DNA of 64,000 nt. Origin: Fimbriimonas ginsengisoli Gsoil 348 (GTDB lineage Bacteria; Armatimonadota; Fimbriimonadia; Fimbriimonadales; Fimbriimonadaceae). The notes beneath the pieces were generated by a model, which saw only the letters and a program-made list of their open reading frames with translations, was not told the DNA's origin and did no database searches. Positions 1-64,000 of the stretch are shown here, piece after piece. The position numbers and the translations under genes were made by a program. How positions within the stretch are numbered: position 1 is the first letter of the stretch; each line of letters opens with the position of its first letter. The stretch spans positions 1,550,001 to 1,614,000 of the forward strand of contig NZ_CP007139.1 in NCBI RefSeq assembly GCF_000724625.1, written 5' to 3'.

Positions 1-444
1 GTCCTTCTTGGGATCGTAGGCGGCGACGATCGGGAGGAAGAGGCCGATTCCCTGCATCGCCATCGGGGCGTTGCCGGCGAGGGCGCGGGAGATTTCCGTC
101 AGCTTCCCTTCCAGCGACATCTCTTGCAAGACGGTGCGTCGGTAGTACTTGAACGAATGCTTGAGGAACCGGCACACCTCGATCGAGCGGGCGAACGCGC
201 CGCTGATCGCCACGACCGTCCGGTCGTCGAGCGCCATGATCTTTTCCGCCTGATCGTACATGATCAGGTTCCCCGCCGTCGCCCGTCGGTCGGCTAGGGT
301 CAAGACGCCACCGTCGAACCGAAGCGATAGCACGGTGGTGCCATGCACTTCGAAAGCCGGATCGATGTCCCGGGCGTGGACGGGGCGTGACGATTCCAGG
401 GCAGGAACCGCCACGCCTCGCACGAGATCCGCGAAGTCTGTCAC
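1..444 (-). CDS. prcB: Proteasome subunit beta (N-terminal 148 codons, cut by window edge)
   Basis: This is the catalytic subunit of the bacterial 20S proteasome, the chamber that degrades tagged proteins in the cytoplasm. Translating from GTG at 444 gives an open frame to the edge. A propeptide of about 35 residues ends at G35 before T36-T37, the Thr that becomes the N-terminal nucleophile. Counting from T36, the family's catalytic Asp17 (D52, in ADRRATAGN) and Lys33 (K68, in AEK) fall exactly in place. The GTG overlaps the UBact stop (GTGA), so the genes are translationally coupled, and the order dop-tag-prcB matches actinobacterial pup loci. prcA and the ATPase are expected beyond the edge but not seen. 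The family call is near certain; the start codon is well supported by the overlap. Confidence 0.95.
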   Translation of the reverse strand, partial: MTDFADLVRGVAVPALESSRPVHARDIDPAFEVHGTTVLSLRFDGGVLTLADRRATAGNLIMYDQAEKIMALDDRTVVAISGAFARSIEVCRFLKHSFKYYRRTVLQEMSLEGKLTEISRALAGNAPMAMQGIGLFLPIVAAYDPKKD

Positions 445-623
445 TCGCCCGATCGCTGGCGGTAGCGCTTCGCCTGGTCCGGGTCCACCTTTTTCATTCG
501 GCGGAGAAGTTCGTTCCCGCCTTCCGGTTTCCGCACGTCGGGTGCGGAGGGGCCGCTCTCATCGCCCAGCTTTCGGCTGGGCTCCGGGGCCAAGGGTCTA
601 GTCAGTCGGTCGCCGTCGGTCAT
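441..623 (-). CDS. UBact, Pup-like protein modifier (60 aa)
   Basis: This is a small, disordered, highly charged tag that is ligated through its C-terminal Glu to lysines of target proteins and directs them to the proteasome. The C-terminus reads KRYRQRSGE, the signature of UBact proteins described in several Gram-negative phyla. The preceding KKVDPDQ stretch and the absence of hydrophobic core residues fit as well. It ends in Glu rather than Gln, so no deamidation step should be needed before ligation. It starts with ATGA overlapping the dop stop and ends with GTGA overlapping the prcB start, so the three genes form one coupled unit. The ligase PafA is not in the window. The call rests on the C-terminal motif plus the gene order. 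Confidence 0.93.
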   Translation of the reverse strand: MTDGDRLTRPLAPEPSRKLGDESGPSAPDVRKPEGGNELLRRMKKVDPDQAKRYRQRSGE

Positions 624-2104
624 CCTTTTACTCCTCGCAGAAGTTCGATAAAGCTTCCTACGTTCTCAGTTTGCGCCAGTTCCGCGGGATATGCGGCATC
701 GGGGGGAAGATCGACTTCAATCGGCCCATCTTGCCCATTAAACGTGAGGGTCCGCCAGCAAACGCCGCGGAGGTACGCGTCGAAGCGTCGGACCGCCAGA
801 CCGCGGGCCAAAGCCCGGGTCGGCTCATCGACCCCTTCCAAACTCGCCAGTAGCTCCGCTCGCTCCGGATCGGGCGACACCTCGCCCATCTCGACCAAGG
901 CGGCGTGAAGGCTCTCCTCGGGATTCGCGTTGTGATACTCGAGATCGTAGGATCGAAGGGCTGGATCTCGCCAGTCCGTTCCCTCTTCCTCCATCACCTG
1001 CTCAAGCACGTGCAGCTTGGCCGCCCAGTCCACCTCACGTCGGAAGGCGGTCATGTTCGCCCGCCGAAGGTCGTCGAGAAGGGCGCGAGAGGAGTCGATC
1101 GTCCAGCGCATCTCCTCGTCAAGGTCGAGCGTCGCTTCCGCGGCGGCGAAGTACGACTCGAGGATTTCGTAGGCGTCCGTCCAACTCCGGCCCGCCAGCT
1201 CGACTCGAAACGCGTACTTCTCGTCCCGCGAAATCGCCTGAAATGCCCGTACAGGGTCGACGAAGCTCCACTTCGGCGCCGTCTCCGCCTCGCAAAGGTG
1301 AAGGGCAAGCTTCACCAACCCGACCTTGCGCGCGGTGGCGGCGGGGATCATATTGGCGTCGCCACAGATGACGTGAAGCCGAATCCACTGCGAAGCATCG
1401 GCATGCGGCTCGTCGCGAGTGTTAAAAATCGGGCGGCGAAAAAGCGTCTCCGCGTTGGCGGCTTCGGTGAAGAAGTCAGCCCGCTGGCTGAGCTGATAAG
1501 TCGTGCTGGGGCCGTGTTCGGCGCCGACCTTCCCCGCTCCGACGAGCACTTGGCGCGCCACCAGCATTGGCAAAAGGTCTTTAAAGAGCCGGTCGAACCC
1601 AACTTCCCGGGGGACCAGGTACCCCTCGTGGGTGCCATAGCTGGCGCCGTGGAAATCGGTGTTGTTCTTGTAAACCTTGGCTTCCCGTCCTTCGCGCTTG
1701 GAATAGGCGCGCGCCGCGTTTAGGACGGCGAGCTGCCCCGCGCAATCGTGCCGGGCTAGGGCGTGAATCGAGAGGCACTCCGGAGTCGAATACTCCGGGT
1801 GTCCGTGATCGTTGTAGAAGCGGGCGCCGTTAGGCAGCACGCGGTCGGACCGCACTTCGTGAGCTTCGCCAAACTTTCGGCCGGAATCGTATTTCGCGTC
1901 GACCGGGTCGAACGCGAGGCGATCGAGTTTAAAGCCGCGAAGATCGGAGCGGGGGGATTCGTAACGGTAGTCCCAACCGACATGGCACTCGCCCGGGTAA
2001 CCCCGAACGAGTGCCATGGCATCGTCTACCTGATCTTCGGCCCCGCGGCCATCGATGTGGAGTCCGTACTCCGTTTCGATGCCCGCGAGGATCGGTCTCA
2101 GCAT
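620..2104 (-). CDS. dop: Depupylase/deamidase of the Dop-PafA family
   Basis: This enzyme has a glutamine-synthetase-like carboxylate-amine ligase fold and removes the Pup/UBact tag from substrates (and deamidates tags ending in Gln). The N-terminus IETEYG carries the metal-binding Glu residues. DHGHPEYS at residues 99-106 matches the Dop version of the catalytic loop, with D99 in the place of the nucleophilic Asp. About 40 extra residues (roughly 36-80) before it resemble the Dop-specific loop that PafA lacks, which is why Dop is preferred over PafA. Its 494 aa is normal for Dop. It lies directly upstream of the tag gene with a 4-base overlap. Since this tag already ends in Glu, the main role here is presumably tag removal and recycling. 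Confidence 0.9.
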   Translation of the reverse strand: MLRPILAGIETEYGLHIDGRGAEDQVDDAMALVRGYPGECHVGWDYRYESPRSDLRGFKLDRLAFDPVDAKYDSGRKFGEAHEVRSDRVLPNGARFYNDHGHPEYSTPECLSIHALARHDCAGQLAVLNAARAYSKREGREAKVYKNNTDFHGASYGTHEGYLVPREVGFDRLFKDLLPMLVARQVLVGAGKVGAEHGPSTTYQLSQRADFFTEAANAETLFRRPIFNTRDEPHADASQWIRLHVICGDANMIPAATARKVGLVKLALHLCEAETAPKWSFVDPVRAFQAISRDEKYAFRVELAGRSWTDAYEILESYFAAAEATLDLDEEMRWTIDSSRALLDDLRRANMTAFRREVDWAAKLHVLEQVMEEEGTDWRDPALRSYDLEYHNANPEESLHAALVEMGEVSPDPERAELLASLEGVDEPTRALARGLAVRRFDAYLRGVCWRTLTFNGQDGPIEVDLPPDAAYPAELAQTENVGSFIELLRGVKG

Positions 2105-2106
2105 CC

Positions 2107-3408
2107 TTATTGCCGGAAGACGACGAAGGTTCCAGTGGTCTGGAATCCTGTCGGAAGCGTTCCGGTGGTGAAGGTGTAAGTTCCGAAGCGAGTGTTGTCC
2201 GGCGAAGTGGTCGGCGATCCGTCTCCCTTCACCAGGTTGCTGATCGTTCCGTCGAGCTCTCCGGTAGCGTCCGCGTTCACGATGTCCTTCACCGGGAAGA
2301 TCTGGAACCGTCCCAGATCGAGGTTCAGGTGTCCGAAGTAGAACTGCGTGATCGTGCCGCTGCCGTCACGAAGGATGACAGCCATCTCTTGGCTGGCATT
2401 GTCCTGCACGGTCGGGAAGACGAGCACTTCAAAGGTACCGATACCGGTGAGAACGGTCGTGTAGTCGCGCCAGATACCCTGCAAGGAAGTGATCCTCGCC
2501 ATGAACGTAAGGTCGGTCGGGTCGATCTGGGTCAGGTTATAGGTGCCCGGCGTGTTCCGCAGAAGGTTCTGCGGACCGTAGGCGCCGATGATCGGCTGCG
2601 AGGCGTCCGCGGTCAGCTCTTCGAAGCTTCCCGACTGGCCCCCGGCGGAGATCGCGATGTTGTCGCCGCTCATGTAAACCCGGTTGGCGAACTCTCCGGT
2701 GGAGAGCTGCGGCCGATCGGTGTTGGCGAGGCCCGAAAGGTCGAAGGCGACAAAGTCCGTAAGGAAGCTGTCGATATAACCCTTGTCGCTAAGGTTCCGG
2801 AACCGGAACTCGTCCTCGTTGAACTGCACGGTTCCCGAGCCATCGTCGGTAAACATCGCGTCGTTCAGCAGGATCGGAACACTGGTGTTGCGACCAGGCA
2901 GAACGCGGATTCGAGCCGGGAACGAGCGCGGCGTCGGGGGATTGAGCGGCGTGGGAGGGCCTGAATCCTCTTCACGATAAAACTTCAGGAAGCTCAGCTC
3001 CAAGCTCTCGAACAGTCGTGAGTTGGGGTTCGTCGTCGACGAAAAAGGAACGTCGACGGCAGCGATCTGGCTGGTAAATGCGCGTAGCGGAAGCGCGGTC
3101 TCGGGAGAGAGCGCGGCTACGAGACCGTACTGGTCTTCGAGTTGGATCCGACGAATGACCGCGGAAAGATCTCCCGCCGCCCGGCGGCTGACGCCTTGGC
3201 CGGTTAGGTAGAGAAACTCAGCTCTGCCAAAGGTTTGACCAAGCCCGTTCGGCTTGGTGAGGTTGACGCGCATGGCGGTGCCCGGAACGGTTGTGGTAGT
3301 ACCACCGCCGGACGTCCGGTGACCGCCGCCACCACCACCGCACCCGATGATCGCGGCAAGGGCCGCAGCGACGGACAAGTAAGCCCATTTCTTCAAAAGA
3401 CGATTCAC
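2107..3408 (-). CDS. Secreted lipoprotein of unknown function
   Basis: From GTG at 3408 the product starts with Lys/Arg residues, a hydrophobic stretch and a lipobox (AIIGC), followed by a run of Gly and a Thr-rich linker, so it is probably anchored to a membrane by a lipidated Cys. The remaining roughly 390 residues are beta-strand-rich with no catalytic motif that I recognise. A longer frame upstream (TTG at 3456) would bury the signal peptide and was not chosen. It ends 2 bases before the dop start, so it may be co-transcribed with the proteasome genes, although nothing in it points to proteolysis. The function is unknown; the lipoprotein call is solid. Confidence 0.75.
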   Translation of the reverse strand: MNRLLKKWAYLSVAAALAAIIGCGGGGGGHRTSGGGTTTTVPGTAMRVNLTKPNGLGQTFGRAEFLYLTGQGVSRRAAGDLSAVIRRIQLEDQYGLVAALSPETALPLRAFTSQIAAVDVPFSSTTNPNSRLFESLELSFLKFYREEDSGPPTPLNPPTPRSFPARIRVLPGRNTSVPILLNDAMFTDDGSGTVQFNEDEFRFRNLSDKGYIDSFLTDFVAFDLSGLANTDRPQLSTGEFANRVYMSGDNIAISAGGQSGSFEELTADASQPIIGAYGPQNLLRNTPGTYNLTQIDPTDLTFMARITSLQGIWRDYTTVLTGIGTFEVLVFPTVQDNASQEMAVILRDGSGTITQFYFGHLNLDLGRFQIFPVKDIVNADATGELDGTISNLVKGDGSPTTSPDNTRFGTYTFTTGTLPTGFQTTGTFVVFRQ

Positions 3409-3608
3409 CTCGATACGTAAGCCGAGCCAAGCAAGCTGGCGGGAACAGTATAGCAAGTTCGGCCGATCCCGTTGAAGACGTCTTTAGAACGCGAAATCGT
3501 GCGAGTAGCCAAGAAATAGTTGCCGGCCGTCCACATACGGCCAGGAAGATGCGTTAGACAGCCGTTTTACTGAGCGCCGATCTACGGAGGTACAATCCGC
3601 CCCACATC

Positions 3609-4148
3609 ATGAAACGGGACGACCTCCTCGACCTGAATGATGTGCTGCAGCATCCGGGTCGACAACTTGCCGTGGATATTTCCACGGAGCTTCCCGAGGA
3701 AGCGGACGTCGACCTGATCCGTCCCCTCGAGGGATACCTCGAGGCGGTCAGCACAGGCAACCTTCTGCTGATCACGGGCAAGTTCAGCACCAAGGCCGTT
3801 CTCGAATGCGCCCGCTGCTCGGGTCCGCTGGAGTCGGAAGTCGAATTCGAGATCGACGAGCAGTTTCCCGTGGAGGGGATTCCAAGCTCTCTCAGCCCCC
3901 AAGATTCCGCGCGGGTCGTTCCGGACGAGCCATTCGAGCTCTTCGAGGGAAACGTTCTCCTCGTCGAAAACCTTCTCCGCCAGGGCCTGCTGTTGGCGAT
4001 GCCGATTCAGGCGCTCTGTGAATTCGGTTGGGAAGGAGAGTGCCCTCAGGCCGCCGCGCTTGCGGCGAAGCGGCGAGATAGCTCGGCCGGGCGACCGGAA
4101 TTCGAATCGCTTTCTAATCTCTTAAACCGAGAGGACGACGCTACTTGA
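3609..4148 (+). CDS. yceD: YceD/DUF177 family protein
   Basis: DUF177 proteins affect 23S rRNA accumulation and normally sit directly upstream of rpmF (ribosomal protein L32). The product is 179 aa. It contains the typical central segment with a CxxC pair (LECARCSGPL, residues about 71-80), followed by a strongly acidic stretch and a degenerate second Cys region (LCEFGWEGECP). The gene runs directly into plsX with a 4-base overlap, so the usual rpmF in between is missing here. The ATG at 3609 is the only early start that keeps the conserved N-terminal DLNDVL region. Confidence comes from length, sequence style and the yceD-plsX-fabH order. Confidence 0.82.
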   Translation: MKRDDLLDLNDVLQHPGRQLAVDISTELPEEADVDLIRPLEGYLEAVSTGNLLLITGKFSTKAVLECARCSGPLESEVEFEIDEQFPVEGIPSSLSPQDSARVVPDEPFELFEGNVLLVENLLRQGLLLAMPIQALCEFGWEGECPQAAALAAKRRDSSAGRPEFESLSNLLNREDDAT

Positions 4149-5140
4149 GCATCGCCCTCGATGCGATGGGCGGCGACAACGCGCCCCAAGCGATCGTGGA
4201 AGGGGCTCTTCAGGCGGCGCCGGACCTGCGCTCGACCCTTTACCTTGTGGGCGACGTCGCCAAGCTCAAACCGCTCCTTCCCCCGACCCTTCCTTCCAAC
4301 ATCGTTCTCCATCACGCCTCGCAGCAGGTCGAAATGGACGATAAGCCGCTCGACGCGTATCGAAAGAAGAAAGATTCCAGCCTTCTCGTGGCTTGCCGGC
4401 TGGTCAAAGAAGGAAAGGCGGAGGCGATGGTTTCCGCCGGCAATACCGGCGCCGCCTCGGCCACCGCGCTCCTGACCTGGCGTCAGCTTCCGGGCGTCCA
4501 CCGCCCCGCGATCGCGAGCCCGCTCCCGAACCACCACGGCGGCTTCGTCATCGTGGACGCGGGCGCCAGCCCCGACGTCGACCCCGAACACCTCGTCGAG
4601 TTCGCCATCATGGGCCGCGCCTACGCACAGAAGTTGATGGGACGGCCGAACCCGCGGGTGCACCTTCTCAACATCGGGGAGGAGGAAGGAAAGGGAAACA
4701 TTTTCGCCCGCGCGGTTTATCAGCTTCTTAAAAAGCACGACTGGTTTGCGGGCAATATCGAGGGAAAAGGGATGTATTCGCAGCCGTGCGACGTCGTGGT
4801 CTGCGACGCCTTCGTTGGGAACATCGTCTTGAAGACAAGCGAGGGGCTGGCCGAACTGATCGTCGATACCATCCGTGGGCAGATCCCCGCTAACCCGGTC
4901 GTTCGGTCGCTTTACTGGCCGGTCAAGAAGGTTTTAGCCCCCCTCAGGCCATCGATGGACTACGCTGAGATCGGGGGATCTCCGTTGCTGGGCTTGAACG
5001 GGCTCTGCACGATCTGCCACGGGCGAAGCAGCGCCCGGGCGATTAGGAATGCGCTTTTGAAAACACAACTCGCGATGGAAAATAAGCTGGTCGACACGAT
5101 TCGGGAAGCCGTACAACGAGATTTGGGAGTGACGGAATGA
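4145..5140 (+). CDS. plsX: Phosphate acyltransferase PlsX
   Basis: PlsX converts acyl-ACP and phosphate into acyl-phosphate, the acyl donor for the first step of phospholipid synthesis, and works at the cytoplasmic membrane surface. The product begins SIALDAMGGDNAP, the hallmark PlsX N-terminus, and carries SAGNTGA (residues about 98-104) and CDAFVGNIVLKTSEG (about 220-234), both conserved in the family. Length (331 aa) is typical. The start is a TTG overlapping the yceD stop, and the end overlaps the fabH start (ATGA), so yceD, plsX and fabH form a coupled operon. Confidence 0.97.
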   Translation: MSIALDAMGGDNAPQAIVEGALQAAPDLRSTLYLVGDVAKLKPLLPPTLPSNIVLHHASQQVEMDDKPLDAYRKKKDSSLLVACRLVKEGKAEAMVSAGNTGAASATALLTWRQLPGVHRPAIASPLPNHHGGFVIVDAGASPDVDPEHLVEFAIMGRAYAQKLMGRPNPRVHLLNIGEEEGKGNIFARAVYQLLKKHDWFAGNIEGKGMYSQPCDVVVCDAFVGNIVLKTSEGLAELIVDTIRGQIPANPVVRSLYWPVKKVLAPLRPSMDYAEIGGSPLLGLNGLCTICHGRSSARAIRNALLKTQLAMENKLVDTIREAVQRDLGVTE

Positions 5141-6138
5141 ACCGGGTCTTCGGCCGCCGCGCCGTGATTCAGTCGATCGGGCACGCCGTGCCCAGCAAAG
5201 TTCTCACGAACAAAGACCTCGAAAAGTTCGTGGATACCAACGACGAATGGATCGTGCAGCGCACCGGGATCAGCGAGCGACGGGTCTGCGACGGACCGGA
5301 TGAGGGGACCGGCTCCCTCGCTCTCGCCGCGTCGATCGAAGCGATCGAGCGGGCCGGCGTCGGCCCCGAGGCGATCGAGTTGGTGCTCTGCGGGACGGTT
5401 TCGGGCGATTATCCCTGGCCTTCCACCGCCTGCTACGTTCAGAACGCCATCGGCGCGAAACACGCCGGCGCCTTCGACGTCAGCGCCGCCTGCGCCGGGT
5501 TCATCTACGCTCTGTCGAACGCCGCGGCGATGATCGAAGCGGGACAGGTCACCAACGTCCTCGTCATCGGCGTGGACTCGTTGAGCAAGCAGGTCGACTG
5601 GAGCGACCGTTCCACATGCATCCTCTTCGGCGATGCCGGCGGAGCCGTAATGCTGAAGGCGGAAGACGACACCGACCGGGGGCTCATCGAGACCGTCCTC
5701 ATGTCCGACGGCAGCGGCGCTCGCTTTATCTCCATCGAAGTGGGCGGTTCCAAGTATCCGTGGGGTTCGGAGCAAGCCGAGGGACGCAAATCGAAGATCA
5801 CGATGGCCGGTTCGGAGACGTTCCGCTTCGCCGTCAACGCGATGGGCGATGCCTGCGCCAAGGTTCTGGAGAAGGCGGGGATGACGGCCGATCAGGTCGA
5901 CCTTTTCGTTCCGCACCAAGCGAACCTGCGCATTATCGAATCCGCCGCGAAGCGTCTCGGTCTGCCGCCGGAGAAAGTTTTTGTGAACGTCAACAAGTAC
6001 GGGAACACCAGCGGGGGCTCCATCCCTCTCGCCCTGTACGAAGCCGAGCAATCGGGCCAGCTCAAGAAAGGGATGGTCACCATGACCGTCGGCTTCGGCG
6101 CCGGCCTCGTCTGGGGCGCGAACCTGATCCGCTGGTAG
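5137..6138 (+). CDS. fabH: Beta-ketoacyl-ACP synthase III (FabH)
   Basis: FabH condenses acetyl-CoA (or a branched starter) with malonyl-ACP to begin fatty-acid elongation. The catalytic triad is visible: Cys in DVSAACAGF (about residue 114), His in PHQANLRI (about 261) and Asn in NKYGNTSGG (about 291). The family's N-terminal W-I-V-QRTGI motif is present at about residues 33-40. Length 333 aa is normal. The gene overlaps plsX by 4 bases. Many genomes continue with fabD, fabG, acpP and fabF, but here the cluster stops; fabG and fabD lie 24 and 54 kb away in the window. Confidence 0.97.
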   Translation: MNRVFGRRAVIQSIGHAVPSKVLTNKDLEKFVDTNDEWIVQRTGISERRVCDGPDEGTGSLALAASIEAIERAGVGPEAIELVLCGTVSGDYPWPSTACYVQNAIGAKHAGAFDVSAACAGFIYALSNAAAMIEAGQVTNVLVIGVDSLSKQVDWSDRSTCILFGDAGGAVMLKAEDDTDRGLIETVLMSDGSGARFISIEVGGSKYPWGSEQAEGRKSKITMAGSETFRFAVNAMGDACAKVLEKAGMTADQVDLFVPHQANLRIIESAAKRLGLPPEKVFVNVNKYGNTSGGSIPLALYEAEQSGQLKKGMVTMTVGFGAGLVWGANLIRW

Positions 6139-6171
6139 ATCGGCCAGGGCTAATACCCTCACTTCCCGTGG

Positions 6172-6190
6172 CACGGGCGGCTCGCCCGTG
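6172..6190. terminator. GC-rich hairpin after fabH
   Basis: An 8-bp perfect stem (CACGGGCG / CGCCCGTG) with a GCT loop lies 34 bases after the fabH stop. There is no clean T-run right after it, so it may be a processing or attenuation hairpin or a repeat unit rather than a strong intrinsic terminator. Confidence 0.4.
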
Positions 6191-6283
6191 ACAAACCCCC
6201 TGGGTCTTTCTCGGCTAATTCTAAAATAGCCGTCCGAAGCGAGCCGGCCGTCGTCAAAGGCATATGCCCTATAAGGAATCCGT

Positions 6284-6520
6284 TTGAGCGAAGATCAGAT
6301 CAATGCCGAGGCCGACAGAGAAGCGGCGGCCCACCCCAACAACTTCGACCTGAGGAAGTCGCAATGGAAAAACGGGCTCTACCGCAGGAATAAGCATTAT
6401 TCGGGCACGATTGCCGGAGCAATCGGCTTTCTCATCCTGTTTGTTGGGCTCTTTTGGTTCATCTCGCACGCCCCTCAGCGCGGCGTCACCAAGCCGGTCC
6501 CCGGCGTCAACGGGCGATAA
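6284..6520 (+). CDS. Small single-pass membrane protein
   Basis: The product has 78 aa with a charged, probably cytoplasmic N-terminus of about 46 residues, one hydrophobic helix (about residues 47-65, GAIGFLILFVGLFWFI) and a short tail. No family is recognised. The start is TTG with a weak GGAA upstream; no ATG is available in frame. It is followed after 9 bases by the Imm5-like gene, so the two may be co-transcribed. Confidence 0.55.
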   Translation: MSEDQINAEADREAAAHPNNFDLRKSQWKNGLYRRNKHYSGTIAGAIGFLILFVGLFWFISHAPQRGVTKPVPGVNGR

Positions 6521-6529
6521 GAACGCAGC

Positions 6530-7045
6530 ATGATTCTCACTCAGCCGCGCGACCCGAGATTGATCACGATCCGTCGCGGCGGCTCTCTCACCGACACCGA
6601 CCACCACCTCCTTGCGATCTGGGCTGCCGTATGCGCAGAGCATGTGCTGGATTTATTTGAAGAGGCTCGGCCAGAAGACCATCGACCGAGACATGCTATC
6701 GAGCAGTGCCGTGCATGGGCGCGTGGAGACATTCCGATGCGCCAAGCCCGAAGGGCAGCGTATGACGCCAACGCCGCGGCCAGAGATCTGCGGGGCGCTC
6801 CTCGATATGCCGCCTATGCCTCGGCGCAAGCCGCAGTAGTCGCCCATGTGGCGGCGCACGAATTGGGTGCGGCCGCGTATGCGATTAAGGCGGCACAGGC
6901 GGCGGCTCCTAACGAAGAACAGCGCCAGGCTGGTCTCCAAGAGTGCCAGTGGCAACGGTCAATGCTTCCAACTGAGATTCGAGAGCTTGTCCTCGATGAC
7001 CAGCGGCTGCGAAATCACGCTTGCTGGTTTGTTTTCGACTGCTGA
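6530..7045 (+). CDS. Imm5-like putative immunity protein
   Basis: The 171-aa product matches the layout of the Imm5-like family: an N-terminal segment ending in a HRPRHAIEQCRAWARGD-type motif (about residues 52-68), then alanine-rich helices (AAYDANAAAR, AYASAQAAVVAHVAAHELGAAAY) and a C-terminal IRELVLDDQRLRNHACW segment. Such proteins are predicted to neutralise polymorphic toxins in the cytoplasm. No toxin gene, VgrG, PAAR or Rhs protein lies nearby, so this is an orphan. Family membership is judged from memory of this pattern; the immunity role is a family-level prediction. Confidence 0.65.
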   Translation: MILTQPRDPRLITIRRGGSLTDTDHHLLAIWAAVCAEHVLDLFEEARPEDHRPRHAIEQCRAWARGDIPMRQARRAAYDANAAARDLRGAPRYAAYASAQAAVVAHVAAHELGAAAYAIKAAQAAAPNEEQRQAGLQECQWQRSMLPTEIRELVLDDQRLRNHACWFVFDC

Positions 7046-7070
7046 ATTTTTCCAGCCAAGAATCGGTTCG

Positions 7071-8054
7071 CTACCCGATCGGCACGAGGAACATGCCGGC
7101 TTCGGGAAGTTCGAAGGCTCCGATTCGACGGCCTTTCAAGTCCAGAGCGATGATCGACTTTTCCGTCGACCGAGCGAAGACAACTAGCCCTCCAGCGACG
7201 GCGATCAGTACCGAAAACGGAGCGACCTGATCGGCTTTACCGACGACCCATCCGCTGCCGGTGAAGCGGAGGGTGTGAACGACCCCAGAACGGAGGGCAA
7301 AGAAACCATTGCGGGGACCAACCGCAATCAGGCTATTGACCGGATCCGCCGCATCCCCCCATATGCGGGACACAAGCTTCAGGTGGCCGCGATCCAGTCT
7401 GACGTCGACCAAACCCCGCCCCCAGGCTTCTAGAATCGCGTGCTTATTGTCGAAGAACGCCATCGCGGGAACCCCCTGGGCCACATCTATTCGTTCCCGC
7501 TCCGCGCGCCGGGACGACTCAACTCTCCACACCGCCCCGCCAGACCAGTCCGCGCCGCTCTCGGAGAGCCCCACGAAGAGGGGGCCGCTGCCCTTCGGTA
7601 CGGCTGCCACCACTTGCGCCTCGGAAGGCTTTTGAAACGCGATCTTGCCTCGCATGGGTCCAACATTCCGCCTCGATACCGGATGGATCGCAACGCCGGC
7701 GGCTGAAGCCACATAAATAAGCTTTTCATCTGGTGAAAGGCAAAGGTATTGGGCGTCCGCAAGGGTATTCACTTCGCCTCCACCGGGTGCGATCTGCAAG
7801 AATCGCCGTCCGTTACGAGATATAAGCAGCACCAAAGATCGGCCCGCGGGGCCTTTGATCGCATGTGCAATTTGCGACCCCGGACGAGGCGACCAGGGTG
7901 ATCCGCTTTTGCCGAGCTTCTGGCCGGGAGTAAAGACGTAATACGCGACCTCCCCCGTCCGGGGGGAGATCGCGGCAAAACGGACGGAGGAAGGGGGCGC
8001 TTTCCCTGGCATCGTAGATGCCCAAGCAGCGATCGCTATTCCTAGTATCGACAT
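7071..8054 (-). CDS. Beta-propeller-like protein of unknown function
   Basis: The 327-aa product begins with a short hydrophobic stretch that could be a signal peptide. It continues with repeating strand patterns such as RFAAISPRTGEVAYYVF and YLCLSPDEKLIYVAS, which are typical of WD40/YVTN-type blades in which a serine-proline-aspartate turn precedes each strand. No enzyme motif is seen. ATG at 8054 is the only reasonable start. It is convergent with the Imm5-like gene and lies just downstream of the large FN3 exoprotein on the same strand (25 bases apart), so the two may share a transcript. Confidence 0.5.
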   Translation of the reverse strand: MSILGIAIAAWASTMPGKAPPSSVRFAAISPRTGEVAYYVFTPGQKLGKSGSPWSPRPGSQIAHAIKGPAGRSLVLLISRNGRRFLQIAPGGGEVNTLADAQYLCLSPDEKLIYVASAAGVAIHPVSRRNVGPMRGKIAFQKPSEAQVVAAVPKGSGPLFVGLSESGADWSGGAVWRVESSRRAERERIDVAQGVPAMAFFDNKHAILEAWGRGLVDVRLDRGHLKLVSRIWGDAADPVNSLIAVGPRNGFFALRSGVVHTLRFTGSGWVVGKADQVAPFSVLIAVAGGLVVFARSTEKSIIALDLKGRRIGAFELPEAGMFLVPIG

Positions 8055-8079
8055 AGGTTTTGTGCCCCCTTCTTCCGTA

Positions 8080-10449
8080 TTACGGCGAGGTTCGAACTTG
8101 GATCTGTTCCTCCCAAAACTCGGGGTTGTGATCCACCGATTTCACATACGCGCTCCCGAGGCCGGGGTAGGCGCCGGTCTTGTAGACGTTGACGCCAGAC
8201 TCCAATTGGGAGCCGTTCACCGTCACTTCGCCTCCGAAGATATCTCCCCAGCCGCCGCCGATCTGATAGGCGCCGGACATGAAGAGACCGCTCGAAGGGC
8301 CATTCGGCAACGGCGCGTTCGCGTTCACGACCGTACCGTTCGCCTTCGTGAAGCGAAGGCGTTGGGCGATCGAGTTCACCCGTTTGATCGTGACCGTGTT
8401 CAGGCCCGACTGCTTCAGGTTGCGAACGACGATCGAATACCGGTACTGCGGGGCCGGAGGGCCTTGCAGGTTCGGATTTACGAACGAGAACGATCCCGCG
8501 CCTCCGTTATTGCCGATGACGAACATCCCGTGGTAGTTCGGCAAGCCGCCAGGCGAGGGCAGCGTCCACGTAATTTTCGGCGCTCCGTTGACATAGATGT
8601 TGTCGTATCCCTTGGGAGCCAGCGTCCAAGTCCCGCTCGCCTTGTTCAGCCCGTACACCTTCCAACCCGGATTCGAGCTGCTGCCGCATTGGAACCCTAC
8701 GTCTACGTGGACGTTGGTGGTCGATGCGAGCCCATCAACACCGGTGTAGATATAGGCCGTGTCGGTAGAAGATCCCGCGGAGGTGTCGTTCCCTTTCAGG
8801 TTCGCGGTGCCGGAGGATGGGGACGGAAGATACACCGCCGCTCGGAGCTCCGAGAATCCGGCATTGGCTTCGACCTTGCGGAAAGGACCGGAAGGCTGGG
8901 CCGTCGGGTTGTATCCGCCCAATTGCAGCGGCGAGTAAGTCGCCTCCGCAGAGGCCCGCCCGCCTTTCATACCGTTGGCATAGTGCGACGCCGCTTCGCT
9001 CCGACGAAGATTCGACCGGTTTGAGGAAAGCAGCAACCCGCCATCGTCGCCACCGCCCTCGAAGCCATCCATCGTAACCGGATAGGTGGCGTTGTCGCTG
9101 TCGTGATACAGGTTGCTGGCCGCGTCGTATTGCGCGGTCGGCCCGTAGGCGGAGGCGCCGTTGCTATTGCCGTTGCTGTAAGTCACTCCGTTGGGCCCGA
9201 GGGCGACGGTGCGTCCACTCGCAGCCCAACCGGTAACGTGCGCCGCTCCGATCTGGTCGATCTTGGCGACGATCGTCGCTGCGTTTCCGGTGTCGTACGG
9301 GACAGAGTCGGCGGTGGGAGCGTCGGAGGACTCGTTGCTGGCAACCCCTTCGGTTCCGCTCGAGTTGATCACCGATTTGACCACGTAGTAGTACGTCGTT
9401 CCGGTGGAGAGTCCCGGGTTCGAATAGAGGTAAGCGTTCGAGAGACCAGGGCCTGGGTCAACCGGGTTAATGGGCGAGGAATTGAGCTTCGTGTACGGGC
9501 CGCCGCTGGTGGTGGAACGGTACACGTTGTAGCCGATCGCTCCCGGCACGCCGTTCCAATAGAGGGAGACCTGGCTCGTACTGGTTCCTACCGCCGTCAA
9601 GGTGATGACGGGCACGGTTCCCGCGGCCAGAGTCGTGGCCGACGCCTCGTTGCTCCACGCCGAATTCTCGGATGCGTTGAAGCTTCGCACCCGGTACGTG
9701 TAGGTCGTCGAGGCGGTCAGAGCCGAATCGGTGAAGGTCGTGCTGTTGGGAGCGGCATTCGTGACGAACACGTAGGTCGTACCACTCGCACCACCTTTTC
9801 GCTCGATTCGGAATCCGGTTTCCGTGGAGCTCTGGTCGCCCCAGCTAAGGGTGATCTGGCTGCTGCTGATCGCGGCGGCCTGCAGGTTGATCGGCGGCTC
9901 GATGGGCGTGGTCAAAGAGAGCTGATCGAGCTTGAAGTCGTATGACAGCGAGCTAAGGCGAACCGGTCGTGCCGCGCGAAGGTAGTACTTCATCACGCCG
10001 GTCGAGGCGTTGCGATACAAGGCAACTTGGCTTGGCGTCAGGGAGACGACTTGAACGATGTCCGCCCCTGCACCGGAAAAACTCTTCACGTTATCGAACG
10101 CCAACGTGTTCACGTTTTGGAAAAAAACGAGAAGGGTCGCGTTGGCGGGAATGTTGCTCTCGACCGAGACATTCAATCCGGTCGAAGTCGTATTGCTCGC
10201 AAGCGAGCAATCGCCTTGGACATCGGCCCACTGGTCACCCGCCGAAGTCGAGGTCGTGTGAACCGTGTAGTAGAGATTGTCCGAAGTTTGGATGCTGCTT
10301 AGGCTTCCGGAAACGTAGGTTCCGAAGTTGCCGACGGAGATCGAGGTCACCGTGTTGGATCCCTGCAGCACCCTGGCTAGCGAGACACAGGCTAAGACTC
10401 CGATCAGGAGCGTTAGCCACAAAGACCAAAAACGTCTCTTGTGTTTCAA
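8080..10449 (-). CDS. Secreted fibronectin type III protein
   Basis: The 789-aa product has a clear signal peptide (KHKRRFWSLW followed by a hydrophobic core). Two fibronectin type III domains lie at about residues 183-275 and 280-385, recognised by ITLSWGDQSSTETGFRIER and VSLYWNGVPGAIGYNVYRS with closing YTYRVRSFN and YYYVVKSV strands. The remaining approximately 400 residues are beta-rich, Gly/Ser/Asn-rich and contain no catalytic signature that I recognise. It is probably an extracellular adhesion or matrix protein. An ATG start with GGGAGAAA a few bases upstream supports the start. Confidence 0.7.
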   Translation of the reverse strand: MKHKRRFWSLWLTLLIGVLACVSLARVLQGSNTVTSISVGNFGTYVSGSLSSIQTSDNLYYTVHTTSTSAGDQWADVQGDCSLASNTTSTGLNVSVESNIPANATLLVFFQNVNTLAFDNVKSFSGAGADIVQVVSLTPSQVALYRNASTGVMKYYLRAARPVRLSSLSYDFKLDQLSLTTPIEPPINLQAAAISSSQITLSWGDQSSTETGFRIERKGGASGTTYVFVTNAAPNSTTFTDSALTASTTYTYRVRSFNASENSAWSNEASATTLAAGTVPVITLTAVGTSTSQVSLYWNGVPGAIGYNVYRSTTSGGPYTKLNSSPINPVDPGPGLSNAYLYSNPGLSTGTTYYYVVKSVINSSGTEGVASNESSDAPTADSVPYDTGNAATIVAKIDQIGAAHVTGWAASGRTVALGPNGVTYSNGNSNGASAYGPTAQYDAASNLYHDSDNATYPVTMDGFEGGGDDGGLLLSSNRSNLRRSEAASHYANGMKGGRASAEATYSPLQLGGYNPTAQPSGPFRKVEANAGFSELRAAVYLPSPSSGTANLKGNDTSAGSSTDTAYIYTGVDGLASTTNVHVDVGFQCGSSSNPGWKVYGLNKASGTWTLAPKGYDNIYVNGAPKITWTLPSPGGLPNYHGMFVIGNNGGAGSFSFVNPNLQGPPAPQYRYSIVVRNLKQSGLNTVTIKRVNSIAQRLRFTKANGTVVNANAPLPNGPSSGLFMSGAYQIGGGWGDIFGGEVTVNGSQLESGVNVYKTGAYPGLGSAYVKSVDHNPEFWEEQIQVRTSP

Positions 10450-10559
10450 ATGAATTTCTCCCTAAAGGCTGTGATAATTACCAGCTAACCTTCAGCGAGT
10501 GGACGTATCAAAATATTGAATCGTTCTGACTTTCACAGAAAGCGAACTATCCGTTAACG

Positions 10560-11420
10560 TCAGGCCGAAACCGAAGCGGGGCTTGCGGCGACGACGGAAA
10601 CTTCCACCAGGAGGCGCGATGCCGGGGGGCCGACGTAGACCCCTTTGGTGGGGGCGACCTCGCTGTAGTCGCGGCCGACGTGGACGCGGATGTGGTGGTC
10701 GTTGGCGAGGAGGGCGTTCGTCGGATCTAAGGCGAGCCAACGGCCTTGGGGAAGCAGGCATTCGAGCCAGGCGTGCGTCGCCTGCTCGCCGCGGATCCCC
10801 GGTCCGCCGTAAAGGTAGCCGCTCACATACCGAGTAGGAACCCCCTGGGTGCGGCAGCACGCGATCATGAGGTGGGCGTAGTCCTGGCAGACGCCGGCCC
10901 GCTTCTCGAGAACTTCATCCAACGTCGAGTGGACGTGAGTCGCATCGGTATCGTAGGTAAGCAGCTCGTTGATGTGACGGTTTAGGTCGAGAAGAAACGT
11001 CGCGATGCCGGTCGCGCCTCGTCGAACTTCCTGGGCGATCCGGGCGGCCTCAGGGTGGAACGTCACGTACGGACTCTCGGTGAGGTACTCCACGTTCGCT
11101 TGGCGGTTCTCGTCGGCGGCGTAGAAGTCCCATCCATCGGTCAAGAGGTCGACGTCGGCGTAGGGGTCGCTGCGGCGGGTTTCCACCGTCGCGGTCGCCA
11201 CGATCTCCATCCGAACGTGCGGCTGCCTGACACCGAAGTGGTGAACCGTGCCCCCGATATCCTCATACGAGAAGACCGGCACCCGCGGAAGGACGTCGAC
11301 GCGGAACTCGCGGCAGGTCTGCGAGTCGTCGGTCAACGGCATCAGCCGAACTTCGTTATGACTCTCGAAGGCGGGCGACGGGTACTCGTAGACGGTTCGG
11401 TGGGTAGCTAGAAGGATCAT
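10560..11420 (-). CDS. Transglutaminase-like cysteine protease-fold protein
   Basis: The 286-aa product has the N-terminal beta region of bacterial transglutaminase-like proteins (THRTVYEYPSPA) and the catalytic core: Cys in KRAGVCQDYAHLM (about residue 179), His in ATHAWLECLLP (about 217) and Asp in WLALDPTNA (about 232). Enzymes of this fold are usually peptidases or amidases. It follows the alpha-E and ATP-grasp genes on the same strand. That trio is a recurrent cassette proposed by comparative genomics to make and trim peptide or amide conjugates, sometimes near proteasome genes. The substrate is unknown. Confidence 0.88.
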   Translation of the reverse strand: MILLATHRTVYEYPSPAFESHNEVRLMPLTDDSQTCREFRVDVLPRVPVFSYEDIGGTVHHFGVRQPHVRMEIVATATVETRRSDPYADVDLLTDGWDFYAADENRQANVEYLTESPYVTFHPEAARIAQEVRRGATGIATFLLDLNRHINELLTYDTDATHVHSTLDEVLEKRAGVCQDYAHLMIACCRTQGVPTRYVSGYLYGGPGIRGEQATHAWLECLLPQGRWLALDPTNALLANDHHIRVHVGRDYSEVAPTKGVYVGPPASRLLVEVSVVAASPASVSA

Positions 11421-11494
11421 GAAGGGGCGGTGAAAAAAGAGTGGCCCTTCAATAGACGAAGGTGGGCCGCATTGCGCCGCTCTCGAACGACGAT

Positions 11495-12481
11495 TTAGTA
11501 GGTCAGGTAGTTCGCATAGATGGCATTGCCGATGTCCAGGCAGCGCATCTGCACTCCGTGTAGGAATTCGTGAAGGCCTCCGCTGATGATTTCCTCGGCT
11601 CGAGTGTAGTTCAGATCGCTATAGAGGCGGCCCACCGCTCTCTCCGCTTCGTTTTGGGGCGCGAGGTCGCGGTTTCCGCTCACTCGCCGGAGGCAGCCTT
11701 CGATGCGGCCGATCGAGTGGCGGACGGATGCGGGGAACTGCGGGTTCAGGATCAGGAACTCCGCGACCCGAGCCGGGGTCACCCCCTGCCGAAACGTCTT
11801 GGAGAACGCTTCGTAAGCTCCGACCGACTTGAGCACGGCGATCCAGCCGTGAACGTCGAGTGGCCCGCCGACCGAGTCGGGCGCGGGCACGGTCGGCGGC
11901 ACCGTCTCCCGCACCGCGAACCGAGGCAGCAGGTCGTGGTATTTCACGTCGAGAATCCGCGTCGTCTGGTCCGCCCGCTCCAAAAACCGCCCGGCGTCGT
12001 GAAAATCGCGGGCCTCGCCCATCATCAGCGTGCGGTTGGTGATCCCCTGGAAAAGGTGCGATCCGTCTTTGACCTTCTGAAAGAAACCGAACGGTGACGT
12101 TTCCAAAACCCGATCCACATCCCACGCCTGGTAGTCGAGATAGAACCGGTTGAGACACTCCCACATCTCGCTGGAGATCTGGTCGCGGATGCTACGCGCG
12201 TTCTCGCGGGCGGCCCGGATGCAAGCCTGAATGCTGCTCGGGTTCTCCGTATCGAACGCGAAGAAGTGGAGCACCGACCGCTCGTCTTGCTGGGAGTACC
12301 GCTTGTTGAACGCCTCCTCTTGGCTGGAGATGGCGAGGATGGAAGACCAGCGAAACAGCTCGCCCACGAGCGGGCTTTCCAACCCGAAATGATAGTGAAC
12401 GTCGATCATCCGGGCTGTCGCTTCGGCCCGCTCGATGTATCGACCGATCCAAAACGCGCTCGCGGCATGGCGGCTCAGCAT
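11495..12481 (-). CDS. Alpha-E domain protein (DUF403)
   Basis: The all-helical alpha-E family begins [24 protein letters not shown], which is the family's diagnostic N-terminus, and 328 aa is the usual length. The protein has no known enzymatic activity of its own and is almost always encoded between the circularly permuted ATP-grasp and transglutaminase-like genes, as here. Its ATG overlaps the ATP-grasp stop (ATGCTGA), so they are translationally coupled. A longer reading frame continues upstream, but those codons are the ATP-grasp gene in another frame. Confidence 0.93.
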
Positions 12482-14052
12482 TGGGGCGCCCCCGCTTGGC
12501 CAGGATTCTCGATCTCCGCGGGGGGATTTGCAAGCTGAGTCTGGGTCATGGTTCCGAGGGTCTGCGACTGGGTATCCGGCCCGTCGTCCGCCAGCACCCA
12601 CGTATCTTTGCTGCCACCTCCTTGGGAGGAGTTGACCACGTAGCTCCCCTTCCTGAGCGCGACCCGCGTGAGTCCGCCGGGGACGATGGTGACGCCGTCC
12701 TTGCCGCAGAGAATATACGGACGCAAGTCGACGTGCCGCCCCTCGAACCCGTCGCTGAAAAAGCATGGCGATCTCGAAAGCGAGATGAGCGGCTGGGCGA
12801 TGTAGTCGCGGGGATTCGCTCGAATGAGGTCGCCGAACCGCTCACGTTCGGCCTGGGTTGCCTGCGGTCCCATGAGCATCCCGTATCCACCGCTCTCGTT
12901 GGTCGCCTTCACGACGAGCTTATCGAGATTATCGAGGATGTATGCGCGCTCATCGTCGCGCCAGGCCAAGTAGGTTGGAACTTGCTCCAAGACCGGTTCC
13001 TCGCCGAGGTAGTAGCGGATCATTTCGGGGACGTACGGGTAGATCGCCTTGTCGTCGGCCACGCCAGTGCCGATCCCGTTGGCGAGCGCCACGTTGCCGG
13101 CCCGGTAGGCGTTGACCAGGCCCGGCACGCCGAGAACGCTCTCGGGGCGGAAGGCAAGGGGATCGAGAAAATCGTCGTCCACTCGCCGGTAAACCACATC
13201 GACCCGCTTCGGTCCCTTGGTCGTCTTCATGAAGACGTAGTTGTTTTCCACGAACAGGTCACGCCCTTCCACCAGCTCGATCCCCATCTGCTGGGCGAGG
13301 AACGAGTGCTCGAAGTAAGCGGAGTTGAAGACGCCCGGCGTGAGAAGCACCACCGCGGGGTCCTCGGGGCCGGAGGGGGCGAGGTCGCGCAGATTCTTGA
13401 GTAGCATGCGAGCGTAGCCGTCGACCGGCCGGACGCGGTTTTCTCGAAACAGGCTCGGGAAAACCCGCATAAGAATCATGCGGTTCTCGATCATGTAGCT
13501 GACCCCGCTGGGGGTTCGGCAGTTATCCTCGAGCACCCGGTAGGTTCCGTCGACGTCGCGGATGATGTCGGTGCCGCAGATGTGGACGTAGATGTCGTCC
13601 GGCACGTCGGCGCCGACGAAGGCGCGGCGGTAGTTGGGGGCGTTGACGACCAACTCCCGCGGGACTCGCCCATCCTTGAGGATCTTGCCTTCGTGGTAGA
13701 CGTCGTGGAGGAAGAGGTTCAGTGCGCGAACTCGCTGCTCCAGACCTTTTTCAATATGCCGCCATTCGGCCGCCGGAACGATGCGCGGCACGAGATCGAC
13801 CGGGAACGGCTTCTCGATCCCCTGGGTGTCGCCGTAGACGGTGAAGGTAATCCCTTGGTTGACCAGCGTGAGGTCCGCCAGCTCGCCCCGTGCCCGGAAC
13901 TCCCGGGCCGTCATCGCGCCGAGGGTCGATTGGAGACGAGCGTAGTGCGCCCGGGGGACGCCGGTCCCCTCGAACATCTCGTCGAAGAAGCCGCCCAAGT
14001 CGTACCCCTCGAAGAGGCCCGGCGGAGACACGAAAGTTTGAGATTGGATCAT
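12475..14052 (-). CDS. Circularly permuted ATP-grasp protein (DUF404/DUF407)
   Basis: The 525-aa product belongs to the circularly permuted ATP-grasp family. It opens with [13 protein letters not shown] and contains [19 protein letters not shown] (about residues 168-186), [22 protein letters not shown] and [14 protein letters not shown] near residue 390, which are the nucleotide- and metal-binding stretches of the fold. ATP-grasp ligases activate a carboxylate with ATP and join it to an amine. With the alpha-E and transglutaminase genes it forms a predicted peptide-ligation module of unknown substrate. An upstream repeat (14145-14206) lies between it and the preceding gene. Confidence 0.92.
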
Positions 14053-14144
14053 CGGAAAATGCCGTCGGGCGGCCTTGGCCGGCGGATCCTATCAGGTGAG
14101 ATGGGGCATTATAACGCGCCTGTCGCCGGCGTGCCAAGCCGCAC

Positions 14145-14206
14145 CGTAGCATCGGCTCCAAGCCGATGAACCTCATAGACGTCGCCGGCTGGGAGCCGAT
14201 GCTACG
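14145..14206. repeat. 15-nt inverted repeat pair, dispersed
   Basis: The 15-mer CGTAGCATCGGCTCC (14145-14159) is repeated in perfect inverse orientation at 14192-14206. A third exact copy, in the orientation of the second, lies at 61388-61402. Each copy sits in a hairpin of the form ATCGGCT-NNN-AGCCGAT or a degenerate version. The right arm overlaps the end of the glycosidase gene and encodes its last residues. Confidence 0.8.
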
Positions 14207-16263
14207 ACGGCTGCCGAGAAAGCTGGCAGGACGAACCGGCCGGAAGAGATGAAATGGGTGGGGGGCAGATCGCGGGTCGGGTGGCCGTGGTCGCCGGCTT
14301 CCTGCCAGGCATATTGGCCCGAGCCCCAGAGCGCCACCCTGCCGGCGGGCAGTCCTACGATCTCGACGGGTGAGCGCCCCTTATTCACCAACAAGACCGA
14401 CTGGCCGCCCTCCGGACGGAGGAGCGTATAGGCCGAGACATCCGGGGATGAAGAAGTCGAACGGACGAGGTGGTGAGGCTTCGCAAGGTCGCCGCACCAT
14501 TCGCGGGTCACCAGCGCCGCCGCCCAGTGGGCGGGCATCGCCCATTTGGCGTTCCCTCCTTCATCGTTGAGCCAAGTCATGAGGTTCCCCCAGTGCCCTT
14601 TCGTCTCCGAAATCAACTCGTTCGGTTCGAAGCCGTACAGGTACGCCTCGCTCCCGCCGAGCTCGAGAAATTTCCCAACCGTGTCGAGGTTGAGCAACGC
14701 CGCCGCGACCTGAACCTCGCTCGGCCCAGCAAACGCGGAGTAACCGTACTCGGTGATCAGGTAGGGAAGGCTCTTCGGCAACCCGTCGGCGCAAAGACGG
14801 TTCAAGGCAGCTTCCAACATCCCCGGCGAAGCTCGCAACTGGGGCTCGCAAGCGCCGTATGGATCGTCGAAGGGATACCATTCGAAGCTGAAGAACTGGA
14901 AGTCTCGCAGTTGCCCGCGCCGCCGCAACTCGTCCATAAAGCGGCGCACAAAGCCATGCTCATAGGGTCCGGGCGGAAAGGCGATCGATTCGTGCTGGAC
15001 CGTTTGCATCGACGGTCCACCGATCGGAACATCCGGAAAAACTGCACGCGCCCGCCGAGCGATCTCGGCATACAGGGCAGCGAAATCCTTCGGGTTCGCG
15101 TACTGCCCGTCCGGCTCCTCCCCGATCTCCACCCCCCTTAACCGAATCCCTTTCGCTTTCAGCCACCGAAGCTCGGCTTCCGCGTTTTCCGGCGTGTCGT
15201 ATAAAGCCCCGACCGGGACAAGCATCGGCAGACCATGGGTGAGCCCGCTAGCTAGTACGGTATCGAACCCAGGCTGCTCGGTGCGCCGGTCCAAGTCCTG
15301 CGCCCGGTGCCATGGATCGGTCGAAGAGGTGTATATCGCGGTCTGGTCGTGATTCGGCGCGTGCACGACGAAATCGCGCAGTTGGCCATGGCGCATCCGC
15401 CCGATTTGAACCTCACGAATCGCAAAGCCGACCCGATCGCGAGGATCGGGGGCCATCGACGGCTCCGAGGTTCGGGACGAGCGGGCGAGGTTGAGGCGGA
15501 TGAATCGGGTCGGGGGAGTGACTTGGAAACGGACCAGGTCCAATGGCCGGTCTGGAGGACCGCTGCTCTCGAGACCGGCTCTTCCGGACTCCCTCACCCC
15601 CAACCCCCTCTCCCTCGTTCGGCACGTACATCCGAAGGAGGGAGAGGGGGCTCCGGAGATTGGGTGCCAGACGCCTGGGGGGTTGTCGTCTTCTTCGATG
15701 TTTTCGTTGCCGATCCAGTATTCGAGGTTGTATTGCGTCGCAAAAGGATTCGCCCACTGGATGCGAATGGCGTCGATCTTGCGCCGGCGGCCGAGGTCGA
15801 TGACGACCCATTGGGGAGCGTCGCCTAGGTAGGGATTGCTCTTCCAGTAAGTGGTCCCGTCTCCGTCGTCGATGCGAGAATAGCTATCGTCGTTGGCTTG
15901 GTCGAACGTGTTCCCACGCCGGGGGAGGCGGTAACCCCAAGAGACTTGGATCGGCTTGCTGGGGATGGCGGAGGAGGTCCAGTAACCTTGCCGATGAGCG
16001 GCATCGCTCCAGGTCCCCTCGGGGTTCCAGTGCCACGCCTCGCCGGCAAGCTCCGTCCGCAGCCGGTAAGTGAGGGCGCCGAGGCCGCTCGAAAGCATTG
16101 CCCGAAGGTTGTGCGGTCGAAACGTCTCCTCCGCATTGCCTGCCTCTCGGCCATCGACACCGGCGCCCAAGGCGCGGATCGGCACAAAGCGATTGAGTAC
16201 TTGGCCGGGGAAAACCGAGATTTTCACCGACGGGATCAAGGCGAGTAGGAGGGCGGTAAACAA
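14173..16263 (-). CDS. Secreted discoidin domain + GH-A-like glycosidase
   Basis: The 696-aa product begins with a hydrophobic, signal-like stretch. Residues about 115-280 look like an F5/8 type C (discoidin) carbohydrate-binding domain (YWKSNPYLGDAPQWVVIDLG, closing with TRFIRLNLA). The rest resembles a TIM-barrel glycosidase: GVEIGEEPDG (about 375-384) has the Glu-Pro of a general acid and YLITEYGYSAF (about 500) a candidate nucleophile Glu. Two palindromic insertions interrupt the discoidin part in frame (residues about 207-242). A repeat unit also supplies the last ten residues and the stop. The TTG start is uncertain. No specific GH family is assigned. Confidence 0.68.
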   Translation of the reverse strand: MFTALLLALIPSVKISVFPGQVLNRFVPIRALGAGVDGREAGNAEETFRPHNLRAMLSSGLGALTYRLRTELAGEAWHWNPEGTWSDAAHRQGYWTSSAIPSKPIQVSWGYRLPRRGNTFDQANDDSYSRIDDGDGTTYWKSNPYLGDAPQWVVIDLGRRRKIDAIRIQWANPFATQYNLEYWIGNENIEEDDNPPGVWHPISGAPSPSFGCTCRTRERGLGVRESGRAGLESSGPPDRPLDLVRFQVTPPTRFIRLNLARSSRTSEPSMAPDPRDRVGFAIREVQIGRMRHGQLRDFVVHAPNHDQTAIYTSSTDPWHRAQDLDRRTEQPGFDTVLASGLTHGLPMLVPVGALYDTPENAEAELRWLKAKGIRLRGVEIGEEPDGQYANPKDFAALYAEIARRARAVFPDVPIGGPSMQTVQHESIAFPPGPYEHGFVRRFMDELRRRGQLRDFQFFSFEWYPFDDPYGACEPQLRASPGMLEAALNRLCADGLPKSLPYLITEYGYSAFAGPSEVQVAAALLNLDTVGKFLELGGSEAYLYGFEPNELISETKGHWGNLMTWLNDEGGNAKWAMPAHWAAALVTREWCGDLAKPHHLVRSTSSSPDVSAYTLLRPEGGQSVLLVNKGRSPVEIVGLPAGRVALWGSGQYAWQEAGDHGHPTRDLPPTHFISSGRFVLPAFSAAVVASAPSRRRL
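15545..15657. repeat. Palindromic elements inserted inside a coding sequence
   Basis: Two adjacent inverted repeats lie inside the glycosidase gene: CCGGTCT...AGACCGG at about 15547-15578, and a longer one whose arms CCCCCTCTCCCT (15603-15614) and AGGGAGAGGGGG (15640-15651) flank a further TTCGG/CCGAA pair. They are translated in frame as a low-complexity Arg/Gly/Ser stretch that does not fit the discoidin fold, so they look like REP-type insertions. Confidence 0.65.
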
Positions 16264-16332
16264 GACGACCGATTTTCCCCTAAACCGCGGAGTTGCAGAG
16301 GCCCTTGAACGTAGACCAAACTATGGAGGACT

Positions 16333-17940
16333 TTGGCTAGCGCAGCTTCCCCGACCGTCGCCGCCAGAACCCCCGCGAGCGAGATCAGTCCGTACCGGTG
16401 GATCATCGTCATCGGTCTGATTACCGCCTCCATCATGGAGGTGCTCGACACCACCATCGTGAATGTGGCGCTGCCGCAGATGGCGGGCAATCTCGGCGCC
16501 ACCACTCAGGAGATTGGGTGGGTTTCGACCGGCTATATCCTCGCCAATGTCGTCGTCTTACCGATGACCGCGTTCCTTGTCGGCCGATTCGGGCGCAAGA
16601 ACTACCTGGCGTTCTCGATAATCCTCTTCATCGTCTCGTCGTTCTTCTGCGGAACCTCTCATGCGTTGCTGGAGCTGGTGATCTGGCGCATCCTGCAAGG
16701 GGCGGGAGGCGCGGCGCTGCTCTCCACGGCGCAGGCCACGTTGCGCCAAATCTTCCCTCCCGAACAGCAGGGGCTCGTCCAGTCTGTATTCGTCATGGGG
16801 ATCATCGTCGCGCCAACCTTAGGCCCCACTCTGGGCGGTTGGATCACGGACCACTACACCTGGAACTGGTGTTTCTTCATCAACATCCCCATCGGCTTGG
16901 TGTCGCTGTTCCTTGTGACCCAGTTCCTGCACGACCCGGCAGGAATGCGGCGGAACGCGACCGTCGACTACTTGGGAATCCTCTTGCTGGCGGTCGGCTT
17001 GGGATCGCTGCAGTACGTGCTCGAAGAGGGGCAATCGCAGGACTGGTTTGCCGATCCCACGATCCTCAAGCTTGCGATCCTCTCGGCCGTAACGCTTTCG
17101 GCAATGCTGTGGTGGGAGCTTTCTCCGCGAAACGAACACCCGATCGTCGACTTCCGAGTGCTGAAGAATCCGGCGTTGACGTCGGCGATCGTCCTCTTCG
17201 TCACGCTCGGGTTCGGGCTTTACGGTGGCGTTTATCTCTTCCCGATCTTCGCCCAGTCGATCTTGCGGTTCACCCCTACCGAGACTGGCCTCGTGCTTTT
17301 GCCGGGCGGACTCGCGACCGCGGCGAGTGCCCTTATCTGCGGAAAGCTGCTGGGCGGCAAGAAGCCGCTCGTGGACCCGCGGGTACCGATCTTCGTCGGA
17401 CTGGTGATCTTCATGATCTCGATGTGGGACCTTGGGCACCTAACGATTCTTAGCGGCGAGCCGGACACCCGGGTCTCGCTGATCGTCCGCGGCTTCGGGC
17501 TCGGGTTCCTGTTCACCCCGATTAACCAGGTCGCCTATGCCAGCCTTCGCCCGAATGAGGTCCAGCAGGCTTCGGGGCTCATCAACCTTGCCCGACAGCT
17601 TGGCGGCTCTTTCGGGATCGCGATCCTAGGAACCTACGTCCAGGCCCACGCAGCTTTCCATCGGGCCAACTTGGTCACCCACATCTACCCGGGCAACCCG
17701 GCCGTGGACAGCCGGATGCAGGCCATTACGTCGGGACTTGTGGCCAAAGGGATGCCGCTCGAGCAGGCGAAGCAAGGAGCCCTCGCCGTAATGGACCAGA
17801 CGGTCCAGAGGCAGTCCATGACCATGAGCTTCAACGACGGCTTTCTGCTGATTTTGGTGATCTTCATGTTTGCGACGCCGGCGGTTCTGATGCTAAAGAA
17901 GCCCACCGGCGGACGGGCGGCCCCGGCGGACGCGCACTAG
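16333..17940 (+). CDS. DHA2-family MFS multidrug efflux transporter (EmrB/QacA type)
   Basis: The 535-aa product has 14 predicted membrane helices. The first carries LDTTIVNVALPQM, the DHA2 motif (residues about 37-49), followed by WVSTGYILANVVVLP and GRFGRKNYL, the family's loop between helices 2 and 3. It should export drugs or other small hydrophobic molecules using the proton gradient. The start is TTG with GGAGGAC 4-5 bases upstream. The neighbouring ATG at 16322 runs into a stop. No HlyD/EmrA-type adaptor is adjacent, unlike many EmrB genes. The LacI-type gene downstream has its own promoter. Confidence 0.92.
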   Translation: MASAASPTVAARTPASEISPYRWIIVIGLITASIMEVLDTTIVNVALPQMAGNLGATTQEIGWVSTGYILANVVVLPMTAFLVGRFGRKNYLAFSIILFIVSSFFCGTSHALLELVIWRILQGAGGAALLSTAQATLRQIFPPEQQGLVQSVFVMGIIVAPTLGPTLGGWITDHYTWNWCFFINIPIGLVSLFLVTQFLHDPAGMRRNATVDYLGILLLAVGLGSLQYVLEEGQSQDWFADPTILKLAILSAVTLSAMLWWELSPRNEHPIVDFRVLKNPALTSAIVLFVTLGFGLYGGVYLFPIFAQSILRFTPTETGLVLLPGGLATAASALICGKLLGGKKPLVDPRVPIFVGLVIFMISMWDLGHLTILSGEPDTRVSLIVRGFGLGFLFTPINQVAYASLRPNEVQQASGLINLARQLGGSFGIAILGTYVQAHAAFHRANLVTHIYPGNPAVDSRMQAITSGLVAKGMPLEQAKQGALAVMDQTVQRQSMTMSFNDGFLLILVIFMFATPAVLMLKKPTGGRAAPADAH

Positions 17941-17992
17941 CGCGACTTCTGAATCAATTGATTTGAAAGGTGCTTTCGGCGGGAACTGCCCG

Positions 17993-18016
17993 AAATGATT
18001 TACGCGTAGATCATTT
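17993..18016. promoter_or_regulatory. 24-bp near-perfect palindrome upstream of the lacI-type promoter
   Basis: Eleven of twelve base pairs match around a central CG (TTTACGCGTAG core). It ends 14 bases before the proposed -35 box. Size and central CG fit a LacI- or other dimeric-regulator operator, but its sequence differs from the tandem operator downstream. Confidence 0.45.
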
Positions 18017-18030
18017 TTGTTAAAAACCTC

Positions 18031-18059
18031 TTGGTGTTATTCGACTTCGGCTCTATACT
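18031..18059 (+). promoter_or_regulatory. Sigma70-type promoter of the lacI-type gene
   Basis: TTGGTG (18031-18036) and TATACT (18054-18059) are separated by exactly 17 bases. The expected transcription start falls at the left edge of the operator repeat at 18064, so a bound repressor would block initiation. Confidence 0.6.
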
Positions 18060-18063
18060 GTGC

Positions 18064-18094
18064 ATGAACCGCTTCATGTTATGAAGCGGTTCAT
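18064..18094. promoter_or_regulatory. Tandem inverted operator for the LacI-type regulator
   Basis: Two 14-bp arms (ATGAACCGCTTCAT and its exact reverse complement) are separated by GTT. Each arm is itself a pseudo-palindrome (ATGAA-CCGC-TTCAT) like a LacI-family half-site pair, so this could hold two dimers or one tetramer. It lies between the promoter and the start codon and suggests autorepression. Confidence 0.6.
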
Positions 18095-18102
18095 ATAAAT
18101 CC

Positions 18103-19182
18103 ATGCGAACCCGCCTCAAAGACGTGGCCGATAACCTGAAGCTCTCCCCCGCGCTCGTTTCCGGCGTGCTCAACCGGAGACCGAACGTTTGGGCGTCGGA
18201 GGAGACTCGCAAGCGGATCATCGAAGCGGCGCGGACGCTGAACTACCAGCCGAGCGCGGCGGCACAGGCCCTTAGCCGAGGAAAAAGCGACACGGTGGCC
18301 TTGGTCTACCGCCGTCTAGAGGGTCCAAGCTACCGTTTGGCTTACAGCGGCTTGGTGGATACGCTTTCCAGCGGCCTTCAAGCCAGCGGCCTTGGCCTTG
18401 CCGTCGCCAACTTCGCCGACCAGGAAGCGGTGCTCGACCACCTTCAAAAGCTGGCCGGCACCCGGGCCTGCGATGCCGTAATCCTTTGGGGCCGGGAGCA
18501 AGATACCGAAGCTCAGGGCGAGCTACTTGAAAAGCTCGGGATTCCGTTTCTCGTCAAAGGCCGGCACGAGCGCGATCATCCGAACTGGAACCAGATCGAC
18601 TTCGACCACGAGGGAATGATGGCCCAAGCGGTCGATCATCTTGCCGACTTGGGGCACTCCCGGCTGGCGTATCTCGGATTCCCACATGACGAGGCGTTCG
18701 TTCGCGCTTTACGCCGCGGGTACGTCCAAGGGCACCGGCGGCGGCTCGGTTCGGACCCGGACCCGCGCTTCTTTGCCGAGCACGAGGACCTCGTCGCCCC
18801 GAACGCGGAGACGATCAACGGGTGGCTCAGCTTGCCGGAGGACGAACGGCCGACCGGCTTCGTCGTCGGCGCGGGCAACTCGGCCTGGCAAGCCCTGGAG
18901 ACCTGCATCGCCCAGGTCCACCGCAAGCTCGGTTTCGAAACCGGCGACGACGCTGCTGCCGGCGTCACCTCCCTCTTTTTCACCCTCATGTTCGGGAACG
19001 CGCTCGTCTACCAGGGGATCGAAATCGATAGCCTGGCCCGGTTAGCTTTGCCCGAGCTGCTCACCGCGATCGAGCGGGGTGAGCCGGCCGAGTCGGTCCA
19101 CCGGTTTTTGCCCGCACTTTCGCCGGCTCCCAGCCTCGACCTTTTGCAGCATGGCGTCTCGTTTTCCGGAGATGCCCCATGA
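18103..19182 (+). CDS. LacI-family transcriptional regulator
   Basis: The 359-aa product has the N-terminal helix-turn-helix (LKDVADNLKLSPALVSGVLN, residues 4-23) and hinge (RIIEAARTLNYQPSAAAQALS) of LacI proteins, followed by a periplasmic-binding-protein-like sensor domain with HLADLGHSRLAYLGFP, the family's dimer-interface motif (about residues 181-196). It likely senses a sugar or related metabolite. Its promoter carries a strong inverted operator directly before the ATG, so it probably represses itself. No sugar-use operon is adjacent, and the targets are unknown. Confidence 0.9.
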   Translation: MRTRLKDVADNLKLSPALVSGVLNRRPNVWASEETRKRIIEAARTLNYQPSAAAQALSRGKSDTVALVYRRLEGPSYRLAYSGLVDTLSSGLQASGLGLAVANFADQEAVLDHLQKLAGTRACDAVILWGREQDTEAQGELLEKLGIPFLVKGRHERDHPNWNQIDFDHEGMMAQAVDHLADLGHSRLAYLGFPHDEAFVRALRRGYVQGHRRRLGSDPDPRFFAEHEDLVAPNAETINGWLSLPEDERPTGFVVGAGNSAWQALETCIAQVHRKLGFETGDDAAAGVTSLFFTLMFGNALVYQGIEIDSLARLALPELLTAIERGEPAESVHRFLPALSPAPSLDLLQHGVSFSGDAP

Positions 19183-19287
19183 CCGCTTTTTGTCATCTCG
19201 TCATTAAACGCCGGCCTTTTGTCTGGCGCCGATCCGCACCGAAATCGACGACGTCGTCGATTGCCCTCTCCTAAGAAAGGAGCCCAT

Positions 19288-20157
19288 ATGAAATCACTTC
19301 GCAATAATCGAGCCTTTACGCTGATCGAACTGTTGGTGGTCATCGCGATCATCGCCATTCTCGCCGCCATCCTCTTCCCGGTCTTCGCCCAGGCGAAGCA
19401 AGCCGCAAAGAAGACCGTTGACGCCTCCAACCTCAAGCAGATCGGACTTGGTCTGATGATGTACGCCGGAGACAACGACGACCTGTTCCCACGCAACGAT
19501 TACAAGGACCCGGCGCGTCCCGACTGGGCCGCTTTCACTTGGCGCGAAGCGAGCGCGCCCTACATCAAGAACGGCACGCCCAACGTAAGCTGGGTCAACA
19601 ATCAGCCGCTCGCAATGTCCGGGATCTGGAAGAGCCCGGCGGAGCCCGCGAACGGACGATATGGCTATAACGTCCACCGCGCTCTGATGCCGAACCAGTT
19701 CGACTGGGAGTTCGGCGACAAGTACCTCATTCCTTCGCGCGGACAAGGAAACGTCGATAAGGTCGCAGAGACGATGCTCGTCACCACCGTCGGTATCAAC
19801 CCCGATTGGCAGTCAGCCGCTCTCGGCCTGGAAGTAGCCTGGTGGTGGCACGGCGGCGCTCAGTGGCCGCCCGTCTTCACCGGCGCGACCTCCGGTTCCA
19901 AGTGGGACAACGACCTTCCTTGCAACTGGATCCCTTCGGGACCCGGCCCGTCCTGCGGCATGCCGCGGTATCGTTACACCGAAAGCGCCAACATGGTTTG
20001 GTGCGACGGTCACGCGAAGGCGGTTAAGAAGGGGACTCTCAACTGGTGCAAGAACATCTACACCCCTGGCTTCACCGAGCGCCCGGCCCAATCGAGCGAC
20101 GCGAGCTACGACTGGATCGTCGGCCCTGGTCAGCCCTGCGAGCCTTACCTGAAATGA
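19288..20157 (+). CDS. Prepilin-type secreted protein (DUF1559-like)
   Basis: The 289-aa product starts with a type IV prepilin signal ([30 protein letters not shown], residues 6-35) that is cleaved and methylated by PilD. The large C-terminal domain ends near [13 protein letters not shown], where the usual H-X9-DG motif of this family reads Y-X9-DG. Families of such proteins are expanded in Planctomycetes and Armatimonadetes and are secreted by a type II/IV-pilus-like machine. ATG at 19288 has AAAGGAG 5-6 bases upstream; longer frames upstream are not needed. The gene overlaps the next lipoprotein gene. Confidence 0.9.
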
Positions 20158-20396
20158 CAAAGCGGTTCCAACTGGGACTTCTCATTGCGATTGCATCCGG
20201 CCTTTCGGCCGGATGCAATAGCTCCGATTCGGGAACGGTTCCCCCTCCAACGGCTCCCCTTACTCAAGATCAACTGGATAAGATGCCGCCGGAAGCGCGA
20301 GCCGCCGCTCAGAACGCCAGTAAAGCGGGCGATGCTCAATCGCAACGCATGAAGGAGATGGCTGATGCCCAGAAGAAGGCCGAGGGAGGTAAGTAG
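20154..20396 (+). CDS. Small lipoprotein
   Basis: The 80-aa product has a signal peptide and lipobox (LSAGC at residues 17-21) followed by a Pro/Ala/Gln-rich, probably unstructured chain with [12 protein letters not shown] in the middle. The ATG overlaps the stop of the prepilin gene (ATGA), so it is translationally coupled to it. This pairing of a prepilin-like protein with a short lipoprotein suggests that they work together at the envelope. No known family is recognised. Confidence 0.7.
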
Positions 20397-20823
20397 GCCG
20401 TTGCGCGGACTGCTCCTTCTCGCTCTCGGGCTTGCCGCCGTCGGTTGCGGCAAGGCGCCCGAAGAAGTGATGGGGGATACCGCGCCGCGCACAGATTCCC
20501 CTCCCCTTCAGGGGAAGCCGTCTCCCAAGCTGGTCGGCGTGTGGGAGCTTCGCTCGGGCGGCAAGTCCACGCTGACCCTGAACGCCGACGGCTCCTCGCG
20601 AATCGTCGCCGAGGCAAACTCCCCCGGCGGAAAGATGAAATCGGACTTCGCCAGTGAGTGGGTGGAGAACGACGGCAAACTCTCCATGCGCCGGAAAGGT
20701 CCCGACGGCAAAGAGTTCACCTCCGAGTACATCTACAAACTGGACCCATCCGGCAACGAAATGAAGCTATCCCTGGAGGGCCGTAAAGCCGTCCAGACCT
20801 TTGCGAAGGTCAAGCCCAAGTAA
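20365..20823 (+). CDS. Lipoprotein with lipocalin-like beta domain
   Basis: The 152-aa product has an Arg-rich N-terminus, a hydrophobic segment and a lipobox (LAAVGC, Cys at about residue 28). The mature part (KLVGVWELRSGGKSTLTLNADGSS...) is a beta-strand pattern typical of small lipocalin/META-like ligand-binding domains: a GxW motif at the first strand and regular GxxxLxL strands after it. It overlaps the preceding gene by 32 bases from ATG 20365; a TTG at 20402 right before the hydrophobic core is an alternative start. A strong hairpin follows. Confidence 0.65.
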   Translation: MPRRRPREVSRPLRGLLLLALGLAAVGCGKAPEEVMGDTAPRTDSPPLQGKPSPKLVGVWELRSGGKSTLTLNADGSSRIVAEANSPGGKMKSDFASEWVENDGKLSMRRKGPDGKEFTSEYIYKLDPSGNEMKLSLEGRKAVQTFAKVKPK

Positions 20824-20825
20824 TC

Positions 20826-20852
20826 CTCTCCTCGGCCGTACGCCGAGGAGAG
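20826..20852. terminator. Bidirectional hairpin between convergent genes
   Basis: An 11-bp perfect stem (CTCTCCTCGGC / GCCGAGGAGAG) with a 5-base loop sits exactly between the stop codons of the converging genes at 20823 and 20854. There is only a weak T-rich stretch on the plus strand. Confidence 0.6.
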
Positions 20853-20853
20853 A

Positions 20854-21150
20854 CTATTTCGACGCGTTGCGCCGTCTCGTCGCCCAACCCTTCTTAGCCG
20901 CTTCGCTTCGCGACGATTTGCTTTGGCTGGAGCCTCCGATGCGGCCGCCTTTTCGGGCAGGCTCGTGGTTTTCGGGTTTGCCGCGGCCGGAGCCGCTCTT
21001 TTTGCCGCCACCGGTCATTTTGTTAACGGTCGCCCAAGCTCGGCTTTCGGCTTCGTCTTTCGACACGCCGCGCTTTTCGTAACCTTCCTCGATGTGCTCG
21101 GCCTGTCGCTTCTGTTTGTCGGTGTACTTGTCTTTGTCTCCTCTTGGCAT
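20854..21150 (-). CDS. Small, basic conserved protein (often labelled plasmid stabilization)
   Basis: The 98-aa product starts MPRGDKDKYTDKQKRQAEHI and contains GYEKRGVSKDEAESRAWATVN (about residues 24-44), followed by a Gly/Ser/Lys-rich tail ending in a TRRRN motif. This pattern is a conserved small bacterial protein commonly annotated as a plasmid stabilization protein, although that label has no firm experimental basis that I know of. The charged, Lys/Arg-rich tail suggests nucleic-acid binding. ATG at 21150 has GGGTGAA upstream; the GTG 9 bases earlier is less likely. Confidence 0.65.
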   Translation of the reverse strand: MPRGDKDKYTDKQKRQAEHIEEGYEKRGVSKDEAESRAWATVNKMTGGGKKSGSGRGKPENHEPARKGGRIGGSSQSKSSRSEAAKKGWATRRRNASK

Positions 21151-21207
21151 TGGATTCACCCGCTCAATTTGACGGGAGCCACTTTATCAAGGTTCACATA
21201 CGGAATC

Positions 21208-22338
21208 CTATTCGCCGAACGGATAGAGCATTCGCTCGACGAGGCCGCAGAAGAGGTGGTACAGCGCCAAGTGCGCTTCCTGGACGTGCTGGGTCGAACG
21301 GCTCGGAACGACGATCGGCGCATCCGATAAATCGCGAAGAGCGCCTCCGGTTCCGCCAAGTAAAGAGATCACTTTCAGACCCTTTGCACGGGCCGTTTCG
21401 GCGGCGCGAAGGATGTTCGGCGAGCCGCCGCTGGTACTGATCGCGAGGAGAACGTCGCCCGGTTGCCCGAGCGCCTCGACTTGCCGTGCGAACACGCGCT
21501 CGAATCCGTAGTCGTTGCCAAACGCCGTGAGGATGGAAGTGTCCGTAGTCAAAGCGATGGCCGGCCAGGCTCTTCGCTCGAACGTGGAGCTCAACCGAAC
21601 CACGAACTCGGCGGCCAGGTGCTGGCTATCGGCGGCGGATCCACCGTTGCCGCATATCAAGAGCTTCCCCCCGCTTCGCATCGCCTCTGCCACTATCCCG
21701 GCCGCCTCCAACAGACTCGGAACGCACGCATCCCGCGTCGCGAGCTTCACGCGCGCGCTCTCTTCCAGGTGACGATTCACGAGGTGCTCGCCGGCGGGTC
21801 GGGATGTCCAGGTTTCCAGGAAAGGTGCGAGCCCCGAGAGTCCTTCGATCACCGCATCCGCGTAACATCCCTCCGCTTCCGTTTCGCGTCCGTAGCCGGT
21901 ACGAACCAGAACGGAGCGGGCTCCGATCGCGTGACCCAACTCCAAATCCGCCGACTTATCTCCGACTACCACGCTGCGGAGGAGGTCGATTTCCAACTCG
22001 CGGGCCGCCCGAAGAGCCAGACCCGTACCCGGTTTTCTACAGGCGCACCGATCGTCGGGGTGATGGGGGCAGAAAAAGAAGCCGCCGATCTCGACCCCCT
22101 CTTGGATGAGCAGCTCCTCGGTCCGGCGGTTGACCGCCTCGACCTGAGCCACCGTCATCATTCCGCGCCCGATACCGGATTGATTACTGACAACCGCGAT
22201 ACCCAAGCCGCGCTCCATCGCGAAGCGTAACGCCTCCCCCGCGCCCGGAGTCAATGCCACTCCCGCGGGGTCCGAGAGATAGCCTCGTTCTTCGATGAGC
22301 GTGCCGTCGCGATCCAAGAGGAGGAAGGGGCGTGCCAT
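21208..22338 (-). CDS. GmhB-GmhA fusion (heptose bisphosphatase + phosphoheptose isomerase)
   Basis: The 376-aa protein joins two enzymes of ADP-heptose synthesis. Residues 1-175 form a HAD phosphatase of the GmhB/HisB type: nucleophile motif LLDRDGTLIEE, SNQSGIGRG, zinc-loop FCPHHPDDRCACRKP and GDKSADLELG. Residues about 180-376 form a SIS-domain isomerase of the GmhA type: LLICGNGGSAADSQHLAAE, ALTTDTSILTAFGNDYG and LLAISTSGGSPNI. The two catalyse non-adjacent steps (isomerisation first, dephosphorylation third) of making heptose for envelope polysaccharide. The neighbouring sugar epimerase, divergently transcribed, supports a surface-polysaccharide role. HldE is not in the window. Confidence 0.93.
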   Translation of the reverse strand: MARPFLLLDRDGTLIEERGYLSDPAGVALTPGAGEALRFAMERGLGIAVVSNQSGIGRGMMTVAQVEAVNRRTEELLIQEGVEIGGFFFCPHHPDDRCACRKPGTGLALRAARELEIDLLRSVVVGDKSADLELGHAIGARSVLVRTGYGRETEAEGCYADAVIEGLSGLAPFLETWTSRPAGEHLVNRHLEESARVKLATRDACVPSLLEAAGIVAEAMRSGGKLLICGNGGSAADSQHLAAEFVVRLSSTFERRAWPAIALTTDTSILTAFGNDYGFERVFARQVEALGQPGDVLLAISTSGGSPNILRAAETARAKGLKVISLLGGTGGALRDLSDAPIVVPSRSTQHVQEAHLALYHLFCGLVERMLYPFGE

Positions 22339-22405
22339 GGGCGGATCGAAGGTTACCTAGGGAACCGGACAGCCAATCGGCGGGCTCCAGAGGTACAAGG
22401 ATGGG

Positions 22406-23377
22406 ATGGCCAAGATTCTAGTCACGGGCGCCGCCGGCTTCATCGGTTACCATGCGAGCCGGCGCCTCCTGGAGCAGGGGCACGAAGTGGTCGGCCTCGA
22501 CAACATGAACTTGTACTACGACGTCTCCCTAAAGGAAGGTCGCCTCGCCGAGCTCCGACCTTTTCCGGGCTTCCGGTTCGTGAAAGCGAGTCTGGAGGAC
22601 GCGGAGGCGGTGGATCTGGCGGTAGAGGGGATGGACGCGGTGATCCACCTCGCCGCCCAAGCCGGGGTGCGCTATTCGCTGGAGAATCCGAGGGTGTACG
22701 TCCAGTCGAACGTCGTAGGCTTCCTGAATATCCTCGAATCTTGCCGCGCCCATCCTGTGAAGCACCTGGTTTATGCCTCGTCGAGCTCGGTTTACGGCGG
22801 AAATAAGAAGATGCCGTTCTCCACAGAGGACCGGGTGGATCATCCGGTCAGTCTGTACGCCGCCACCAAGAAATCGAACGAACTGATGGCGCACGTCTAC
22901 AGCCACTTGTTCGATCTACCCACCACCGGGCTGCGTTTCTTCACCGTCTACGGTCCATGGGGGCGGCCCGATATGGCGCCAACCCTCTTCACGCAGGCGA
23001 TCCTAGAGGGAAAGCCGATCAAGGTTTTCAATAACGGAGATATGCGGCGAGACTTCACCTACGTCGGGGACATCGTCAGCGGCATCGTCTCGGTTTTGGA
23101 TCGCCCGCCGGTTAGAGAGGGGGAGAACGCCCCATACCGGCTTTTCAACATCGGCAACAGCGAGCCGGTTCAGCTTCTCCGCTTCATCGAAATTCTGGAA
23201 CACGCAATCGGGCGGGAGGCGGAGAAAGTGCTGCTTCCGATGCAGCCGGGCGATGTGCCGGCTACGTTCTCCGACACCTCGGATCTCGAGCGGTTGACCG
23301 GATTCAGGCCGCTGACCTCCCTCGAGGAAGGAATCCCTCAGTTCGTCGAGTGGTACCGCAGGTATTACGCGATCTGA
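22406..23377 (+). CDS. UDP-glucuronate 4-epimerase-like SDR
   Basis: The 323-aa product is an extended short-chain dehydrogenase/reductase: NAD-binding GAAGFIG (residues 8-14), YASSSSVYGG with the catalytic Ser/Thr region (about 124-133) and YAATK (YxxxK, about 150-154). GLDNMNLYYDVSLKEGRL and GRPDMAPTLFTQAILEGKPI are the features that separate UDP-glucuronate epimerases from UDP-galactose epimerases. It would interconvert UDP-glucuronate and UDP-galacturonate in the cytoplasm for polysaccharide synthesis, consistent with the divergent GmhB-GmhA gene. The exact substrate is inferred from sequence style. Confidence 0.88.
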   Translation: MAKILVTGAAGFIGYHASRRLLEQGHEVVGLDNMNLYYDVSLKEGRLAELRPFPGFRFVKASLEDAEAVDLAVEGMDAVIHLAAQAGVRYSLENPRVYVQSNVVGFLNILESCRAHPVKHLVYASSSSVYGGNKKMPFSTEDRVDHPVSLYAATKKSNELMAHVYSHLFDLPTTGLRFFTVYGPWGRPDMAPTLFTQAILEGKPIKVFNNGDMRRDFTYVGDIVSGIVSVLDRPPVREGENAPYRLFNIGNSEPVQLLRFIEILEHAIGREAEKVLLPMQPGDVPATFSDTSDLERLTGFRPLTSLEEGIPQFVEWYRRYYAI

Positions 23378-23486
23378 CGTTCGGGTTGATACCGAACTCA
23401 GCCGCCGCGGGGCGATGCCTCAAATTAAAGCCAGGTCGAAGTCTCTAGTGCCTTCCGCCTAATGACCAAAGGCCCGCAAACTAATA

Positions 23487-23690
23487 TCGAAGCCCAGCCC
23501 CAACGGGGCGAAGTCTCAAAGCGAAGAGCGCAGCGAAGGGGAGCCCTGGGTCAAGGCGGAGGGTCCCACCAACCGAACATCCGAAGCCCAGCCCCGAAGG
23601 GGCGATATATCAAAGCTAAGGGTGGAGCGGAGCGGAACCCTGGTAAAGGCGCCGACCACCCCTCGGAGCCCTGAAGGGGCGAAATCATCG
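23487..23690. repeat. REP-like repeat block left of the transposase
   Basis: Two direct copies of a unit of about 65 bases (23489-23549 and 23582-23645) share AGCCCAGCCCC, GGGGCGA, TCAAAGC and a closing CCCTGG. A short hairpin unit (GCCCTGAAGGGGCGAAAT, 23667-23684) stands 33 bases before the transposase gene. An apparent open frame across this block is just the repeat read through. Confidence 0.8.
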
Positions 23691-23716
23691 TCCGTTTATG
23701 GCAAGATCGCGGCACG

Positions 23717-24172
23717 ATGCCGCAATCTCTGGCCGCCGTCTACATCCACGTCGTTTTCTCGACGGCGGACCGTAGACCTTTCCTAAAGGATCCGAAATTA
23801 CGCGCCGAGCTTCACTCCTACCTGGGAGGATCCTCGAACGCCCTTGGGTGTGCCTCTCTCGTGGTCGGAGGCGTCGAAGATCACGTCCATGTGTTGGCGC
23901 GTCAGTCGCGCACGATCTCGTTATCCGACTGGGTGAGGAAGGTGAAGACGAGTTCCTCCCAATGGCTCAAACGTCAGGACGCGTCGTTGAGCACCTTTGC
24001 TTGGCAATCTGGCTACGGTGCGTTTTCGGTGGGGAGTAAAGGGGTGGAGCTGGTCAGGGGCTACATTCAGAACCAGGAGGAGCATCACCGCCACTTCTCG
24101 TTTCAAGACGAGTTTCTCCAACTTCTGAAGGAGCACGGGTTGGAGTGGGACGAGCGATATTTGTGGGATTGA
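23717..24172 (+). CDS. REP-associated (IS200/IS605-like) Y1 transposase
   Basis: The 151-aa product has the fold markers of Y1-type HUH transposases: AAVYIHVVFSTADRRPF at the N-terminus, GVEDHVHVLARQ (the HUH metal-binding pair, about residues 54-65) and QSGYGAFSVG followed by VRGYIQNQEEHH, where the Tyr of GYIQNQ (about residue 117) is the nucleophile. Such RAYT proteins process single-stranded DNA hairpins and are thought to spread REP elements. It lies in the middle of an inverted field of REP-like units on both sides, as expected. It is probably intact. Confidence 0.92.
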   Translation: MPQSLAAVYIHVVFSTADRRPFLKDPKLRAELHSYLGGSSNALGCASLVVGGVEDHVHVLARQSRTISLSDWVRKVKTSSSQWLKRQDASLSTFAWQSGYGAFSVGSKGVELVRGYIQNQEEHHRHFSFQDEFLQLLKEHGLEWDERYLWD

Positions 24173-24277
24173 TGTCGCCCTTTCAGGGCTCGGAAGGGTA
24201 TTTGGGCCCTTATCCAGGGTTTCGCTCCGCTCCACCCTTCGCTTTGAGACTTCGCCCCCTTGGGGCTGGCTTCGGAT
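24172..24277. repeat. Inverted REP-like units right of the transposase
   Basis: Immediately after the gene, GTCGCCCTTTCAGGGCTC (24174-24191) is the inverse of the unit just before it. The sequence from 24213 to 24277 (CCAGGGTTTCGCTCC ... TGGGGCTGGCTTCGG) is the inverse of the 65-base unit on the left. The transposase is therefore bracketed symmetrically. Confidence 0.8.
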
Positions 24278-24408
24278 ATTCGGTTAGTGGCAACCGCCGG
24301 TCGCAGGGGTCTCGTTTTCAGGAAAGCCACTGCTAGATTCGGAGCAGGTCGAGAAGGCATTCGTTTTAACGAAGTCTTCTAGTTGGCCGTAGGTGCGCCC
24401 CATCCGCC

Positions 24409-24487
24409 ATCCCAATCCCAATCCCAATCCCAATCCCCGAAGAGGCGATGTCTCAAAGCTAAGGGCGAAGCGAAGCGGAACCCTGGT
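24409..24487. repeat. 6-nt microsatellite joined to a further REP-like unit
   Basis: Five ATCCC(A/C) hexamers (24409-24438) run directly into another copy of the 65-base unit (GAAGAGGCGATGTCTCAAAG ... CCCTGG). The hexamer replaces the usual CCCAGCCCC part of the unit, which suggests slippage within it. The bases between 24278 and 24408, and from 24488 to 24573, show nothing else. Confidence 0.7.
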
Positions 24488-24573
24488 ACGGAGGCCATCC
24501 ATCACGAAGAGCCTGGACTTGTTTCGTAGAGCAATGACGCGGCCAACCAAATAGAGCGATACTCTCATTACCC

Positions 24574-24987
24574 ATGAACGCCGGCACGCAACCTTCTATC
24601 ACTACCTCGATCGTGCCGATGCTGTCGGTGCGCCACGGTTCCGAGGCGGTCGAGTTTTACAAGTCGGCGTTCGGCGCGACCGAGGTGTTCCGGATCGAAT
24701 CCCCGGACGGAGCGGTGGTATCCCGCCTGTCAATTTCCGGGGCCGAGTTTTGGGTCGCGGACGAATCGCCGGAGAACCAGAACTTCAGCCCGGAAACGCT
24801 GAACGGCGGGACCGTCCGGATGGTCCTGACCGTGCCAAATCCCGACGAGCTTTTTGCCCAGGCCGTCGCCGCCGGCGCTCAGGAGATATGGCCGGTGGCG
24901 GAAAACTACGGCTGGCGCCTCGGGCGAGTCGCCGACCCATTTGGCCACCACTGGGAGATCGGCTACCCCTTGCCCGAGGGCGGGTAA
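24574..24987 (+). CDS. VOC-superfamily (glyoxalase/PhnB-like) protein
   Basis: The 137-aa product has the two beta-alpha-beta-beta-beta modules of vicinal-oxygen-chelate proteins: VPMLSVRHGSEAVEFYKSAFGATEVFRI (residues 13-40) and VADPFGHHWEIGYPL at the end, where the HH-W-E segment supplies metal-binding or substrate residues. PhnB-like members of this type lack a fixed reaction, so the substrate cannot be named. ATG 24574 is the first start; there is no convincing operon partner, as the next gene lies convergent on the minus strand. Confidence 0.85.
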   Translation: MNAGTQPSITTSIVPMLSVRHGSEAVEFYKSAFGATEVFRIESPDGAVVSRLSISGAEFWVADESPENQNFSPETLNGGTVRMVLTVPNPDELFAQAVAAGAQEIWPVAENYGWRLGRVADPFGHHWEIGYPLPEGG

Positions 24988-24993
24988 AGAGAA

Positions 24994-25401
24994 CTACTGC
25001 CGGGTTAAGGTGTATCGATAGTTGAGCGGCGGGGTGACGCCCCACACCAAAATTCCGGAAAGCCGGCTTTGGACGTCGAAAGCGAGCGTGCCGGTTAGGG
25101 TGGCCGGATCGCCCCCGGTGGGAGTCGAAGTGGTTGTGACATGGCCAACCGCGTCGATATGACCCACGACGTGGAACGTGGTGTGTCGTCCCGGATCGGT
25201 GTCCGTCCCGTCGATCGCTCCATCCGGCGAGAAGGTCCAGGTGGACGTCCCCGCGTCCGTCAGGTCCGTCGTGTGCACCCAGGTCCCGTTGTAAGTGCCC
25301 GCAAACCGCCCGGGGCTAAGCGCTGCACTGCTGCCGCCGCAGCCGGCGGCGAGAACCGAACAAACCAAGGCGCAGCACGAAGCGAGGAGGAGCCGTTTCA
25401 T
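24994..25401 (-). CDS. Lipoprotein of unknown function
   Basis: The 135-aa product has a signal peptide with lipobox (VLAAGC, residues 16-21) and a beta-rich mature domain with regularly spaced strands (GTYNGTWVHTTD, TSTWTFSPDGAIDG, ATLTGTLAFD). The frame stays open upstream, but those codons lie over the next gene in another frame. ATG 25401 directly precedes the Lys-Arg start of the signal peptide; ATG 25410 is an alternative three codons earlier. The domain resembles small lipocalin-like folds only in strand pattern, so no function is claimed. Confidence 0.65.
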   Translation of the reverse strand: MKRLLLASCCALVCSVLAAGCGGSSAALSPGRFAGTYNGTWVHTTDLTDAGTSTWTFSPDGAIDGTDTDPGRHTTFHVVGHIDAVGHVTTTSTPTGGDPATLTGTLAFDVQSRLSGILVWGVTPPLNYRYTLTRQ

Positions 25402-25429
25402 TCCGGCCATTGTAGATGGAAACGCGAAA

Positions 25430-25996
25430 TCACGGAAGTCGCACCAGATTCGACCAGACTTCGGCGTCATCCGCCTGATGCGGCTTTCGCTTCCCCTTGA
25501 AGTGGTCCGCAACGGCGTATTTGTAGCGAGCGACGACATAGGCTGCTCCGTCGAGCTGGGCAAACTCTTCGTGCAGCTCCCGCATCGTGATCGCGGCCTC
25601 CCATTTCGCTCCCGCAGGCGATGCCGGCACGTCGGAATCCCCCGGGTCGGAGGGGTGACCGACAAACCGCATCGGGGGGTCGTATCGCCTGCCCCGGAGG
25701 TCGTAGAGCTGGACGAAGAGGTCGATGTGCCGAATCGGCGGATAGATCCGTTTCGGCCCGCGGGACTCGTTGCGCAAGGTGGCAGTAAAGTTCTCGCCGT
25801 TCCTGGCGAGGGTAAGCGTAAGGCCATGTGCGGTTTGCCGGTTTTTGAGCTCCAAGTCATGCTGCAGCTGAAGAATCGACGCTTTTTTGGCGTCGGCGAG
25901 CACCCTAATCCACCGGTGGTAGAGGCTGAAAAAGAAGGAGAACGCAAGGGCTAATAGTGCCACGACGACGATCCCCCTGCCAGTTCGACGAGTCAC
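25430..25996 (-). CDS. Membrane-anchored protein of unknown function
   Basis: The 188-aa product has a positively charged start (TRRTGRG), one hydrophobic helix (residues about 9-26), a short helical linker and an extracytoplasmic beta-domain (GLTLTLARNGENFTATLRNES, IDLFVQLYDLRGRRYDPPM), resembling domains that describe or bind extracellular polymers but without a known signature. The start is GTG with GTAA before it and no good ribosome site. It lies 28 bases upstream of the lipoprotein gene on the same strand and may be co-transcribed with it. Confidence 0.55.
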   Translation of the reverse strand: MTRRTGRGIVVVALLALAFSFFFSLYHRWIRVLADAKKASILQLQHDLELKNRQTAHGLTLTLARNGENFTATLRNESRGPKRIYPPIRHIDLFVQLYDLRGRRYDPPMRFVGHPSDPGDSDVPASPAGAKWEAAITMRELHEEFAQLDGAAYVVARYKYAVADHFKGKRKPHQADDAEVWSNLVRLP

Positions 25997-26095
25997 TTAC
26001 CTACGATACAGCCTTGAGCACGAAACGTCGCATCGAGCGTAAGAAGGGTAGGCGCCCAGTTCTTTGGCAGGACAACACTCGGTCCGGGTCCCGAC

Positions 26096-26201
26096 TGATC
26101 CCTCCAGACGCGCCGTCTGGAGGGTCCGACCATCGGTCGGGCCTCCACCGAATAGGCCCCGCTGATGCGGGACCCTCCAGACGGCGCGTCTGGAGGGATC
26201 A
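26096..26201. repeat. 32-bp perfect inverted repeat with palindromic arms
   Basis: The arms at 26096-26127 and 26170-26201 are exact reverse complements. Each arm is itself a palindrome (CCCTCCAGACG-CGC-CGTCTGGAGGG), so every arm can fold alone or with its partner. The 42-base loop contains another small palindrome (CCGACC-ATC-GGTCGG). It lies between two converging transcription ends, and no gene is present in 25997-26252. Confidence 0.9.
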
Positions 26202-26252
26202 CTGGCGAGGGGTTGCGTGTTCGCTCACCGGTCAGGATTGAGCTCTGCTCGT

Positions 26253-27311
26253 TTACGACTTATTTCGGATGTGGATCAGGTCGCCGTCTTGAATGACGTA
26301 GTCCTTCCCTTCCAACCGCATCTTGCCGGCGGAGTAGGCGGCGTCCAAGGAGCCGGCGGCGAGGTAGTCGGCATAGCTGACGATTTCGGCGCGGATGAAT
26401 CCTTTGGCGATGTCGTTGTGAATCGTGGCCGCCGCTTTGAGCGCGCTGCTGCCTCGGCGAAGGGGCCAGGCGCGGGTGTCGTTGTCGCCCGCGGTGAAAA
26501 AGGTGATGAGCCCCATCGCGTCGTACACCGCTCTAATCACCCGGTGGCTGGCCGGCTCGGTGAGGCCCAGCGACTGGAGGAACTCCGGCTGATCGGCGGC
26601 GTCGAGCTGAGCGATCTCTTCCTCGATGGTGGCGCAGACCGCGAAAGCGGGTGTTCCTTCTTCCGTCCACCGGGCAAAGGTCTCGGCTAGCTTTGCGGGC
26701 GGATTCGCGGCATCGTCTTCGCCTACGTTGGCCACGACGACCACCGGCTTGGCGCTCAGGAAAGCGTAGGTGCGGACGGTCGCCTCCTCGTCCTCGGTTA
26801 GCGTCAACGCGCGGATGGGCAAGCCGTTCTCCAAGTCGCTACGAAAGCGCTCAAGAGCTTGCTTGTCCATGTAATCCGGCGAGCCGGGGGTCTTGACGGT
26901 GGTGGACCGCAGCAGTCGCTCGAGGCGGTTCTCGATGATCTGGAGATCGGAGAGGACGAGTTCCGTGTCGAGCGCTTCCGCGTCCCGGATCGGGTCGATG
27001 GTTTCGAAGTGGTTGGGAAAGGCGGGATTTTCGAACCCGCGTACGACGGCTAGAAGAAGGTCCGCCTTCTTCGCCGAGTCGACAACCTTTACCGAAAGCG
27101 CTCTTCCCTGCCCCTGAACCGCCTCCAGATCGTCCTGTAAAACCACCGTCGCCGGGGTTTGCTTCTTGGGCTTTACTTGCGCGACGATGGTGTCGAACCG
27201 CTCGTCCGGCACCGGAATCGCGGTCACGTCCCCCTTGGCCAAGCCTCGCGCCGCCGCGCGGTATAGAGTGCTTCGCCCGCTTTGGGCGTATCCGATGAGG
27301 GCAACTTTCAT
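26253..27311 (-). CDS. YchF-related GTPase/ATPase with altered P-loop
   Basis: The 352-aa product resembles YchF/Obg-family nucleotide-binding proteins that associate with ribosomes. At the N-terminus MKVALIGYAQSGRSTL stands where GxPNVGKST is expected, so the P-loop Lys is Arg. The G3 motif, normally DxxG, reads VVDSAKKAD. The C-terminus (from about residue 270, TIHNDIAKGFIRAEIVSYADYL...EGKDYVIQDGDLIHI) is a clear TGS/DUF933-type domain. YVAxE-like positions are partly retained (VVVVANVGED). ATG 27311 with TGA overlap to the small upstream frame is used. It may be a paralogue with changed or lost hydrolysis. Confidence 0.85.
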   Translation of the reverse strand: MKVALIGYAQSGRSTLYRAAARGLAKGDVTAIPVPDERFDTIVAQVKPKKQTPATVVLQDDLEAVQGQGRALSVKVVDSAKKADLLLAVVRGFENPAFPNHFETIDPIRDAEALDTELVLSDLQIIENRLERLLRSTTVKTPGSPDYMDKQALERFRSDLENGLPIRALTLTEDEEATVRTYAFLSAKPVVVVANVGEDDAANPPAKLAETFARWTEEGTPAFAVCATIEEEIAQLDAADQPEFLQSLGLTEPASHRVIRAVYDAMGLITFFTAGDNDTRAWPLRRGSSALKAAATIHNDIAKGFIRAEIVSYADYLAAGSLDAAYSAGKMRLEGKDYVIQDGDLIHIRNKS

Positions 27312-27460
27312 GAGCGCTGTCTCGCGTACTCGACCCGAACGGCCGGGGGTTGGCGGTGTCGAGGCGAGAACCAGAAGAAGTAGATCGACCCGATCAACAC
27401 CAGCAGGAGAACCCACGGAAACCGCTCCCGCTTCGGACTAACATATCTCCGCCGGGCCAC
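27308..27460 (-). CDS. Possible small single-pass membrane protein
   Basis: The 50-residue frame from GTG 27460 has a basic N-terminus, one hydrophobic helix (FPWVLLLVLIGSIYFFWF) and a basic tail, and ends in a 4-base overlap with the YchF-like gene (ATGA). That overlap is the main reason to consider it real. No homologue is recognised and the start has no strong ribosome site. Confidence 0.4.
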   Translation of the reverse strand: MARRRYVSPKRERFPWVLLLVLIGSIYFFWFSPRHRQPPAVRVEYARQRS

Positions 27461-27600
27461 GGCGGGAGGATACCTTTGGACGCCGGATGTTGAGGTGTTT
27501 CGCCCCGATAGTATCGGGACGGTCTTCGCGCTGATCGAGGACAAAGTATAGCCTCACCCCCACGCCCGGCGAAGCGAAACACTGCCAAACTAGCTTGGCG

Positions 27601-28281
27601 ATGTTTCAACGCTCCTCGGTCGTCACGCTTTTCGACGTCGACAATACATTGCTCGACCATGACCGGGTGGTTCGCGATGTCAAGCGGCACTTGGCGGAGA
27701 CGTTTGGCACCGAGCGAGAGGAGCGTTATTGGGAGATCTTCGAGCGGACGCGAGCGGAGATCGGCTATGCCGACTACCTCGGTGCGTTGCAGATCTACCG
27801 AACCCAGCACCCTCGCGACTCAGGATTCCTGGAAACCTCCCTCTACCTTCTCGGATACCCGTTCGCCAACCGGCTCATTCCCGGATCGCTCGACGCGATC
27901 GAGCACTGCGGCGCCTGGGGGCCGACGGTGATCCTCACGGATGGCGACGTGGTTTTTCAACCTCGCAAGATCGACCGGTCGGGATTACTGGAGGCGGTCG
28001 ACGGGCGGGTGCTGATTTATATCCACAAAGAACAGGACCTCGAGGATGTGGAGTGCGAATACCCCGCCGACCACTATATCCTCGTCGACGACAAGCTCCG
28101 GATCTTATCCGCGGTTAAGGAGATCTGGGGCTCCCGGGTGACTACCGTATTCCCCCGCCAGGGTCACTACGCCCTCGACCCGGAGGTCACCGCCAAATAC
28201 CCACCCGCCGACGTCACCATCGATCGAATCGGCGACCTCATCAACTACGACCTCGCGACCCTCCTCGCCGCGACCAAATAA
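27601..28281 (+). CDS. HAD-superfamily hydrolase
   Basis: The 226-aa product has the HAD motifs: TLFDVDNTLLDHD (nucleophile and acid Asp, residues about 9-21), ILTDGDVVF (Thr of motif II) and ILVDDKLRIL (motif IV Asp pair). A mostly helical cap region (RDVKRHLAETFGTEREERYW...) lies between motifs I and II. It is probably a small-molecule phosphatase; the substrate is unknown. ATG 27601 is preferred over the TTG two codons earlier. Confidence 0.85.
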   Translation: MFQRSSVVTLFDVDNTLLDHDRVVRDVKRHLAETFGTEREERYWEIFERTRAEIGYADYLGALQIYRTQHPRDSGFLETSLYLLGYPFANRLIPGSLDAIEHCGAWGPTVILTDGDVVFQPRKIDRSGLLEAVDGRVLIYIHKEQDLEDVECEYPADHYILVDDKLRILSAVKEIWGSRVTTVFPRQGHYALDPEVTAKYPPADVTIDRIGDLINYDLATLLAATK

Positions 28282-28307
28282 CCGCAGTCCGGGCGTCTTG
28301 CCAGCGG

Positions 28308-29594
28308 CTACGACTCGGTTCGGATAATCTCTTCGACCACTCGCTCGGCGCTCTCTAACGCTCCTTCGATGAAGCCGGTCCACATTGCGGTGTGTTCGCC
28401 GGCGAAATGGACGCGGCCTTCGGCGGGCGCGATGTAGCGCATGTGTTCCAAGACATACTCCGGGGCAAGGTGGCTGAAGGCGCCTTGGGCGTAAGGGTCG
28501 TTCACCCAGTCGTGAATCCAGCCGCGCTGAAAACTCTTAGCCGCTTGGGGGAAAAGAAGGGAAAGCTCGTAAACCCCGGCCCGCACCGGATCGCCCAGGC
28601 GCGACCACTCCACCGCCCGGTCGCCGCAAATGTAGGCGCTCAGGACCGGCGCATCGGCCCCGCTGGCGTCCCAAGTCTGCTGAAGCGGACCGTCGCAAAG
28701 CATGCTCCCGCCCCAGCCCGCCTCTTCCCACCAGGGCCGATCGAATTCCCAGACGATCTTAATCGCCCGGCTCATCCGGCACGCCTCCACCGCGCATCGC
28801 TTTTCGACTGAAATCGCGGGTTCGAAGACGACCCTCTCCAGCGCGGGGGGAGGGAGGGTCAGGATGACCCGGTCGACTCTCGCCTCGCCGTTTTCGAAGA
28901 TGAGCGTCACCCCGCTCGCATCTTGCCGAACCCGATGCAAAACCGCTCCGTAAACCGGTTCCGCTTTTAGCGTCCCGATCATCCGCTCGAACAACCGGGA
29001 TGCCCCGCCGGGAAATCGGTAGGCGCTCATCTCCTCCCCCTCGCGATCCATATAGTGGAGATAGCCGCTAAGCCACCCGAGAAGACCGATGCGGTCCGGG
29101 TCGTCCCCTTCGTCGCTTCGATACTTGGCGGTTACCCACCAGAGGCCGCGCTCGGACGAGGTGTGCTCACGTAAGAAGTCGCCGAGCACTTGGCGATCCA
29201 GTTCCTTGGCCTGGAGATTCTCCCAAGGGGGCTCCCGCAAGTTGGAGCAAAACTCGCGGGCGGCGGCTTCTACCCTGAGGTCATCCTCTAAGGCGTCGTT
29301 CCAGAGCGTCACGTCGGTGCACTCCTTCCCTTTGTGCACCAGCTTTCTGGGCCAGTCGACCGGCTCGTTCGGCTCCAGGCCGAACTCGCCCATCAGATCG
29401 AGGCAACGCAGATGGTCGGCGTCGATCCACTCGCCGCCGGCTTCGTAAACGGCGCCGTTTCCTTCGTCGGCGGTGAACATACGTCCGCCCGGCCGGTACC
29501 GCGCCTCGAAGAGTCGCACCGTTACCCCGGCTCGTTCCAGCAGCATCGCCGTCCGCAGCCCCGCGGCTCCGAGTCCGACAATGCCGACGGTCAA
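28308..29594 (-). CDS. Flavin-dependent amine oxidase-like protein
   Basis: The 428-aa product has an N-terminal FAD-binding motif (GIVGLGAAGLRTAMLLERAGVTVRLFEA with the RPGGRM flavin contact, residues 4-39) and a C-terminal FAD motif (GRVHFAGEHTAMWTGFIEGALESAERV) typical of monoamine oxidase and polyamine oxidase-like enzymes. The middle contains SAYRFPGGASRLFERM, where the substrate domain begins. It would oxidise an amine to an imine with FAD. The substrate cannot be deduced. The gene overlaps the small upstream membrane-protein gene by 4 bases; together with the following reductase-like gene the three form one unit. Confidence 0.9.
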   Translation of the reverse strand: MTVGIVGLGAAGLRTAMLLERAGVTVRLFEARYRPGGRMFTADEGNGAVYEAGGEWIDADHLRCLDLMGEFGLEPNEPVDWPRKLVHKGKECTDVTLWNDALEDDLRVEAAAREFCSNLREPPWENLQAKELDRQVLGDFLREHTSSERGLWWVTAKYRSDEGDDPDRIGLLGWLSGYLHYMDREGEEMSAYRFPGGASRLFERMIGTLKAEPVYGAVLHRVRQDASGVTLIFENGEARVDRVILTLPPPALERVVFEPAISVEKRCAVEACRMSRAIKIVWEFDRPWWEEAGWGGSMLCDGPLQQTWDASGADAPVLSAYICGDRAVEWSRLGDPVRAGVYELSLLFPQAAKSFQRGWIHDWVNDPYAQGAFSHLAPEYVLEHMRYIAPAEGRVHFAGEHTAMWTGFIEGALESAERVVEEIIRTES

Positions 29595-29845
29595 CGCTGT
29601 CTCCCGATCCGGTAGACCATATCCCCCGCGAGGAGAAGGAAGACGACCAGTCCACCCGTCCCGAGCAACGGCATCGGCGCGTTCTGAGAGTAGGCGTAAA
29701 CGGTTCCACCGAGAACGATGAACGCGCCACCCAGTAGATAGGCGCTCGCCCCCCGACTCTTGAACCGCCCCACATTCACGAGCGCCATGATCGCGCAGAT
29801 CAGCATCACACCGTCAAGGAAGAGCGCCTCGCCTTGACCGTTCAC
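29591..29845 (-). CDS. Small three-helix membrane protein
   Basis: The 84-aa product consists of three hydrophobic segments (about residues 10-23, 33-51 and 58-75) with short charged loops and a basic end (YRIGRQR). It overlaps the amine-oxidase gene at its 3' end and the reductase-like gene at its 5' end, both by 4 bases, which makes it real and co-expressed. The topology suggests an inner-membrane subunit or anchor; the function is unknown. Confidence 0.7.
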   Translation of the reverse strand: MNGQGEALFLDGVMLICAIMALVNVGRFKSRGASAYLLGGAFIVLGGTVYAYSQNAPMPLLGTGGLVVFLLLAGDMVYRIGRQR

Positions 29846-30507
29846 TGTGGAGCACCTCCGCGTAACGCTTCGTTAACCTGCGAAGCGGTACTTACCGGCA
29901 CAAGCACCGGATCGTCGCTCTCAAAACTGAGGGGCAACGATGAGAATCGCAAAACCCCGACCCGCCGCTCGCGAGCAATGGGAGCAAGGGTTTCGTACGC
30001 TTCCCCGTCGTCGAGAGAGTAGGGGACGCGCAGAACCTCGAAAGCGTCGTGAAATTGCCACATCCCGAGCGCCGCGAGCGATGGCCCTTCACAACAGAGG
30101 CCCAGGAACCGGATGTGCCCTTCTTGCCGCGCCATCTCCATCGCCTCAAGCGCGCCGGAGATCTGGTACTCCTCGACCGCTCGCCGGACTCGGAGGAAGT
30201 AGATGTCGAACCACTCGCGTCCTATGCAGGAAAGCGTCTCGATGAGGTGAGCCTGAATCAGGTCGGAAGCGTGTCGCCCATCGGTGGCTTCCTCGTATCC
30301 GGTATTGGACAGGCAGGTGAGAGGCGCGTCCGTCCCCCGCATATGCCCGCCCCACAGACCAGGGCTGCTGCTGACGTCGAGCGGGACCCCGCTCTCCAGG
30401 GCCGCGCCTACCAAGCCCTCCATGTCGGACGAAGAGGCGGGAACCGAGAGGCTTAGCCACACGGGCGGGAACTCGAGATTGGTTCGTCCGAAAAGCCCCT
30501 GAGGCAC
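29842..30507 (-). CDS. Aldo/keto reductase-like protein, degenerate
   Basis: The 221-aa product follows the aldo/keto reductase path (QGLFGRTNLEFPPVWLSLS at the N-terminus, DLIQAHLIETLSCIGREWFDIYFLR and YQISGALEAMEMARQEGHIRFLGLC in the middle) but is about 80-100 residues shorter than usual. In the segment where the family's Asp-Tyr of the catalytic tetrad should occur it reads LDVSSSPGLWG, so the Tyr is missing. Catalysis by the standard mechanism is unlikely. It is the first gene of the overlapping unit with the membrane protein and amine oxidase. Confidence 0.7.
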   Translation of the reverse strand: MPQGLFGRTNLEFPPVWLSLSVPASSSDMEGLVGAALESGVPLDVSSSPGLWGGHMRGTDAPLTCLSNTGYEEATDGRHASDLIQAHLIETLSCIGREWFDIYFLRVRRAVEEYQISGALEAMEMARQEGHIRFLGLCCEGPSLAALGMWQFHDAFEVLRVPYSLDDGEAYETLAPIARERRVGVLRFSSLPLSFESDDPVLVPVSTASQVNEALRGGAPQ

Positions 30508-30582
30508 GTTTGAGAATACCTAACGCCGTTCCGGCTCCCTCGTCCTCCCGGTTCGTTCAAATTCGTGAGTATCCTTTCCGCC

Positions 30583-31314
30583 ATGCGTTTCCAAGAGAAG
30601 ACCGTCGTGGTGACCGGAGCGAGCCGGGGAATCGGGCGAGAGATTGCCCTCGCCTTCGCTCGGGAAGGGGCGAAAGTAGCTTGCGTCGCCACGACTGAAG
30701 CGGGCGCTCAAGCGACGGTCGACGCGATCGGCGGCGTCGCCAAAGCGTACGCCTGCGACGTCAGCGATTCGGCCTCGGTGGAAGCGCTGTTCGAAGCGGT
30801 GACGAAGGACCTTGGAACCCCGGCGGTGCTCGTGAACAACGCCGGAATCACCCGCGACACGCTTCTCGTGAGGATGAAGGACGAAGATTGGGACCGGGTG
30901 ATGTCGGTGAACCTGAAAGGGGCGTTTCTTTGCATCCGCGCGGTGACCCGTCCGATGATGAAGGCTCGCTACGGCCGGATCGTCAACATCAGCAGCGTCG
31001 TTGGCCAGACGGGGGCGACGGGACAGGCGAACTACGCCGCCGCCAAAGCGGGGCTTTCCGGTCTTACCAAGTCTGTCGCGAAGGAACTCGGCAGCCGGGG
31101 GATCACTTGCAACTCCGTCGCTCCTGGGTTCATCGAAACGGATATGACGGACGGGCTGTCGGCGGACTTTCGTGAGCAGGTGGTGAACACCGCTCCCGCG
31201 GGCCGGTTGGGTACCCCGGCCGACATCGCCCACGCGGTGATCTTCTTGGCCAGCGACGAGGCGGGGTATATCACTGGCCAGACGCTTACGGTCGACGGCG
31301 GGTTAACGCTCTAG
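30583..31314 (+). CDS. fabG: 3-oxoacyl-ACP reductase (FabG)
   Basis: The 243-aa product is a classical SDR with NADPH-binding GASRGIG (residues 12-18), NNAGITRD, the catalytic Ser in NISSVVGQTG (about 136) and YAAAK (YxxxK, about 149-153), closing with ITGQTLTVDGGL, the FabG C-terminus. It reduces beta-ketoacyl-ACP in fatty-acid elongation. ATG 30583 is chosen because FabG proteins start a few residues before the first strand; a GTG six codons upstream would add an odd hydrophobic lead. It stands alone, away from plsX-fabH and fabD; other SDR reductases cannot be fully excluded. Confidence 0.9.
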   Translation: MRFQEKTVVVTGASRGIGREIALAFAREGAKVACVATTEAGAQATVDAIGGVAKAYACDVSDSASVEALFEAVTKDLGTPAVLVNNAGITRDTLLVRMKDEDWDRVMSVNLKGAFLCIRAVTRPMMKARYGRIVNISSVVGQTGATGQANYAAAKAGLSGLTKSVAKELGSRGITCNSVAPGFIETDMTDGLSADFREQVVNTAPAGRLGTPADIAHAVIFLASDEAGYITGQTLTVDGGLTL

Positions 31315-31318
31315 GCGG

Positions 31319-32272
31319 TTACCAGCCGCGCTCGGCGAGACGTTGCTGGTCGGTGAGGTCGCCGCAGTTGATCCCGACCATCGGCTGGCCGAGCCCTTTG
31401 CTGATCTCGGCGAGCCGCTTCGGCTCCTTATAGAACAGCACCGAGTTGACGATGGCGGTCGCGCGGCGGGCGTGCTCTCGGGACGCTTCGGCACCATCGA
31501 GGTTCGGAGCCGACTTGAAGATTCCGGATCCGACGAACACCGTCTCGGCGCCGAGCTGCATCATCAGGGCGGCGTCGGCCGGGGTGGCAATTCCGCCGGC
31601 GGAGAAGTTCGGGACCGGAAGCTTGCCAAGCATGTGGACCTCGCGAATCAGCTCGTAGGGCGCCTGGTGCTCCTTCGCCAGCACGAACAGCTCATCCTCG
31701 CGGGCGTTCTGAACCTGCCGGATCTGCGACATGATCGTGCGCATGTGGCGAACGGCTTCCACGACGTCGCCGGTGCCTGCCTCGCCCTTCGTGCGGATCA
31801 TCGCCGCGCCCTCGGCGCAACGCCGGAGCGCCTCGCCCAGATTTTTCGCACCGCAAACGAACGGGACGGTGAACGCGTGCTTGTCGACGTGGTTCGACAC
31901 ATCCGCCGGAGTTAGGACTTCGCTCTCGTCGATAAAGTCGACTTCGAGCGCCTCGAGGATCTGCGCTTCGGCGAAGTGGCCGATGCGGCACTTGGCCATC
32001 ACCGGGATGGTGACCGCGGCCTTGATCCCTTCGATCATCTCGGGGTCGCTCATGCGGGCGACGCCACCGTCGCGGCGGATGTCGGCCGGCACTCGTTCCA
32101 GTGCCATGACGGCGACGGCGCCCGCGTCCTCGGCGATTCGCGCCTGCTCGGGGGTGACGACGTCCATAATGACGCCGCCCTTCAGCATCTCGGCAAGGCC
32201 GACCTTTTCTCTCCAGGTCTTCTTCGCGCCCGCGAACCCGCCGTCGATAAGATTGCTCACTTCTCGTATCAC
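31319..32272 (-). CDS. pdxS: Pyridoxal 5'-phosphate synthase subunit PdxS
   Basis: PdxS makes pyridoxal phosphate from ribose 5-phosphate, glyceraldehyde 3-phosphate and ammonia, in a 12-mer that receives ammonia from PdxT. The 317-aa product includes [35 protein letters not shown] (residues 32-66), [34 protein letters not shown] with the catalytic Lys, and a C-terminus [11 protein letters not shown]. Homologues start within a few residues of the K[15 protein letters not shown] segment, so the first 20 residues could be a little too long. No pdxT is next to it. It converges with fabG, with 4 bases between the stops. Confidence 0.96.
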
Positions 32273-32406
32273 CTCTCCCTAAAGGGTACCAGCCGGGCAG
32301 TCGGCGACCCGGAACAGGTGACCCCATATTCGTAGGAATCAGCCCCCTTCCTTACTCGTAATCGGTGGGCTGATCTGTACCTCGCCCGTGGATGCGGTCA
32401 GGCCCA

Positions 32407-32430
32407 CGCAAAGGCGCAAAGACGCAAAGC
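32407..32430. repeat. Short 'CGCAAAGGCGC' repeat, copy 1
   Basis: CGCAAAGGCGCAAAGACGCAAAGC is nearly identical (one mismatch over 21 bases) to 57539-57562 and resembles the inner arm of the nested repeat at 49766. No gene is seen in 32273-32859, which is filled by this and the two repeats below. Confidence 0.6.
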
Positions 32431-32479
32431 GAGCCGGGAAGCCCGTTCCGGAGACGAGCCGGCCCGACCCGGAGAGTCG

Positions 32480-32567
32480 AAGATACAAGCCGCGGGTCGA
32501 AGACCCGGGGACAAGGAAGCCACAAGCCTCCCGACCCCGGCAGGCGGTCGCAGATCATACCGCCAGC
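32480..32567 (+). repeat. Dispersed ~88-nt repeat, copy A
   Basis: It shares AAGATA, AGCCGCGGGTCGAAGACCC, a CGACCCCGGCAGG block, GGTCGCAGA and CCGCCAGC in order with 34425-34513, and is the inverse of 34072-34160. A GGGTC-GAA-GACCC hairpin lies inside. Confidence 0.85.
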
Positions 32568-32663
32568 CCGAAATCTAACTCTGATGACTCCCAAGAAAAC
32601 AGATTCACCCGTAGCCCGGGGATATTGGTCATTGACAAATGAGGTTTCATTTCCCAGATCTGA

Positions 32664-32736
32664 TTTCACCCGTAGCCCGTGGCTTTAGCCACGATTCAAG
32701 GTTCTACCGGGGATAAATCCTCGGGCTACGGGTGAA
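32664..32736. repeat. Inverted 'TTCACCCGTAGCCCG' repeat with mini-hairpin
   Basis: TTCACCCGTAGCCCG (about 32664-32678) is repeated inversely as CGGGCTACGGGTGAA (32722-32736), and a direct copy begins at about 32605. Between the arms sits CGTGGCT-TT-AGCCACG (32678-32693), a hairpin with the same CT-NN-AG closing as the arrays at 48172 and 50322. Confidence 0.75.
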
Positions 32737-32859
32737 CCTACTATTTGTTGGTGGCCATAATCCCCGGGGCTACGGCAAGCCAAGCAAGGAAATGTAAAGC
32801 CAATTTGTGAATGACCATGTGTGTCACGGACTATTCACTTGATCGGCCCCAGGCCTCCC

Positions 32860-33489
32860 TTACGGAAGTCTGTCGGCTAGCTCCTTTCGCGACAGGTCGA
32901 TCTCGAACGGTCCGGAAGCGAAAGAGCCTAGCTCGTACGGCGCGAAGTAGAAGCGGAGCACCCCACCGGGGCGGACCACGAAGTCGCGAAGCTGGCTCTC
33001 TTTGAATCCTCGGATTTCGCCGTTTTGGACCCAGTCGGCGCGATCCATAGTCCTCAGTTGATTCATCAGGGCGAAACTGATCTGTTCCACATAACCGGCC
33101 CCTTTTCGGAAGAACGCGGAAAGCAGCATGCGCCCTTTAGGTCCGTAGGTGAATGTCGAATAGGTCGTCATTCCATGCGCTCCGCCCGAGTAGGTGGAAT
33201 CCTGCAGAGAGACGCTGACGAGCTTGTTCGTTCGGTAAACGGAGACCGGCTCGATGTCTAGGTAGAACGGACGGGATAGACCTTTAAGATCAGGGTCGTT
33301 GTTCTCGTTCTGCATTCGATCGATCTCCACGCGGACGAATCGCTCCATCGCGGCGGTAGCGGCTCGATCGGCCGGGCTTCCGCCGAGTTTCGGCAGTTTC
33401 ACGGTGACTTCGATTCGAGGGGTCTTGAAGTGGCGGAATATCCGCACTTGGTCTTTGGCTTGCGCGGCAACGAGCAGGTAGGCGAGCAT
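32860..33489 (-). CDS. DUF3298-domain secreted protein (RsiV-like)
   Basis: The 209-aa product has a short signal-like N-terminus (LAYLLVAAQA) and then the strand/helix pattern of the DUF4163/DUF3298 pair found in RsiV-type proteins: SVSLQDSTYSGGAHGMTTYSTFTYGPKGRMLLSAFF (the YxGGAH-TF motif, about residues 92-127) and FYFAPYELGSFASGPFEIDLS (the Y-E-x-x-x-x-A-x-G motif, about 180-200). Such domains bind ligands such as lysozyme in the anti-sigma factor RsiV, but here no transmembrane or anti-sigma part is present. The function is unknown. Confidence 0.8.
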   Translation of the reverse strand: MLAYLLVAAQAKDQVRIFRHFKTPRIEVTVKLPKLGGSPADRAATAAMERFVRVEIDRMQNENNDPDLKGLSRPFYLDIEPVSVYRTNKLVSVSLQDSTYSGGAHGMTTYSTFTYGPKGRMLLSAFFRKGAGYVEQISFALMNQLRTMDRADWVQNGEIRGFKESQLRDFVVRPGGVLRFYFAPYELGSFASGPFEIDLSRKELADRLP

Positions 33490-33533
33490 GGGAAGACCGT
33501 ACCCGTCGCTAGGTAGGCTCCGTGGGGAAGTCT

Positions 33534-34010
33534 ATGGAGCAGATTTGCATCGGCGTCGTGACGGTGAGCGATACGCGGTCGGAGGAGACCGACCGAAGCG
33601 GCCCCGCCGCGGTGGCCGCGCTCGAGAGGCTAGGCTACTCTCGGTTCGAGCGTCGCCTCGTTCGCGACGAGATCGAGGAGATCCAAGCGGCGATCCGTAT
33701 CCTTGCGGAGACTTGCCCAGCCGTGTTCACCACCGGTGGAACCGGGTTTTCGCATCGTGACGTGACCCCGGAGGCGACCGCGCCGATGCTGGAACGCCGA
33801 GCCGACTCTCTCGTCGAGCTGATGCGGCTGAAGGGCCTGGAACATACACCCTTAAGTCATCTCAGCCGGGGCGTGGCCGGCATACGCGGACGCACCTTGA
33901 TCGTCAACCTTCCCGGCTCACCCAAAGGCGCCGCGCAGGGGATCGAAGCAATCGGGCACCTTCTCGATCCAATTCTGGACGCCTTGGCCAGCGACAACGG
34001 TCTCCCGTGA
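33534..34010 (+). CDS. MogA/MoaB-like molybdopterin biosynthesis protein
   Basis: The 158-aa product has the compact MoCF domain: IGVVTVSDTRSEETDRSG (residues 5-22), TTGGTGFSHRDVTPEA (about 68-83) with the GGTG active-site loop, and LIVNLPGSPKGA near the C-terminus. MogA adenylylates molybdopterin; MoaB is a close relative, and the two cannot be separated by eye. ATG 33534 is preferred over a GTG four codons earlier. No other molybdenum-cofactor gene lies nearby. It is divergent from the DUF3298 gene, with 44 bases between the starts. Confidence 0.92.
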   Translation: MEQICIGVVTVSDTRSEETDRSGPAAVAALERLGYSRFERRLVRDEIEEIQAAIRILAETCPAVFTTGGTGFSHRDVTPEATAPMLERRADSLVELMRLKGLEHTPLSHLSRGVAGIRGRTLIVNLPGSPKGAAQGIEAIGHLLDPILDALASDNGLP

Positions 34011-34071
34011 CGTCCGGCTCCTCCTTTTGAACAAAGCGGAAATCGGAACGAATCTGTTTCAGTCGTCCCAA

Positions 34072-34160
34072 CTGGCATACATTCTGCGACCACCTGCCGG
34101 GGTCGGGAATGGTCGCAGCCCGTTACCCCTGGTCTTCGACCCGCGGCTAATCTCTTTGAT
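34072..34160 (-). repeat. Dispersed ~88-nt repeat, copy B (inverted)
   Basis: It is the reverse complement of 34425-34513 apart from scattered changes; GCGACCACCTGCCGGGGTCGGG matches over its full length. Copies B and C form a long inverted repeat around 34161-34424. That interval contains no gene but several shorter hairpins of the AACCTC-GAA-GAGGTT / AACCCC-AAA-GGGGTT type. Confidence 0.85.
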
Positions 34161-34424
34161 TCCTTCGGGATCGGGACCCGCTCTCGAACCTGAACGAGGT
34201 TCCGTACCACGGTTGCCGGTTTAGGCTCCGCGGATGGGCATACGCTCCAGTGCGAAGACGCCACCTTCCCGAACCTCGAAGAGGTTCCGTCCGACAGCGA
34301 AGGGTTGGACCCGCGTAGCGGAGTCCTGCCCTGGTACCGACGCCGGCAACCTCATCAACCCCAAAGGGGTTGCGTCCCCAATTCTGTCAAACACCGCCCG
34401 AGGCTCCCGAGCCCGGAGGGGTCA

Positions 34425-34513
34425 AAGATAAAAGCCGCGGGTCGAAGACCCGGGGGCAAGGAGGCCAAAACCCTCCCCGACCCCGGCAGGTGGTCGCAGA
34501 ACTTACCGCCAGC
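34425..34513 (+). repeat. Dispersed ~88-nt repeat, copy C
   Basis: This is the right arm of the inverted repeat with 34072-34160 and a direct copy of 32480-32567. It ends 124 bases before the aminopeptidase gene. Nothing further is recognised between 34514 and 34637. Confidence 0.85.
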
Positions 34514-34637
34514 AGAGAACTGGATGGTGACCAGTCCTAATCACTGACCACTCTTTCGCTAGCAAACCACACGCACCACCCCAAACACGGAAGAGCCCAT
34601 AACGGATTGCGATCCCCCTTGCCGGTATCCTCGTCTC

Positions 34638-35759
34638 ATGCTTGATCCACGAGTAACGAAGCTTGCGGAGCTTCTGTGCACGCACTCCTGCCAGCTTTCG
34701 GGGGCCGATTCCGTTCTCGTCCACACGTTCGATATCCCGGAGGAGGTCGTGGCCGAGGTCGTACGCGTGGCGCAGTCGAAGGGGGCCAAGGTCGCGGTGC
34801 GGATGGAAAGCAACCTCGTACGCCGGCAGCTCCTCCATGGCTCCTCCGTGGATGCGGTGCAACTTATCGCCGAAGTGGAGAAGTACGAGATGGAGCGGAT
34901 GACCGCCTACATCGCGCTCCGCGGAAGCGAGAACTCGACCGAACACGCAGACGTTCCGGGCGAGAACATGCAGATCTGGACCCGCGAGTACACGATCCCG
35001 GTGGTGTTCGGAGTTCGTGTGCCAAAAACGAAGTGGGTCGCGCTCCGGTGGCCGACGCCGAGCTTCGCCCAGATGGCGGGGATGAGCACGCCGGCGTTCG
35101 AGAAGTTCTACTTCGACGTGTGCACGATGGATTACGCCAAGATGGCCCGCGCGGCCCAGCCGTTGGCCGACCTGATGAGCCGGACCGACCGGGTGCGCGT
35201 CATTGCGCCGGGGACCGATTTCTCCATGAGCATCAAGGATATCGGGGCCGTGCCATGCACCGGCCATCGAAACATTCCCGACGGCGAGTGCTTCACGGCG
35301 CCGGTTCGAGATTCGGTGAACGGAGTCGTCCAGTTCAATACAGTCTCTCTCTATCAGGGGACCGAGTTCAAGGACATTCGGTACGTGATTAAGAATGGGC
35401 GGATCGAAGAGGCGACGGCGGGGGCGAACACGGAAAAGCTGAACCAGATCCTCGATACCGACGAGGGAGCGCGTTACTTCGGCGAGTTCGCGATCGGCTT
35501 CAACCCGCACGTGCTGCACCCGATGAAGGACACGCTGTTCGACGAGAAGATCGCCGGCTCCCTCCACTTCACCCCCGGCAACGCCTACGACCCGCCTGGC
35601 GGCAACGGTAACAAGAGCGCGGTCCACTGGGACACCGTCCTGATTCAGCGACCGGATTACGGCGGCGGCGAGATCTACTTCGACGACGTTCTCATCCGAA
35701 AAGACGGATTGTTCGTTTTGCCGGAACTTTTGGATCTGAATCCCGACCGCCTGTCGTAG
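34638..35759 (+). CDS. M29-family metallo-aminopeptidase
   Basis: The 373-aa product belongs to the M29 (AmpS/AmpT, thermophilic) aminopeptidases, which remove N-terminal residues from peptides using two metal ions. The conserved block runs ARYFGEFAIGFNPH, DEKIAGSLHFTPGNAY and NKSAVHWDTVLI (from about residue 274 to 336), giving the Glu, Glu, His, Tyr and His-x-Asp ligands. N-terminal LLCTHSCQLSGADSVLVHTFD is also typical. The length is normal for the shorter subfamily. The ATG is preceded by a weak site (GTATCC). It lies alone between repeat regions. Confidence 0.92.
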   Translation: MLDPRVTKLAELLCTHSCQLSGADSVLVHTFDIPEEVVAEVVRVAQSKGAKVAVRMESNLVRRQLLHGSSVDAVQLIAEVEKYEMERMTAYIALRGSENSTEHADVPGENMQIWTREYTIPVVFGVRVPKTKWVALRWPTPSFAQMAGMSTPAFEKFYFDVCTMDYAKMARAAQPLADLMSRTDRVRVIAPGTDFSMSIKDIGAVPCTGHRNIPDGECFTAPVRDSVNGVVQFNTVSLYQGTEFKDIRYVIKNGRIEEATAGANTEKLNQILDTDEGARYFGEFAIGFNPHVLHPMKDTLFDEKIAGSLHFTPGNAYDPPGGNGNKSAVHWDTVLIQRPDYGGGEIYFDDVLIRKDGLFVLPELLDLNPDRLS

Positions 35760-35809
35760 CCCCAGTCCAGTGCCAAGCGTGTCGCCCCCTACGTCCGTAA
35801 GGACGTGTG

Positions 35810-35906
35810 GCCGCAGGTTGGTTCGTACCTGCGGACAGCCCCAAACGATCCACAACTATGGTCAAAAGACGAAACACTCTCGCGCAGGTACGAACCAACC
35901 TGCGGC
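35810..35906. repeat. 24-bp perfect inverted repeat
   Basis: GCCGCAGGTTGGTTCGTACCTGCG (35810-35833) and its exact reverse complement (35883-35906) are 49 bases apart. Each arm also contains a CGCAGGT/ACCTGCG palindrome. It lies right after the aminopeptidase, in a 404-base gap without genes. Confidence 0.9.
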
Positions 35907-35976
35907 TACAACGCTTCGCGTTAAGACCGAAGGTACACCGGATCATCGGCGAGGACGCCCACGCCACGCGCATGTC

Positions 35977-36006
35977 TGGAAGGCGGAGATATTGCTCCGC
36001 CTTCCA
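35977..36006. repeat. 12-bp perfect hairpin
   Basis: TGGAAGGCGGAG and CTCCGCCTTCCA form a perfect stem around ATATTG. There is no T-run after it, so it is more likely another REP-type unit than an intrinsic terminator. The remaining 157 bases up to the next gene show nothing. Confidence 0.75.
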
Positions 36007-36163
36007 CATTGACGGCATTGTGCCTATTGCTGGAACCCTGGAACTGGGCTGGCCCGTATCCTTCCGCGACAGGAGCAAGGAGGATATCTCCACAGAATCC
36101 CCGCAATCCTGCAATGGATTGTTAACAGAATCCTGACCTATACTGTTGTCGTAGGAGGCATCG

Positions 36164-36589
36164 ATGTCATCCGCAATTAAAGAGACCACCGAAGAGCCCG
36201 ATCTCGTCGGGATGATCGCTTCAGAAATAACCCGAGCACGGGACGAGACTCGTCCAACCTCGCGGCAGCAGCTCGCGGACATCCTACATGCCCGCACCGG
36301 CATGTCGGTCGCGGACGCCTACCAATTTGTCGACACCTATTGCGAGGAGCACGAACCCGGTGTTCCGGGCTACCTCCAAGAGGAGTTCGCCGTCCCGTAC
36401 CTCAAGGTCCTAGGCGTGGCCAACGCCGTGATCGCCCTCGGTCTCTGCTACTACGGCGTCAAGCTCTACTACGTCGGGAAACCGTACTGGATCCCGGTCT
36501 GCATCGGCGTTCTTTTCCTCGGCCTTGGCGCTCTCTCTTGGGTAAAGAGCATCGAGCGGGAGTACAGCCGGTCGAAGAAAAAGGCGTGA
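36164..36589 (+). CDS. Two-helix membrane protein of unknown function
   Basis: The 141-aa product has an N-terminal cytoplasmic part of about 80 residues that includes a helical segment (RQQLADILHARTGMSVADAYQFVDTYCEEH), then two hydrophobic helices (about residues 86-105 and 109-128) and a Lys-rich end. Similar to many envelope-sensing proteins, it has no diagnostic motif. ATG 36164 has GTAGGAGGCATCG upstream, a good ribosome site. It is convergent with the receiver protein. Confidence 0.65.
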   Translation: MSSAIKETTEEPDLVGMIASEITRARDETRPTSRQQLADILHARTGMSVADAYQFVDTYCEEHEPGVPGYLQEEFAVPYLKVLGVANAVIALGLCYYGVKLYYVGKPYWIPVCIGVLFLGLGALSWVKSIEREYSRSKKKA

Positions 36590-36592
36590 GGC

Positions 36593-37051
36593 CTACGGCG
36601 CGAGAACGGCCCGCTGGATGCCAAGTGCGTTCGCGATGGCGGACCCCACTTCGCTCATGAACTCCTCGTAAGGAACCGGCTTCCTTACTACGCGAGCTCC
36701 CAGCGACTCGGCCGCCGCGGCGCGTTGCGGGTCTTCGGAGCTCGTGAGGATGATTGCCGGAACATGCGCGAGTTGCGGATCCGCTCTAACTTCGGACAGC
36801 AACGCGATCCCATCCATTACCGGAAGCCCCAAATCGATGACCATCAGATCCGGAAGCGCTTCGCTTCCCTTCAACGCGCTAAGCGCCTGATTTCCGTCGC
36901 CAAAGCAGACGGTCTCGTGGAGAATCCCATGCGTTCGAAGCACCCGAAGCAACAACGTCAGGTCGCCTTCGTCATCTTCCACGATAAAGAGTCGGTTCGA
37001 ATCGGGTGTAATCTCGGTCTCCGCTCGGACCTCAAAAACGGCCCGTATCAA
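36593..37051 (-). CDS. Stand-alone response-regulator receiver domain
   Basis: The product has a single CheY-like domain of the Rcp1 subfamily: acidic pair in LFIVEDDEGD, the phospho-accepting Asp in DLMVIDLGLPVMDG, Ser/Thr in AIILTSSED and Lys in RVVRKPVPYEEF. It has no output domain, so it acts by protein contact, usually downstream of a phytochrome-like or other histidine kinase. The start is uncertain: a longer frame extends to 37174, but the receiver fold begins near 37000. A TTG at 37051 was taken. No kinase gene is nearby. Confidence 0.8.
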   Translation of the reverse strand: MIRAVFEVRAETEITPDSNRLFIVEDDEGDLTLLLRVLRTHGILHETVCFGDGNQALSALKGSEALPDLMVIDLGLPVMDGIALLSEVRADPQLAHVPAIILTSSEDPQRAAAAESLGARVVRKPVPYEEFMSEVGSAIANALGIQRAVLAP

Positions 37052-37295
37052 CCCGACAGGCGTTCGCCCGAGGTCGACAAAGGAGAGGTTACGGCTTCCA
37101 GGCCAAACCCTCAAGTCACGGGTAACGCGTAGAGCGTACGGGGTAGTTCGAATCCGGTACACCGAGCGACGCAAAATTTGCTCGCTAGATTCGCCGTCGC
37201 GTCGACTCGTAAGCCGTTACGACCTTGGCGCACCCGACGCCAGAAGGGCTAGCAGGTTGGATAATTGTCAGCCCTCATACCTTTTGGAAGCCAAA

Positions 37296-37691
37296 CTACT
37301 TTGGGTGCGTGTGAGTTTTCGCGGCAGACTTGGCGCCATGCCGATGACCCGACATGTGCTGGCTCATCATCATGTGGCACATCTGCATCATTTCGCCCTG
37401 CTGCTTAACCATCTCGTTGATGACCGCCGAGGTAGCGTCGATGCGATCTGCGCCTTGAGCGGCATTCATCTTGGCGGCAAGCGCTTCCAGTTTCTTTTGC
37501 CCGGCCTGCATGTCGGCCATGCATTTGGCCATATCCATGCCCTGCATCATGCCGCCCATGGCGCCGCCACTGGCGTGATTCCGTTTCGAAGTTGTCGGTT
37601 GGGGATGGTGCCCTTGATGACCGGCATCTTGGGCCGCAACGAGAGAAGTGGTCACAAGCGCGGCCACGGCGAAAGCTGTCTTCAGTGTCAT
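37296..37691 (-). CDS. Met/His-rich periplasmic metal-binding-like protein
   Basis: The 131-aa product has a signal peptide (TLKTAFAVAALVTTSLVAAQD) and a mature chain rich in Met and His, including GHQGHHPQ near the N-terminus, GGMMQGMDMAKCMADM and MMQMCHMMMSQHMSGHRHG toward the end, with helical character in between. Such sequences bind copper or silver ions in the cell envelope (as in PcoE/SilE or CopK-like proteins), although no specific family is recognised. ATG 37691 has AAGGAAA 5-6 bases upstream. 37692-37993 holds nothing recognisable. Confidence 0.7.
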   Translation of the reverse strand: MTLKTAFAVAALVTTSLVAAQDAGHQGHHPQPTTSKRNHASGGAMGGMMQGMDMAKCMADMQAGQKKLEALAAKMNAAQGADRIDATSAVINEMVKQQGEMMQMCHMMMSQHMSGHRHGAKSAAKTHTHPK

Positions 37692-37993
37692 ATCAGTTTC
37701 CTTCACCCAAGGTCGGGCTCAGGAAGAGCGTAGCCTCCCCTCGTCCACACTTCCAGTCGGGACTTATCTGTCAGAAGATCCGATGACGCCAAGTTGCTGA
37801 CAGGTGGTTGAGGGACGGTAGCCCGCACCGTGAACGCTAGAACCTGAGTGCAGCGGGAAGAGCTTCATTGGACCCTGCTGCGCCTCCGGGCCTCGTAAGG
37901 ATGACCTAGAAAATCCGGGCGCCATTGGTCCCTCCTTTGCATTGGGGCTCGAACATCGGGGGGTGAGGTTACGCCCATTGTCCAAGGATCCCG

Positions 37994-40078
37994 ATGATCG
38001 ACGCCGCTCTTTTCCTTCTCAGCGCAACCGCCGCGGGGCCGGCGGGCGCCCAGATAGGAGGTCTGCACAAGACTTCCCCGTTTCGGCTCAGCCACCCGAC
38101 TCGCTTGGAGCTGGATAAGGCGCGACTGCAGCAACTGATGCCGAAGGGGGTCTTCGAGGCGCGGGTTCCGTACTTCTACGACAAATCCTGGACCCGCACG
38201 CTCGACATGAGCTGGCACCAACCCGCCCGGGTGGAAGTCCGGTTCCGCCCGAATGCGGTGTTCGCGGCAGCCCATTGGGAACTCTCGATCGGGCTTCCTC
38301 AGAGCGTTAGCACGGTGCCGACCGCGATCCCCCAGCGGCTCGTGGCTACCGGCCCTATTTCTCCCGCCGGGGTTGCCGACGGCACGCTCCTGGACTTGTC
38401 CGCCTGGGTGCCATCGGCTCCTGATCCGACAACCAGGACGAATGCCTCGCTCGGCCAGCTCAGCGTGGGCGGACACCCATCGCACCACTTCAACGTTGCG
38501 ACGAACGGTATTCACAACATCATCAAAGTGGGCTCCCCCCACTTGGTCTTCACCCAGTTGGTTGGAAAATCGGTCGCGCTTCAATCGATCTACCAAACCG
38601 GACAGGTTCAGTATTCGCTGCGGGTAGTTGGAACCGATGCGAAGGGCAAGCCGGTGTCGGCTTCAGAGCCCGTGCAGATCCTCTACGGGGAATATGACCC
38701 GCCGAAAGGCGTCTCGGAGGTCGGAGTTGCTCCGGCTCCGGACGGAAAAGAATTCCAAGCCACCTATGGAGACGGCATTCAGGTGGCACCCGGGACCGCC
38801 GCCATTTACGCTCGGTGGTCCAGCAAATCCGTGGTCGCCACTCGAGCCGTTTGCCAGATTTCGCGGGTTCCTTTTCCCGCGGATCCTAAAGTCTGGCTCG
38901 ATCCGAAATGCAATCTAAAGACGTTCGAAGTACCGCTCCCTCCCAAGGGCGGAAAGGCGAAGTTCACGGTCCCGATAACCTCGTTCGCCCCCGGCCAGGT
39001 TCCCGAGAATGGACTCGCGTACAGCATGCGTGTCGTTCCCCTGTTGTCCGACGGAAGTCTCGCGGCACTCCCTTCGAATCAAGTAAGCGTTCTCGTCAAG
39101 AAAACGGGACCGATCGCTTTGAAGACGCCCGGCGATTTTCACCTGCAGGCTCCGTATATGGAGTTCAAGACGGAGGTCCTCAGTTACACGCCCAAGCGAG
39201 ATATGAGCTCCGACGACAATTATCGGTTCGTGCTCTGTCGTATGCCCCCGTCCTCGGCCGCGAGATCGTACTACGCCGCCCTCGCCCACACCAACGACCT
39301 TCAAATCGGCACCAAGTTCTATCTGCCGCCCCCGCCGTCGCAGGACACCACCTTCTGGGACGCGCTCGGCTCCATCTTCGGCGATCTCTTCGAATACGTC
39401 AGCAAATTTGTGAACGGAGTCCGGATGTTCACCGACCTCTTCGAAGAGATGATGAGCGACGTCGCCTCCGCGCTCCTTCCCGTCACCCCTGATGATGTCC
39501 TTGCCGGGATCGACGAGGCGATGTACGCGACAGGGATCACGCCCACCATGTCCAACTTGGAGCAGGTGATGTACTCCGGCGCCGACTACATGAGCGAGTT
39601 GGCGTCGCAGGCATCCGGAATTCCTGAAAACGCTCGCGCCGCGTTGCGCCTTCGTCTGAAGGATAGCTTCGTTCAGCTCCCCGGACAAGTGCGCGACTAC
39701 GTGCCTTCCAACTCCGACTATCTGAAGTCGGACATGGATTTCTGGGGCCATCCCTCCGTACTGATGCTAAGGGTGACGGCGACCGCGCATCACACGGACA
39801 ATCCTAATTTTGAGCAGTCTTGCGGGCCGATCTCGATCGACTGTCAGGGCTACTATTCCGATCCGCAAGTGCTTGGACTCGGGCCTCAGAGGGTGATTCT
39901 GTATCACCAAAGCGTACCGATGCCGGCGATGCGGTCGGGCGAGGTTTTGACCGTCCCCATCTGCCTAACTCCGGTGCCCGATCCCAATTGGGTCGGCGGA
40001 TACGACTACGCTTCCGGCCTCGTGTGGACCATTAACGGGGTCAAATATGACCGCCCCGCCAACCATGCGTGGCCTTAG
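37994..40078 (+). CDS. Large secreted protein of unknown family
   Basis: The 694-aa product begins with a short hydrophobic lead (IDAALFLLSATAAGPAGAQ) that fits a signal peptide. The middle has strand-rich blocks that may be immunoglobulin-like (VQYSLRVVGTDAKGKPVSASEPVQILYGEYDPP; GLAYSMRVVPLLSDGSLAALPSNQVSVLV). The part around residues 450-530 is amphipathic and helical (FGDLFEYVSKFVNGVRMFTDLFEEMM). No catalytic motif is seen. The single gene has no operon partner. It could be an extracellular structural or binding protein; the function is unknown. Confidence 0.6.
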   Translation: MIDAALFLLSATAAGPAGAQIGGLHKTSPFRLSHPTRLELDKARLQQLMPKGVFEARVPYFYDKSWTRTLDMSWHQPARVEVRFRPNAVFAAAHWELSIGLPQSVSTVPTAIPQRLVATGPISPAGVADGTLLDLSAWVPSAPDPTTRTNASLGQLSVGGHPSHHFNVATNGIHNIIKVGSPHLVFTQLVGKSVALQSIYQTGQVQYSLRVVGTDAKGKPVSASEPVQILYGEYDPPKGVSEVGVAPAPDGKEFQATYGDGIQVAPGTAAIYARWSSKSVVATRAVCQISRVPFPADPKVWLDPKCNLKTFEVPLPPKGGKAKFTVPITSFAPGQVPENGLAYSMRVVPLLSDGSLAALPSNQVSVLVKKTGPIALKTPGDFHLQAPYMEFKTEVLSYTPKRDMSSDDNYRFVLCRMPPSSAARSYYAALAHTNDLQIGTKFYLPPPPSQDTTFWDALGSIFGDLFEYVSKFVNGVRMFTDLFEEMMSDVASALLPVTPDDVLAGIDEAMYATGITPTMSNLEQVMYSGADYMSELASQASGIPENARAALRLRLKDSFVQLPGQVRDYVPSNSDYLKSDMDFWGHPSVLMLRVTATAHHTDNPNFEQSCGPISIDCQGYYSDPQVLGLGPQRVILYHQSVPMPAMRSGEVLTVPICLTPVPDPNWVGGYDYASGLVWTINGVKYDRPANHAWP

Positions 40079-40120
40079 AATGCGCCGGCGATAGAATCCG
40101 GTGGGTAGCCTTTCCCTTGT

Positions 40121-40990
40121 ATGAAGGTATTGGTCACGGGGGCGTCGGGAAACGCGGGCACGGCGGTCTGCCACCTGTTGGTTGAGAAGGGTTTCGACTT
40201 GAGGCGGTGCGACGTGGCGCCGCCGGTCTCGGACGACCTCCCCCAGGTCGAGCTCGTCCGCTGCGACACGCGAACCGTTTCGGACGTTCAGCGCGCGATG
40301 AATGGGTGCCATGCGGTCGTGCACTTGGCGGCATGGCATTGCGCCCACAATCCACCAGTTAGCGACGCCACCATCTTCGCGGTCAACGTCGACGGCACGT
40401 TCAACGTTTTCGAAGCGGCAAGAGAAGCGGGCGTTGGGGCCGTGGTCTTCGCCTCATCGATGGCGTTCGGCTGGGGCGGAGTTTACGGCGTCACCAAAGT
40501 GATCGGTGAAGACCTCTGCCGCATGTATCACGAAACGACGGGCGCCTCGGTGGCGATGCTCCGTTACCACGATTTTGTGCCCAAGCCGTATCTCGCATTC
40601 GGGGCGAAGCTGCTTCGAAACGGCGTCGACCGCCGCGATGTCGCCAGCGCGACGGTGGCGTCTCTGGAAGCGGCCGTCGAACGCAAGTTCGGCCTGTTCG
40701 GCTCGATCATTCATACGGACCACGGCATGCCTCGTGGGGTGGTGGACAACTTCGGCGAACTTGGCGTCGAGTGGGGCGAAGCGCAGGTTCCCGGCGCGCG
40801 AGAGCTCATCGCCAAGTACGAGATCGAGCTTCCCAACTCGGTCGAACAGCATGACCTCTCGGAAGCCAACCGGCTCCTAGGCTGGAAACCGAGGATCGGA
40901 TTTACCGAGTTTCTCTTGGACCTGAAGGCTCGCGACGCGAACCTAGAAGACATTCGCACCCTCTGGGCTCCGGGACAACTGCCGGCCTGA
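40121..40990 (+). CDS. NAD-dependent epimerase/dehydratase-family SDR
   Basis: The 289-aa product has the extended-SDR N-terminus (VLVTGASGNAG, residues 3-13), Ser in VVFASSMAFG and YGVTK (YxxxK, about 124-128) as catalytic residues. The C-terminus contains a substrate-binding segment (RLLGWKPRIGFTEFLLDL) typical of nucleotide-sugar epimerases, here slightly short. No companion gene identifies the substrate. Its ATG at 40121 begins 42 bases after the upstream gene. Confidence 0.82.
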   Translation: MKVLVTGASGNAGTAVCHLLVEKGFDLRRCDVAPPVSDDLPQVELVRCDTRTVSDVQRAMNGCHAVVHLAAWHCAHNPPVSDATIFAVNVDGTFNVFEAAREAGVGAVVFASSMAFGWGGVYGVTKVIGEDLCRMYHETTGASVAMLRYHDFVPKPYLAFGAKLLRNGVDRRDVASATVASLEAAVERKFGLFGSIIHTDHGMPRGVVDNFGELGVEWGEAQVPGARELIAKYEIELPNSVEQHDLSEANRLLGWKPRIGFTEFLLDLKARDANLEDIRTLWAPGQLPA

Positions 40991-41004
40991 GACAGTGCCC
41001 GCTG

Positions 41005-41040
41005 AAGAGTAACTCTGGGTTCGAATCCTACCAGGATTTA
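41005..41040 (+). other. tRNA 3'-half-like fragment (weak)
   Basis: AACTCTGGGTTCGAATCC with the following TACCAGGATT resembles a T-arm and acceptor half (TTCGAAT loop, partly paired stem with one mismatch), but no 5' half or CCA is found. It may be the scrap left by an integration event, or chance. Confidence 0.25.
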
Positions 41041-41149
41041 CACTCAGCAGTTTTCCGCGGGGCTCGACGGCATGGGTTCTGGGAAGCCAGGCCATCGCGA
41101 GTTTCGTCTGCCAATTTGGGTTTCACGAAGGACTCCATCCGCAGGCCAG

Positions 41150-42595
41150 TCATCGGATGCCAACCATTCCTCGCACCGAGCCTGCGAGTTTGTCTGGGTC
41201 GTAGCCGACGCCGTCTTTGAATACCGTCTCAACCTTCTCGATATCTTCAATCTTGCGGCTCGGATCACCGTCGACGACGATGAAGTCTGCATCTCTCCCA
41301 GTGCGGATTGATCCAATACGATCGGATAGACCTAGGAACTGAGCGCCGTTCAGAGTGGCGATTTGGATGGCCTTTACCGGCGAGAAGCCGGCTTCGACCA
41401 ATAGTTCGACTTCACGTTGATCTCCGTATCCCGGGAGCACGCCGCCTATTCCGGTAGGATCAACGCCGGCCATAAGGTGACCTCCGGCTTGCACAAAAGC
41501 ATATTCGAACTCCATTTCCTTTCTAAAAACCTCTGGATACACAGGTGGGTCGTCTCCATAGTCTCTGCGATGAGCAGCAATATCTGCGATTCCGACTTTG
41601 GCGCCGAGCAGGTCCGCGCGGGCTTCGACAGTCATCGCGTCCAGTACGCGCGACTGAATAGACGGCCTCCCCGGCAAGCTCATTTCGAACACCGCTAACG
41701 TCGAGGTAATCGCGACGTGCCGGTTCACCAGGTCGACGATCATATCGTAAACCGGCCCCGTGCGGACGTCGAGCTTCGCGAGAATATCGAGATGGTGGGG
41801 ACCGTTCGGTACTTCTCCCGGTTTCTTCTCAGGGAAGAACTCCGTGTCGGTTATCAATCCATGTTCGATGTTATCGATCCCAAGTGCGGCCGCCTCGCGG
41901 AATCCGATGGAAGCAAGATGGCCGGTGACTTTAGCCCCCCGGAGGTGGGCTGCTTTGATTGCTGCCGCCAGTTCCGCGGGCGAGATGTACATGTATGCCT
42001 TAAACCCCTCGATCCCTTCGTCCAGCCAGTAGTTCACGGTTCGGGCGGCATCTTCCGGACCGTTCAGGGTATGCATTTGCATCGACCAGGAGCCCTTGCC
42101 TTCCAGGTATGGGCCAGTAAGGCGCATCTTAGGTCCCGGCATTTCACCGTTCTCGATCCGCCTTTTTATTCCTAAGTCCGTGTCCGGCTCGAACGTACCT
42201 GCAGTCCTGACGGTCGTCACGCCACCGGCCAAATACAGCCTCGGAAAGCTGATCGGCATCTCGGTAAAGATGCCCCAGCCGTTGCTGTAAAACATGTGTT
42301 CGTGCATGCCGACCAATCCGGGTATTACCGTTTTGCCGTGCAGATCCAGTGTCGTGGCGTTCGGTGGGACGGAGATCGATTTCTCATCGCCGACGGCTGC
42401 GATCTTCCCATCCTTAACCAATAACGTCTGCCCTTCCCTGGCGGGAGCACCCGTTCCATCAATGACTCTTGTATGAGTCAAGGCGAACATCGGAGCGTCT
42501 ACCTTAACGAAGCTGCGAACGTACTCGGAGAGCGGCTGCTTTGCAGGTGAGTTCAGCCGGGAGACTAGAAACGGGAGGAGAAGGAGCGTGTGCAT
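41150..42595 (-). CDS. Secreted imidazolonepropionase-like amidohydrolase
   Basis: The 481-aa product has a short hydrophobic start (HTLLLLPFLVSRL) and then the metal-dependent hydrolase core: VIPGLVGMHEHMFYS (HxH, about residues 94-108), GIEGFKAYM (candidate carbamylated Lys), AKVTGHLAS and NIEHGLI (metal His), and MAGVDPTG (Asp). It would hydrolyse a cyclic amide or similar C-N bond, probably outside the cytoplasm; the substrate is unknown. It lies in the possibly foreign block at 41005-44322 together with the broken serine hydrolase and AraC gene. Confidence 0.88.
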   Translation of the reverse strand: MHTLLLLPFLVSRLNSPAKQPLSEYVRSFVKVDAPMFALTHTRVIDGTGAPAREGQTLLVKDGKIAAVGDEKSISVPPNATTLDLHGKTVIPGLVGMHEHMFYSNGWGIFTEMPISFPRLYLAGGVTTVRTAGTFEPDTDLGIKRRIENGEMPGPKMRLTGPYLEGKGSWSMQMHTLNGPEDAARTVNYWLDEGIEGFKAYMYISPAELAAAIKAAHLRGAKVTGHLASIGFREAAALGIDNIEHGLITDTEFFPEKKPGEVPNGPHHLDILAKLDVRTGPVYDMIVDLVNRHVAITSTLAVFEMSLPGRPSIQSRVLDAMTVEARADLLGAKVGIADIAAHRRDYGDDPPVYPEVFRKEMEFEYAFVQAGGHLMAGVDPTGIGGVLPGYGDQREVELLVEAGFSPVKAIQIATLNGAQFLGLSDRIGSIRTGRDADFIVVDGDPSRKIEDIEKVETVFKDGVGYDPDKLAGSVRGMVGIR

Positions 42596-42631
42596 CTTTC
42601 GAGTTTTATTAATCTCTGCGAATAGTAAGCG

Positions 42632-43087
42632 CTATTCGGACGCGGTTCGAATCTGGGGGAGAACGTAGTGTGGGTCGAACATCTGGGCTATCTTCGTAGC
42701 GAGTAGTAACGGCTGCCCGTCAGCTCGATTCATGAGCACGACCACACAGAATCGAGATTGTGGGATGCTGAGAATCGCCGTTCGAAAGCCGATGGAAGCG
42801 CCCGTGTGAAAACGCTCTTCGTTCCATTGTCGTTACTCAAGAACCAACCGAAACCGTATCCTGAGGCCTTGTTATCGCCGAAGGTGCCCGAGGTGAACGC
42901 GGTTTGGAGGTTGGAATTCTTAACGCAACGTTCACTATAGAGAGCACGCTCAATCAACAATCCCAGTAGCACATATCCCGAGTCGCTGTCCTCGAATTTC
43001 GTACCCGGATCAAACCTCCCGTTCGGTAGCGCTTCGAGAATCTTGACCACCGGCAGCGGTGTTAACGCCGACACAGTAATATTCATC
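42632..43087 (-). pseudogene. Serine hydrolase (class C beta-lactamase-like) remnant
   Basis: Only the C-terminal third of a serine hydrolase remains. ALPNGRFDPGTKFEDSDSGYVLLGLLIE and GYGFGWFL match the region after the catalytic Tyr. The frame ends early near 42725-42730. The true end continues in another frame (VVLMNRADGQPLLLATKIAQ ... RTASE) to the stop at 42632, so a frameshift of one base lies near 42745. The N-terminal half with SxxK is absent; the remnant begins next to the AraC promoter. It is not functional. Confidence 0.75.
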
Positions 43088-43122
43088 CTGTGCAGAATAG
43101 TCGAACACTGGGAGGATGGCCT

Positions 43123-43959
43123 ATGCCTAGCGGGGTCGAAAAGTTGACTGGAATTAATGTCCGAACATCCACCCTTGTTCATTTCGGAGAGGCCCATTAC
43201 CTGGCCGGCGGGTCCTGTGGGCCTCGCACCCAGCAAGAATTTCAGCTTGTTCTGATGATGACGGGCTCGGCGAAAGTGCTGGTCGACGGCGAGATGATCA
43301 TCGTCCGAGAAAGACAATGTGCGGCCATGTATCCGGGCAAAGTCGAGTTCTGGCAGTTTTCCCCAGATCTGCCTGTCCGCCACACCTGGGTCGCCTTAAA
43401 GCTTGCCGCCATCAGTGAGGACCGCTTGAGGCGAATCGAACTCAGCCCACGGCTCGCCCCGGTGACGAATCGCCTACTCAGCATCGTTGAATTGGGCCTC
43501 GGAACATCCTTATCGGGGTCCACCGAACGGTGGTTGGAGGCTCTTGCCGTTAGCGCCGTCGAGTGCTTCTTGCTGGACTCTACAACAAAGGTCGCGAGCG
43601 AGCCGCCGGACGCGGTTCGCGGAGCCTTGCGATACATGGAGGCGCATCTGCAGGAATCTTTCGACTTGGCGGTGCTAGCCGCTTCGGTTGGCATGTCCGC
43701 TCAGCATCTCACGAGGATGTTCAGGCAACACCTGGGAGACAGCCCAATGCACTATCTTTGGCGACTCCGGGCAGAACGAGGTGCTACTCTCCTTGAAGAA
43801 ACGAGCCTGAGAGTGAGCGAGATCTCTCACAGGACCGGATTTCAGTCCCCGTCCCATTTTTCTCGGCTCATCCAGTCCGTTTACGGCCTAAGCCCGCGCG
43901 AGCTGCGAATCAGCTCCAGACAGGACGGGCCGGATAGACTTCGGGGCGTTCTGCCGTGA
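43123..43959 (+). CDS. AraC-family transcriptional regulator
   Basis: The 278-aa product has the AraC C-terminal DNA-binding domain with two helix-turn-helices: FDLAVLAASVGMSAQHLTRMFRQHLGDSPMHYLW and RVSEISHRTGFQSPSHFSRLIQSVYGLSPRELR, spanning about residues 178-262. The N-terminal cupin-like arm (AHYLAGGSCGPRTQQEFQLVLMMTGS) fits a small-molecule sensor. ATG 43123 follows GGGAGGA (43110-43116) by six bases, a strong ribosome site. It lies divergent to the broken serine hydrolase, which may be its former target. Confidence 0.92.
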   Translation: MPSGVEKLTGINVRTSTLVHFGEAHYLAGGSCGPRTQQEFQLVLMMTGSAKVLVDGEMIIVRERQCAAMYPGKVEFWQFSPDLPVRHTWVALKLAAISEDRLRRIELSPRLAPVTNRLLSIVELGLGTSLSGSTERWLEALAVSAVECFLLDSTTKVASEPPDAVRGALRYMEAHLQESFDLAVLAASVGMSAQHLTRMFRQHLGDSPMHYLWRLRAERGATLLEETSLRVSEISHRTGFQSPSHFSRLIQSVYGLSPRELRISSRQDGPDRLRGVLP

Positions 43960-44322
43960 ACCACCCTCCGTAGAAGCCCACTGACGGCACCTCTGCCGGA
44001 CACATTCCCGCTTTTCATCAGAAAAAGAGGGCAACGTGAATCTCTTCCGACCTCGGTTCGGAACATGGATGGCTACCGGAGGTGAGGCGCCCTGCCAGAC
44101 CGAGTTTCGTAAGTTGAAGGCGGTGAGATCGTTTCCGTCCGTCAAGGTCGATGCAACCCATGTGCTGCCACAAGTTCATCGCAAACGGTGTCGAAGTCGG
44201 CCGTGTGACCCAGCGAAAAGTTTGAAAAGCGTCCAAGACGGCCAGCCACCTCCATGTGGCGGTTTAACCCTGGTGGTTTTATTAGGAGACCCGCCTGCCT
44301 CAGGCATTTGGATCTCTTCACG
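43960..44322. other. 363-base stretch without a clear gene
   Basis: Both strands have short open frames (up to 96 residues) without a signature. AAAGCGTCCAAGACGGCCAG (44226-44245) is an almost exact direct copy of 45219-45238, so the xth gene lies between two such units. I see nothing else. Confidence 0.4.
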
Positions 44323-45120
44323 TTAGAGGTCCAAGGTTAGGCTAATCGGGCAGTGGTCTGAACCCATTACATTCGGGTGAATTTCGGCGGCGCTGACTTT
44401 TTCTCTCAGTGCGGACGAGACGAGGAAGTAGTCGATCCGCCACCCCACGTTGCGCCCTCGTGCCCCACCCATCTGGCTCCACCAGGTGTAGTGGCCGTTT
44501 CCTTGCGTAAAGATGCGGAACGTGTCGATGTAGCCTGCGTCGAGAAAGGCCTGAAACCCCGCCCTTTCTTCCTGAGTGAAACCTTTCTTCCCCATATTCG
44601 GCTTGGGATTGGCGAGGTCGAGCTCGGTGTGGGCGACGTTCAAGTCGCCGCAGAATACGACCGGCTTTGACTTTTCCAGGTGCTGACAGTATTCGAGAAA
44701 CGCAGGGTCCCAGTGGTCCCGGCGCAGGGGGATGCGGCTCAGGTCGTCTTTGGCGTTGGGGGTGTAAACGGTAACCAGAAAGAACGCCTCAAATTCCGCC
44801 ATCAATACACGCCCTTCTGCGTTCGGGTCGCCGTAGCCGTCCGTACTCATGTCGTACTTCGCCAGAATTTCGGCGGGCAAGCCTCTCTGAACCGCTAGGG
44901 GCTTGATCTTTGAGAGAATCCCGGTTCCGGAATAGCCCTTTTTGTCGGCCGAGTTCCAATACTCCTCGTAGTCGGGCAGGTCGACGACCGCCTCGTGGGG
45001 CTGCGCTTTGGTCTCCTGAAGGCAAAGAACGTCGGGTCTCTCCGCTGCGACGAAAGGGCCAAACATGTCCTTCCGCAACACCGCCCGAATACCGTTAACG
45101 TTCCAAGAATAGAGCTTCAC
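44323..45120 (-). CDS. xth: Exodeoxyribonuclease III (AP endonuclease)
   Basis: This DNA-repair nuclease cuts at abasic sites and removes 3' blocks in base-excision repair. The product (265 aa from GTG 45120) begins VKLYSWNVNGIRAV with the first metal Asn and continues with CLQETKAQP (Glu), GDLNVAH (Asp/Asn), NVGWRIDYFLVS (Asp) and GSDHCPI, the catalytic Asp-His at the end. The length is typical. A second possible start, ATG 45144, adds eight residues; GAGG stands only two bases before the GTG, so the start is not certain. Confidence 0.95.
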   Translation of the reverse strand: MKLYSWNVNGIRAVLRKDMFGPFVAAERPDVLCLQETKAQPHEAVVDLPDYEEYWNSADKKGYSGTGILSKIKPLAVQRGLPAEILAKYDMSTDGYGDPNAEGRVLMAEFEAFFLVTVYTPNAKDDLSRIPLRRDHWDPAFLEYCQHLEKSKPVVFCGDLNVAHTELDLANPKPNMGKKGFTQEERAGFQAFLDAGYIDTFRIFTQGNGHYTWWSQMGGARGRNVGWRIDYFLVSSALREKVSAAEIHPNVMGSDHCPISLTLDL

Positions 45121-45242
45121 GGCCTCATCATAGATGATGCACATTGCTCCCGTTTGAGCTCCCATGCTGGCAAACTGCGAACGCTGCGGGTTTGCGATCC
45201 CCGAAGGGGCCGAGACCCTACAAAGTGTCCAGGACGGCCAGA

Positions 45243-46400
45243 CTATCGTGTGGGCATGGTCGAGACCGATCGCTTGGAGCTCGTCAGGCTGGCCGGATCC
45301 TGCACTACGAGGGTCATGTCCTGCGCCGGAACGCCGGCCTGCTCGAGGCGCCTTACGATGCCGGGGTAGAAGCGGGGTTCGCCGTAGGGTGGGGCGTTCA
45401 TGTTGGACATGGACCAGAGAAGGATGTCTAGGCGGTACCGGTTTGTGGTTTCCTGGGCCAAGCCTTTGTTGCCGTCCACGTAGGCGCGGGGGAGGTGGCG
45501 CACGCCTTCGGCGGTGAGATAAATCCACCCATCGCGCAGCTTTCCCGAGTAGAAGGAGGCGGACAGGAATCCGTCCCAGAGTCCGACGAAGTTGAGCGCG
45601 GGCATCACCCCTACGAGTACCACGATCGCCTTTCCCAGCGGCTCCGACCAGGCGAGCCGCAGGATGCCGGCCGGGTTACGCGCGAACAGGATGACCGCCA
45701 AGACGGTGATCCAGAAATTCCACGGCCAAACGATCGAGTCGTAGTTCTGGCCGAACGGTCCGAGGGCGAGAAGTACGATGGCGTGCATCGTGATCGCCAA
45801 GCCGAGACCCCAGGCTCGCGTCCGGGGCAAAAGGAGCAGGATGGCGACCGACGTCTCGACGAGCGGCGCGACCGGCCAGAAAGGCTGTAATCGCGCGACT
45901 AGGCCCTCGCCGAGCGGGTGGAGGAGCCATGGAAAGACCTGGTCCGCGAAGATCGCATTCGCCTTTTGGAGTCCGCTCCAAAAATAGACACCGATTACGA
46001 CCGAGCCGCAAATCGCCCATGCCGCCCTTGACCGCGGTGAGTTCGGCTCGTCCCATCGCACCAGGGCCAGGGCGACAAACATCAGCCCGTATTGAAAAAA
46101 CCATGGCTGCATCCGGCTTACATCGAAGAGCGCCATCGCGCACCCGATGATCGGCGGAGCCAAAGCCCATAAGCCGGGAGAGGGATGAAACGCCACGGCG
46201 AGGATGCTGGCCACCAGCGCAATGGCGAGGAAAGCGCACAAAGCGGGCGGGAGATCCGGAACCCACGGATAGACGGCTATCGTCGGAAAGGCGCGGCCGT
46301 TCGTCCACAGACCGGCAGAGACCGCCATCGCCGAAAAAAACGCAGCGCAGAGCGACCACTTCGCCCACAGCATCCGCTTCCCGACGTTCCGCACCGCCAT
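45243..46400 (-). CDS. Polytopic membrane protein, HTTM/DoxX-like
   Basis: The 385-aa product has roughly nine hydrophobic helices (from LCAAFFSAMAVSAGLW to VVLVGVMPALNFVGLW) and a C-terminal soluble tail of about 100 residues. The arrangement of early helices and segments such as WSGLQKANAIF, VETSVAILLLLPRTRAWG and NFWITVLAVILFARNP resembles the HTTM group of vitamin-K-dependent carboxylase-like membrane domains, but the carboxylase active site is absent. The function is unknown. Confidence 0.6.
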   Translation of the reverse strand: MAVRNVGKRMLWAKWSLCAAFFSAMAVSAGLWTNGRAFPTIAVYPWVPDLPPALCAFLAIALVASILAVAFHPSPGLWALAPPIIGCAMALFDVSRMQPWFFQYGLMFVALALVRWDEPNSPRSRAAWAICGSVVIGVYFWSGLQKANAIFADQVFPWLLHPLGEGLVARLQPFWPVAPLVETSVAILLLLPRTRAWGLGLAITMHAIVLLALGPFGQNYDSIVWPWNFWITVLAVILFARNPAGILRLAWSEPLGKAIVVLVGVMPALNFVGLWDGFLSASFYSGKLRDGWIYLTAEGVRHLPRAYVDGNKGLAQETTNRYRLDILLWSMSNMNAPPYGEPRFYPGIVRRLEQAGVPAQDMTLVVQDPASLTSSKRSVSTMPTR

Positions 46401-46487
46401 CTTAGGCCGATTCTAGCGTGGGTTTCCACCAGAACGGCGTATCCACCGCTCGCATCGAGGCGTCGGAGTATTCGAACGAGGGACGCG

Positions 46488-48125
46488 ATGAAGCCTTTCC
46501 ACCTAAAGTTCTTACTCTTCGTACTAGCGCTCGTGGCCTCCGCTTCCGCGGGAGCGCAGTGGTCCCCGCCGCCTCCCTTTGAGACGGTAGACCTGCCCGC
46601 GATCAACTCGCGCACGATCGTAACCGGGACGATTTTGGATTTCAAATCCGCCGGGGACGACTGGAGCCGACGCGAAGTCGTGGTGGCGGTGAAAGAAACG
46701 CTTAAAGGCGACGCGAGCGGGACCGCCACGCTTCGCCTCCGAAGCTTTGTCCAGGACGAGGAGTTCGCCCGGTGGAAGGCAGGCGGGGACCTGATGCTCA
46801 TCGCCATCCCTCCCACCGAGGGTGAACCAGCCTCTCTCATCGACCTCTCCTCGAAGGACTTGGCTGTCTTCACCGCCGACCTTAAGCTGTTGCGGACGCC
46901 GGACGATGTGATTCGGACGGTGAAAGAGCGGGTGCGGGTAGCCGGAAACACGGCCAAGGTGGAGCGGTACGTGAGAAACGTCCCGGTCTCCAGGATCGCG
47001 GGGACGCCGCTGGAAAAGGGAGCCTACGTGAGCCCGGATAAGACGGTTCGGTTCTATGTGCCGGTCGACCAGAGGTTGGAGCAGTACGGCCAGGGGCTCC
47101 TTCGTTCGAAAGAAATGGATCACCGAATCGAAGGGATTCGCATCTTGGGCCACTTCAAGACCGACGCAAACATCTCCCGGCTGAAGGAGCGGCTACGAGA
47201 CGACGGATGGATCCCGACTTGGAGCTACGAAGGAAATAAACTGCTCGCTTTTCGGGTCAACGAAGTCCGGCGGACCGCTTACGAAACCTTGAAATCGCTC
47301 GGAATCTCGGTGCCGAAGCCGCTAACCGACGATCCGCCGGACCGAGACCACCAAGTGGTTTCCGCCGACCTTGGCGGGGCCGAGGTTCGGCACGACCTTG
47401 TGGAACTGGCAAGGTGTCCCAACCTGGTGGATTTGAGTTTGGCCACGGCGAAGCTGGAGCCTCCCGATATCGAAGCGCTCGCCCAGGTCAAGGCGCTGAA
47501 AATGATCTATCTCCAAGGATCTAACATTGCCGACGACGGACTTAGACATCTCGCGGCGTTGCCCAGGCTTGCCTACATAAACCTTGGCGGTACGCCGGTT
47601 ACCGATATCGGCGTGCGGGAACTGGCCCGATTTAGGTCGTTGAAGAAGGTGGACTTGGGCGCCAACGCCACGGCGGCCGGAGTCGAGGCGTTGCATCGCC
47701 TCCGGCCGGACATCCAGATCCAGCCGGACGACTTCGCCTTTCTGGCTCGCTTACACCCTCAGCGCGTCGAGTTGGGTTTCCGGGGGAGATCGGTGCCGGA
47801 GGATCACAGCGTTTCGCGGGAAATCTGGCGGTACGCCCTAGTTTTTCCAAAGGAAACCGCCGGTCAGGTCGACGCGCTGCTTCGCCAAGAGCTGTTAAGG
47901 CGGGGTTGGAAAGCCGGCCACCCCGAAGCCCAACCGCAATACGACGGCTACTACCGGGAGCGGCCTCGGCTGCCTGGTTCCCCCAACCTGGTGCACCTCG
48001 ATAATGTCATCCTTACCCACCCGCCAGAGGGAGAGGTCGATCGAGCTTGGGGCGTCTCCGCGGAGCCGGGGGGCCGACTGATCATCGTCGAACGGGTCGT
48101 CGCTGAAAAGCCAAGAAAGCCATAA
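46488..48125 (+). CDS. Secreted leucine-rich-repeat protein
   Basis: The 545-aa product has a signal peptide (KPFHLKFLLFVLALVASASAGAQ, cleaved near residue 24). The first half has unknown strand-rich blocks, the middle (about residues 205-270) has HEAT-like helices (RILGHFKTDANISRLKERL), and residues about 305-400 form a leucine-rich-repeat stretch (NLVDLSLATAKLEPPDIEALAQ; LKMIYLQGSNIADDGLRHLAALPRLAYINLGGTPVTDIGVREL), likely used for protein binding. A longer frame starts far upstream but overlaps the previous gene; ATG 46488 immediately precedes the signal peptide. Confidence 0.72.
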   Translation: MKPFHLKFLLFVLALVASASAGAQWSPPPPFETVDLPAINSRTIVTGTILDFKSAGDDWSRREVVVAVKETLKGDASGTATLRLRSFVQDEEFARWKAGGDLMLIAIPPTEGEPASLIDLSSKDLAVFTADLKLLRTPDDVIRTVKERVRVAGNTAKVERYVRNVPVSRIAGTPLEKGAYVSPDKTVRFYVPVDQRLEQYGQGLLRSKEMDHRIEGIRILGHFKTDANISRLKERLRDDGWIPTWSYEGNKLLAFRVNEVRRTAYETLKSLGISVPKPLTDDPPDRDHQVVSADLGGAEVRHDLVELARCPNLVDLSLATAKLEPPDIEALAQVKALKMIYLQGSNIADDGLRHLAALPRLAYINLGGTPVTDIGVRELARFRSLKKVDLGANATAAGVEALHRLRPDIQIQPDDFAFLARLHPQRVELGFRGRSVPEDHSVSREIWRYALVFPKETAGQVDALLRQELLRRGWKAGHPEAQPQYDGYYRERPRLPGSPNLVHLDNVILTHPPEGEVDRAWGVSAEPGGRLIIVERVVAEKPRKP

Positions 48126-48171
48126 GCGCTTGCCTTAGCCGCTCCTCGCCTTCGCTCACCGGGTCCCGAAT

Positions 48172-48272
48172 AGGAGCGCGAACTTCAGTTCGCTTGCGGA
48201 GTCGACTTTAGTCGGCCCCCCGGTCGCGGGCTAAAGCCTGGCGACGCAAGCCGGCTGAAGCCGGCGCTCCAT
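48172..48272. repeat. Array of four CT-NN-AG mini-hairpins, array 1
   Basis: In order: GCGAACT-TC-AGTTCGC (48178-48193), CGACT-TT-AGTCG (48203-48214), GGCT-AA-AGCC (48228-48237) and GCCGGCT-GA-AGCCGGC (48250-48265). All stems close with CT/AG around a two-base loop. GGAGCGC and GCGCTCC flank the array as inverse ends. No gene lies in 48126-48322. Confidence 0.85.
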
Positions 48273-48322
48273 TGGCGAGGAACGAACACCGCCCCTGCCC
48301 TCCGGGTATGGTGCCGAAAGCC

Positions 48323-49537
48323 ATGAGCCAGGGGCCTCTCGCAAATATCGCAAAGATCGTCGACGCGCGCAGCAAGCGCATCTCCAGCTACGACCGCAAC
48401 GGCGGGAATGGAGACCTGATCCCGATTCCTCAGGGGGAGACGGTGACGATCGCCGAGATGTCGGGCGCGGGCATCGTCAAGCACATCTGGATCACGATCG
48501 GCAGCAAAGACGACCTCATCCGCCGGAATCTGGTTCTGCGGATGTATTGGGACGGGCAAGCGCACCCGAGCGTCGAATCGCCGATCGGCGAGTTCTTCGG
48601 CCAAGGCTGGGGGATGAAATACAACTTCATCTCGCCGCCGGTCTCGGCCGCGCCGGCGAACGGCAACGCCCTCGTCTGCTACTTCCCGATGCCGTACGGC
48701 AATGGCGCGCGGATCACGGTGGAGAACCAGGGCTCTTGCGATCTCGACCATTTCTACTATTACGTGGATTACGAAGAGCACCCGAGCATCCCAGCCGATA
48801 TGGGGCGGTTCCACGCTTGGTACCACCAAGAGCTGACCCAGCCGGAGGGGCAGACCGACAACGTCGGCCTCGGCGGCGATGTGGAAAACGAATGGTCCGT
48901 CTTTGGCGGCTTCCCGAATAACCCGACCGATAAGAACAACTATCTCTTCGCAGAAATAGAGGGAACCGGCCACTACGTCGGGGTCAACTACTACATCAAC
49001 TCGCCGTCGCCGATTTGGTACGGCGAGGGAGACGACATGTTCATGGTCGACGGCGAGGCGTGGCCAGGTTCCGCCCACGGCACCGGGACCGAGGATTACT
49101 TCAACCAGAGTTGGTGCCCCGACGAGCACTACCTCCACCCATACTTCGGCACCGCCCGCGCCCCGGGCCGCAATAACGATTCCCCCCGCTTCGGCTGGCT
49201 CGGCCGTACCCACTGCTACCGGTACCACCTTGAGGACCCGATCCGGTTCAAGAAATCGCTCCGCGCCAGCATCGAGCACGGCCACGCCAACTGCCTCACG
49301 CTAGACCTCGCCAGCGTCGCCTACTGGTACCAGACCTTGCCCTCCAAGCCGTTCCCGCCCCTGCCGCCGGTCGCCGACCGGGTCCCCCGCCCGGAGATCA
49401 CCGCCGTCGACGTCCACCGCTGGCGCCACGAATGGCGCATGAATCGGGGCGGCGGCAAACTGTTCGGCACCGAACATCCCCCTCGCCAGCCGGACGCAGA
49501 GAAGGTCGTCGAAGAAAACGCCGACCCAGAAGCGTAA
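48323..49537 (+). CDS. DUF2961/GH172-like glycoside hydrolase
   Basis: The 404-aa product matches DUF2961, whose characterised members (GH172) act on D-arabinofuranosyl or D-fructofuranosyl linkages with a jelly-roll fold. Typical stretches are SSYDRNGGNGDLIPIPQGE (about residues 17-35), GAGIVKHIWITI, SPIGEFFGQGWG (the family's EFFG motif), NALVCYFPMPY and HGTGTEDYFNQSW, where the GTEDYF segment holds acidic catalytic residues. No signal peptide is seen. ATG 48323 is preferred over ATG 48308, from which no ribosome site is visible. The substrate is unknown. Confidence 0.88.
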   Translation: MSQGPLANIAKIVDARSKRISSYDRNGGNGDLIPIPQGETVTIAEMSGAGIVKHIWITIGSKDDLIRRNLVLRMYWDGQAHPSVESPIGEFFGQGWGMKYNFISPPVSAAPANGNALVCYFPMPYGNGARITVENQGSCDLDHFYYYVDYEEHPSIPADMGRFHAWYHQELTQPEGQTDNVGLGGDVENEWSVFGGFPNNPTDKNNYLFAEIEGTGHYVGVNYYINSPSPIWYGEGDDMFMVDGEAWPGSAHGTGTEDYFNQSWCPDEHYLHPYFGTARAPGRNNDSPRFGWLGRTHCYRYHLEDPIRFKKSLRASIEHGHANCLTLDLASVAYWYQTLPSKPFPPLPPVADRVPRPEITAVDVHRWRHEWRMNRGGGKLFGTEHPPRQPDAEKVVEENADPEA

Positions 49538-49680
49538 GCCGCTTTGGGAGTGCGCGAAGCCCTTCGCGCTTTCCCCCTGCGCGGAGCGCGTTCCCAACCG
49601 CGGCGCGGGCGCAGGCCATGAAATGGCGCGCTTCTATCCCGAAGGGATTTCGTCCCCCAACGAAGGGTTGCGAAGCACGA

Positions 49681-49960
49681 GCTACCCTGGTACCGTCAGC
49701 CGCCAAATTTCTACCCTAACGGGGTAATGCCATCCAGTTTTCGAACGAACCTTCCGTCCGGAGTTAACACAAAGGCGCCAAGGCACAGAGACACAAAGAT
49801 CGTGTCGGCGTTTGCCCCACCGGCATGTCCAGTAGCCAGAACCTCCGTGCCTTCGTGTCTCTGTGCCTCTGTGTTTGTATTCTCCGAGGGTTCGCCAGGG
49901 CAAAAACTGGGTGGCATTACCCCGTTGGGGTAGAAGCCGAAACGGCTGGCACCAGGGTAG
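49681..49960. repeat. 280-bp nested inverted repeat without a gene
   Basis: The outer arms (49681-49741 and 49901-49960, about 60 bases each) share GCTACCCTGG, CTACCC.AACGGGGTAATGCCA and CCAGTTTT in inverse order. The inner arms (49766-49798 and 49845-49877) are GGCACAGAGACACAAAG-type sequences. Inside and around it only short chance frames are found. The rest of 49538-50506 holds the array at 50322 and no gene. Confidence 0.85.
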
Positions 49961-50321
49961 GACGCCGCTACGCGGCTTACCAATCCTAGTAAGTTAAATG
50001 GCGGACCCGTCGGGATTGTGTCCGCGTGCTTTACACCCTGAAGTTAAGCTTCGCAGCGAAGAGTGCGGTACCCGGCGGCGTTCTGCGTGTTCGCATAGCA
50101 CCCTTGGAAGCCCCGCCGTTTCTTTTGCACGGAGCGACGGGGGCGTTCCGGTTCCTTGAAAACCAGACCTCGCCCCGTCGGCGAAGGCGGAAAATAAAAA
50201 TTACAAAACGAAACGGAGCCATCCGTGGCAAAGGAAAAACCCGTCCCCTCCCAAACTGCTAACCGCCAACTGCCAGCCCTGGGAAAAATTACGAAACGAA
50301 CCCAGCGGGTTGGGAAAGGAG

Positions 50322-50420
50322 CGCCGGCTTGAGCCGGCATGCGCCGTTCGGGCTTTAGCCCGCGACGGGGGTCGACTGAAGTCGAACGCCACATGCGAGC
50401 TAAAGCTCGCGCTCCGGGGC
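50322..50420. repeat. Array of four CT-NN-AG mini-hairpins, array 2
   Basis: In order: GCCGGCT-TG-AGCCGGC (50324-50339), CGGGCT-TT-AGCCCG (50348-50361), TCGACT-GA-AGTCGA (50372-50385) and GCGAGCT-AA-AGCTCGC (50396-50411), flanked by GGAGCGC/GCGCTCC. It has the same layout as array 1 at 48172 but different stems. Confidence 0.85.
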
Positions 50421-50506
50421 GTTCGCGATTTCTAAGTTGGAGGGCGAGACTCGGCACCAAAAACATTACGGGTGCCACGAAGGCCCCAAGCGACTACACT
50501 TCAGTC

Positions 50507-51706
50507 ATGATTCGGCGGATACTCGCCCTTGGGTTGGCTTTGGCCGTGACCTCCGCCCGCGGATACGGGCAGGGGGCGGCGGTGACCACGCCGCCGCCCC
50601 CCATCGTCTTCGCCCCGTGGCAGGAAGTGGCCCGTACCGACCTCGGGGTCGAATACCTTGTGACCTTTCCTAGCCCGTTCGTCAGCGCGTATCCGGCCAA
50701 TAACTCCGTGCCGTTGAGGGTTTTCCTGCCGGCGATCGCCAATCCGGCGCCCGTGGTGTTGGTGCTCCACTACTGGGGGGCGACCGACCTGCGGTTGGAG
50801 CGGGTGCTCGCCGAAGAGCTGAATCGGCGGGGAATTGCCGCCGCTATCCTCACGCTTCCGTATCACCTCTCTCGCACCCCGCCGGGGCACCGTTCCGGAG
50901 AACTGGCGGTGCAGCCGGACCCCGACAGCCTCAAGGCGACGATGATCCAGTCGGTTTGGGACTCGCGCCGGGCGCTCGATTTTCTCGTCACCCGGCCGGA
51001 ACTCCGCGGAGATCAGGTAGGCGTCGCGGGAACCAGCCTGGGCGCGCTGGTCACCGGCCTCGTGGCGGCTATCGACCCGCGGATCGCCCACGCCAGCTTC
51101 CTCCTCGGCGGGGTCGACCTTGCCCATATTTTGTGGAGTAGCTCGCGAGTCGTCCCCCAGCGCGACGTGCTACGACGGAGAGGAGTTACCGAGGATCGGC
51201 TGCGGGCGACGCTGGCGGATATCGAACCCCTGACTTACCTAGAAAAACATCGCCCCGCTTCCAGCTTCGTGATCGGCGGCCTGTTCGATACCGTGATCCC
51301 ACGCTCCAGCACCGAGGCGCTGATCAAGGTGCTCGACACTCGCAACGTGCTTTGGCTCGACACCGGCCACTACGGGGGGATATTTGTCCAGCGCCGCCTG
51401 ATGCGCGAGGTCGCCCGGTATTTCGGGACTTCGTTTACCAGCGCCGATTTCGTCCCCCCAAAAAAGCTGTACGCCCCCACCGTTCGTCTCGGGTTCAAGG
51501 TGGACACCGCCCGCGGACTCGATCTCGGGATCGGCCTCGATTTGTATAAGTTCGATCGTAGAGGGGATGGATACGCGACCCTTTTCCTCACCCCCCGTGG
51601 CCCGGAGCTCTTTGCGGGTCGGCGGATCGCTCAGGGGCTCAGCATCGGCTTCGTCGGCTCCCCCCGTGGCCTCGGCGGGGCGATCCTATGGAGTACGGTC
51701 CTGTGA
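50507..51706 (+). CDS. Secreted alpha/beta hydrolase
   Basis: The 399-aa product has a signal peptide (RRILALGLALAVTSARGYG) and an alpha/beta-hydrolase domain: VAGTSLGALVTG (GxSxG, Ser about residue 175), GGLFDTVIP (Asp) and LDTGHYGG (His) form a triad. The region before the nucleophile (VLVLHYWGATDLRL) contains the oxyanion strand. The last 80 residues are beta-rich. It likely hydrolyses an ester or peptide outside the cytoplasm. ATG 50507 is the start that immediately precedes the signal; the frame upstream is repeat sequence. It overlaps the GNAT gene by 19 bases. Confidence 0.85.
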   Translation: MIRRILALGLALAVTSARGYGQGAAVTTPPPPIVFAPWQEVARTDLGVEYLVTFPSPFVSAYPANNSVPLRVFLPAIANPAPVVLVLHYWGATDLRLERVLAEELNRRGIAAAILTLPYHLSRTPPGHRSGELAVQPDPDSLKATMIQSVWDSRRALDFLVTRPELRGDQVGVAGTSLGALVTGLVAAIDPRIAHASFLLGGVDLAHILWSSSRVVPQRDVLRRRGVTEDRLRATLADIEPLTYLEKHRPASSFVIGGLFDTVIPRSSTEALIKVLDTRNVLWLDTGHYGGIFVQRRLMREVARYFGTSFTSADFVPPKKLYAPTVRLGFKVDTARGLDLGIGLDLYKFDRRGDGYATLFLTPRGPELFAGRRIAQGLSIGFVGSPRGLGGAILWSTVL

Positions 51707-52476
51707 TCGTCGAATCGCTGCTCCGGTCGGCGTCGGACAACCTGATCGAGACGTACCTCCGGCTTGGACACGCGATCCCGGAATCGCGGAGCTGGGAGGA
51801 GCCGGCGTACGTGGCCTGCGGCGGGACGTTCGAGCATCCGATCTGCAACTTCGCCGCCCGCCTTCGCCTCGATCCTTGGTCGGCGAGACGGCTATCGGAC
51901 CTCGCCAGCGGCCGGCCCGCCTTCAACGTCTACCTCTTGCCGGGGGACGAGCCGTCTCATGCCACCGAACTGTTGGAGCGCGCCGGCTTTCACCCTTCGT
52001 ACCGACTCGTACAGATGGTTGCCGAACGGCCGGAGCCGGGGCCGAGCATCGAGCTTTCCCGAGCGGACACGTTCGAGGATCGCTTTAAGGTCGCCTCTTT
52101 CATGGGGCATCAATTCTTCACCCGTCAGACCGAGGCGTTCCGCCGGAAGATCGCCATCGCGACGGCCCGCGCGGAAGGTTTGGAACTGTATGGACTGGAC
52201 GAAAGAGCGCAAAAAACCGCCGCGCTGATGCTTTGTCACGCATCTGGCGTTCTTGGCGTCTACAATCTATGCGTGGCATCCGCCCGAAGGGGTCGCGGCA
52301 TCGGCAGCGGCGTCTTAAATTGGGCTCTCGCATTGGCGAGAGAGACGGAGCGGGCCGTCACTTTGCAGTGCGATTCGAGACTCGAAGGCTGGTATCGATA
52401 CTGGGGTTTCGTCGCTACTGGAAAGGTTGACGTTTATTCTTTGGCTAAAAGGAATCAGGACGATATAATCTTGTGA
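51688..52476 (+). CDS. GNAT-family acetyltransferase
   Basis: The 262-aa product is N-terminally extended, with the GNAT core in the last 130 residues: ASARRGRGIGSGVLNWAL (acetyl-CoA binding R-x-x-G-x-G/A, about residues 207-224) and the closing strand AVTLQCDSRLEGWYRYWGFV, where the Tyr-x-x-x-G-F motif marks the end of the fold. It transfers an acetyl group from acetyl-CoA to an amine; the acceptor is unknown. It overlaps the upstream hydrolase gene and is followed after 4 bases by the prepilin gene, so these three are probably co-expressed. Confidence 0.85.
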   Translation: MEYGPVIVESLLRSASDNLIETYLRLGHAIPESRSWEEPAYVACGGTFEHPICNFAARLRLDPWSARRLSDLASGRPAFNVYLLPGDEPSHATELLERAGFHPSYRLVQMVAERPEPGPSIELSRADTFEDRFKVASFMGHQFFTRQTEAFRRKIAIATARAEGLELYGLDERAQKTAALMLCHASGVLGVYNLCVASARRGRGIGSGVLNWALALARETERAVTLQCDSRLEGWYRYWGFVATGKVDVYSLAKRNQDDIIL

Positions 52477-52480
52477 AACG

Positions 52481-53350
52481 GTGCGTCGCTTAAAACGTGC
52501 ATTCACACTCGTTGAGCTGATCGTGGTTATGGCGATCCTCGGCGTACTCTGCGCGATCCTCTTCCCGGTCTTCTCGGCCGCAAGAGGCGCGGCCCAACGG
52601 GCTGTTTGCCTTTCCAATCTTAAGAACCTCAGTTTGGGTAGCCGGCTCTACACCAACGACTACGACGACCACTTCATGCCGGTCAACCACCAGCCGAACG
52701 CGTTCGCCAATTCGCGAACCGACCGGACGTGGGTTCAGCTCGTGTTGCCGTACGTTCGCAACTTCTCCGTTTTCCACTGCCCATCGGACAATAGCGACCG
52801 GCCGAAGCCGGAGGCGACTTACGATCAGGACCTGATCCCGGGCGATACCGATTCGCAGTACTACACCGCCTCCCTCCGGTCCGACTACGGTTACAACTAC
52901 CAAAACCTGACCCCGATCACGGAGGACGTGAACGGCTACAGTTCCCACCCGAAGTCGGTCGGCGCGGTCGACCGGCCCAGCGACACGCTGATGTTCGTGG
53001 ACTCGGTGTGGGCTCGCGACGAAGCGGGCCGCCCCACTGGCGGCGGTAACTGGCTGGTAGCGCCCCCCTGCCGCTACTACACGAACCGCACCGACAGCTT
53101 CACTGGCACCCGTTTCGGGACCAACGTGCTCGTCTTCAATGCCGTCCGCGGCTGGAACGTCAACGAGGAGAGCTCCGCCGACGTGTACGGCAACGCTTGG
53201 CAATGGCACGGCTCCAACATGAACGTCGCCTTCGTCGATGGCTCGGTGCGCAGCATGACTTTGCAGCAGCTTGCCGCCGGCTGCGACGTCCGCGCCGCCT
53301 GGGGCGGCCCGATCCAAGACCCCGGCACCTACGTCTGGGACGTCCGCTAG
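52481..53350 (+). CDS. Prepilin-type secreted protein with H-X9-DG motif
   Basis: The 289-aa product starts with a type IV prepilin signal (KRAFTLVELIVVMAILGVLCAILFPVFSAA, residues 5-34). Near the C-terminus HGSNMNVAFVDGS shows exactly nine residues between His and Asp-Gly, the H-X9-DG signature of DUF1559-like proteins. The middle carries NGYSSHPKSVGAVDRPSDTLMFVD, also typical. The start is a GTG, 4 bases after the GNAT stop. The role of these secreted prepilin-like proteins is unknown; they are expanded in Planctomycetes and Armatimonadetes. Confidence 0.92.
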   Translation: MRRLKRAFTLVELIVVMAILGVLCAILFPVFSAARGAAQRAVCLSNLKNLSLGSRLYTNDYDDHFMPVNHQPNAFANSRTDRTWVQLVLPYVRNFSVFHCPSDNSDRPKPEATYDQDLIPGDTDSQYYTASLRSDYGYNYQNLTPITEDVNGYSSHPKSVGAVDRPSDTLMFVDSVWARDEAGRPTGGGNWLVAPPCRYYTNRTDSFTGTRFGTNVLVFNAVRGWNVNEESSADVYGNAWQWHGSNMNVAFVDGSVRSMTLQQLAAGCDVRAAWGGPIQDPGTYVWDVR

Positions 53351-53417
53351 CGCAAAGCGCCTTGGGGCTGCGCGAGCTCACTCGCGCTTTTATCGATGCT
53401 ACGCTTACCAGGCGCCC

Positions 53418-54890
53418 ATGTTTCTACTTCTCGCCCTCGCCATGCAGCTTCCCGTTACCGACTACCACGGATATGTGCGGCACGACTTTCAACTGGATGG
53501 TTTGGCCGCGATCGTCGTGGAGCCAAAGAAGCCGGCGGCGGGGCGGCCTTGGATTTGGCGGACGGAGTTCTTCGACCACCGTCCGGAAGCAGACCTCGCT
53601 TTGCTGGCGAAGGGGTTTCACCTCGTCCACTTGGCGGTAGGAAACACCTTCGGCGCACCGGAACCGATGCATCGGTTCAGCGGCTTCTACCGCGAGCTCA
53701 CGGGACCCGCGTGGAACCTCAATCGGCGCGTCGTCTTGGAAGGATTTAGCCGGGGAGGGCTTTACGCGTACAACTGGGCGGTTCGTAACCCGGATAAGGT
53801 GATGGCGATCTATGGGGACGCTCCGGTCTGCGATTTCCGAACCTGGCCTTACGGCGGGCAAGGGGCGGCTAGGAGCGACGAGGACTGGAAACAGGTCGTC
53901 GCCAGCTACGGATTCCCCTCCGAGAAGGCGGCGCTTGCCTATCCGTTCAATCCCGTCGATTCGCTGGCTCCGCTTGCCAAAGCGAAAATCCCGCTCCTCC
54001 ATGTCATCGGCGATGCCGACGAGCTGGTCCCGATCGGCCCCAACACGATGCTTGTGGAGAAGCGGTACCGCGAGCTCCACGGCACAATCCAGCTCATCCA
54101 CAAACCCGGCGGTCACCACCATCCGCACAGCTTGGACGACCCGGCTCCGATCGTCGATTTCATCCTCAAGCACCAGCGCGATTCCGAGAAAGCGCCGCCG
54201 GCTACTACCATCGCCGCGCCGAACCCGGAGTCGCGCTACACGTCCGCGGGATGGGGCGATCGTTCATGGACCGATCAGTTCGAAGATGGCAAGGTTGCGG
54301 CCGAGATGCCGGGCGTCGAGCTCGTGCTCCTGGGAGATTCGATTACGCAAGGATTTGGCGGACCCAATCGTCAGGTCAGCGCGCCAGGTGCGGCCGCTTA
54401 TGAGAAGTACCTGCGCGGCTACCACACCGCCAACCTCGGTATCTCCGGCGATCGAACTCAGAACGTGCTTTGGCGAGTGGAACACGACGCTCTCGGGCGG
54501 GCCAAGCCGAGGTTCGTTCTTCTCACGATCGGGATCAATAACTACCCCGACGACTCACCCGAAGCGGTCGTTAAAGGAATCGTCGCCGTCGCCCGAGCGG
54601 TGCGCCGGGCAAGTCCGACGTCGCGGGTGATGGTGCAATCGCTCCTTCCCGCGGGAAAGAGTCCAACGGATCCGATCCGCATCTGGACGCGGCAGGTGAA
54701 CTCGATGCTCGCGCACCTCGCCAAAAGAGGGGAGATCGTGCCCGGAGTCGACGAGAACTTCATTCTCGGAGCGGACGGCGCTCCCGCTGCGGACCTCGTC
54801 TCGCCCGACGGAATCCACCTTCTGTCCGGCGGCTACGAAGCTTGGGGAGTGAAAATCAAAGAGAAGATCGAATCTCACCCGATCCGCTGA
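53418..54890 (+). CDS. Alpha/beta hydrolase-SGNH hydrolase fusion
   Basis: The 490-aa product joins two hydrolases. Residues 1-260: a short hydrophobic lead (signal-like), then an alpha/beta-hydrolase with GFSRGGLY (GxSxG, Ser about residue 117), HVIGDADELVP (Asp) and KPGGHHHPH (His). Residues about 280-490: an SGNH/GDSL domain with LLGDSITQGFG (block I, Ser), GISGDRTQN (block II, Gly), LLTIGINNYPD (block III, Asn) and DGIHLLSGGY (block V, Asp-His). Both triads look intact. The combination resembles acetylesterase/carbohydrate esterase fusions acting on plant polysaccharides. Confidence 0.85.
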   Translation: MFLLLALAMQLPVTDYHGYVRHDFQLDGLAAIVVEPKKPAAGRPWIWRTEFFDHRPEADLALLAKGFHLVHLAVGNTFGAPEPMHRFSGFYRELTGPAWNLNRRVVLEGFSRGGLYAYNWAVRNPDKVMAIYGDAPVCDFRTWPYGGQGAARSDEDWKQVVASYGFPSEKAALAYPFNPVDSLAPLAKAKIPLLHVIGDADELVPIGPNTMLVEKRYRELHGTIQLIHKPGGHHHPHSLDDPAPIVDFILKHQRDSEKAPPATTIAAPNPESRYTSAGWGDRSWTDQFEDGKVAAEMPGVELVLLGDSITQGFGGPNRQVSAPGAAAYEKYLRGYHTANLGISGDRTQNVLWRVEHDALGRAKPRFVLLTIGINNYPDDSPEAVVKGIVAVARAVRRASPTSRVMVQSLLPAGKSPTDPIRIWTRQVNSMLAHLAKRGEIVPGVDENFILGADGAPAADLVSPDGIHLLSGGYEAWGVKIKEKIESHPIR

Positions 54891-55888
54891 TGCTGAATCC
54901 CGATGTCCCGGCACTTGTTTTAGCCCCGATGGAGGGGATCACGGACGCCCCGATGCGGGCGCTGCAGGGGACGACGGGAGCCTTCACCTACGCGGTGTCG
55001 GAGTTTCTAAGAGTCAGCGGCGACGCGCTGCCCCGGAAAGTCTTTCACCGGGACATTCCGGAATTGCTGAACGGAGGATTCACCCCCACCGGACTACCTG
55101 TTCAGGTGCAACTTCTGGGGGGCGATCCCGGGAGGATGGCGGTCTCGGCTTTCGTCGCGGTCCAAGCCGGGGCTAGGGCCGTGGACATTAATTTCGGCTG
55201 CCCCGCGCCGACGGTGAACCGGCACGACGGCGGCGCTTCGCTCTTGAAACATCCGGAACGGATCTGTGAGATCGTGGCTGCCGTCCGGCATGCGGTTCCG
55301 CCAGAGGTTCCGGTCTCGGCGAAGCTCCGGCTCGGCTGGGATTCTATCGACCCGATCATGGAAAACGCGGAGATGGCGACCAAAGGGGGCGCATCGTGGA
55401 TCACGATCCACGCCCGCACCCGCCTGCAGGGGTATCTACCGCCGGTTCATTGGAAGTCGATCGGCCAAGTGCGTGAGGCGCTCGGGATTCCGGTCGTCGC
55501 CAACGGCGACATCTGGACCCTCGACGACTTTCGGCGATGCCAGGAAGAGACTGGCTGCCGCCACTTTATGCTCGGACGAGGCGCTTTGGCCGACCCGACC
55601 CTGCCGGTCCAGATCGCCCACGCGCTCGGTCTTGGGGGCGCGACTTCGGACACCGCATGGCTTCCGCTTCTACGCCGCCTCGTAACCTTCACCGAGCAGG
55701 GGAGCGGCCAACCCTCGACCTACACGGTGATGAAGCTGAAACAGTGGCTAAAGATCGCCCACCTCCGAGGCAGCTTCGCCTACTTCCACGACATCAAACA
55801 AGCCCGCACTCTGGACGAGTTTTTCGATTGCCTGAAAGAAGCGATGGATCGCCCGCCTGTCACGACTTCTGACGGCGGTAACCAGTGA
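54890..55888 (+). CDS. tRNA-dihydrouridine synthase
   Basis: Dus enzymes reduce uridine in the D-loop of tRNAs with FMN and NADPH. The 332-aa product has ALVLAPMEGITDAPMR (residues 8-23), the flavin-binding VQLLGGDPG, DINFGCPAPTVNRHDGGASLLKHPE with the catalytic Cys (about residue 104) and VSAKLRLGWDS, followed by TIHARTRLQGYLPPVHW and VVANGDIWTLDD. The pattern is closest to the DusC group, though the position specificity is inferred. The ATG shares one base with the preceding stop (TGATG). Confidence 0.92.
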   Translation: MLNPDVPALVLAPMEGITDAPMRALQGTTGAFTYAVSEFLRVSGDALPRKVFHRDIPELLNGGFTPTGLPVQVQLLGGDPGRMAVSAFVAVQAGARAVDINFGCPAPTVNRHDGGASLLKHPERICEIVAAVRHAVPPEVPVSAKLRLGWDSIDPIMENAEMATKGGASWITIHARTRLQGYLPPVHWKSIGQVREALGIPVVANGDIWTLDDFRRCQEETGCRHFMLGRGALADPTLPVQIAHALGLGGATSDTAWLPLLRRLVTFTEQGSGQPSTYTVMKLKQWLKIAHLRGSFAYFHDIKQARTLDEFFDCLKEAMDRPPVTTSDGGNQ

Positions 55889-55923
55889 CCGCTTCGGAGC
55901 AGCGAATCTGCGAGCACACCTAG

Positions 55924-56331
55924 TCAAGCATGGCTCGGGTCGTAAAGGCGAATGGGAAGCACTCGGGCAAATAATTCGAAATCCTGATCTAAGGTGAAGA
56001 TCGGTGTGGAGAGTCTTACGGCTACTGCGCAAATTAGGAAATCGGTGTTGGAACCTTGAATTCCAGAAGATCGGCATTTGTTGCGCATTACTGCCGCTTC
56101 CTCGTAATCCTCAGTCAAGATCGCCAAGTCGTCGAAGGCCCGTAACCTCTTTCGAAGCCGCTCGCACTGGTCCGGGTGCTTGATGCCGCTCAGCAACTCT
56201 TGACGAATTGGACCGAAAATCAGTGCCTCACCTTGTTCAAGAATCAGACGAAGTCCGTTTCGAATTCCAGCATTCGGTTCGGTCCTTCGGAAGAGCTCTG
56301 ACCAGACGGTAGTGTCCACGAGGACACTCAT
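55924..56331 (-). CDS. vapC: VapC-type PIN-domain ribonuclease toxin
   Basis: The 135-aa product has the PIN fold with its acidic residues: SVLVDTTVWSELFRR (Asp near residue 6), RQELLSG (Glu, about 44), NTDFLICAVAVRL (Asp, about 99) and TLDQDFELFA (Asp, about 118). VapC toxins cut tRNA or rRNA unless bound by VapB. Its ATG overlaps the upstream antitoxin stop by 4 bases (ATGA), the usual coupling in type II systems. It converges with the dus gene. Confidence 0.92.
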   Translation of the reverse strand: MSVLVDTTVWSELFRRTEPNAGIRNGLRLILEQGEALIFGPIRQELLSGIKHPDQCERLRKRLRAFDDLAILTEDYEEAAVMRNKCRSSGIQGSNTDFLICAVAVRLSTPIFTLDQDFELFARVLPIRLYDPSHA

Positions 56332-56528
56332 GTCCGTTTACGCTGCTTCGTCAACTCGTCTGCGGGGTCGAAGTCGATTTGCCCCTCCAACTCTAAGACT
56401 TCCCGTTGCCGCCGCTTAGTAACGTACTCTCGCAAGGCTTCGTTTACTGTCTCCCGCTTCGTCCGAAAACCGCTCACACGAAGGGCCTCATTCAGCAGCG
56501 CATCCTCAATCTTGAGATTTGTAGCCAT
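56328..56528 (-). CDS. vapB: VapB-type antitoxin
   Basis: The 66-aa product matches the VapB family with a ribbon-helix-helix N-terminus (TNLKIEDALLNEALRVSGFRTKRETVNEALREYV, residues 3-37) that binds DNA, and an acidic C-terminal tail (DFDPADEL) that binds VapC. It starts at ATG 56528 (MATNLKI); ATG 56546 is possible and would add six residues. A palindrome at 56527-56546 overlaps both starts and probably serves as the operator. The gene start lies inside the 3' end of the phosphoesterase gene. Confidence 0.9.
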   Translation of the reverse strand: MATNLKIEDALLNEALRVSGFRTKRETVNEALREYVTKRRQREVLELEGQIDFDPADELTKQRKRT

Positions 56529-56546
56529 GTGTCTATTTTGACACAT
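56527..56546. promoter_or_regulatory. Palindromic operator over the vapB start
   Basis: ATGTGTC and GACACAT are perfect inverse 7-mers separated by TATTTT. The palindrome covers both possible start codons of vapB, so VapB-VapC binding here would block its own expression directly. Confidence 0.65.
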
Positions 56547-57459
56547 GAATGGAAAACTCTTGTGACGAGATCGACGCCGACCGGCCGAGAACCGTACTCG
56601 AGGCCGGTGGCGGGGCCGACGCGAAGGCGCCGGATCGGCCTTCGATCCTTAGCATTCCGCTCGGCGTGATCTCCATGAATGCGAAGAGCGGCTGGGTGTA
56701 CTTTTGCATCCCTTCGTACCAGAAGTAGCTGGCGGAGTTGACGCAGTAGCAGGGGAGGCCGTCGACGATCGCTAGCCGGTCTACGTGCATGTGCCCGCAG
56801 AGGCAGAGGGCGACCGCGCCTCGAGGGTTCCCCTTGGCGGCCTTCTGGATAACGTTCAGAATCTGTGCCTGCTCGGGCGGCATCGGCTTTTCCGGTTCGG
56901 CGAATCCGATCGGCTGGTGAGAAATCACGATTACCGGCCGCTTCGATCGATGGAGCTCCCGCTCGAACCAGTCGAGCTGTTCAGGGTCGATCCAGTTGTG
57001 GGTGGCGTTATCCGTGAAGTAGTTACCGTGCGAGTACGGGACGAGCAGCCCCTCCTTCTTGAAGTGGTTCAGGTCGAGCACCAAGAATCGGTAGTCGCCT
57101 TGGTCGAACGCCCGGTACCGGCTCTTCATCCCCCAGTGGGCCATCGCGGCGGCCTTGTCGCAGGTGTCCATGTCATGGTTCCCGAGCACGTGCACCTTCC
57201 GCATCGGCAGATCGGTCCAGCGTCTCACGAACGCTTTCGACTCGGGCTTGGCGTGGCAGAAATCACCCATCTGCAACGCGAAATCGATATGCTCACGCCC
57301 CAAAGTTGCCTTGACAAACGCATCCAGCCGCTCCGCCGCATCCGGCGCCAAACCATGATGCAGATCGGCCACCACAGCGATCTTCACGCTCGACCGAGCG
57401 AGCCGCGACGGGGCCAACGCCAGTGCGACCCCCGCCGCTAGAAAGTCCCTACGAGTCAT
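56533..57459 (-). CDS. Tat-exported calcineurin-like metallophosphoesterase
   Basis: The 308-aa product starts with a twin-arginine signal (TRRDFLAAGVALALAPSRLA) and has all metallophosphoesterase motifs: VVADLHHG (D-x-H), QMGDFCH (GD), HVLGNHDMD (GNHD), VISHQPIG (H) and LCGHMHVD (GHxH), which bind two metals. It would hydrolyse a phosphate ester in the periplasm; the substrate is unknown. The final 30 residues (SSTVLGRSASISS...) lie over the vapB operator, so the gene end overlaps the antitoxin start. ATG 57459 is the only start before the signal. Confidence 0.9.
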   Translation of the reverse strand: MTRRDFLAAGVALALAPSRLARSSVKIAVVADLHHGLAPDAAERLDAFVKATLGREHIDFALQMGDFCHAKPESKAFVRRWTDLPMRKVHVLGNHDMDTCDKAAAMAHWGMKSRYRAFDQGDYRFLVLDLNHFKKEGLLVPYSHGNYFTDNATHNWIDPEQLDWFERELHRSKRPVIVISHQPIGFAEPEKPMPPEQAQILNVIQKAAKGNPRGAVALCLCGHMHVDRLAIVDGLPCYCVNSASYFWYEGMQKYTQPLFAFMEITPSGMLRIEGRSGAFASAPPPASSTVLGRSASISSQEFSIHVSK

Positions 57460-57538
57460 CTCAGCCCCTCCCGCCGATTCATTGTGCGATGGGAAGGAGA
57501 GTTATGGGTTGCGGGCGATGGTTTTTTCGGAGTGTCTC

Positions 57539-57562
57539 GCAAAGGCGCTAAGACGCAAAGGG
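57539..57562. repeat. Short 'CGCAAAGGCGC' repeat, copy 2
   Basis: GCAAAGGCGCTAAGACGCAAAGGG matches 32407-32430 with one change. It lies in the 175-base interval before the YbjQ-type gene, which is otherwise empty. A frame extending the YbjQ gene upstream runs through it, which speaks against that longer start. Confidence 0.6.
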
Positions 57563-57634
57563 GGAAGGGTTCGAGCAAGCGCAAATAAATCTGGGGGCAA
57601 GAATCCTCAGGCGAAGCCGGGTCGTTCTTACAGT

Positions 57635-58783
57635 GTGGCGATAAATACCGGGTTCTCGGGGAATGAGATCTTCTGCTTGGCCAAGAAGGGGATGGACCCC
57701 GGCGAGATGGTCATTGGTAACAGCGTTTGGTCGATGGGGTTTTTCGGAACCATCGGCTCGGGCTTAAAGACGCTCGCCGGCGGCGAAGTGGAGCAGGTGA
57801 CGAAGGTCGTCTTCGAGGGGCGGAAGGCCGCGTTGGAGCGGATGCAGGCGTGGAGCGACCTTCGCGGCGCGATCGGGATCTCCGGAGTTTCGACGGAGCT
57901 GGTGCAGCACGGCGGCAGCATGGAGTTCCTCAGCGTCGGTTCGGCGGTCCACCGCCGGGGCCACATGGCGACCAGTCTGGAATTCACCTCGTCGTCCGAT
58001 GGGCAGGAGCTCTATTGCCAGCTCGATAGCGGCTTCGAGCCGAAGCATTTCGCCTTTGGAAACGTCGCCTACTCCATCGGTCTCGGCGGAGGGATCGGGG
58101 GCGCGTTCCGCGGGCTGGCGCGGGGCGAGATCAAGGAGTTCAGCCACGTCTTCAACCACACGCGTCACCTCGCGATCGAGCGGATTCAAGCGGAGGCTCG
58201 GGCCCACGGCGCCAATTGCGTCGTCGGCATTCGAACCTCGATCATTCCGTTCCAAGGCATGCAGGAGATGGTGATGGTCGGGACCTCCGCTCGCCACGCC
58301 GGCTACGATCCGAGCTACGATGCCTCCCCCGCCACCAGCGACCTCACCTGTGAGGAGACCTGGAACATGGCCCACCTCGGTTACCTGCCAATCCGGCTGG
58401 TGCTCGGATGTTCGATCTACTCGATCGGCATCGTCGGCGGGATCGCCGCGGCGTTCAAGTCGCTGGCCCAGGGCGAGATCAGTGAAATGACCAAGCTGGT
58501 TTACGAAGCTCGAGAAAACGCGCTTGCCCACATCGCGGAAGATGCCGCTGCGTGCGGCGCGGACGACGTGGTGGGGATCAAGACGTACGTGTACTCACTC
58601 GGCGGCGGGGTCATTGAATTCCTCGCCATCGGCACCGCCGTCAAGAAGGTGCCGGGAGTAACGACCGTTTCGGACACCTTGCCACCCCAGGCGGTCATGC
58701 GCGACAAGGACACCTTCATCAACACCGCCGAGCAACTGAGGGGGCAAGACCTTAACGCGGGGAAGAAGTCGGGCGCGGGGTAG
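57635..58783 (+). CDS. Triple YbjQ (UPF0145) domain protein
   Basis: The 382-aa product consists of three successive YbjQ-type domains (about residues 5-112, 115-235 and 250-360). Each has the GNSVWSMGFFGTIGSGLKTLAGGEV / GNVAYSIGLGGGIGGAFRGLARGEI / GCSIYSIGIVGGIAAAFKSLAQGEI block and a following helix with ARxxA plus the GA(D/N)xVVGI strand. Single-domain YbjQ proteins are pentamers of unknown, possibly metal-related function. Here the third domain keeps all conserved positions and the first is weakest (no clear GAxxVVGI). The GTG start is chosen because the upstream frame is repeat sequence. Confidence 0.8.
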   Translation: MAINTGFSGNEIFCLAKKGMDPGEMVIGNSVWSMGFFGTIGSGLKTLAGGEVEQVTKVVFEGRKAALERMQAWSDLRGAIGISGVSTELVQHGGSMEFLSVGSAVHRRGHMATSLEFTSSSDGQELYCQLDSGFEPKHFAFGNVAYSIGLGGGIGGAFRGLARGEIKEFSHVFNHTRHLAIERIQAEARAHGANCVVGIRTSIIPFQGMQEMVMVGTSARHAGYDPSYDASPATSDLTCEETWNMAHLGYLPIRLVLGCSIYSIGIVGGIAAAFKSLAQGEISEMTKLVYEARENALAHIAEDAAACGADDVVGIKTYVYSLGGGVIEFLAIGTAVKKVPGVTTVSDTLPPQAVMRDKDTFINTAEQLRGQDLNAGKKSGAG

Positions 58784-58803
58784 GAAAGGTATCGTTCTCC
58801 CCG

Positions 58804-59676
58804 ATGCTTATCACACGCACCGGGGGATTCCCCATTGGTTTTCGACGCGGCTGGTCCGACTGGCAGAAGGACCTCGACGGGATGATCGCTTGGGCCAAGG
58901 CGAACGACCTCGGCGTGGTCGACCTCGGCGGAGATTCGGATCAGATCGGGGGGAAAGTCGCGGGTGCGGGATTGCGGATCGGATCGGCCGATCTTCCGGC
59001 GTGGTCGGGTCTGATCACGGCCGATACGGCCAAGCGTGAGGAAGCCGTGGCCAAGCAAGCGGCGTACGTCGAGGCGTGTGCCAAGCACGGCATTCGTAAC
59101 TACTTCCTCGTCATGCTGCCGGACGACGCGAGCAAGCCGCGGAGCGAGAATTTCGCCTTGATGGTCGAGGGGTTGAACCTGCTGACGCCGCATCTGGAGA
59201 AGCACGGCGGCCGATTGGTCATCGAGGGTTGGCCCGGACCAGGCGCTCTCTGCTGCACGCCGGAAGGGTACCGAGGCGTGATCCGGGAGGTCGCCTCTAA
59301 GTCGGTCGGTATCAACTACGATCCGTCCCACCTCCTTCGCATGGGAATCGACCCGATCCGCTTCCTCGGCGAGTTCGCGGAGCGCGTGTACCACGTCCAC
59401 GGTAAAGACACCGAGGTCTTCCCGGAAGGCCAGTACGAATACGGCACGGAGCAGCCCGCTACCTTCGCCAAAGGCCACGGTTTTGGCGCGCACCACTGGC
59501 GCTATACCATTCCCGGCCACGGCGAGACCAGGTGGACTAAGGCATTCGAGATCCTCAAGGGCGCCGGTTACGACGGCGCGGTATCGATCGAGCTAGAAGA
59601 CGAAAACTTCAACGGCTCCGAAGCGGGCGAAAAGCAAGGCATCCTCGCCGGCGCTCACTTCTTGGCTAGCTGTTAA
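58804..59676 (+). CDS. Sugar phosphate isomerase/epimerase-like TIM barrel
   Basis: The 290-aa product has the xylose-isomerase-like barrel with metal-binding acids: RLVIEGWPGPG (Glu, about residue 140), VGINYDPSHLLRMG (Asp-His, about 173-179), HVHGKDTEV (His/Asp) and GAVSIELEDENF (Glu, about 261). IolE, IolI and KguE-type enzymes share this layout; the reaction cannot be named from motifs. It lies 20 bases after the YbjQ gene and may be co-transcribed. The next feature is the GxxExxY element. Confidence 0.85.
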   Translation: MLITRTGGFPIGFRRGWSDWQKDLDGMIAWAKANDLGVVDLGGDSDQIGGKVAGAGLRIGSADLPAWSGLITADTAKREEAVAKQAAYVEACAKHGIRNYFLVMLPDDASKPRSENFALMVEGLNLLTPHLEKHGGRLVIEGWPGPGALCCTPEGYRGVIREVASKSVGINYDPSHLLRMGIDPIRFLGEFAERVYHVHGKDTEVFPEGQYEYGTEQPATFAKGHGFGAHHWRYTIPGHGETRWTKAFEILKGAGYDGAVSIELEDENFNGSEAGEKQGILAGAHFLASC

Positions 59677-59749
59677 GCTCGATCTGGCTCTAACTCTCCG
59701 GCCCCTTCTGGTTGGTTGGGGCCGATGCTTTTTGAGGTCCTATTCCGGA

Positions 59750-60270
59750 TGACCACTGAGGCACAGAGGGCACGGAGGGCACGGAGGGATTGCGGTTATA
59801 ACACCACTCTGCGGAGGCCTTGCTTTAGGACGACGACGTTGAAGTTGATCAGGAGCCCCAGCCTGCGTCCGCTAAGCTTAAGGTACGTTAAGAGCTGAGC
59901 GTCGTGGATAGGATTGAGGGCGTCGACGGCTTTGATTTCGATGATCACGAGCTCCTCTACAAGAAGGTCGAGCCGTAAGCCGGCTTCGAGTCGTATTTCG
60001 CCGTAAATCACGGGAAGCCCAACTTGCTGCCGGAAAGCAATCCCACGCGAGCGTAGCTCATGTGCTAGACAAGCCTCGTAAACGGATTCCAACAGCCCAG
60101 GATCGAGAGTCTGGTGCACCGCAATCGCCGCCGATATCACCTCACGCGTAATCTGATTAAGTCTTGGCGGGATAGGCTCAGGCACGGCAAGAGCCTAACA
60201 GGAAGTTGCACCCGCCGCAAGCCTCGGCCAAGCATGGAGCCCCTCCGTGCCCTCTGTGCCTCCGTGGTTA
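59750..60270. mobile_element. GxxExxY-gene element with terminal inverted repeats
   Basis: The ends ACCACTGAGGCACAGAGGG (59752 onward) and ACCACGGAGGCACAGAGGG (60268 downward, inverse strand) agree in 27 of 28 bases. The left one continues as 9-nt direct repeats of the CACGGAGGG type. Each end can be extended to T(A/G)ACCAC. The right end contains the fabD stop codon. The element of about 520 bases carries only the GxxExxY gene. No target-site duplication is seen. Confidence 0.6.
59796..60185 (-). CDS. GxxExxY protein (PD-(D/E)XK-like)
   Basis: The 129-aa product has the name-giving motif [15 protein letters not shown] (G-x-x-E-x-x-Y, about residues 29-43) and continues with [34 protein letters not shown], where Asp and Glu-x-Lys form the PD-(D/E)XK nuclease-like pattern ([13 protein letters not shown], about 74-86). 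The family is thought to be a nuclease, but the function is unproven. It sits between inverted repeats, facing the fabD gene on the same strand; such genes occur in many copies in several phyla. The ATG start is clear. Confidence 0.92.
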
Positions 60271-61191
60271 TCCCCCCGTAGCAACTGCCTCAAGCGAGGC
60301 TAGGTCTTGCACCGCCATTGTACGCACCGATTTATCCGTTCGGCGTATCAGCCCGCAGAGCACCTCGCCGGTGCCGCATTCGATGAAGGTATCCACCCCG
60401 TCGCGAATCATATGCTGAACCGACTCGGTCCAGCGGACCGGACTTGAGAGCTGGCGCTCGAGGAGTGCGGGAATCGACGCGACATCTTCCACCGCCTCCG
60501 AGGTGACGTTGCTGTAAACCTTCGCGGTGGCGGGTGAGACGGTGGCCTGCCGCAGGGCGACGCCCATCTCGCGGGCGGGGACCTCCATAAGCGGGCTGTG
60601 GAACGCCCCGCTGACATTCAGCGGGAGCACCCGCTTGGCCCCCTTTGCCTGAGCCGCGAGGCCGGCCAATCTCACGGCTTCGACTTCTCCGCTGATGACG
60701 AGTTGGCCGGGGCAGTTGTCGTTCGCAATGACGGCGATTCCCTCCACTTCTCGACAGGCCTCCTCCAGAAGATCTCGCTCAAGACCCAGGACGGCCGCCA
60801 TCGTCCCCGGTCGCTCCTGGCCGCTTCGCGCCATCAGATCTCCGCGCGTGCGGACGAGACGAGCTCCCTCTTCCAAGGTGAAAACGCCGGCCGCCACGAG
60901 GGCTGGGTACTCGCCGATGCTGTGACCGGCCATCGCCCCCACCCGTTGGTCTGGCAGCCGCGCTTCAAGCGCCCGGTATGCCGCCACCCCGCAGGCGAAC
61001 AACGCGATCTGGGCGTTCTGAGTCTGCCTCAGGGTCTCTTCGTCGGATTCAAAGCAGAGCTTCTCCACGTCGAAGCCGACCGCGTCGCTTACCCGTCGGA
61101 ACACGTCGCGCGCCTCCGGGCTCGCCTCCACCAGCTCTTTGCCCATTCCAGGCTTTTGGCTACCTTGCCCCGGAAACACGATCGCGATCAT
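60268..61191 (-). CDS. fabD: Malonyl-CoA:ACP transacylase (FabD)
   Basis: FabD loads malonyl groups from malonyl-CoA onto ACP. The 307-aa product has IAIVFPGQGSQKPGMG at the N-terminus, GAMAGHSIGEYPALVAAGVF (GxSxG, Ser about residue 92) and SGAFHSPLMEVPAREM (His about residue 201); the usual Gln and Arg positions (FPGQG, LVRTRGDLM) are present. ATG 61191 is preferred over the longer frame. The stop TAA shares its last base with the right terminal repeat of the GxxExxY element, and the C-terminus may have been trimmed or extended by that insertion. Confidence 0.96.
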   Translation of the reverse strand: MIAIVFPGQGSQKPGMGKELVEASPEARDVFRRVSDAVGFDVEKLCFESDEETLRQTQNAQIALFACGVAAYRALEARLPDQRVGAMAGHSIGEYPALVAAGVFTLEEGARLVRTRGDLMARSGQERPGTMAAVLGLERDLLEEACREVEGIAVIANDNCPGQLVISGEVEAVRLAGLAAQAKGAKRVLPLNVSGAFHSPLMEVPAREMGVALRQATVSPATAKVYSNVTSEAVEDVASIPALLERQLSSPVRWTESVQHMIRDGVDTFIECGTGEVLCGLIRRTDKSVRTMAVQDLASLEAVATGG

Positions 61192-61254
61192 AGGGCCAAC
61201 TTTACCCACCGTGCATTCCCGTCCCGCTTTGGGTCAAAATAGAAACGACCTCGT

Positions 61255-61331
61255 GGCGGGTGTAGCTCAGGGGTTAGAGCGCCTGACTGTGGCTCAGGAG
61301 GCCGTGGGTTCAATTCTCATCATCCGCCCCA
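61255..61331 (+). tRNA. tRNA-His (GTG anticodon)
   Basis: The acceptor stem GCGGGTG/CATCCGC has seven pairs, including one G-T. Position -1 is the extra G specific to tRNA-His, pairing with C73, and CCA is encoded. The anticodon loop CTGTGGC carries GTG. The D-arm (TAGCTCAGGGGTTAGAGC) and T-arm (GTGGGTTCAATTCTCAT) are normal. Confidence 0.97.
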
Positions 61332-61344
61332 ATCCCTATTCGTA

Positions 61345-61402
61345 TTTTCGGCTCCCGGCCGATTCATGAGGATACATTCATCGGCTAGGAGCCGATGCTA
61401 CG
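61345..61402. repeat. CGGCT-NNN-AGCCG repeat pair before the last gene
   Basis: TTCGGCTCCCGGCCGATTCAT and CATTCATCGGCTAGGAGCCGATGCTACG lie between tRNA-His and the final gene. The second contains the exact 15-mer found at 14145 and 14192. No other feature is seen in this 92-base gap. Confidence 0.7.
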
Positions 61403-61423
61403 TCAAAGCGCTAGACTGCCTCC

Positions 61424-64000
61424 ATGGGGCTTTGGCTGGCGATGATGGTAGTAGCGGCGCCGCAGGTGGTGGCCGAGATTTCAAACGGGTCGATTCGCGC
61501 TCGCGCGGTACGGAGCGGCGGGGAAATCGTCGAAGAACTCGCGGCCAAAGACCAAGGTGGGGTTTATCGCACGATCCTCGTTTCGGCGACGCACCCGTCG
61601 TTAGGAGCCCGTTATTTAGAACCCAAGGCGAATCTGTTGCGCGGCTCAGAGAGCGGCTTGTTCGATTCGGCGCCAACGTTCCGCTTCTCCTCGGCCAAGG
61701 CGAATGGGCGAACCCTCACGTTTGTCTCTAGCATCGGCGACTGGACGGTCACGAAGCAAGTTGCCCTTCCCGCAAAAGGAACGACCGCCGAGGTCACTCT
61801 CCACGCGGATACCGGAAGCCCCTACCCACAGATCCGGTACCTGTTGAGCACCTACGCCTTCGCGCCGGGGAAGCCGGATGAGACGTTCGCGCCCGGGCTG
61901 CGGCCGATGGACGGCGACGTCATTGGCGACCATTTCTTCCGCTCGCCGGCGGCGATCCTGCGCAAGGGGCGGTTGGCCGCTACCGTGATGCCGGATCTAG
62001 ACGTGCTAAGAGAGAACCGGCCGATTCCTACCATCCTCGACCTCGACGTGAAGAGTGGCGTAGTGGCCGCGCCGCTGGTCTCGTACGGTTTCTGCGACTA
62101 CCGGCTGGCGGGGCACGTGCGGTTCTCCCATGACGCGTCAATGGTCAGGCCGACGCCGTGGGAGCTGACGCTCCGCTCTCAGATCCGGCTTGACGCGGAT
62201 GCGACGCCCGGTTCACCCGTCAGCGCGGCATCCAATTACATGTGGGCCCGGTACGGACACGCGAACTTCGGCAAGATCCTGCCTCAGACGATGCCGTTCG
62301 CCGATTACGCCCGCCTCTGCTATCCGGCCGCGTTTCATGAGAAAGACACCGGCGGGTGGTTCGAGCACGACCTGAACGGCCATATCGTGGGCGGCCTCCC
62401 GAGTGGCTGGGGGCTCGGAGAAGGTTGGGTGAGCTATCAGTGCTGGTTCAACCAGCTTCGCTCCGCTTGGGGGCTCCACTGGTGGGGAAAGCGGCTGGGG
62501 GAGAAAGACTGGGTCGACAAGTCCGAGAAGATGCTGAACCTGGCGCTCGCCGCGCCGGGTCGGGGCGTGAGTCCGACCACTTACATGTCGCGGACGAAGA
62601 CGTGGAAGGGCTCGCTCGTCTCACCCTCGTCAGAGTGCTACTACGACATTCCAAGCCTTGCTTGGAAGGGAATCTGGTTCCTGCGCTGGTTAAAGTTCGA
62701 CGATTGTCCACACAGGGCGGAAGTGGAAAAGCGGGTGAAGGATATCCACAACCTGATGCTACGCGTTCAGCGCGCAGACGGCTCGTTCCCAAGTTGGTTG
62801 ACGAGAGATCTGAAGGTCGTGCCCCTTCTGGATCGCTCGGCTCAGTCTGCCCTGCCCGCATGGTTCCTCAGCGAAGTTGTCGACTTCGAAATTGGACGGC
62901 TCATCGAGCAGGCAAGGAGTGAGAAATCGAAGTCCGCTAATGGCCTTTCTGATGTTTACGTTGGCGCCCATGAGTCGGAACAATTAGAAGATGAATGCGA
63001 GCACGTGATTCGGGCCTCTACTTTCATTTACTCACAGGTCATTCCAAAGCATCTTTACTACGATTTCGAAACGTTCTTTTCCTGCTCCCCAAAAACATGT
63101 TTGCAAGCAGGGGGGATCATCGATGACCCTCGTATGTGGGACCCACATTCTTGGCAGCCTCCCCAAAATAACCTTTCGATGCAGTGGTCCGCGGAGGCGC
63201 TATTCCGGGCAAAGAGTTTTAGCGAACCTTATTTGAATTGCCTCTTGGGGGAAAAAGCGAAATATGTAGGAGGGTCGGTGGCACGTTCGCCGTTCTCGGC
63301 CTTGGCGATGACCGCCCTCGACACGATGAACCTCTACCAAACCGTCTGGCCGATCTCATACCGGAAGGTGGCCTACACGTACGGCGGGTTTGGAGTTCAG
63401 AACTCTGACGGCGAATACAACGACGCAAGACAGTCGCAGTTTGGCGCAACCCTCTGCGACTTCGGCGCCCAGCTAGATCGCCGAGATCTGTTTGAGCGCG
63501 GCGTCGCCGCCGTCCGCGCCTCTCTGACTCTGGTGAACAACCCGAACGATCCTTTCCACCTGTATCCAAACCCGAACTACCCGGTCGGACTAGAACCGGA
63601 GAACGACGGGCACGGCGGGACGGACGAGCAAAACGGGCGATCCGGGTTCGACTGGGCGGAGGGATCGGGTCTGGCGGGAGCCGCCGAGCTCCTCGACAAG
63701 TACGGCGAGATCTATCACGGCAACGGGTGGAGCGTCAAGATCGACGCGGTGCCCACAAAACCGGTTTCCCCCGCTCCACTCGTCGATCCGAGCTTTAGCT
63801 TCACGGACTGGAGAATGCCGGGTTGGGAAATCGAAGGGACGTTCCTGCACTGGCCTACGCAGTCCAAACGACGGAATTTCGGTTCGCGCTATGTTCCGCC
63901 TGGCGGCGGTGAAGTGCGAATACTGCCATTCATCGGTACTGCCGAGGACGGGCGCGGGGGGTTCGATGACACCTACACCGGCACGATGACCTCACCTAGG
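61424..64000 (+). CDS. Large secreted protein of unknown family (cut by window edge)
   Basis: The frame from ATG 61424 is open to the last base (859 codons). The start MGLWLAMMVVAAPQVVA is signal-peptide-like. The first 300 residues are strand-rich; the following stretch has many Trp/Tyr and the pattern of helical-barrel glycosidases (YDIPSLAWKGIWFLRWLKFD, DGSFPSWLTRD, RSAQSALPAWFL), so an alpha/alpha-barrel enzyme is possible but unproven. Residues about 500-610 (62930-63250) have much lower GC and more A/T-ending codons than the rest of the gene. No family is named. The C-terminus is missing. Confidence 0.7.
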   Translation, partial: MGLWLAMMVVAAPQVVAEISNGSIRARAVRSGGEIVEELAAKDQGGVYRTILVSATHPSLGARYLEPKANLLRGSESGLFDSAPTFRFSSAKANGRTLTFVSSIGDWTVTKQVALPAKGTTAEVTLHADTGSPYPQIRYLLSTYAFAPGKPDETFAPGLRPMDGDVIGDHFFRSPAAILRKGRLAATVMPDLDVLRENRPIPTILDLDVKSGVVAAPLVSYGFCDYRLAGHVRFSHDASMVRPTPWELTLRSQIRLDADATPGSPVSAASNYMWARYGHANFGKILPQTMPFADYARLCYPAAFHEKDTGGWFEHDLNGHIVGGLPSGWGLGEGWVSYQCWFNQLRSAWGLHWWGKRLGEKDWVDKSEKMLNLALAAPGRGVSPTTYMSRTKTWKGSLVSPSSECYYDIPSLAWKGIWFLRWLKFDDCPHRAEVEKRVKDIHNLMLRVQRADGSFPSWLTRDLKVVPLLDRSAQSALPAWFLSEVVDFEIGRLIEQARSEKSKSANGLSDVYVGAHESEQLEDECEHVIRASTFIYSQVIPKHLYYDFETFFSCSPKTCLQAGGIIDDPRMWDPHSWQPPQNNLSMQWSAEALFRAKSFSEPYLNCLLGEKAKYVGGSVARSPFSALAMTALDTMNLYQTVWPISYRKVAYTYGGFGVQNSDGEYNDARQSQFGATLCDFGAQLDRRDLFERGVAAVRASLTLVNNPNDPFHLYPNPNYPVGLEPENDGHGGTDEQNGRSGFDWAEGSGLAGAAELLDKYGEIYHGNGWSVKIDAVPTKPVSPAPLVDPSFSFTDWRMPGWEIEGTFLHWPTQSKRRNFGSRYVPPGGGEVRILPFIGTAEDGRGGFDDTYTGTMTSPR

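Follow-up and report, generated by a model that had tools for sequence, protein, structure and literature searches.

What are the two arrays of short hairpins that lie on either side of a gene for a GH172-like protein in Fimbriimonas ginsengisoli Gsoil 348: a structured RNA tied to that gene, or copies of a repeat with no particular relation to it? They lie in a 64,000-nucleotide stretch of the genome (the window), for which a sequence-only reading had described two arrays of four hairpins each with a common design, having variable stems always closed by CT-NN-AG and GGAGCGC/GCGCTCC caps at their ends. The best explanation, to which we assign a probability of roughly 0.88, is that the arrays represent two copies of a mobile DNA repeat, REPIN-like and non-autonomous, which a RAYT (REP-associated tyrosine transposase) moves through single-stranded DNA.

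The arrays as copies of a dispersed repeat

All eight hairpins could be located (Table 1), H3 of array 1 having one imperfect (G-T) pair, and the caps proved to be the boundaries of both arrays. The CT-NN-AG pattern also stood out against shuffled sequence: perfect hairpins of this type with at least four further stem pairs number eight in the window versus 1.05 expected (maximum of three in 40 Markov shuffles), and those with at least five further pairs number five versus 0.38, counts that take in related copies and hence show enrichment, not independent origin. CT is the commonest of the 16 closing dinucleotides at the longer stem in the window, each of the other 15 occurring at most three times.

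Table 1. Positions of the hairpin elements and of two genes in the window
Feature	Position	Strand	Details
Family B GTAG REPIN holding the ninth hairpin	32664..32738	+	75 bp, about 40 genome copies; layout GTAG(32672-32675)-CC-hairpin 32678-32693 ... hairpin 32708-32723-GG-CTAC(32726-32729)
IS200/IS605-family transposase	23717..24169	+	NF033573 55.7 bits, cut-off 55
Four-hairpin element, family A copy 1	48173..48270	+	98 bp, GGAGC/GCTCC ends
H1 of copy 1	48178..48193	+	GCGAACTTCAGTTCGC; inward loop TTCA
H2 of copy 1	48203..48214	+	CGACTTTAGTCG; inward loop TTTA
H3 of copy 1	48227..48240	-	CGGGCTAAAGCCTG; one G-T pair; inward loop TTTA on - strand
H4 of copy 1	48250..48265	-	GCCGGCTGAAGCCGGC; inward loop TTCA on - strand
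GH172-like gene (Pfam DUF2961, PF11175)	48323..49537	+	between family A copies 1 and 2
Four-hairpin element, family A copy 2	50318..50415	-	reverse orientation
H4 of copy 2 (outer hairpin)	50323..50338	+	GCCGGCTTGAGCCGGC; inward loop TTGA
H3 of copy 2 (inner hairpin)	50349..50362	+	CGGGCTTTAGCCCG; inward loop TTTA
H2 of copy 2 (inner hairpin)	50372..50385	-	TCGACTGAAGTCGA; inward loop TTCA
H1 of copy 2 (outer hairpin)	50395..50410	-	GCGAGCTAAAGCTCGC; inward loop TTTA

The common design of the two arrays holds, but not their independence: a whole-genome BLAST search with array 1 recovered array 2 as a reverse-complement match with 83% identity, together with further copies of up to 91% identity. 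Both arrays are copies of one dispersed repeat of about 98 bp, which we term family A. A covariance model built on eight full copies detected nine full and about eight decayed or partial copies across the genome, so that the predicted clustering of such hairpins elsewhere was borne out by a small family of seventeen copies. Each element starts with GGAGC, ends with GCTCC and holds four hairpins within; it matches its own reverse complement, being composed of two inverted units that form one larger hairpin, and the DNA folds of the two window copies have z-scores of -2.8 and -4.0. The flanks are unrelated at every site, the similarity being confined to the ~98 bp between the sharp GGAGC/GCTCC ends. 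By a simple codon-usage gene call, all 17 copies are intergenic, ten of them lying no more than 80 bp from a gene's 3′ end, and they are present in both orientations. No target duplication was found at the copies, and neither an empty site nor a fresh insertion was seen.

With respect to the GH172-like gene, the flanking position of the arrays stands and the relation that it might suggest does not. Orthologs of the gene (71–82% identical) occur in 13 congeners, and in the flanking sequence examined there, at most 1.5 kb to either side, we found neither an array nor any CT-NN-AG hairpin with at least four further pairs; moreover, the other 15 family A copies lie beside other genes. Both observations argue against a functional link, and, since 13 relatives carry the gene without any array, its proximity to the arrays is coincidental. 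They equally speak against a structured RNA specific to this locus (a small RNA, a riboswitch-like or an mRNA-stabilising element) that is kept by selection on RNA folding. Such an RNA would account for the paired stem changes described below, and elements situated just downstream of genes would be transcribed, but the arrays have no Rfam match (the only one over the gathering score in the window is a tRNA), no sigma-70-like promoter was found and no terminator-like site called on them, and the element occurs in both orientations; we consider this alternative highly improbable. A known RNA family was discarded on the lack of an Rfam match, and intrinsic terminators on the lack of a T-run after the hairpins and of any called site. 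Nothing points to a small RNA from the arrays, and the informative line for them is the RAYT link, not small-RNA expression.

The gap between the GH172-like gene and array 2 also holds an inverted repeat, AACACAAAGGCGCCAAGGCACAGAGACACAAAG ... CGTGCCTTCGTGTCTCTGTGCCTCTGTGTTTG, at window positions 49763-49876. At 49580-50000 there are inverted motifs (ACCCTGGTACCGTCAG / ACCAGGGTAGGACGCCGCTACGCGG) resembling the flanks of the IS200-type transposase L023; these motifs probably make up a miniature element enclosing the CACAAAGG repeat.

Stem changes and the TTNA loop

The stems had been said to vary with matching changes on both sides, and this is confirmed by the eight full copies: 98.0% of their stem cells are paired, as against 38% or less after a one-column shift of the partners; in addition, five pairs, four in H1/H4 and one at the foot of H3, are changed on both sides (columns 10/17, 87/98, 88/97, 89/96 and 58/79). 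Cells with both sides changed number 13 versus 4.9 in shuffles, none of 500 being as high. Together with the genome-wide clustering, the pairing and the compensated pairs support the earlier suggestion that it is nucleic-acid structure on which selection or copying acts; the covariation is evidence for a structure and does not demonstrate an RNA. The compensated changes are few and common to several copies, and in several copies the H4 stems are H1-like (GCGAAC, GCGGAC) instead of the commoner GCCGGC; hence, part of the stem changes may stem from arm exchange or quasi-palindrome correction. That the matching changes as such reflect quasi-palindrome correction, by template switching between arms in replication, or whole-arm exchange between the inverted ends, and not selection, appears rather unlikely to us. 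H1-like H4 stems are what arm exchange would give, and compensated changes confined to few columns need few events, but this would explain neither why the TTNA loop is fixed and reads inward nor the RAYT linkage. This alternative bears on nothing but the covariation and leaves room for a REPIN-like element, which might still be mobile.

What stays fixed is the loop. The CT-NN-AG that had been taken as invariant is regular in the window hairpins, but the actual invariant is the loop, which reads TTNA when each end is followed inward. It does so in 31 of the 32 hairpins of the eight aligned copies, the sole exception being a decayed H4; by this polarity, H1 and H2 belong to one strand, H3 and H4 to the other. 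A scan of a genome collection with the pattern GGAGCGCGRRCTTNAGYYCGC matched at least 119 stretches, those listed being mostly from Verrucomicrobiota and also from Chloroflexota, Acidobacteriota, Planctomycetota and Armatimonadota. Of the 91 matches examined, 87 have complementary bases at both free stem pairs, versus 25% by chance. These 91 yielded 31 partner hairpins in other genomes (four elements being counted from both ends), whose loop is unconstrained by the pattern, and 30 of them display TTNA reading inward. Since the pair below the loop varies in the partner hairpins (C-G, G-C, A-T or T-A) while TTNA stays, TTNA is the invariant feature and CT/AG a local preference. Same-polarity tandem hairpins are essentially absent among the 91 elements (the one case is itself a self-complementary loop), and, set against these, the four-hairpin form is seen only in this genus. 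When the surroundings of the 91 matches, on 80 named contigs, were searched for RAYT genes, a single weak and partial match resulted, so that the RAYT link is shown within this genus only.

This loop has a precedent in biochemistry. A group 3 RAYT of Marinomonas cuts, in vitro, REPs with a 5-bp perfect stem; cleavage needs T12, T13 and A15 of the loop, position 14 is free and the stem is barely read, a paired stem being reported as required for the cutting of REPMb (PMC8266576). Thus, the TTNA loop of family A is the loop needed by the Marinomonas enzyme, which points to a RAYT. Nunvar et al. described REPs with TTCA/TTTA loops flanking RAYT genes in H. influenzae, P. putida GB-1, P. entomophila and Thioalkalivibrio, and also listed P. 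putida tags, such as TGTGGGAGCGGG, that include GGAGCG (PMC2817692).

RAYT genes and neighboring repeats

Recognizable four-hairpin elements, with stem sequences different from those of family A, are present in one of 40 relatives, the congener G004, in which the loops of decayed elements were read by eye. There, the same architecture flanks two RAYT genes: one (C66, encoding P0002) has two whole four-hairpin elements upstream and one deleted element downstream, and the other (C58), which has one internal stop, is bracketed in the configuration GGAGTGC-H1-H2-[RAYT]-H3-H4-GCACTCC. Taking the gene out of [tag-H1-H2]-RAYT-[H3-H4-tag] leaves exactly the four-hairpin element, and family A very probably represents a RAYT element in non-autonomous form. 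The same congener also carries four-hairpin elements in head-to-tail tandem ~149 bp apart (L089 and L097 on C14; L091 and L098 on C45).

The Gsoil 348 genome encodes an intact RAYT, P0001 (genome position 31784-32380), with the HUH and Tyr motifs MPNHVH and YIEWNP. On the NCBIfam model REP_Tyr_transpos (NF047646, cut-off 80) it scores 91.4 bits and the G004 RAYT P0002 scores 92.7 bits, the linked enzymes being far below the cut-off of the IS200 model; the best match of P0002 is the solved TnpArep 4er8, and P0001 is sister to the RAYTs of G004 and G019 (support 95/89). P0001 is the closest RAYT in this genome and is bracketed not by family A but by inverted GGAGC double-hairpin units with CGTCCCG loops (family C), of which the genome holds about 33 dispersed copies. 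None of the family A copies in this genome has a RAYT gene beside it, and the enzyme that moved them may have been lost. This absence, like that of target duplications, would suit a repeat spread by ordinary segmental duplication or gene conversion, without a transposase; such a process is nevertheless very unlikely, given that the copies share only the ~98 bp with sharp ends amid unrelated flanks and that in a congener this very design is found around RAYT genes.

Several further transposase-linked repeats came to light. Inverted units of a G-rich tag and a hairpin bracket most RAYT genes of the genus (L104-L126), the loops being of three types that recur, TTNA, TTCCA and GTCCC. One RAYT whose hairpins have CTTCCAG loops (L117, G000:C1:2235689-2236216) sits within an alcohol dehydrogenase-like gene and in frame with it, so that the two make up one 561-aa open frame; this looks like a recent insertion. 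The ninth hairpin that the sequence-only reading had added to the two arrays is exactly as described and of the same loop type, but it belongs to a separate repeat family (B), a canonical GTAG REPIN. This family exactly parallels the Group 3 REPtron Mb of Marinomonas in its succession of GTAG, 2 nt and a hairpin with TTTA (PMC8266576). At L022 and L070 (G000:C1:2310916-2311567) a family B REPIN and an IS200-like transposase gene are ~240 bp apart. The IS200-like transposase of the window has inverted flanking copies of yet another repeat (AGCCCCAACGGGGCG...CAAAGC.AAGGG); as a mover of family A it was rejected, being flanked by a different repeat, AGCCCC..GGGGCG.

Comparison with known systems and a proposed mechanism

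Family A is closest in organization to the REPINs or BIMEs, the inverted REP doublets moved by RAYTs (Bertels and Rainey 2011, PMC3116915): it is likewise a dispersed, extragenic, inverted palindromic pair that is palindromic from end to end, and RAYT genes are bracketed by the same ends, here in a congener. It differs in having two hairpins per end (four in all) versus one, in its small size as a family and in its tag, which is GGAG in all full copies versus the canonical GTAG/GTGG of REPs and REPINs. Given that family A lacks the strict GT[AG]G tag and that the RAYT linkage of its architecture is found only in a congener, we class it as a REPIN variant and not as a strict member. With the Group 3 REPtron Mb (PMC8266576) it shares a short perfect stem of nearly free sequence, the T-T-N-A loop and a tag 5′ of the hairpin, but its GGAG is directly joined to longer stems, its hairpins are in tandem and its cleavage is a prediction. 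The GTAG-tagged REPs of Di Nocera et al. 2013 (PMC3733652) are similar in their short stem-loops, head-to-head dimers and species-specific stems; they are reported from Verrucomicrobia, Chloroflexi and Planctomycetes, and the families are tagged GTAG or CGTC, with no GGAG-tagged TTNA family among them as far as we are aware. In IS200/IS605-derived MITEs, too, an HUH/Y1 enzyme reads subterminal hairpins on one strand, but the enzymes linked here are RAYTs by their profile scores. A full-text literature search returned no paper joining "repetitive extragenic palindromic" with "Armatimonadetes", and the genome paper of strain Gsoil 348 (5,231,762 bp) lists only 12 transposase genes and describes a strain without IS elements, or without known ones (PMC4072686).

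The REPIN-like reading has its observed basis in the dispersed copies, sharp ends, intergenic location, inward polarity, bracketing of congener RAYTs and the intact RAYT relative in this genome; from these we infer the binding, cleavage and transposition of family A by a RAYT, as well as which RAYT served it here. We propose that each end would constitute a double-hairpin REP unit, with a GGAGC tag followed by two same-polarity TTNA-loop hairpins, and that two such units facing each other as an inverted pair would represent an internally deleted form of the RAYT-gene element. When the locus becomes single-stranded, e.g., during replication, each hairpin could fold, and the RAYT, an HUH/Y1 nuclease, would recognize, on just one of the strands, the TTNA loop together with the 5′ GGAG guide; it would cut nearby, and the unit would then be moved or copied, in single-stranded form, to sites between genes. 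The stems would need only to pair, allowing compensated drift, while the loop and tag would stay fixed. Going further, one might tentatively envisage a cross-phylum class of GGAG-tagged TTNA-loop REPINs, whose enzyme reads only the tag, the loop and stem pairing, with double-hairpin ends having evolved in Fimbriimonas, perhaps seating two enzyme subunits per end; we lean somewhat against this broader scenario.

Family A is, then, not a new RNA but a known kind of parasite-like element in an unusual form with four hairpins; it behaves as a REPIN does, its novelty being the GGAG tag and the two hairpins per end. The TTNA rule, known from one Marinomonas enzyme in vitro, gains evidence from natural variation across distant phyla, and the RAYT element with its four-hairpin remnant provides a clear parent-derivative pair in a poorly studied phylum.
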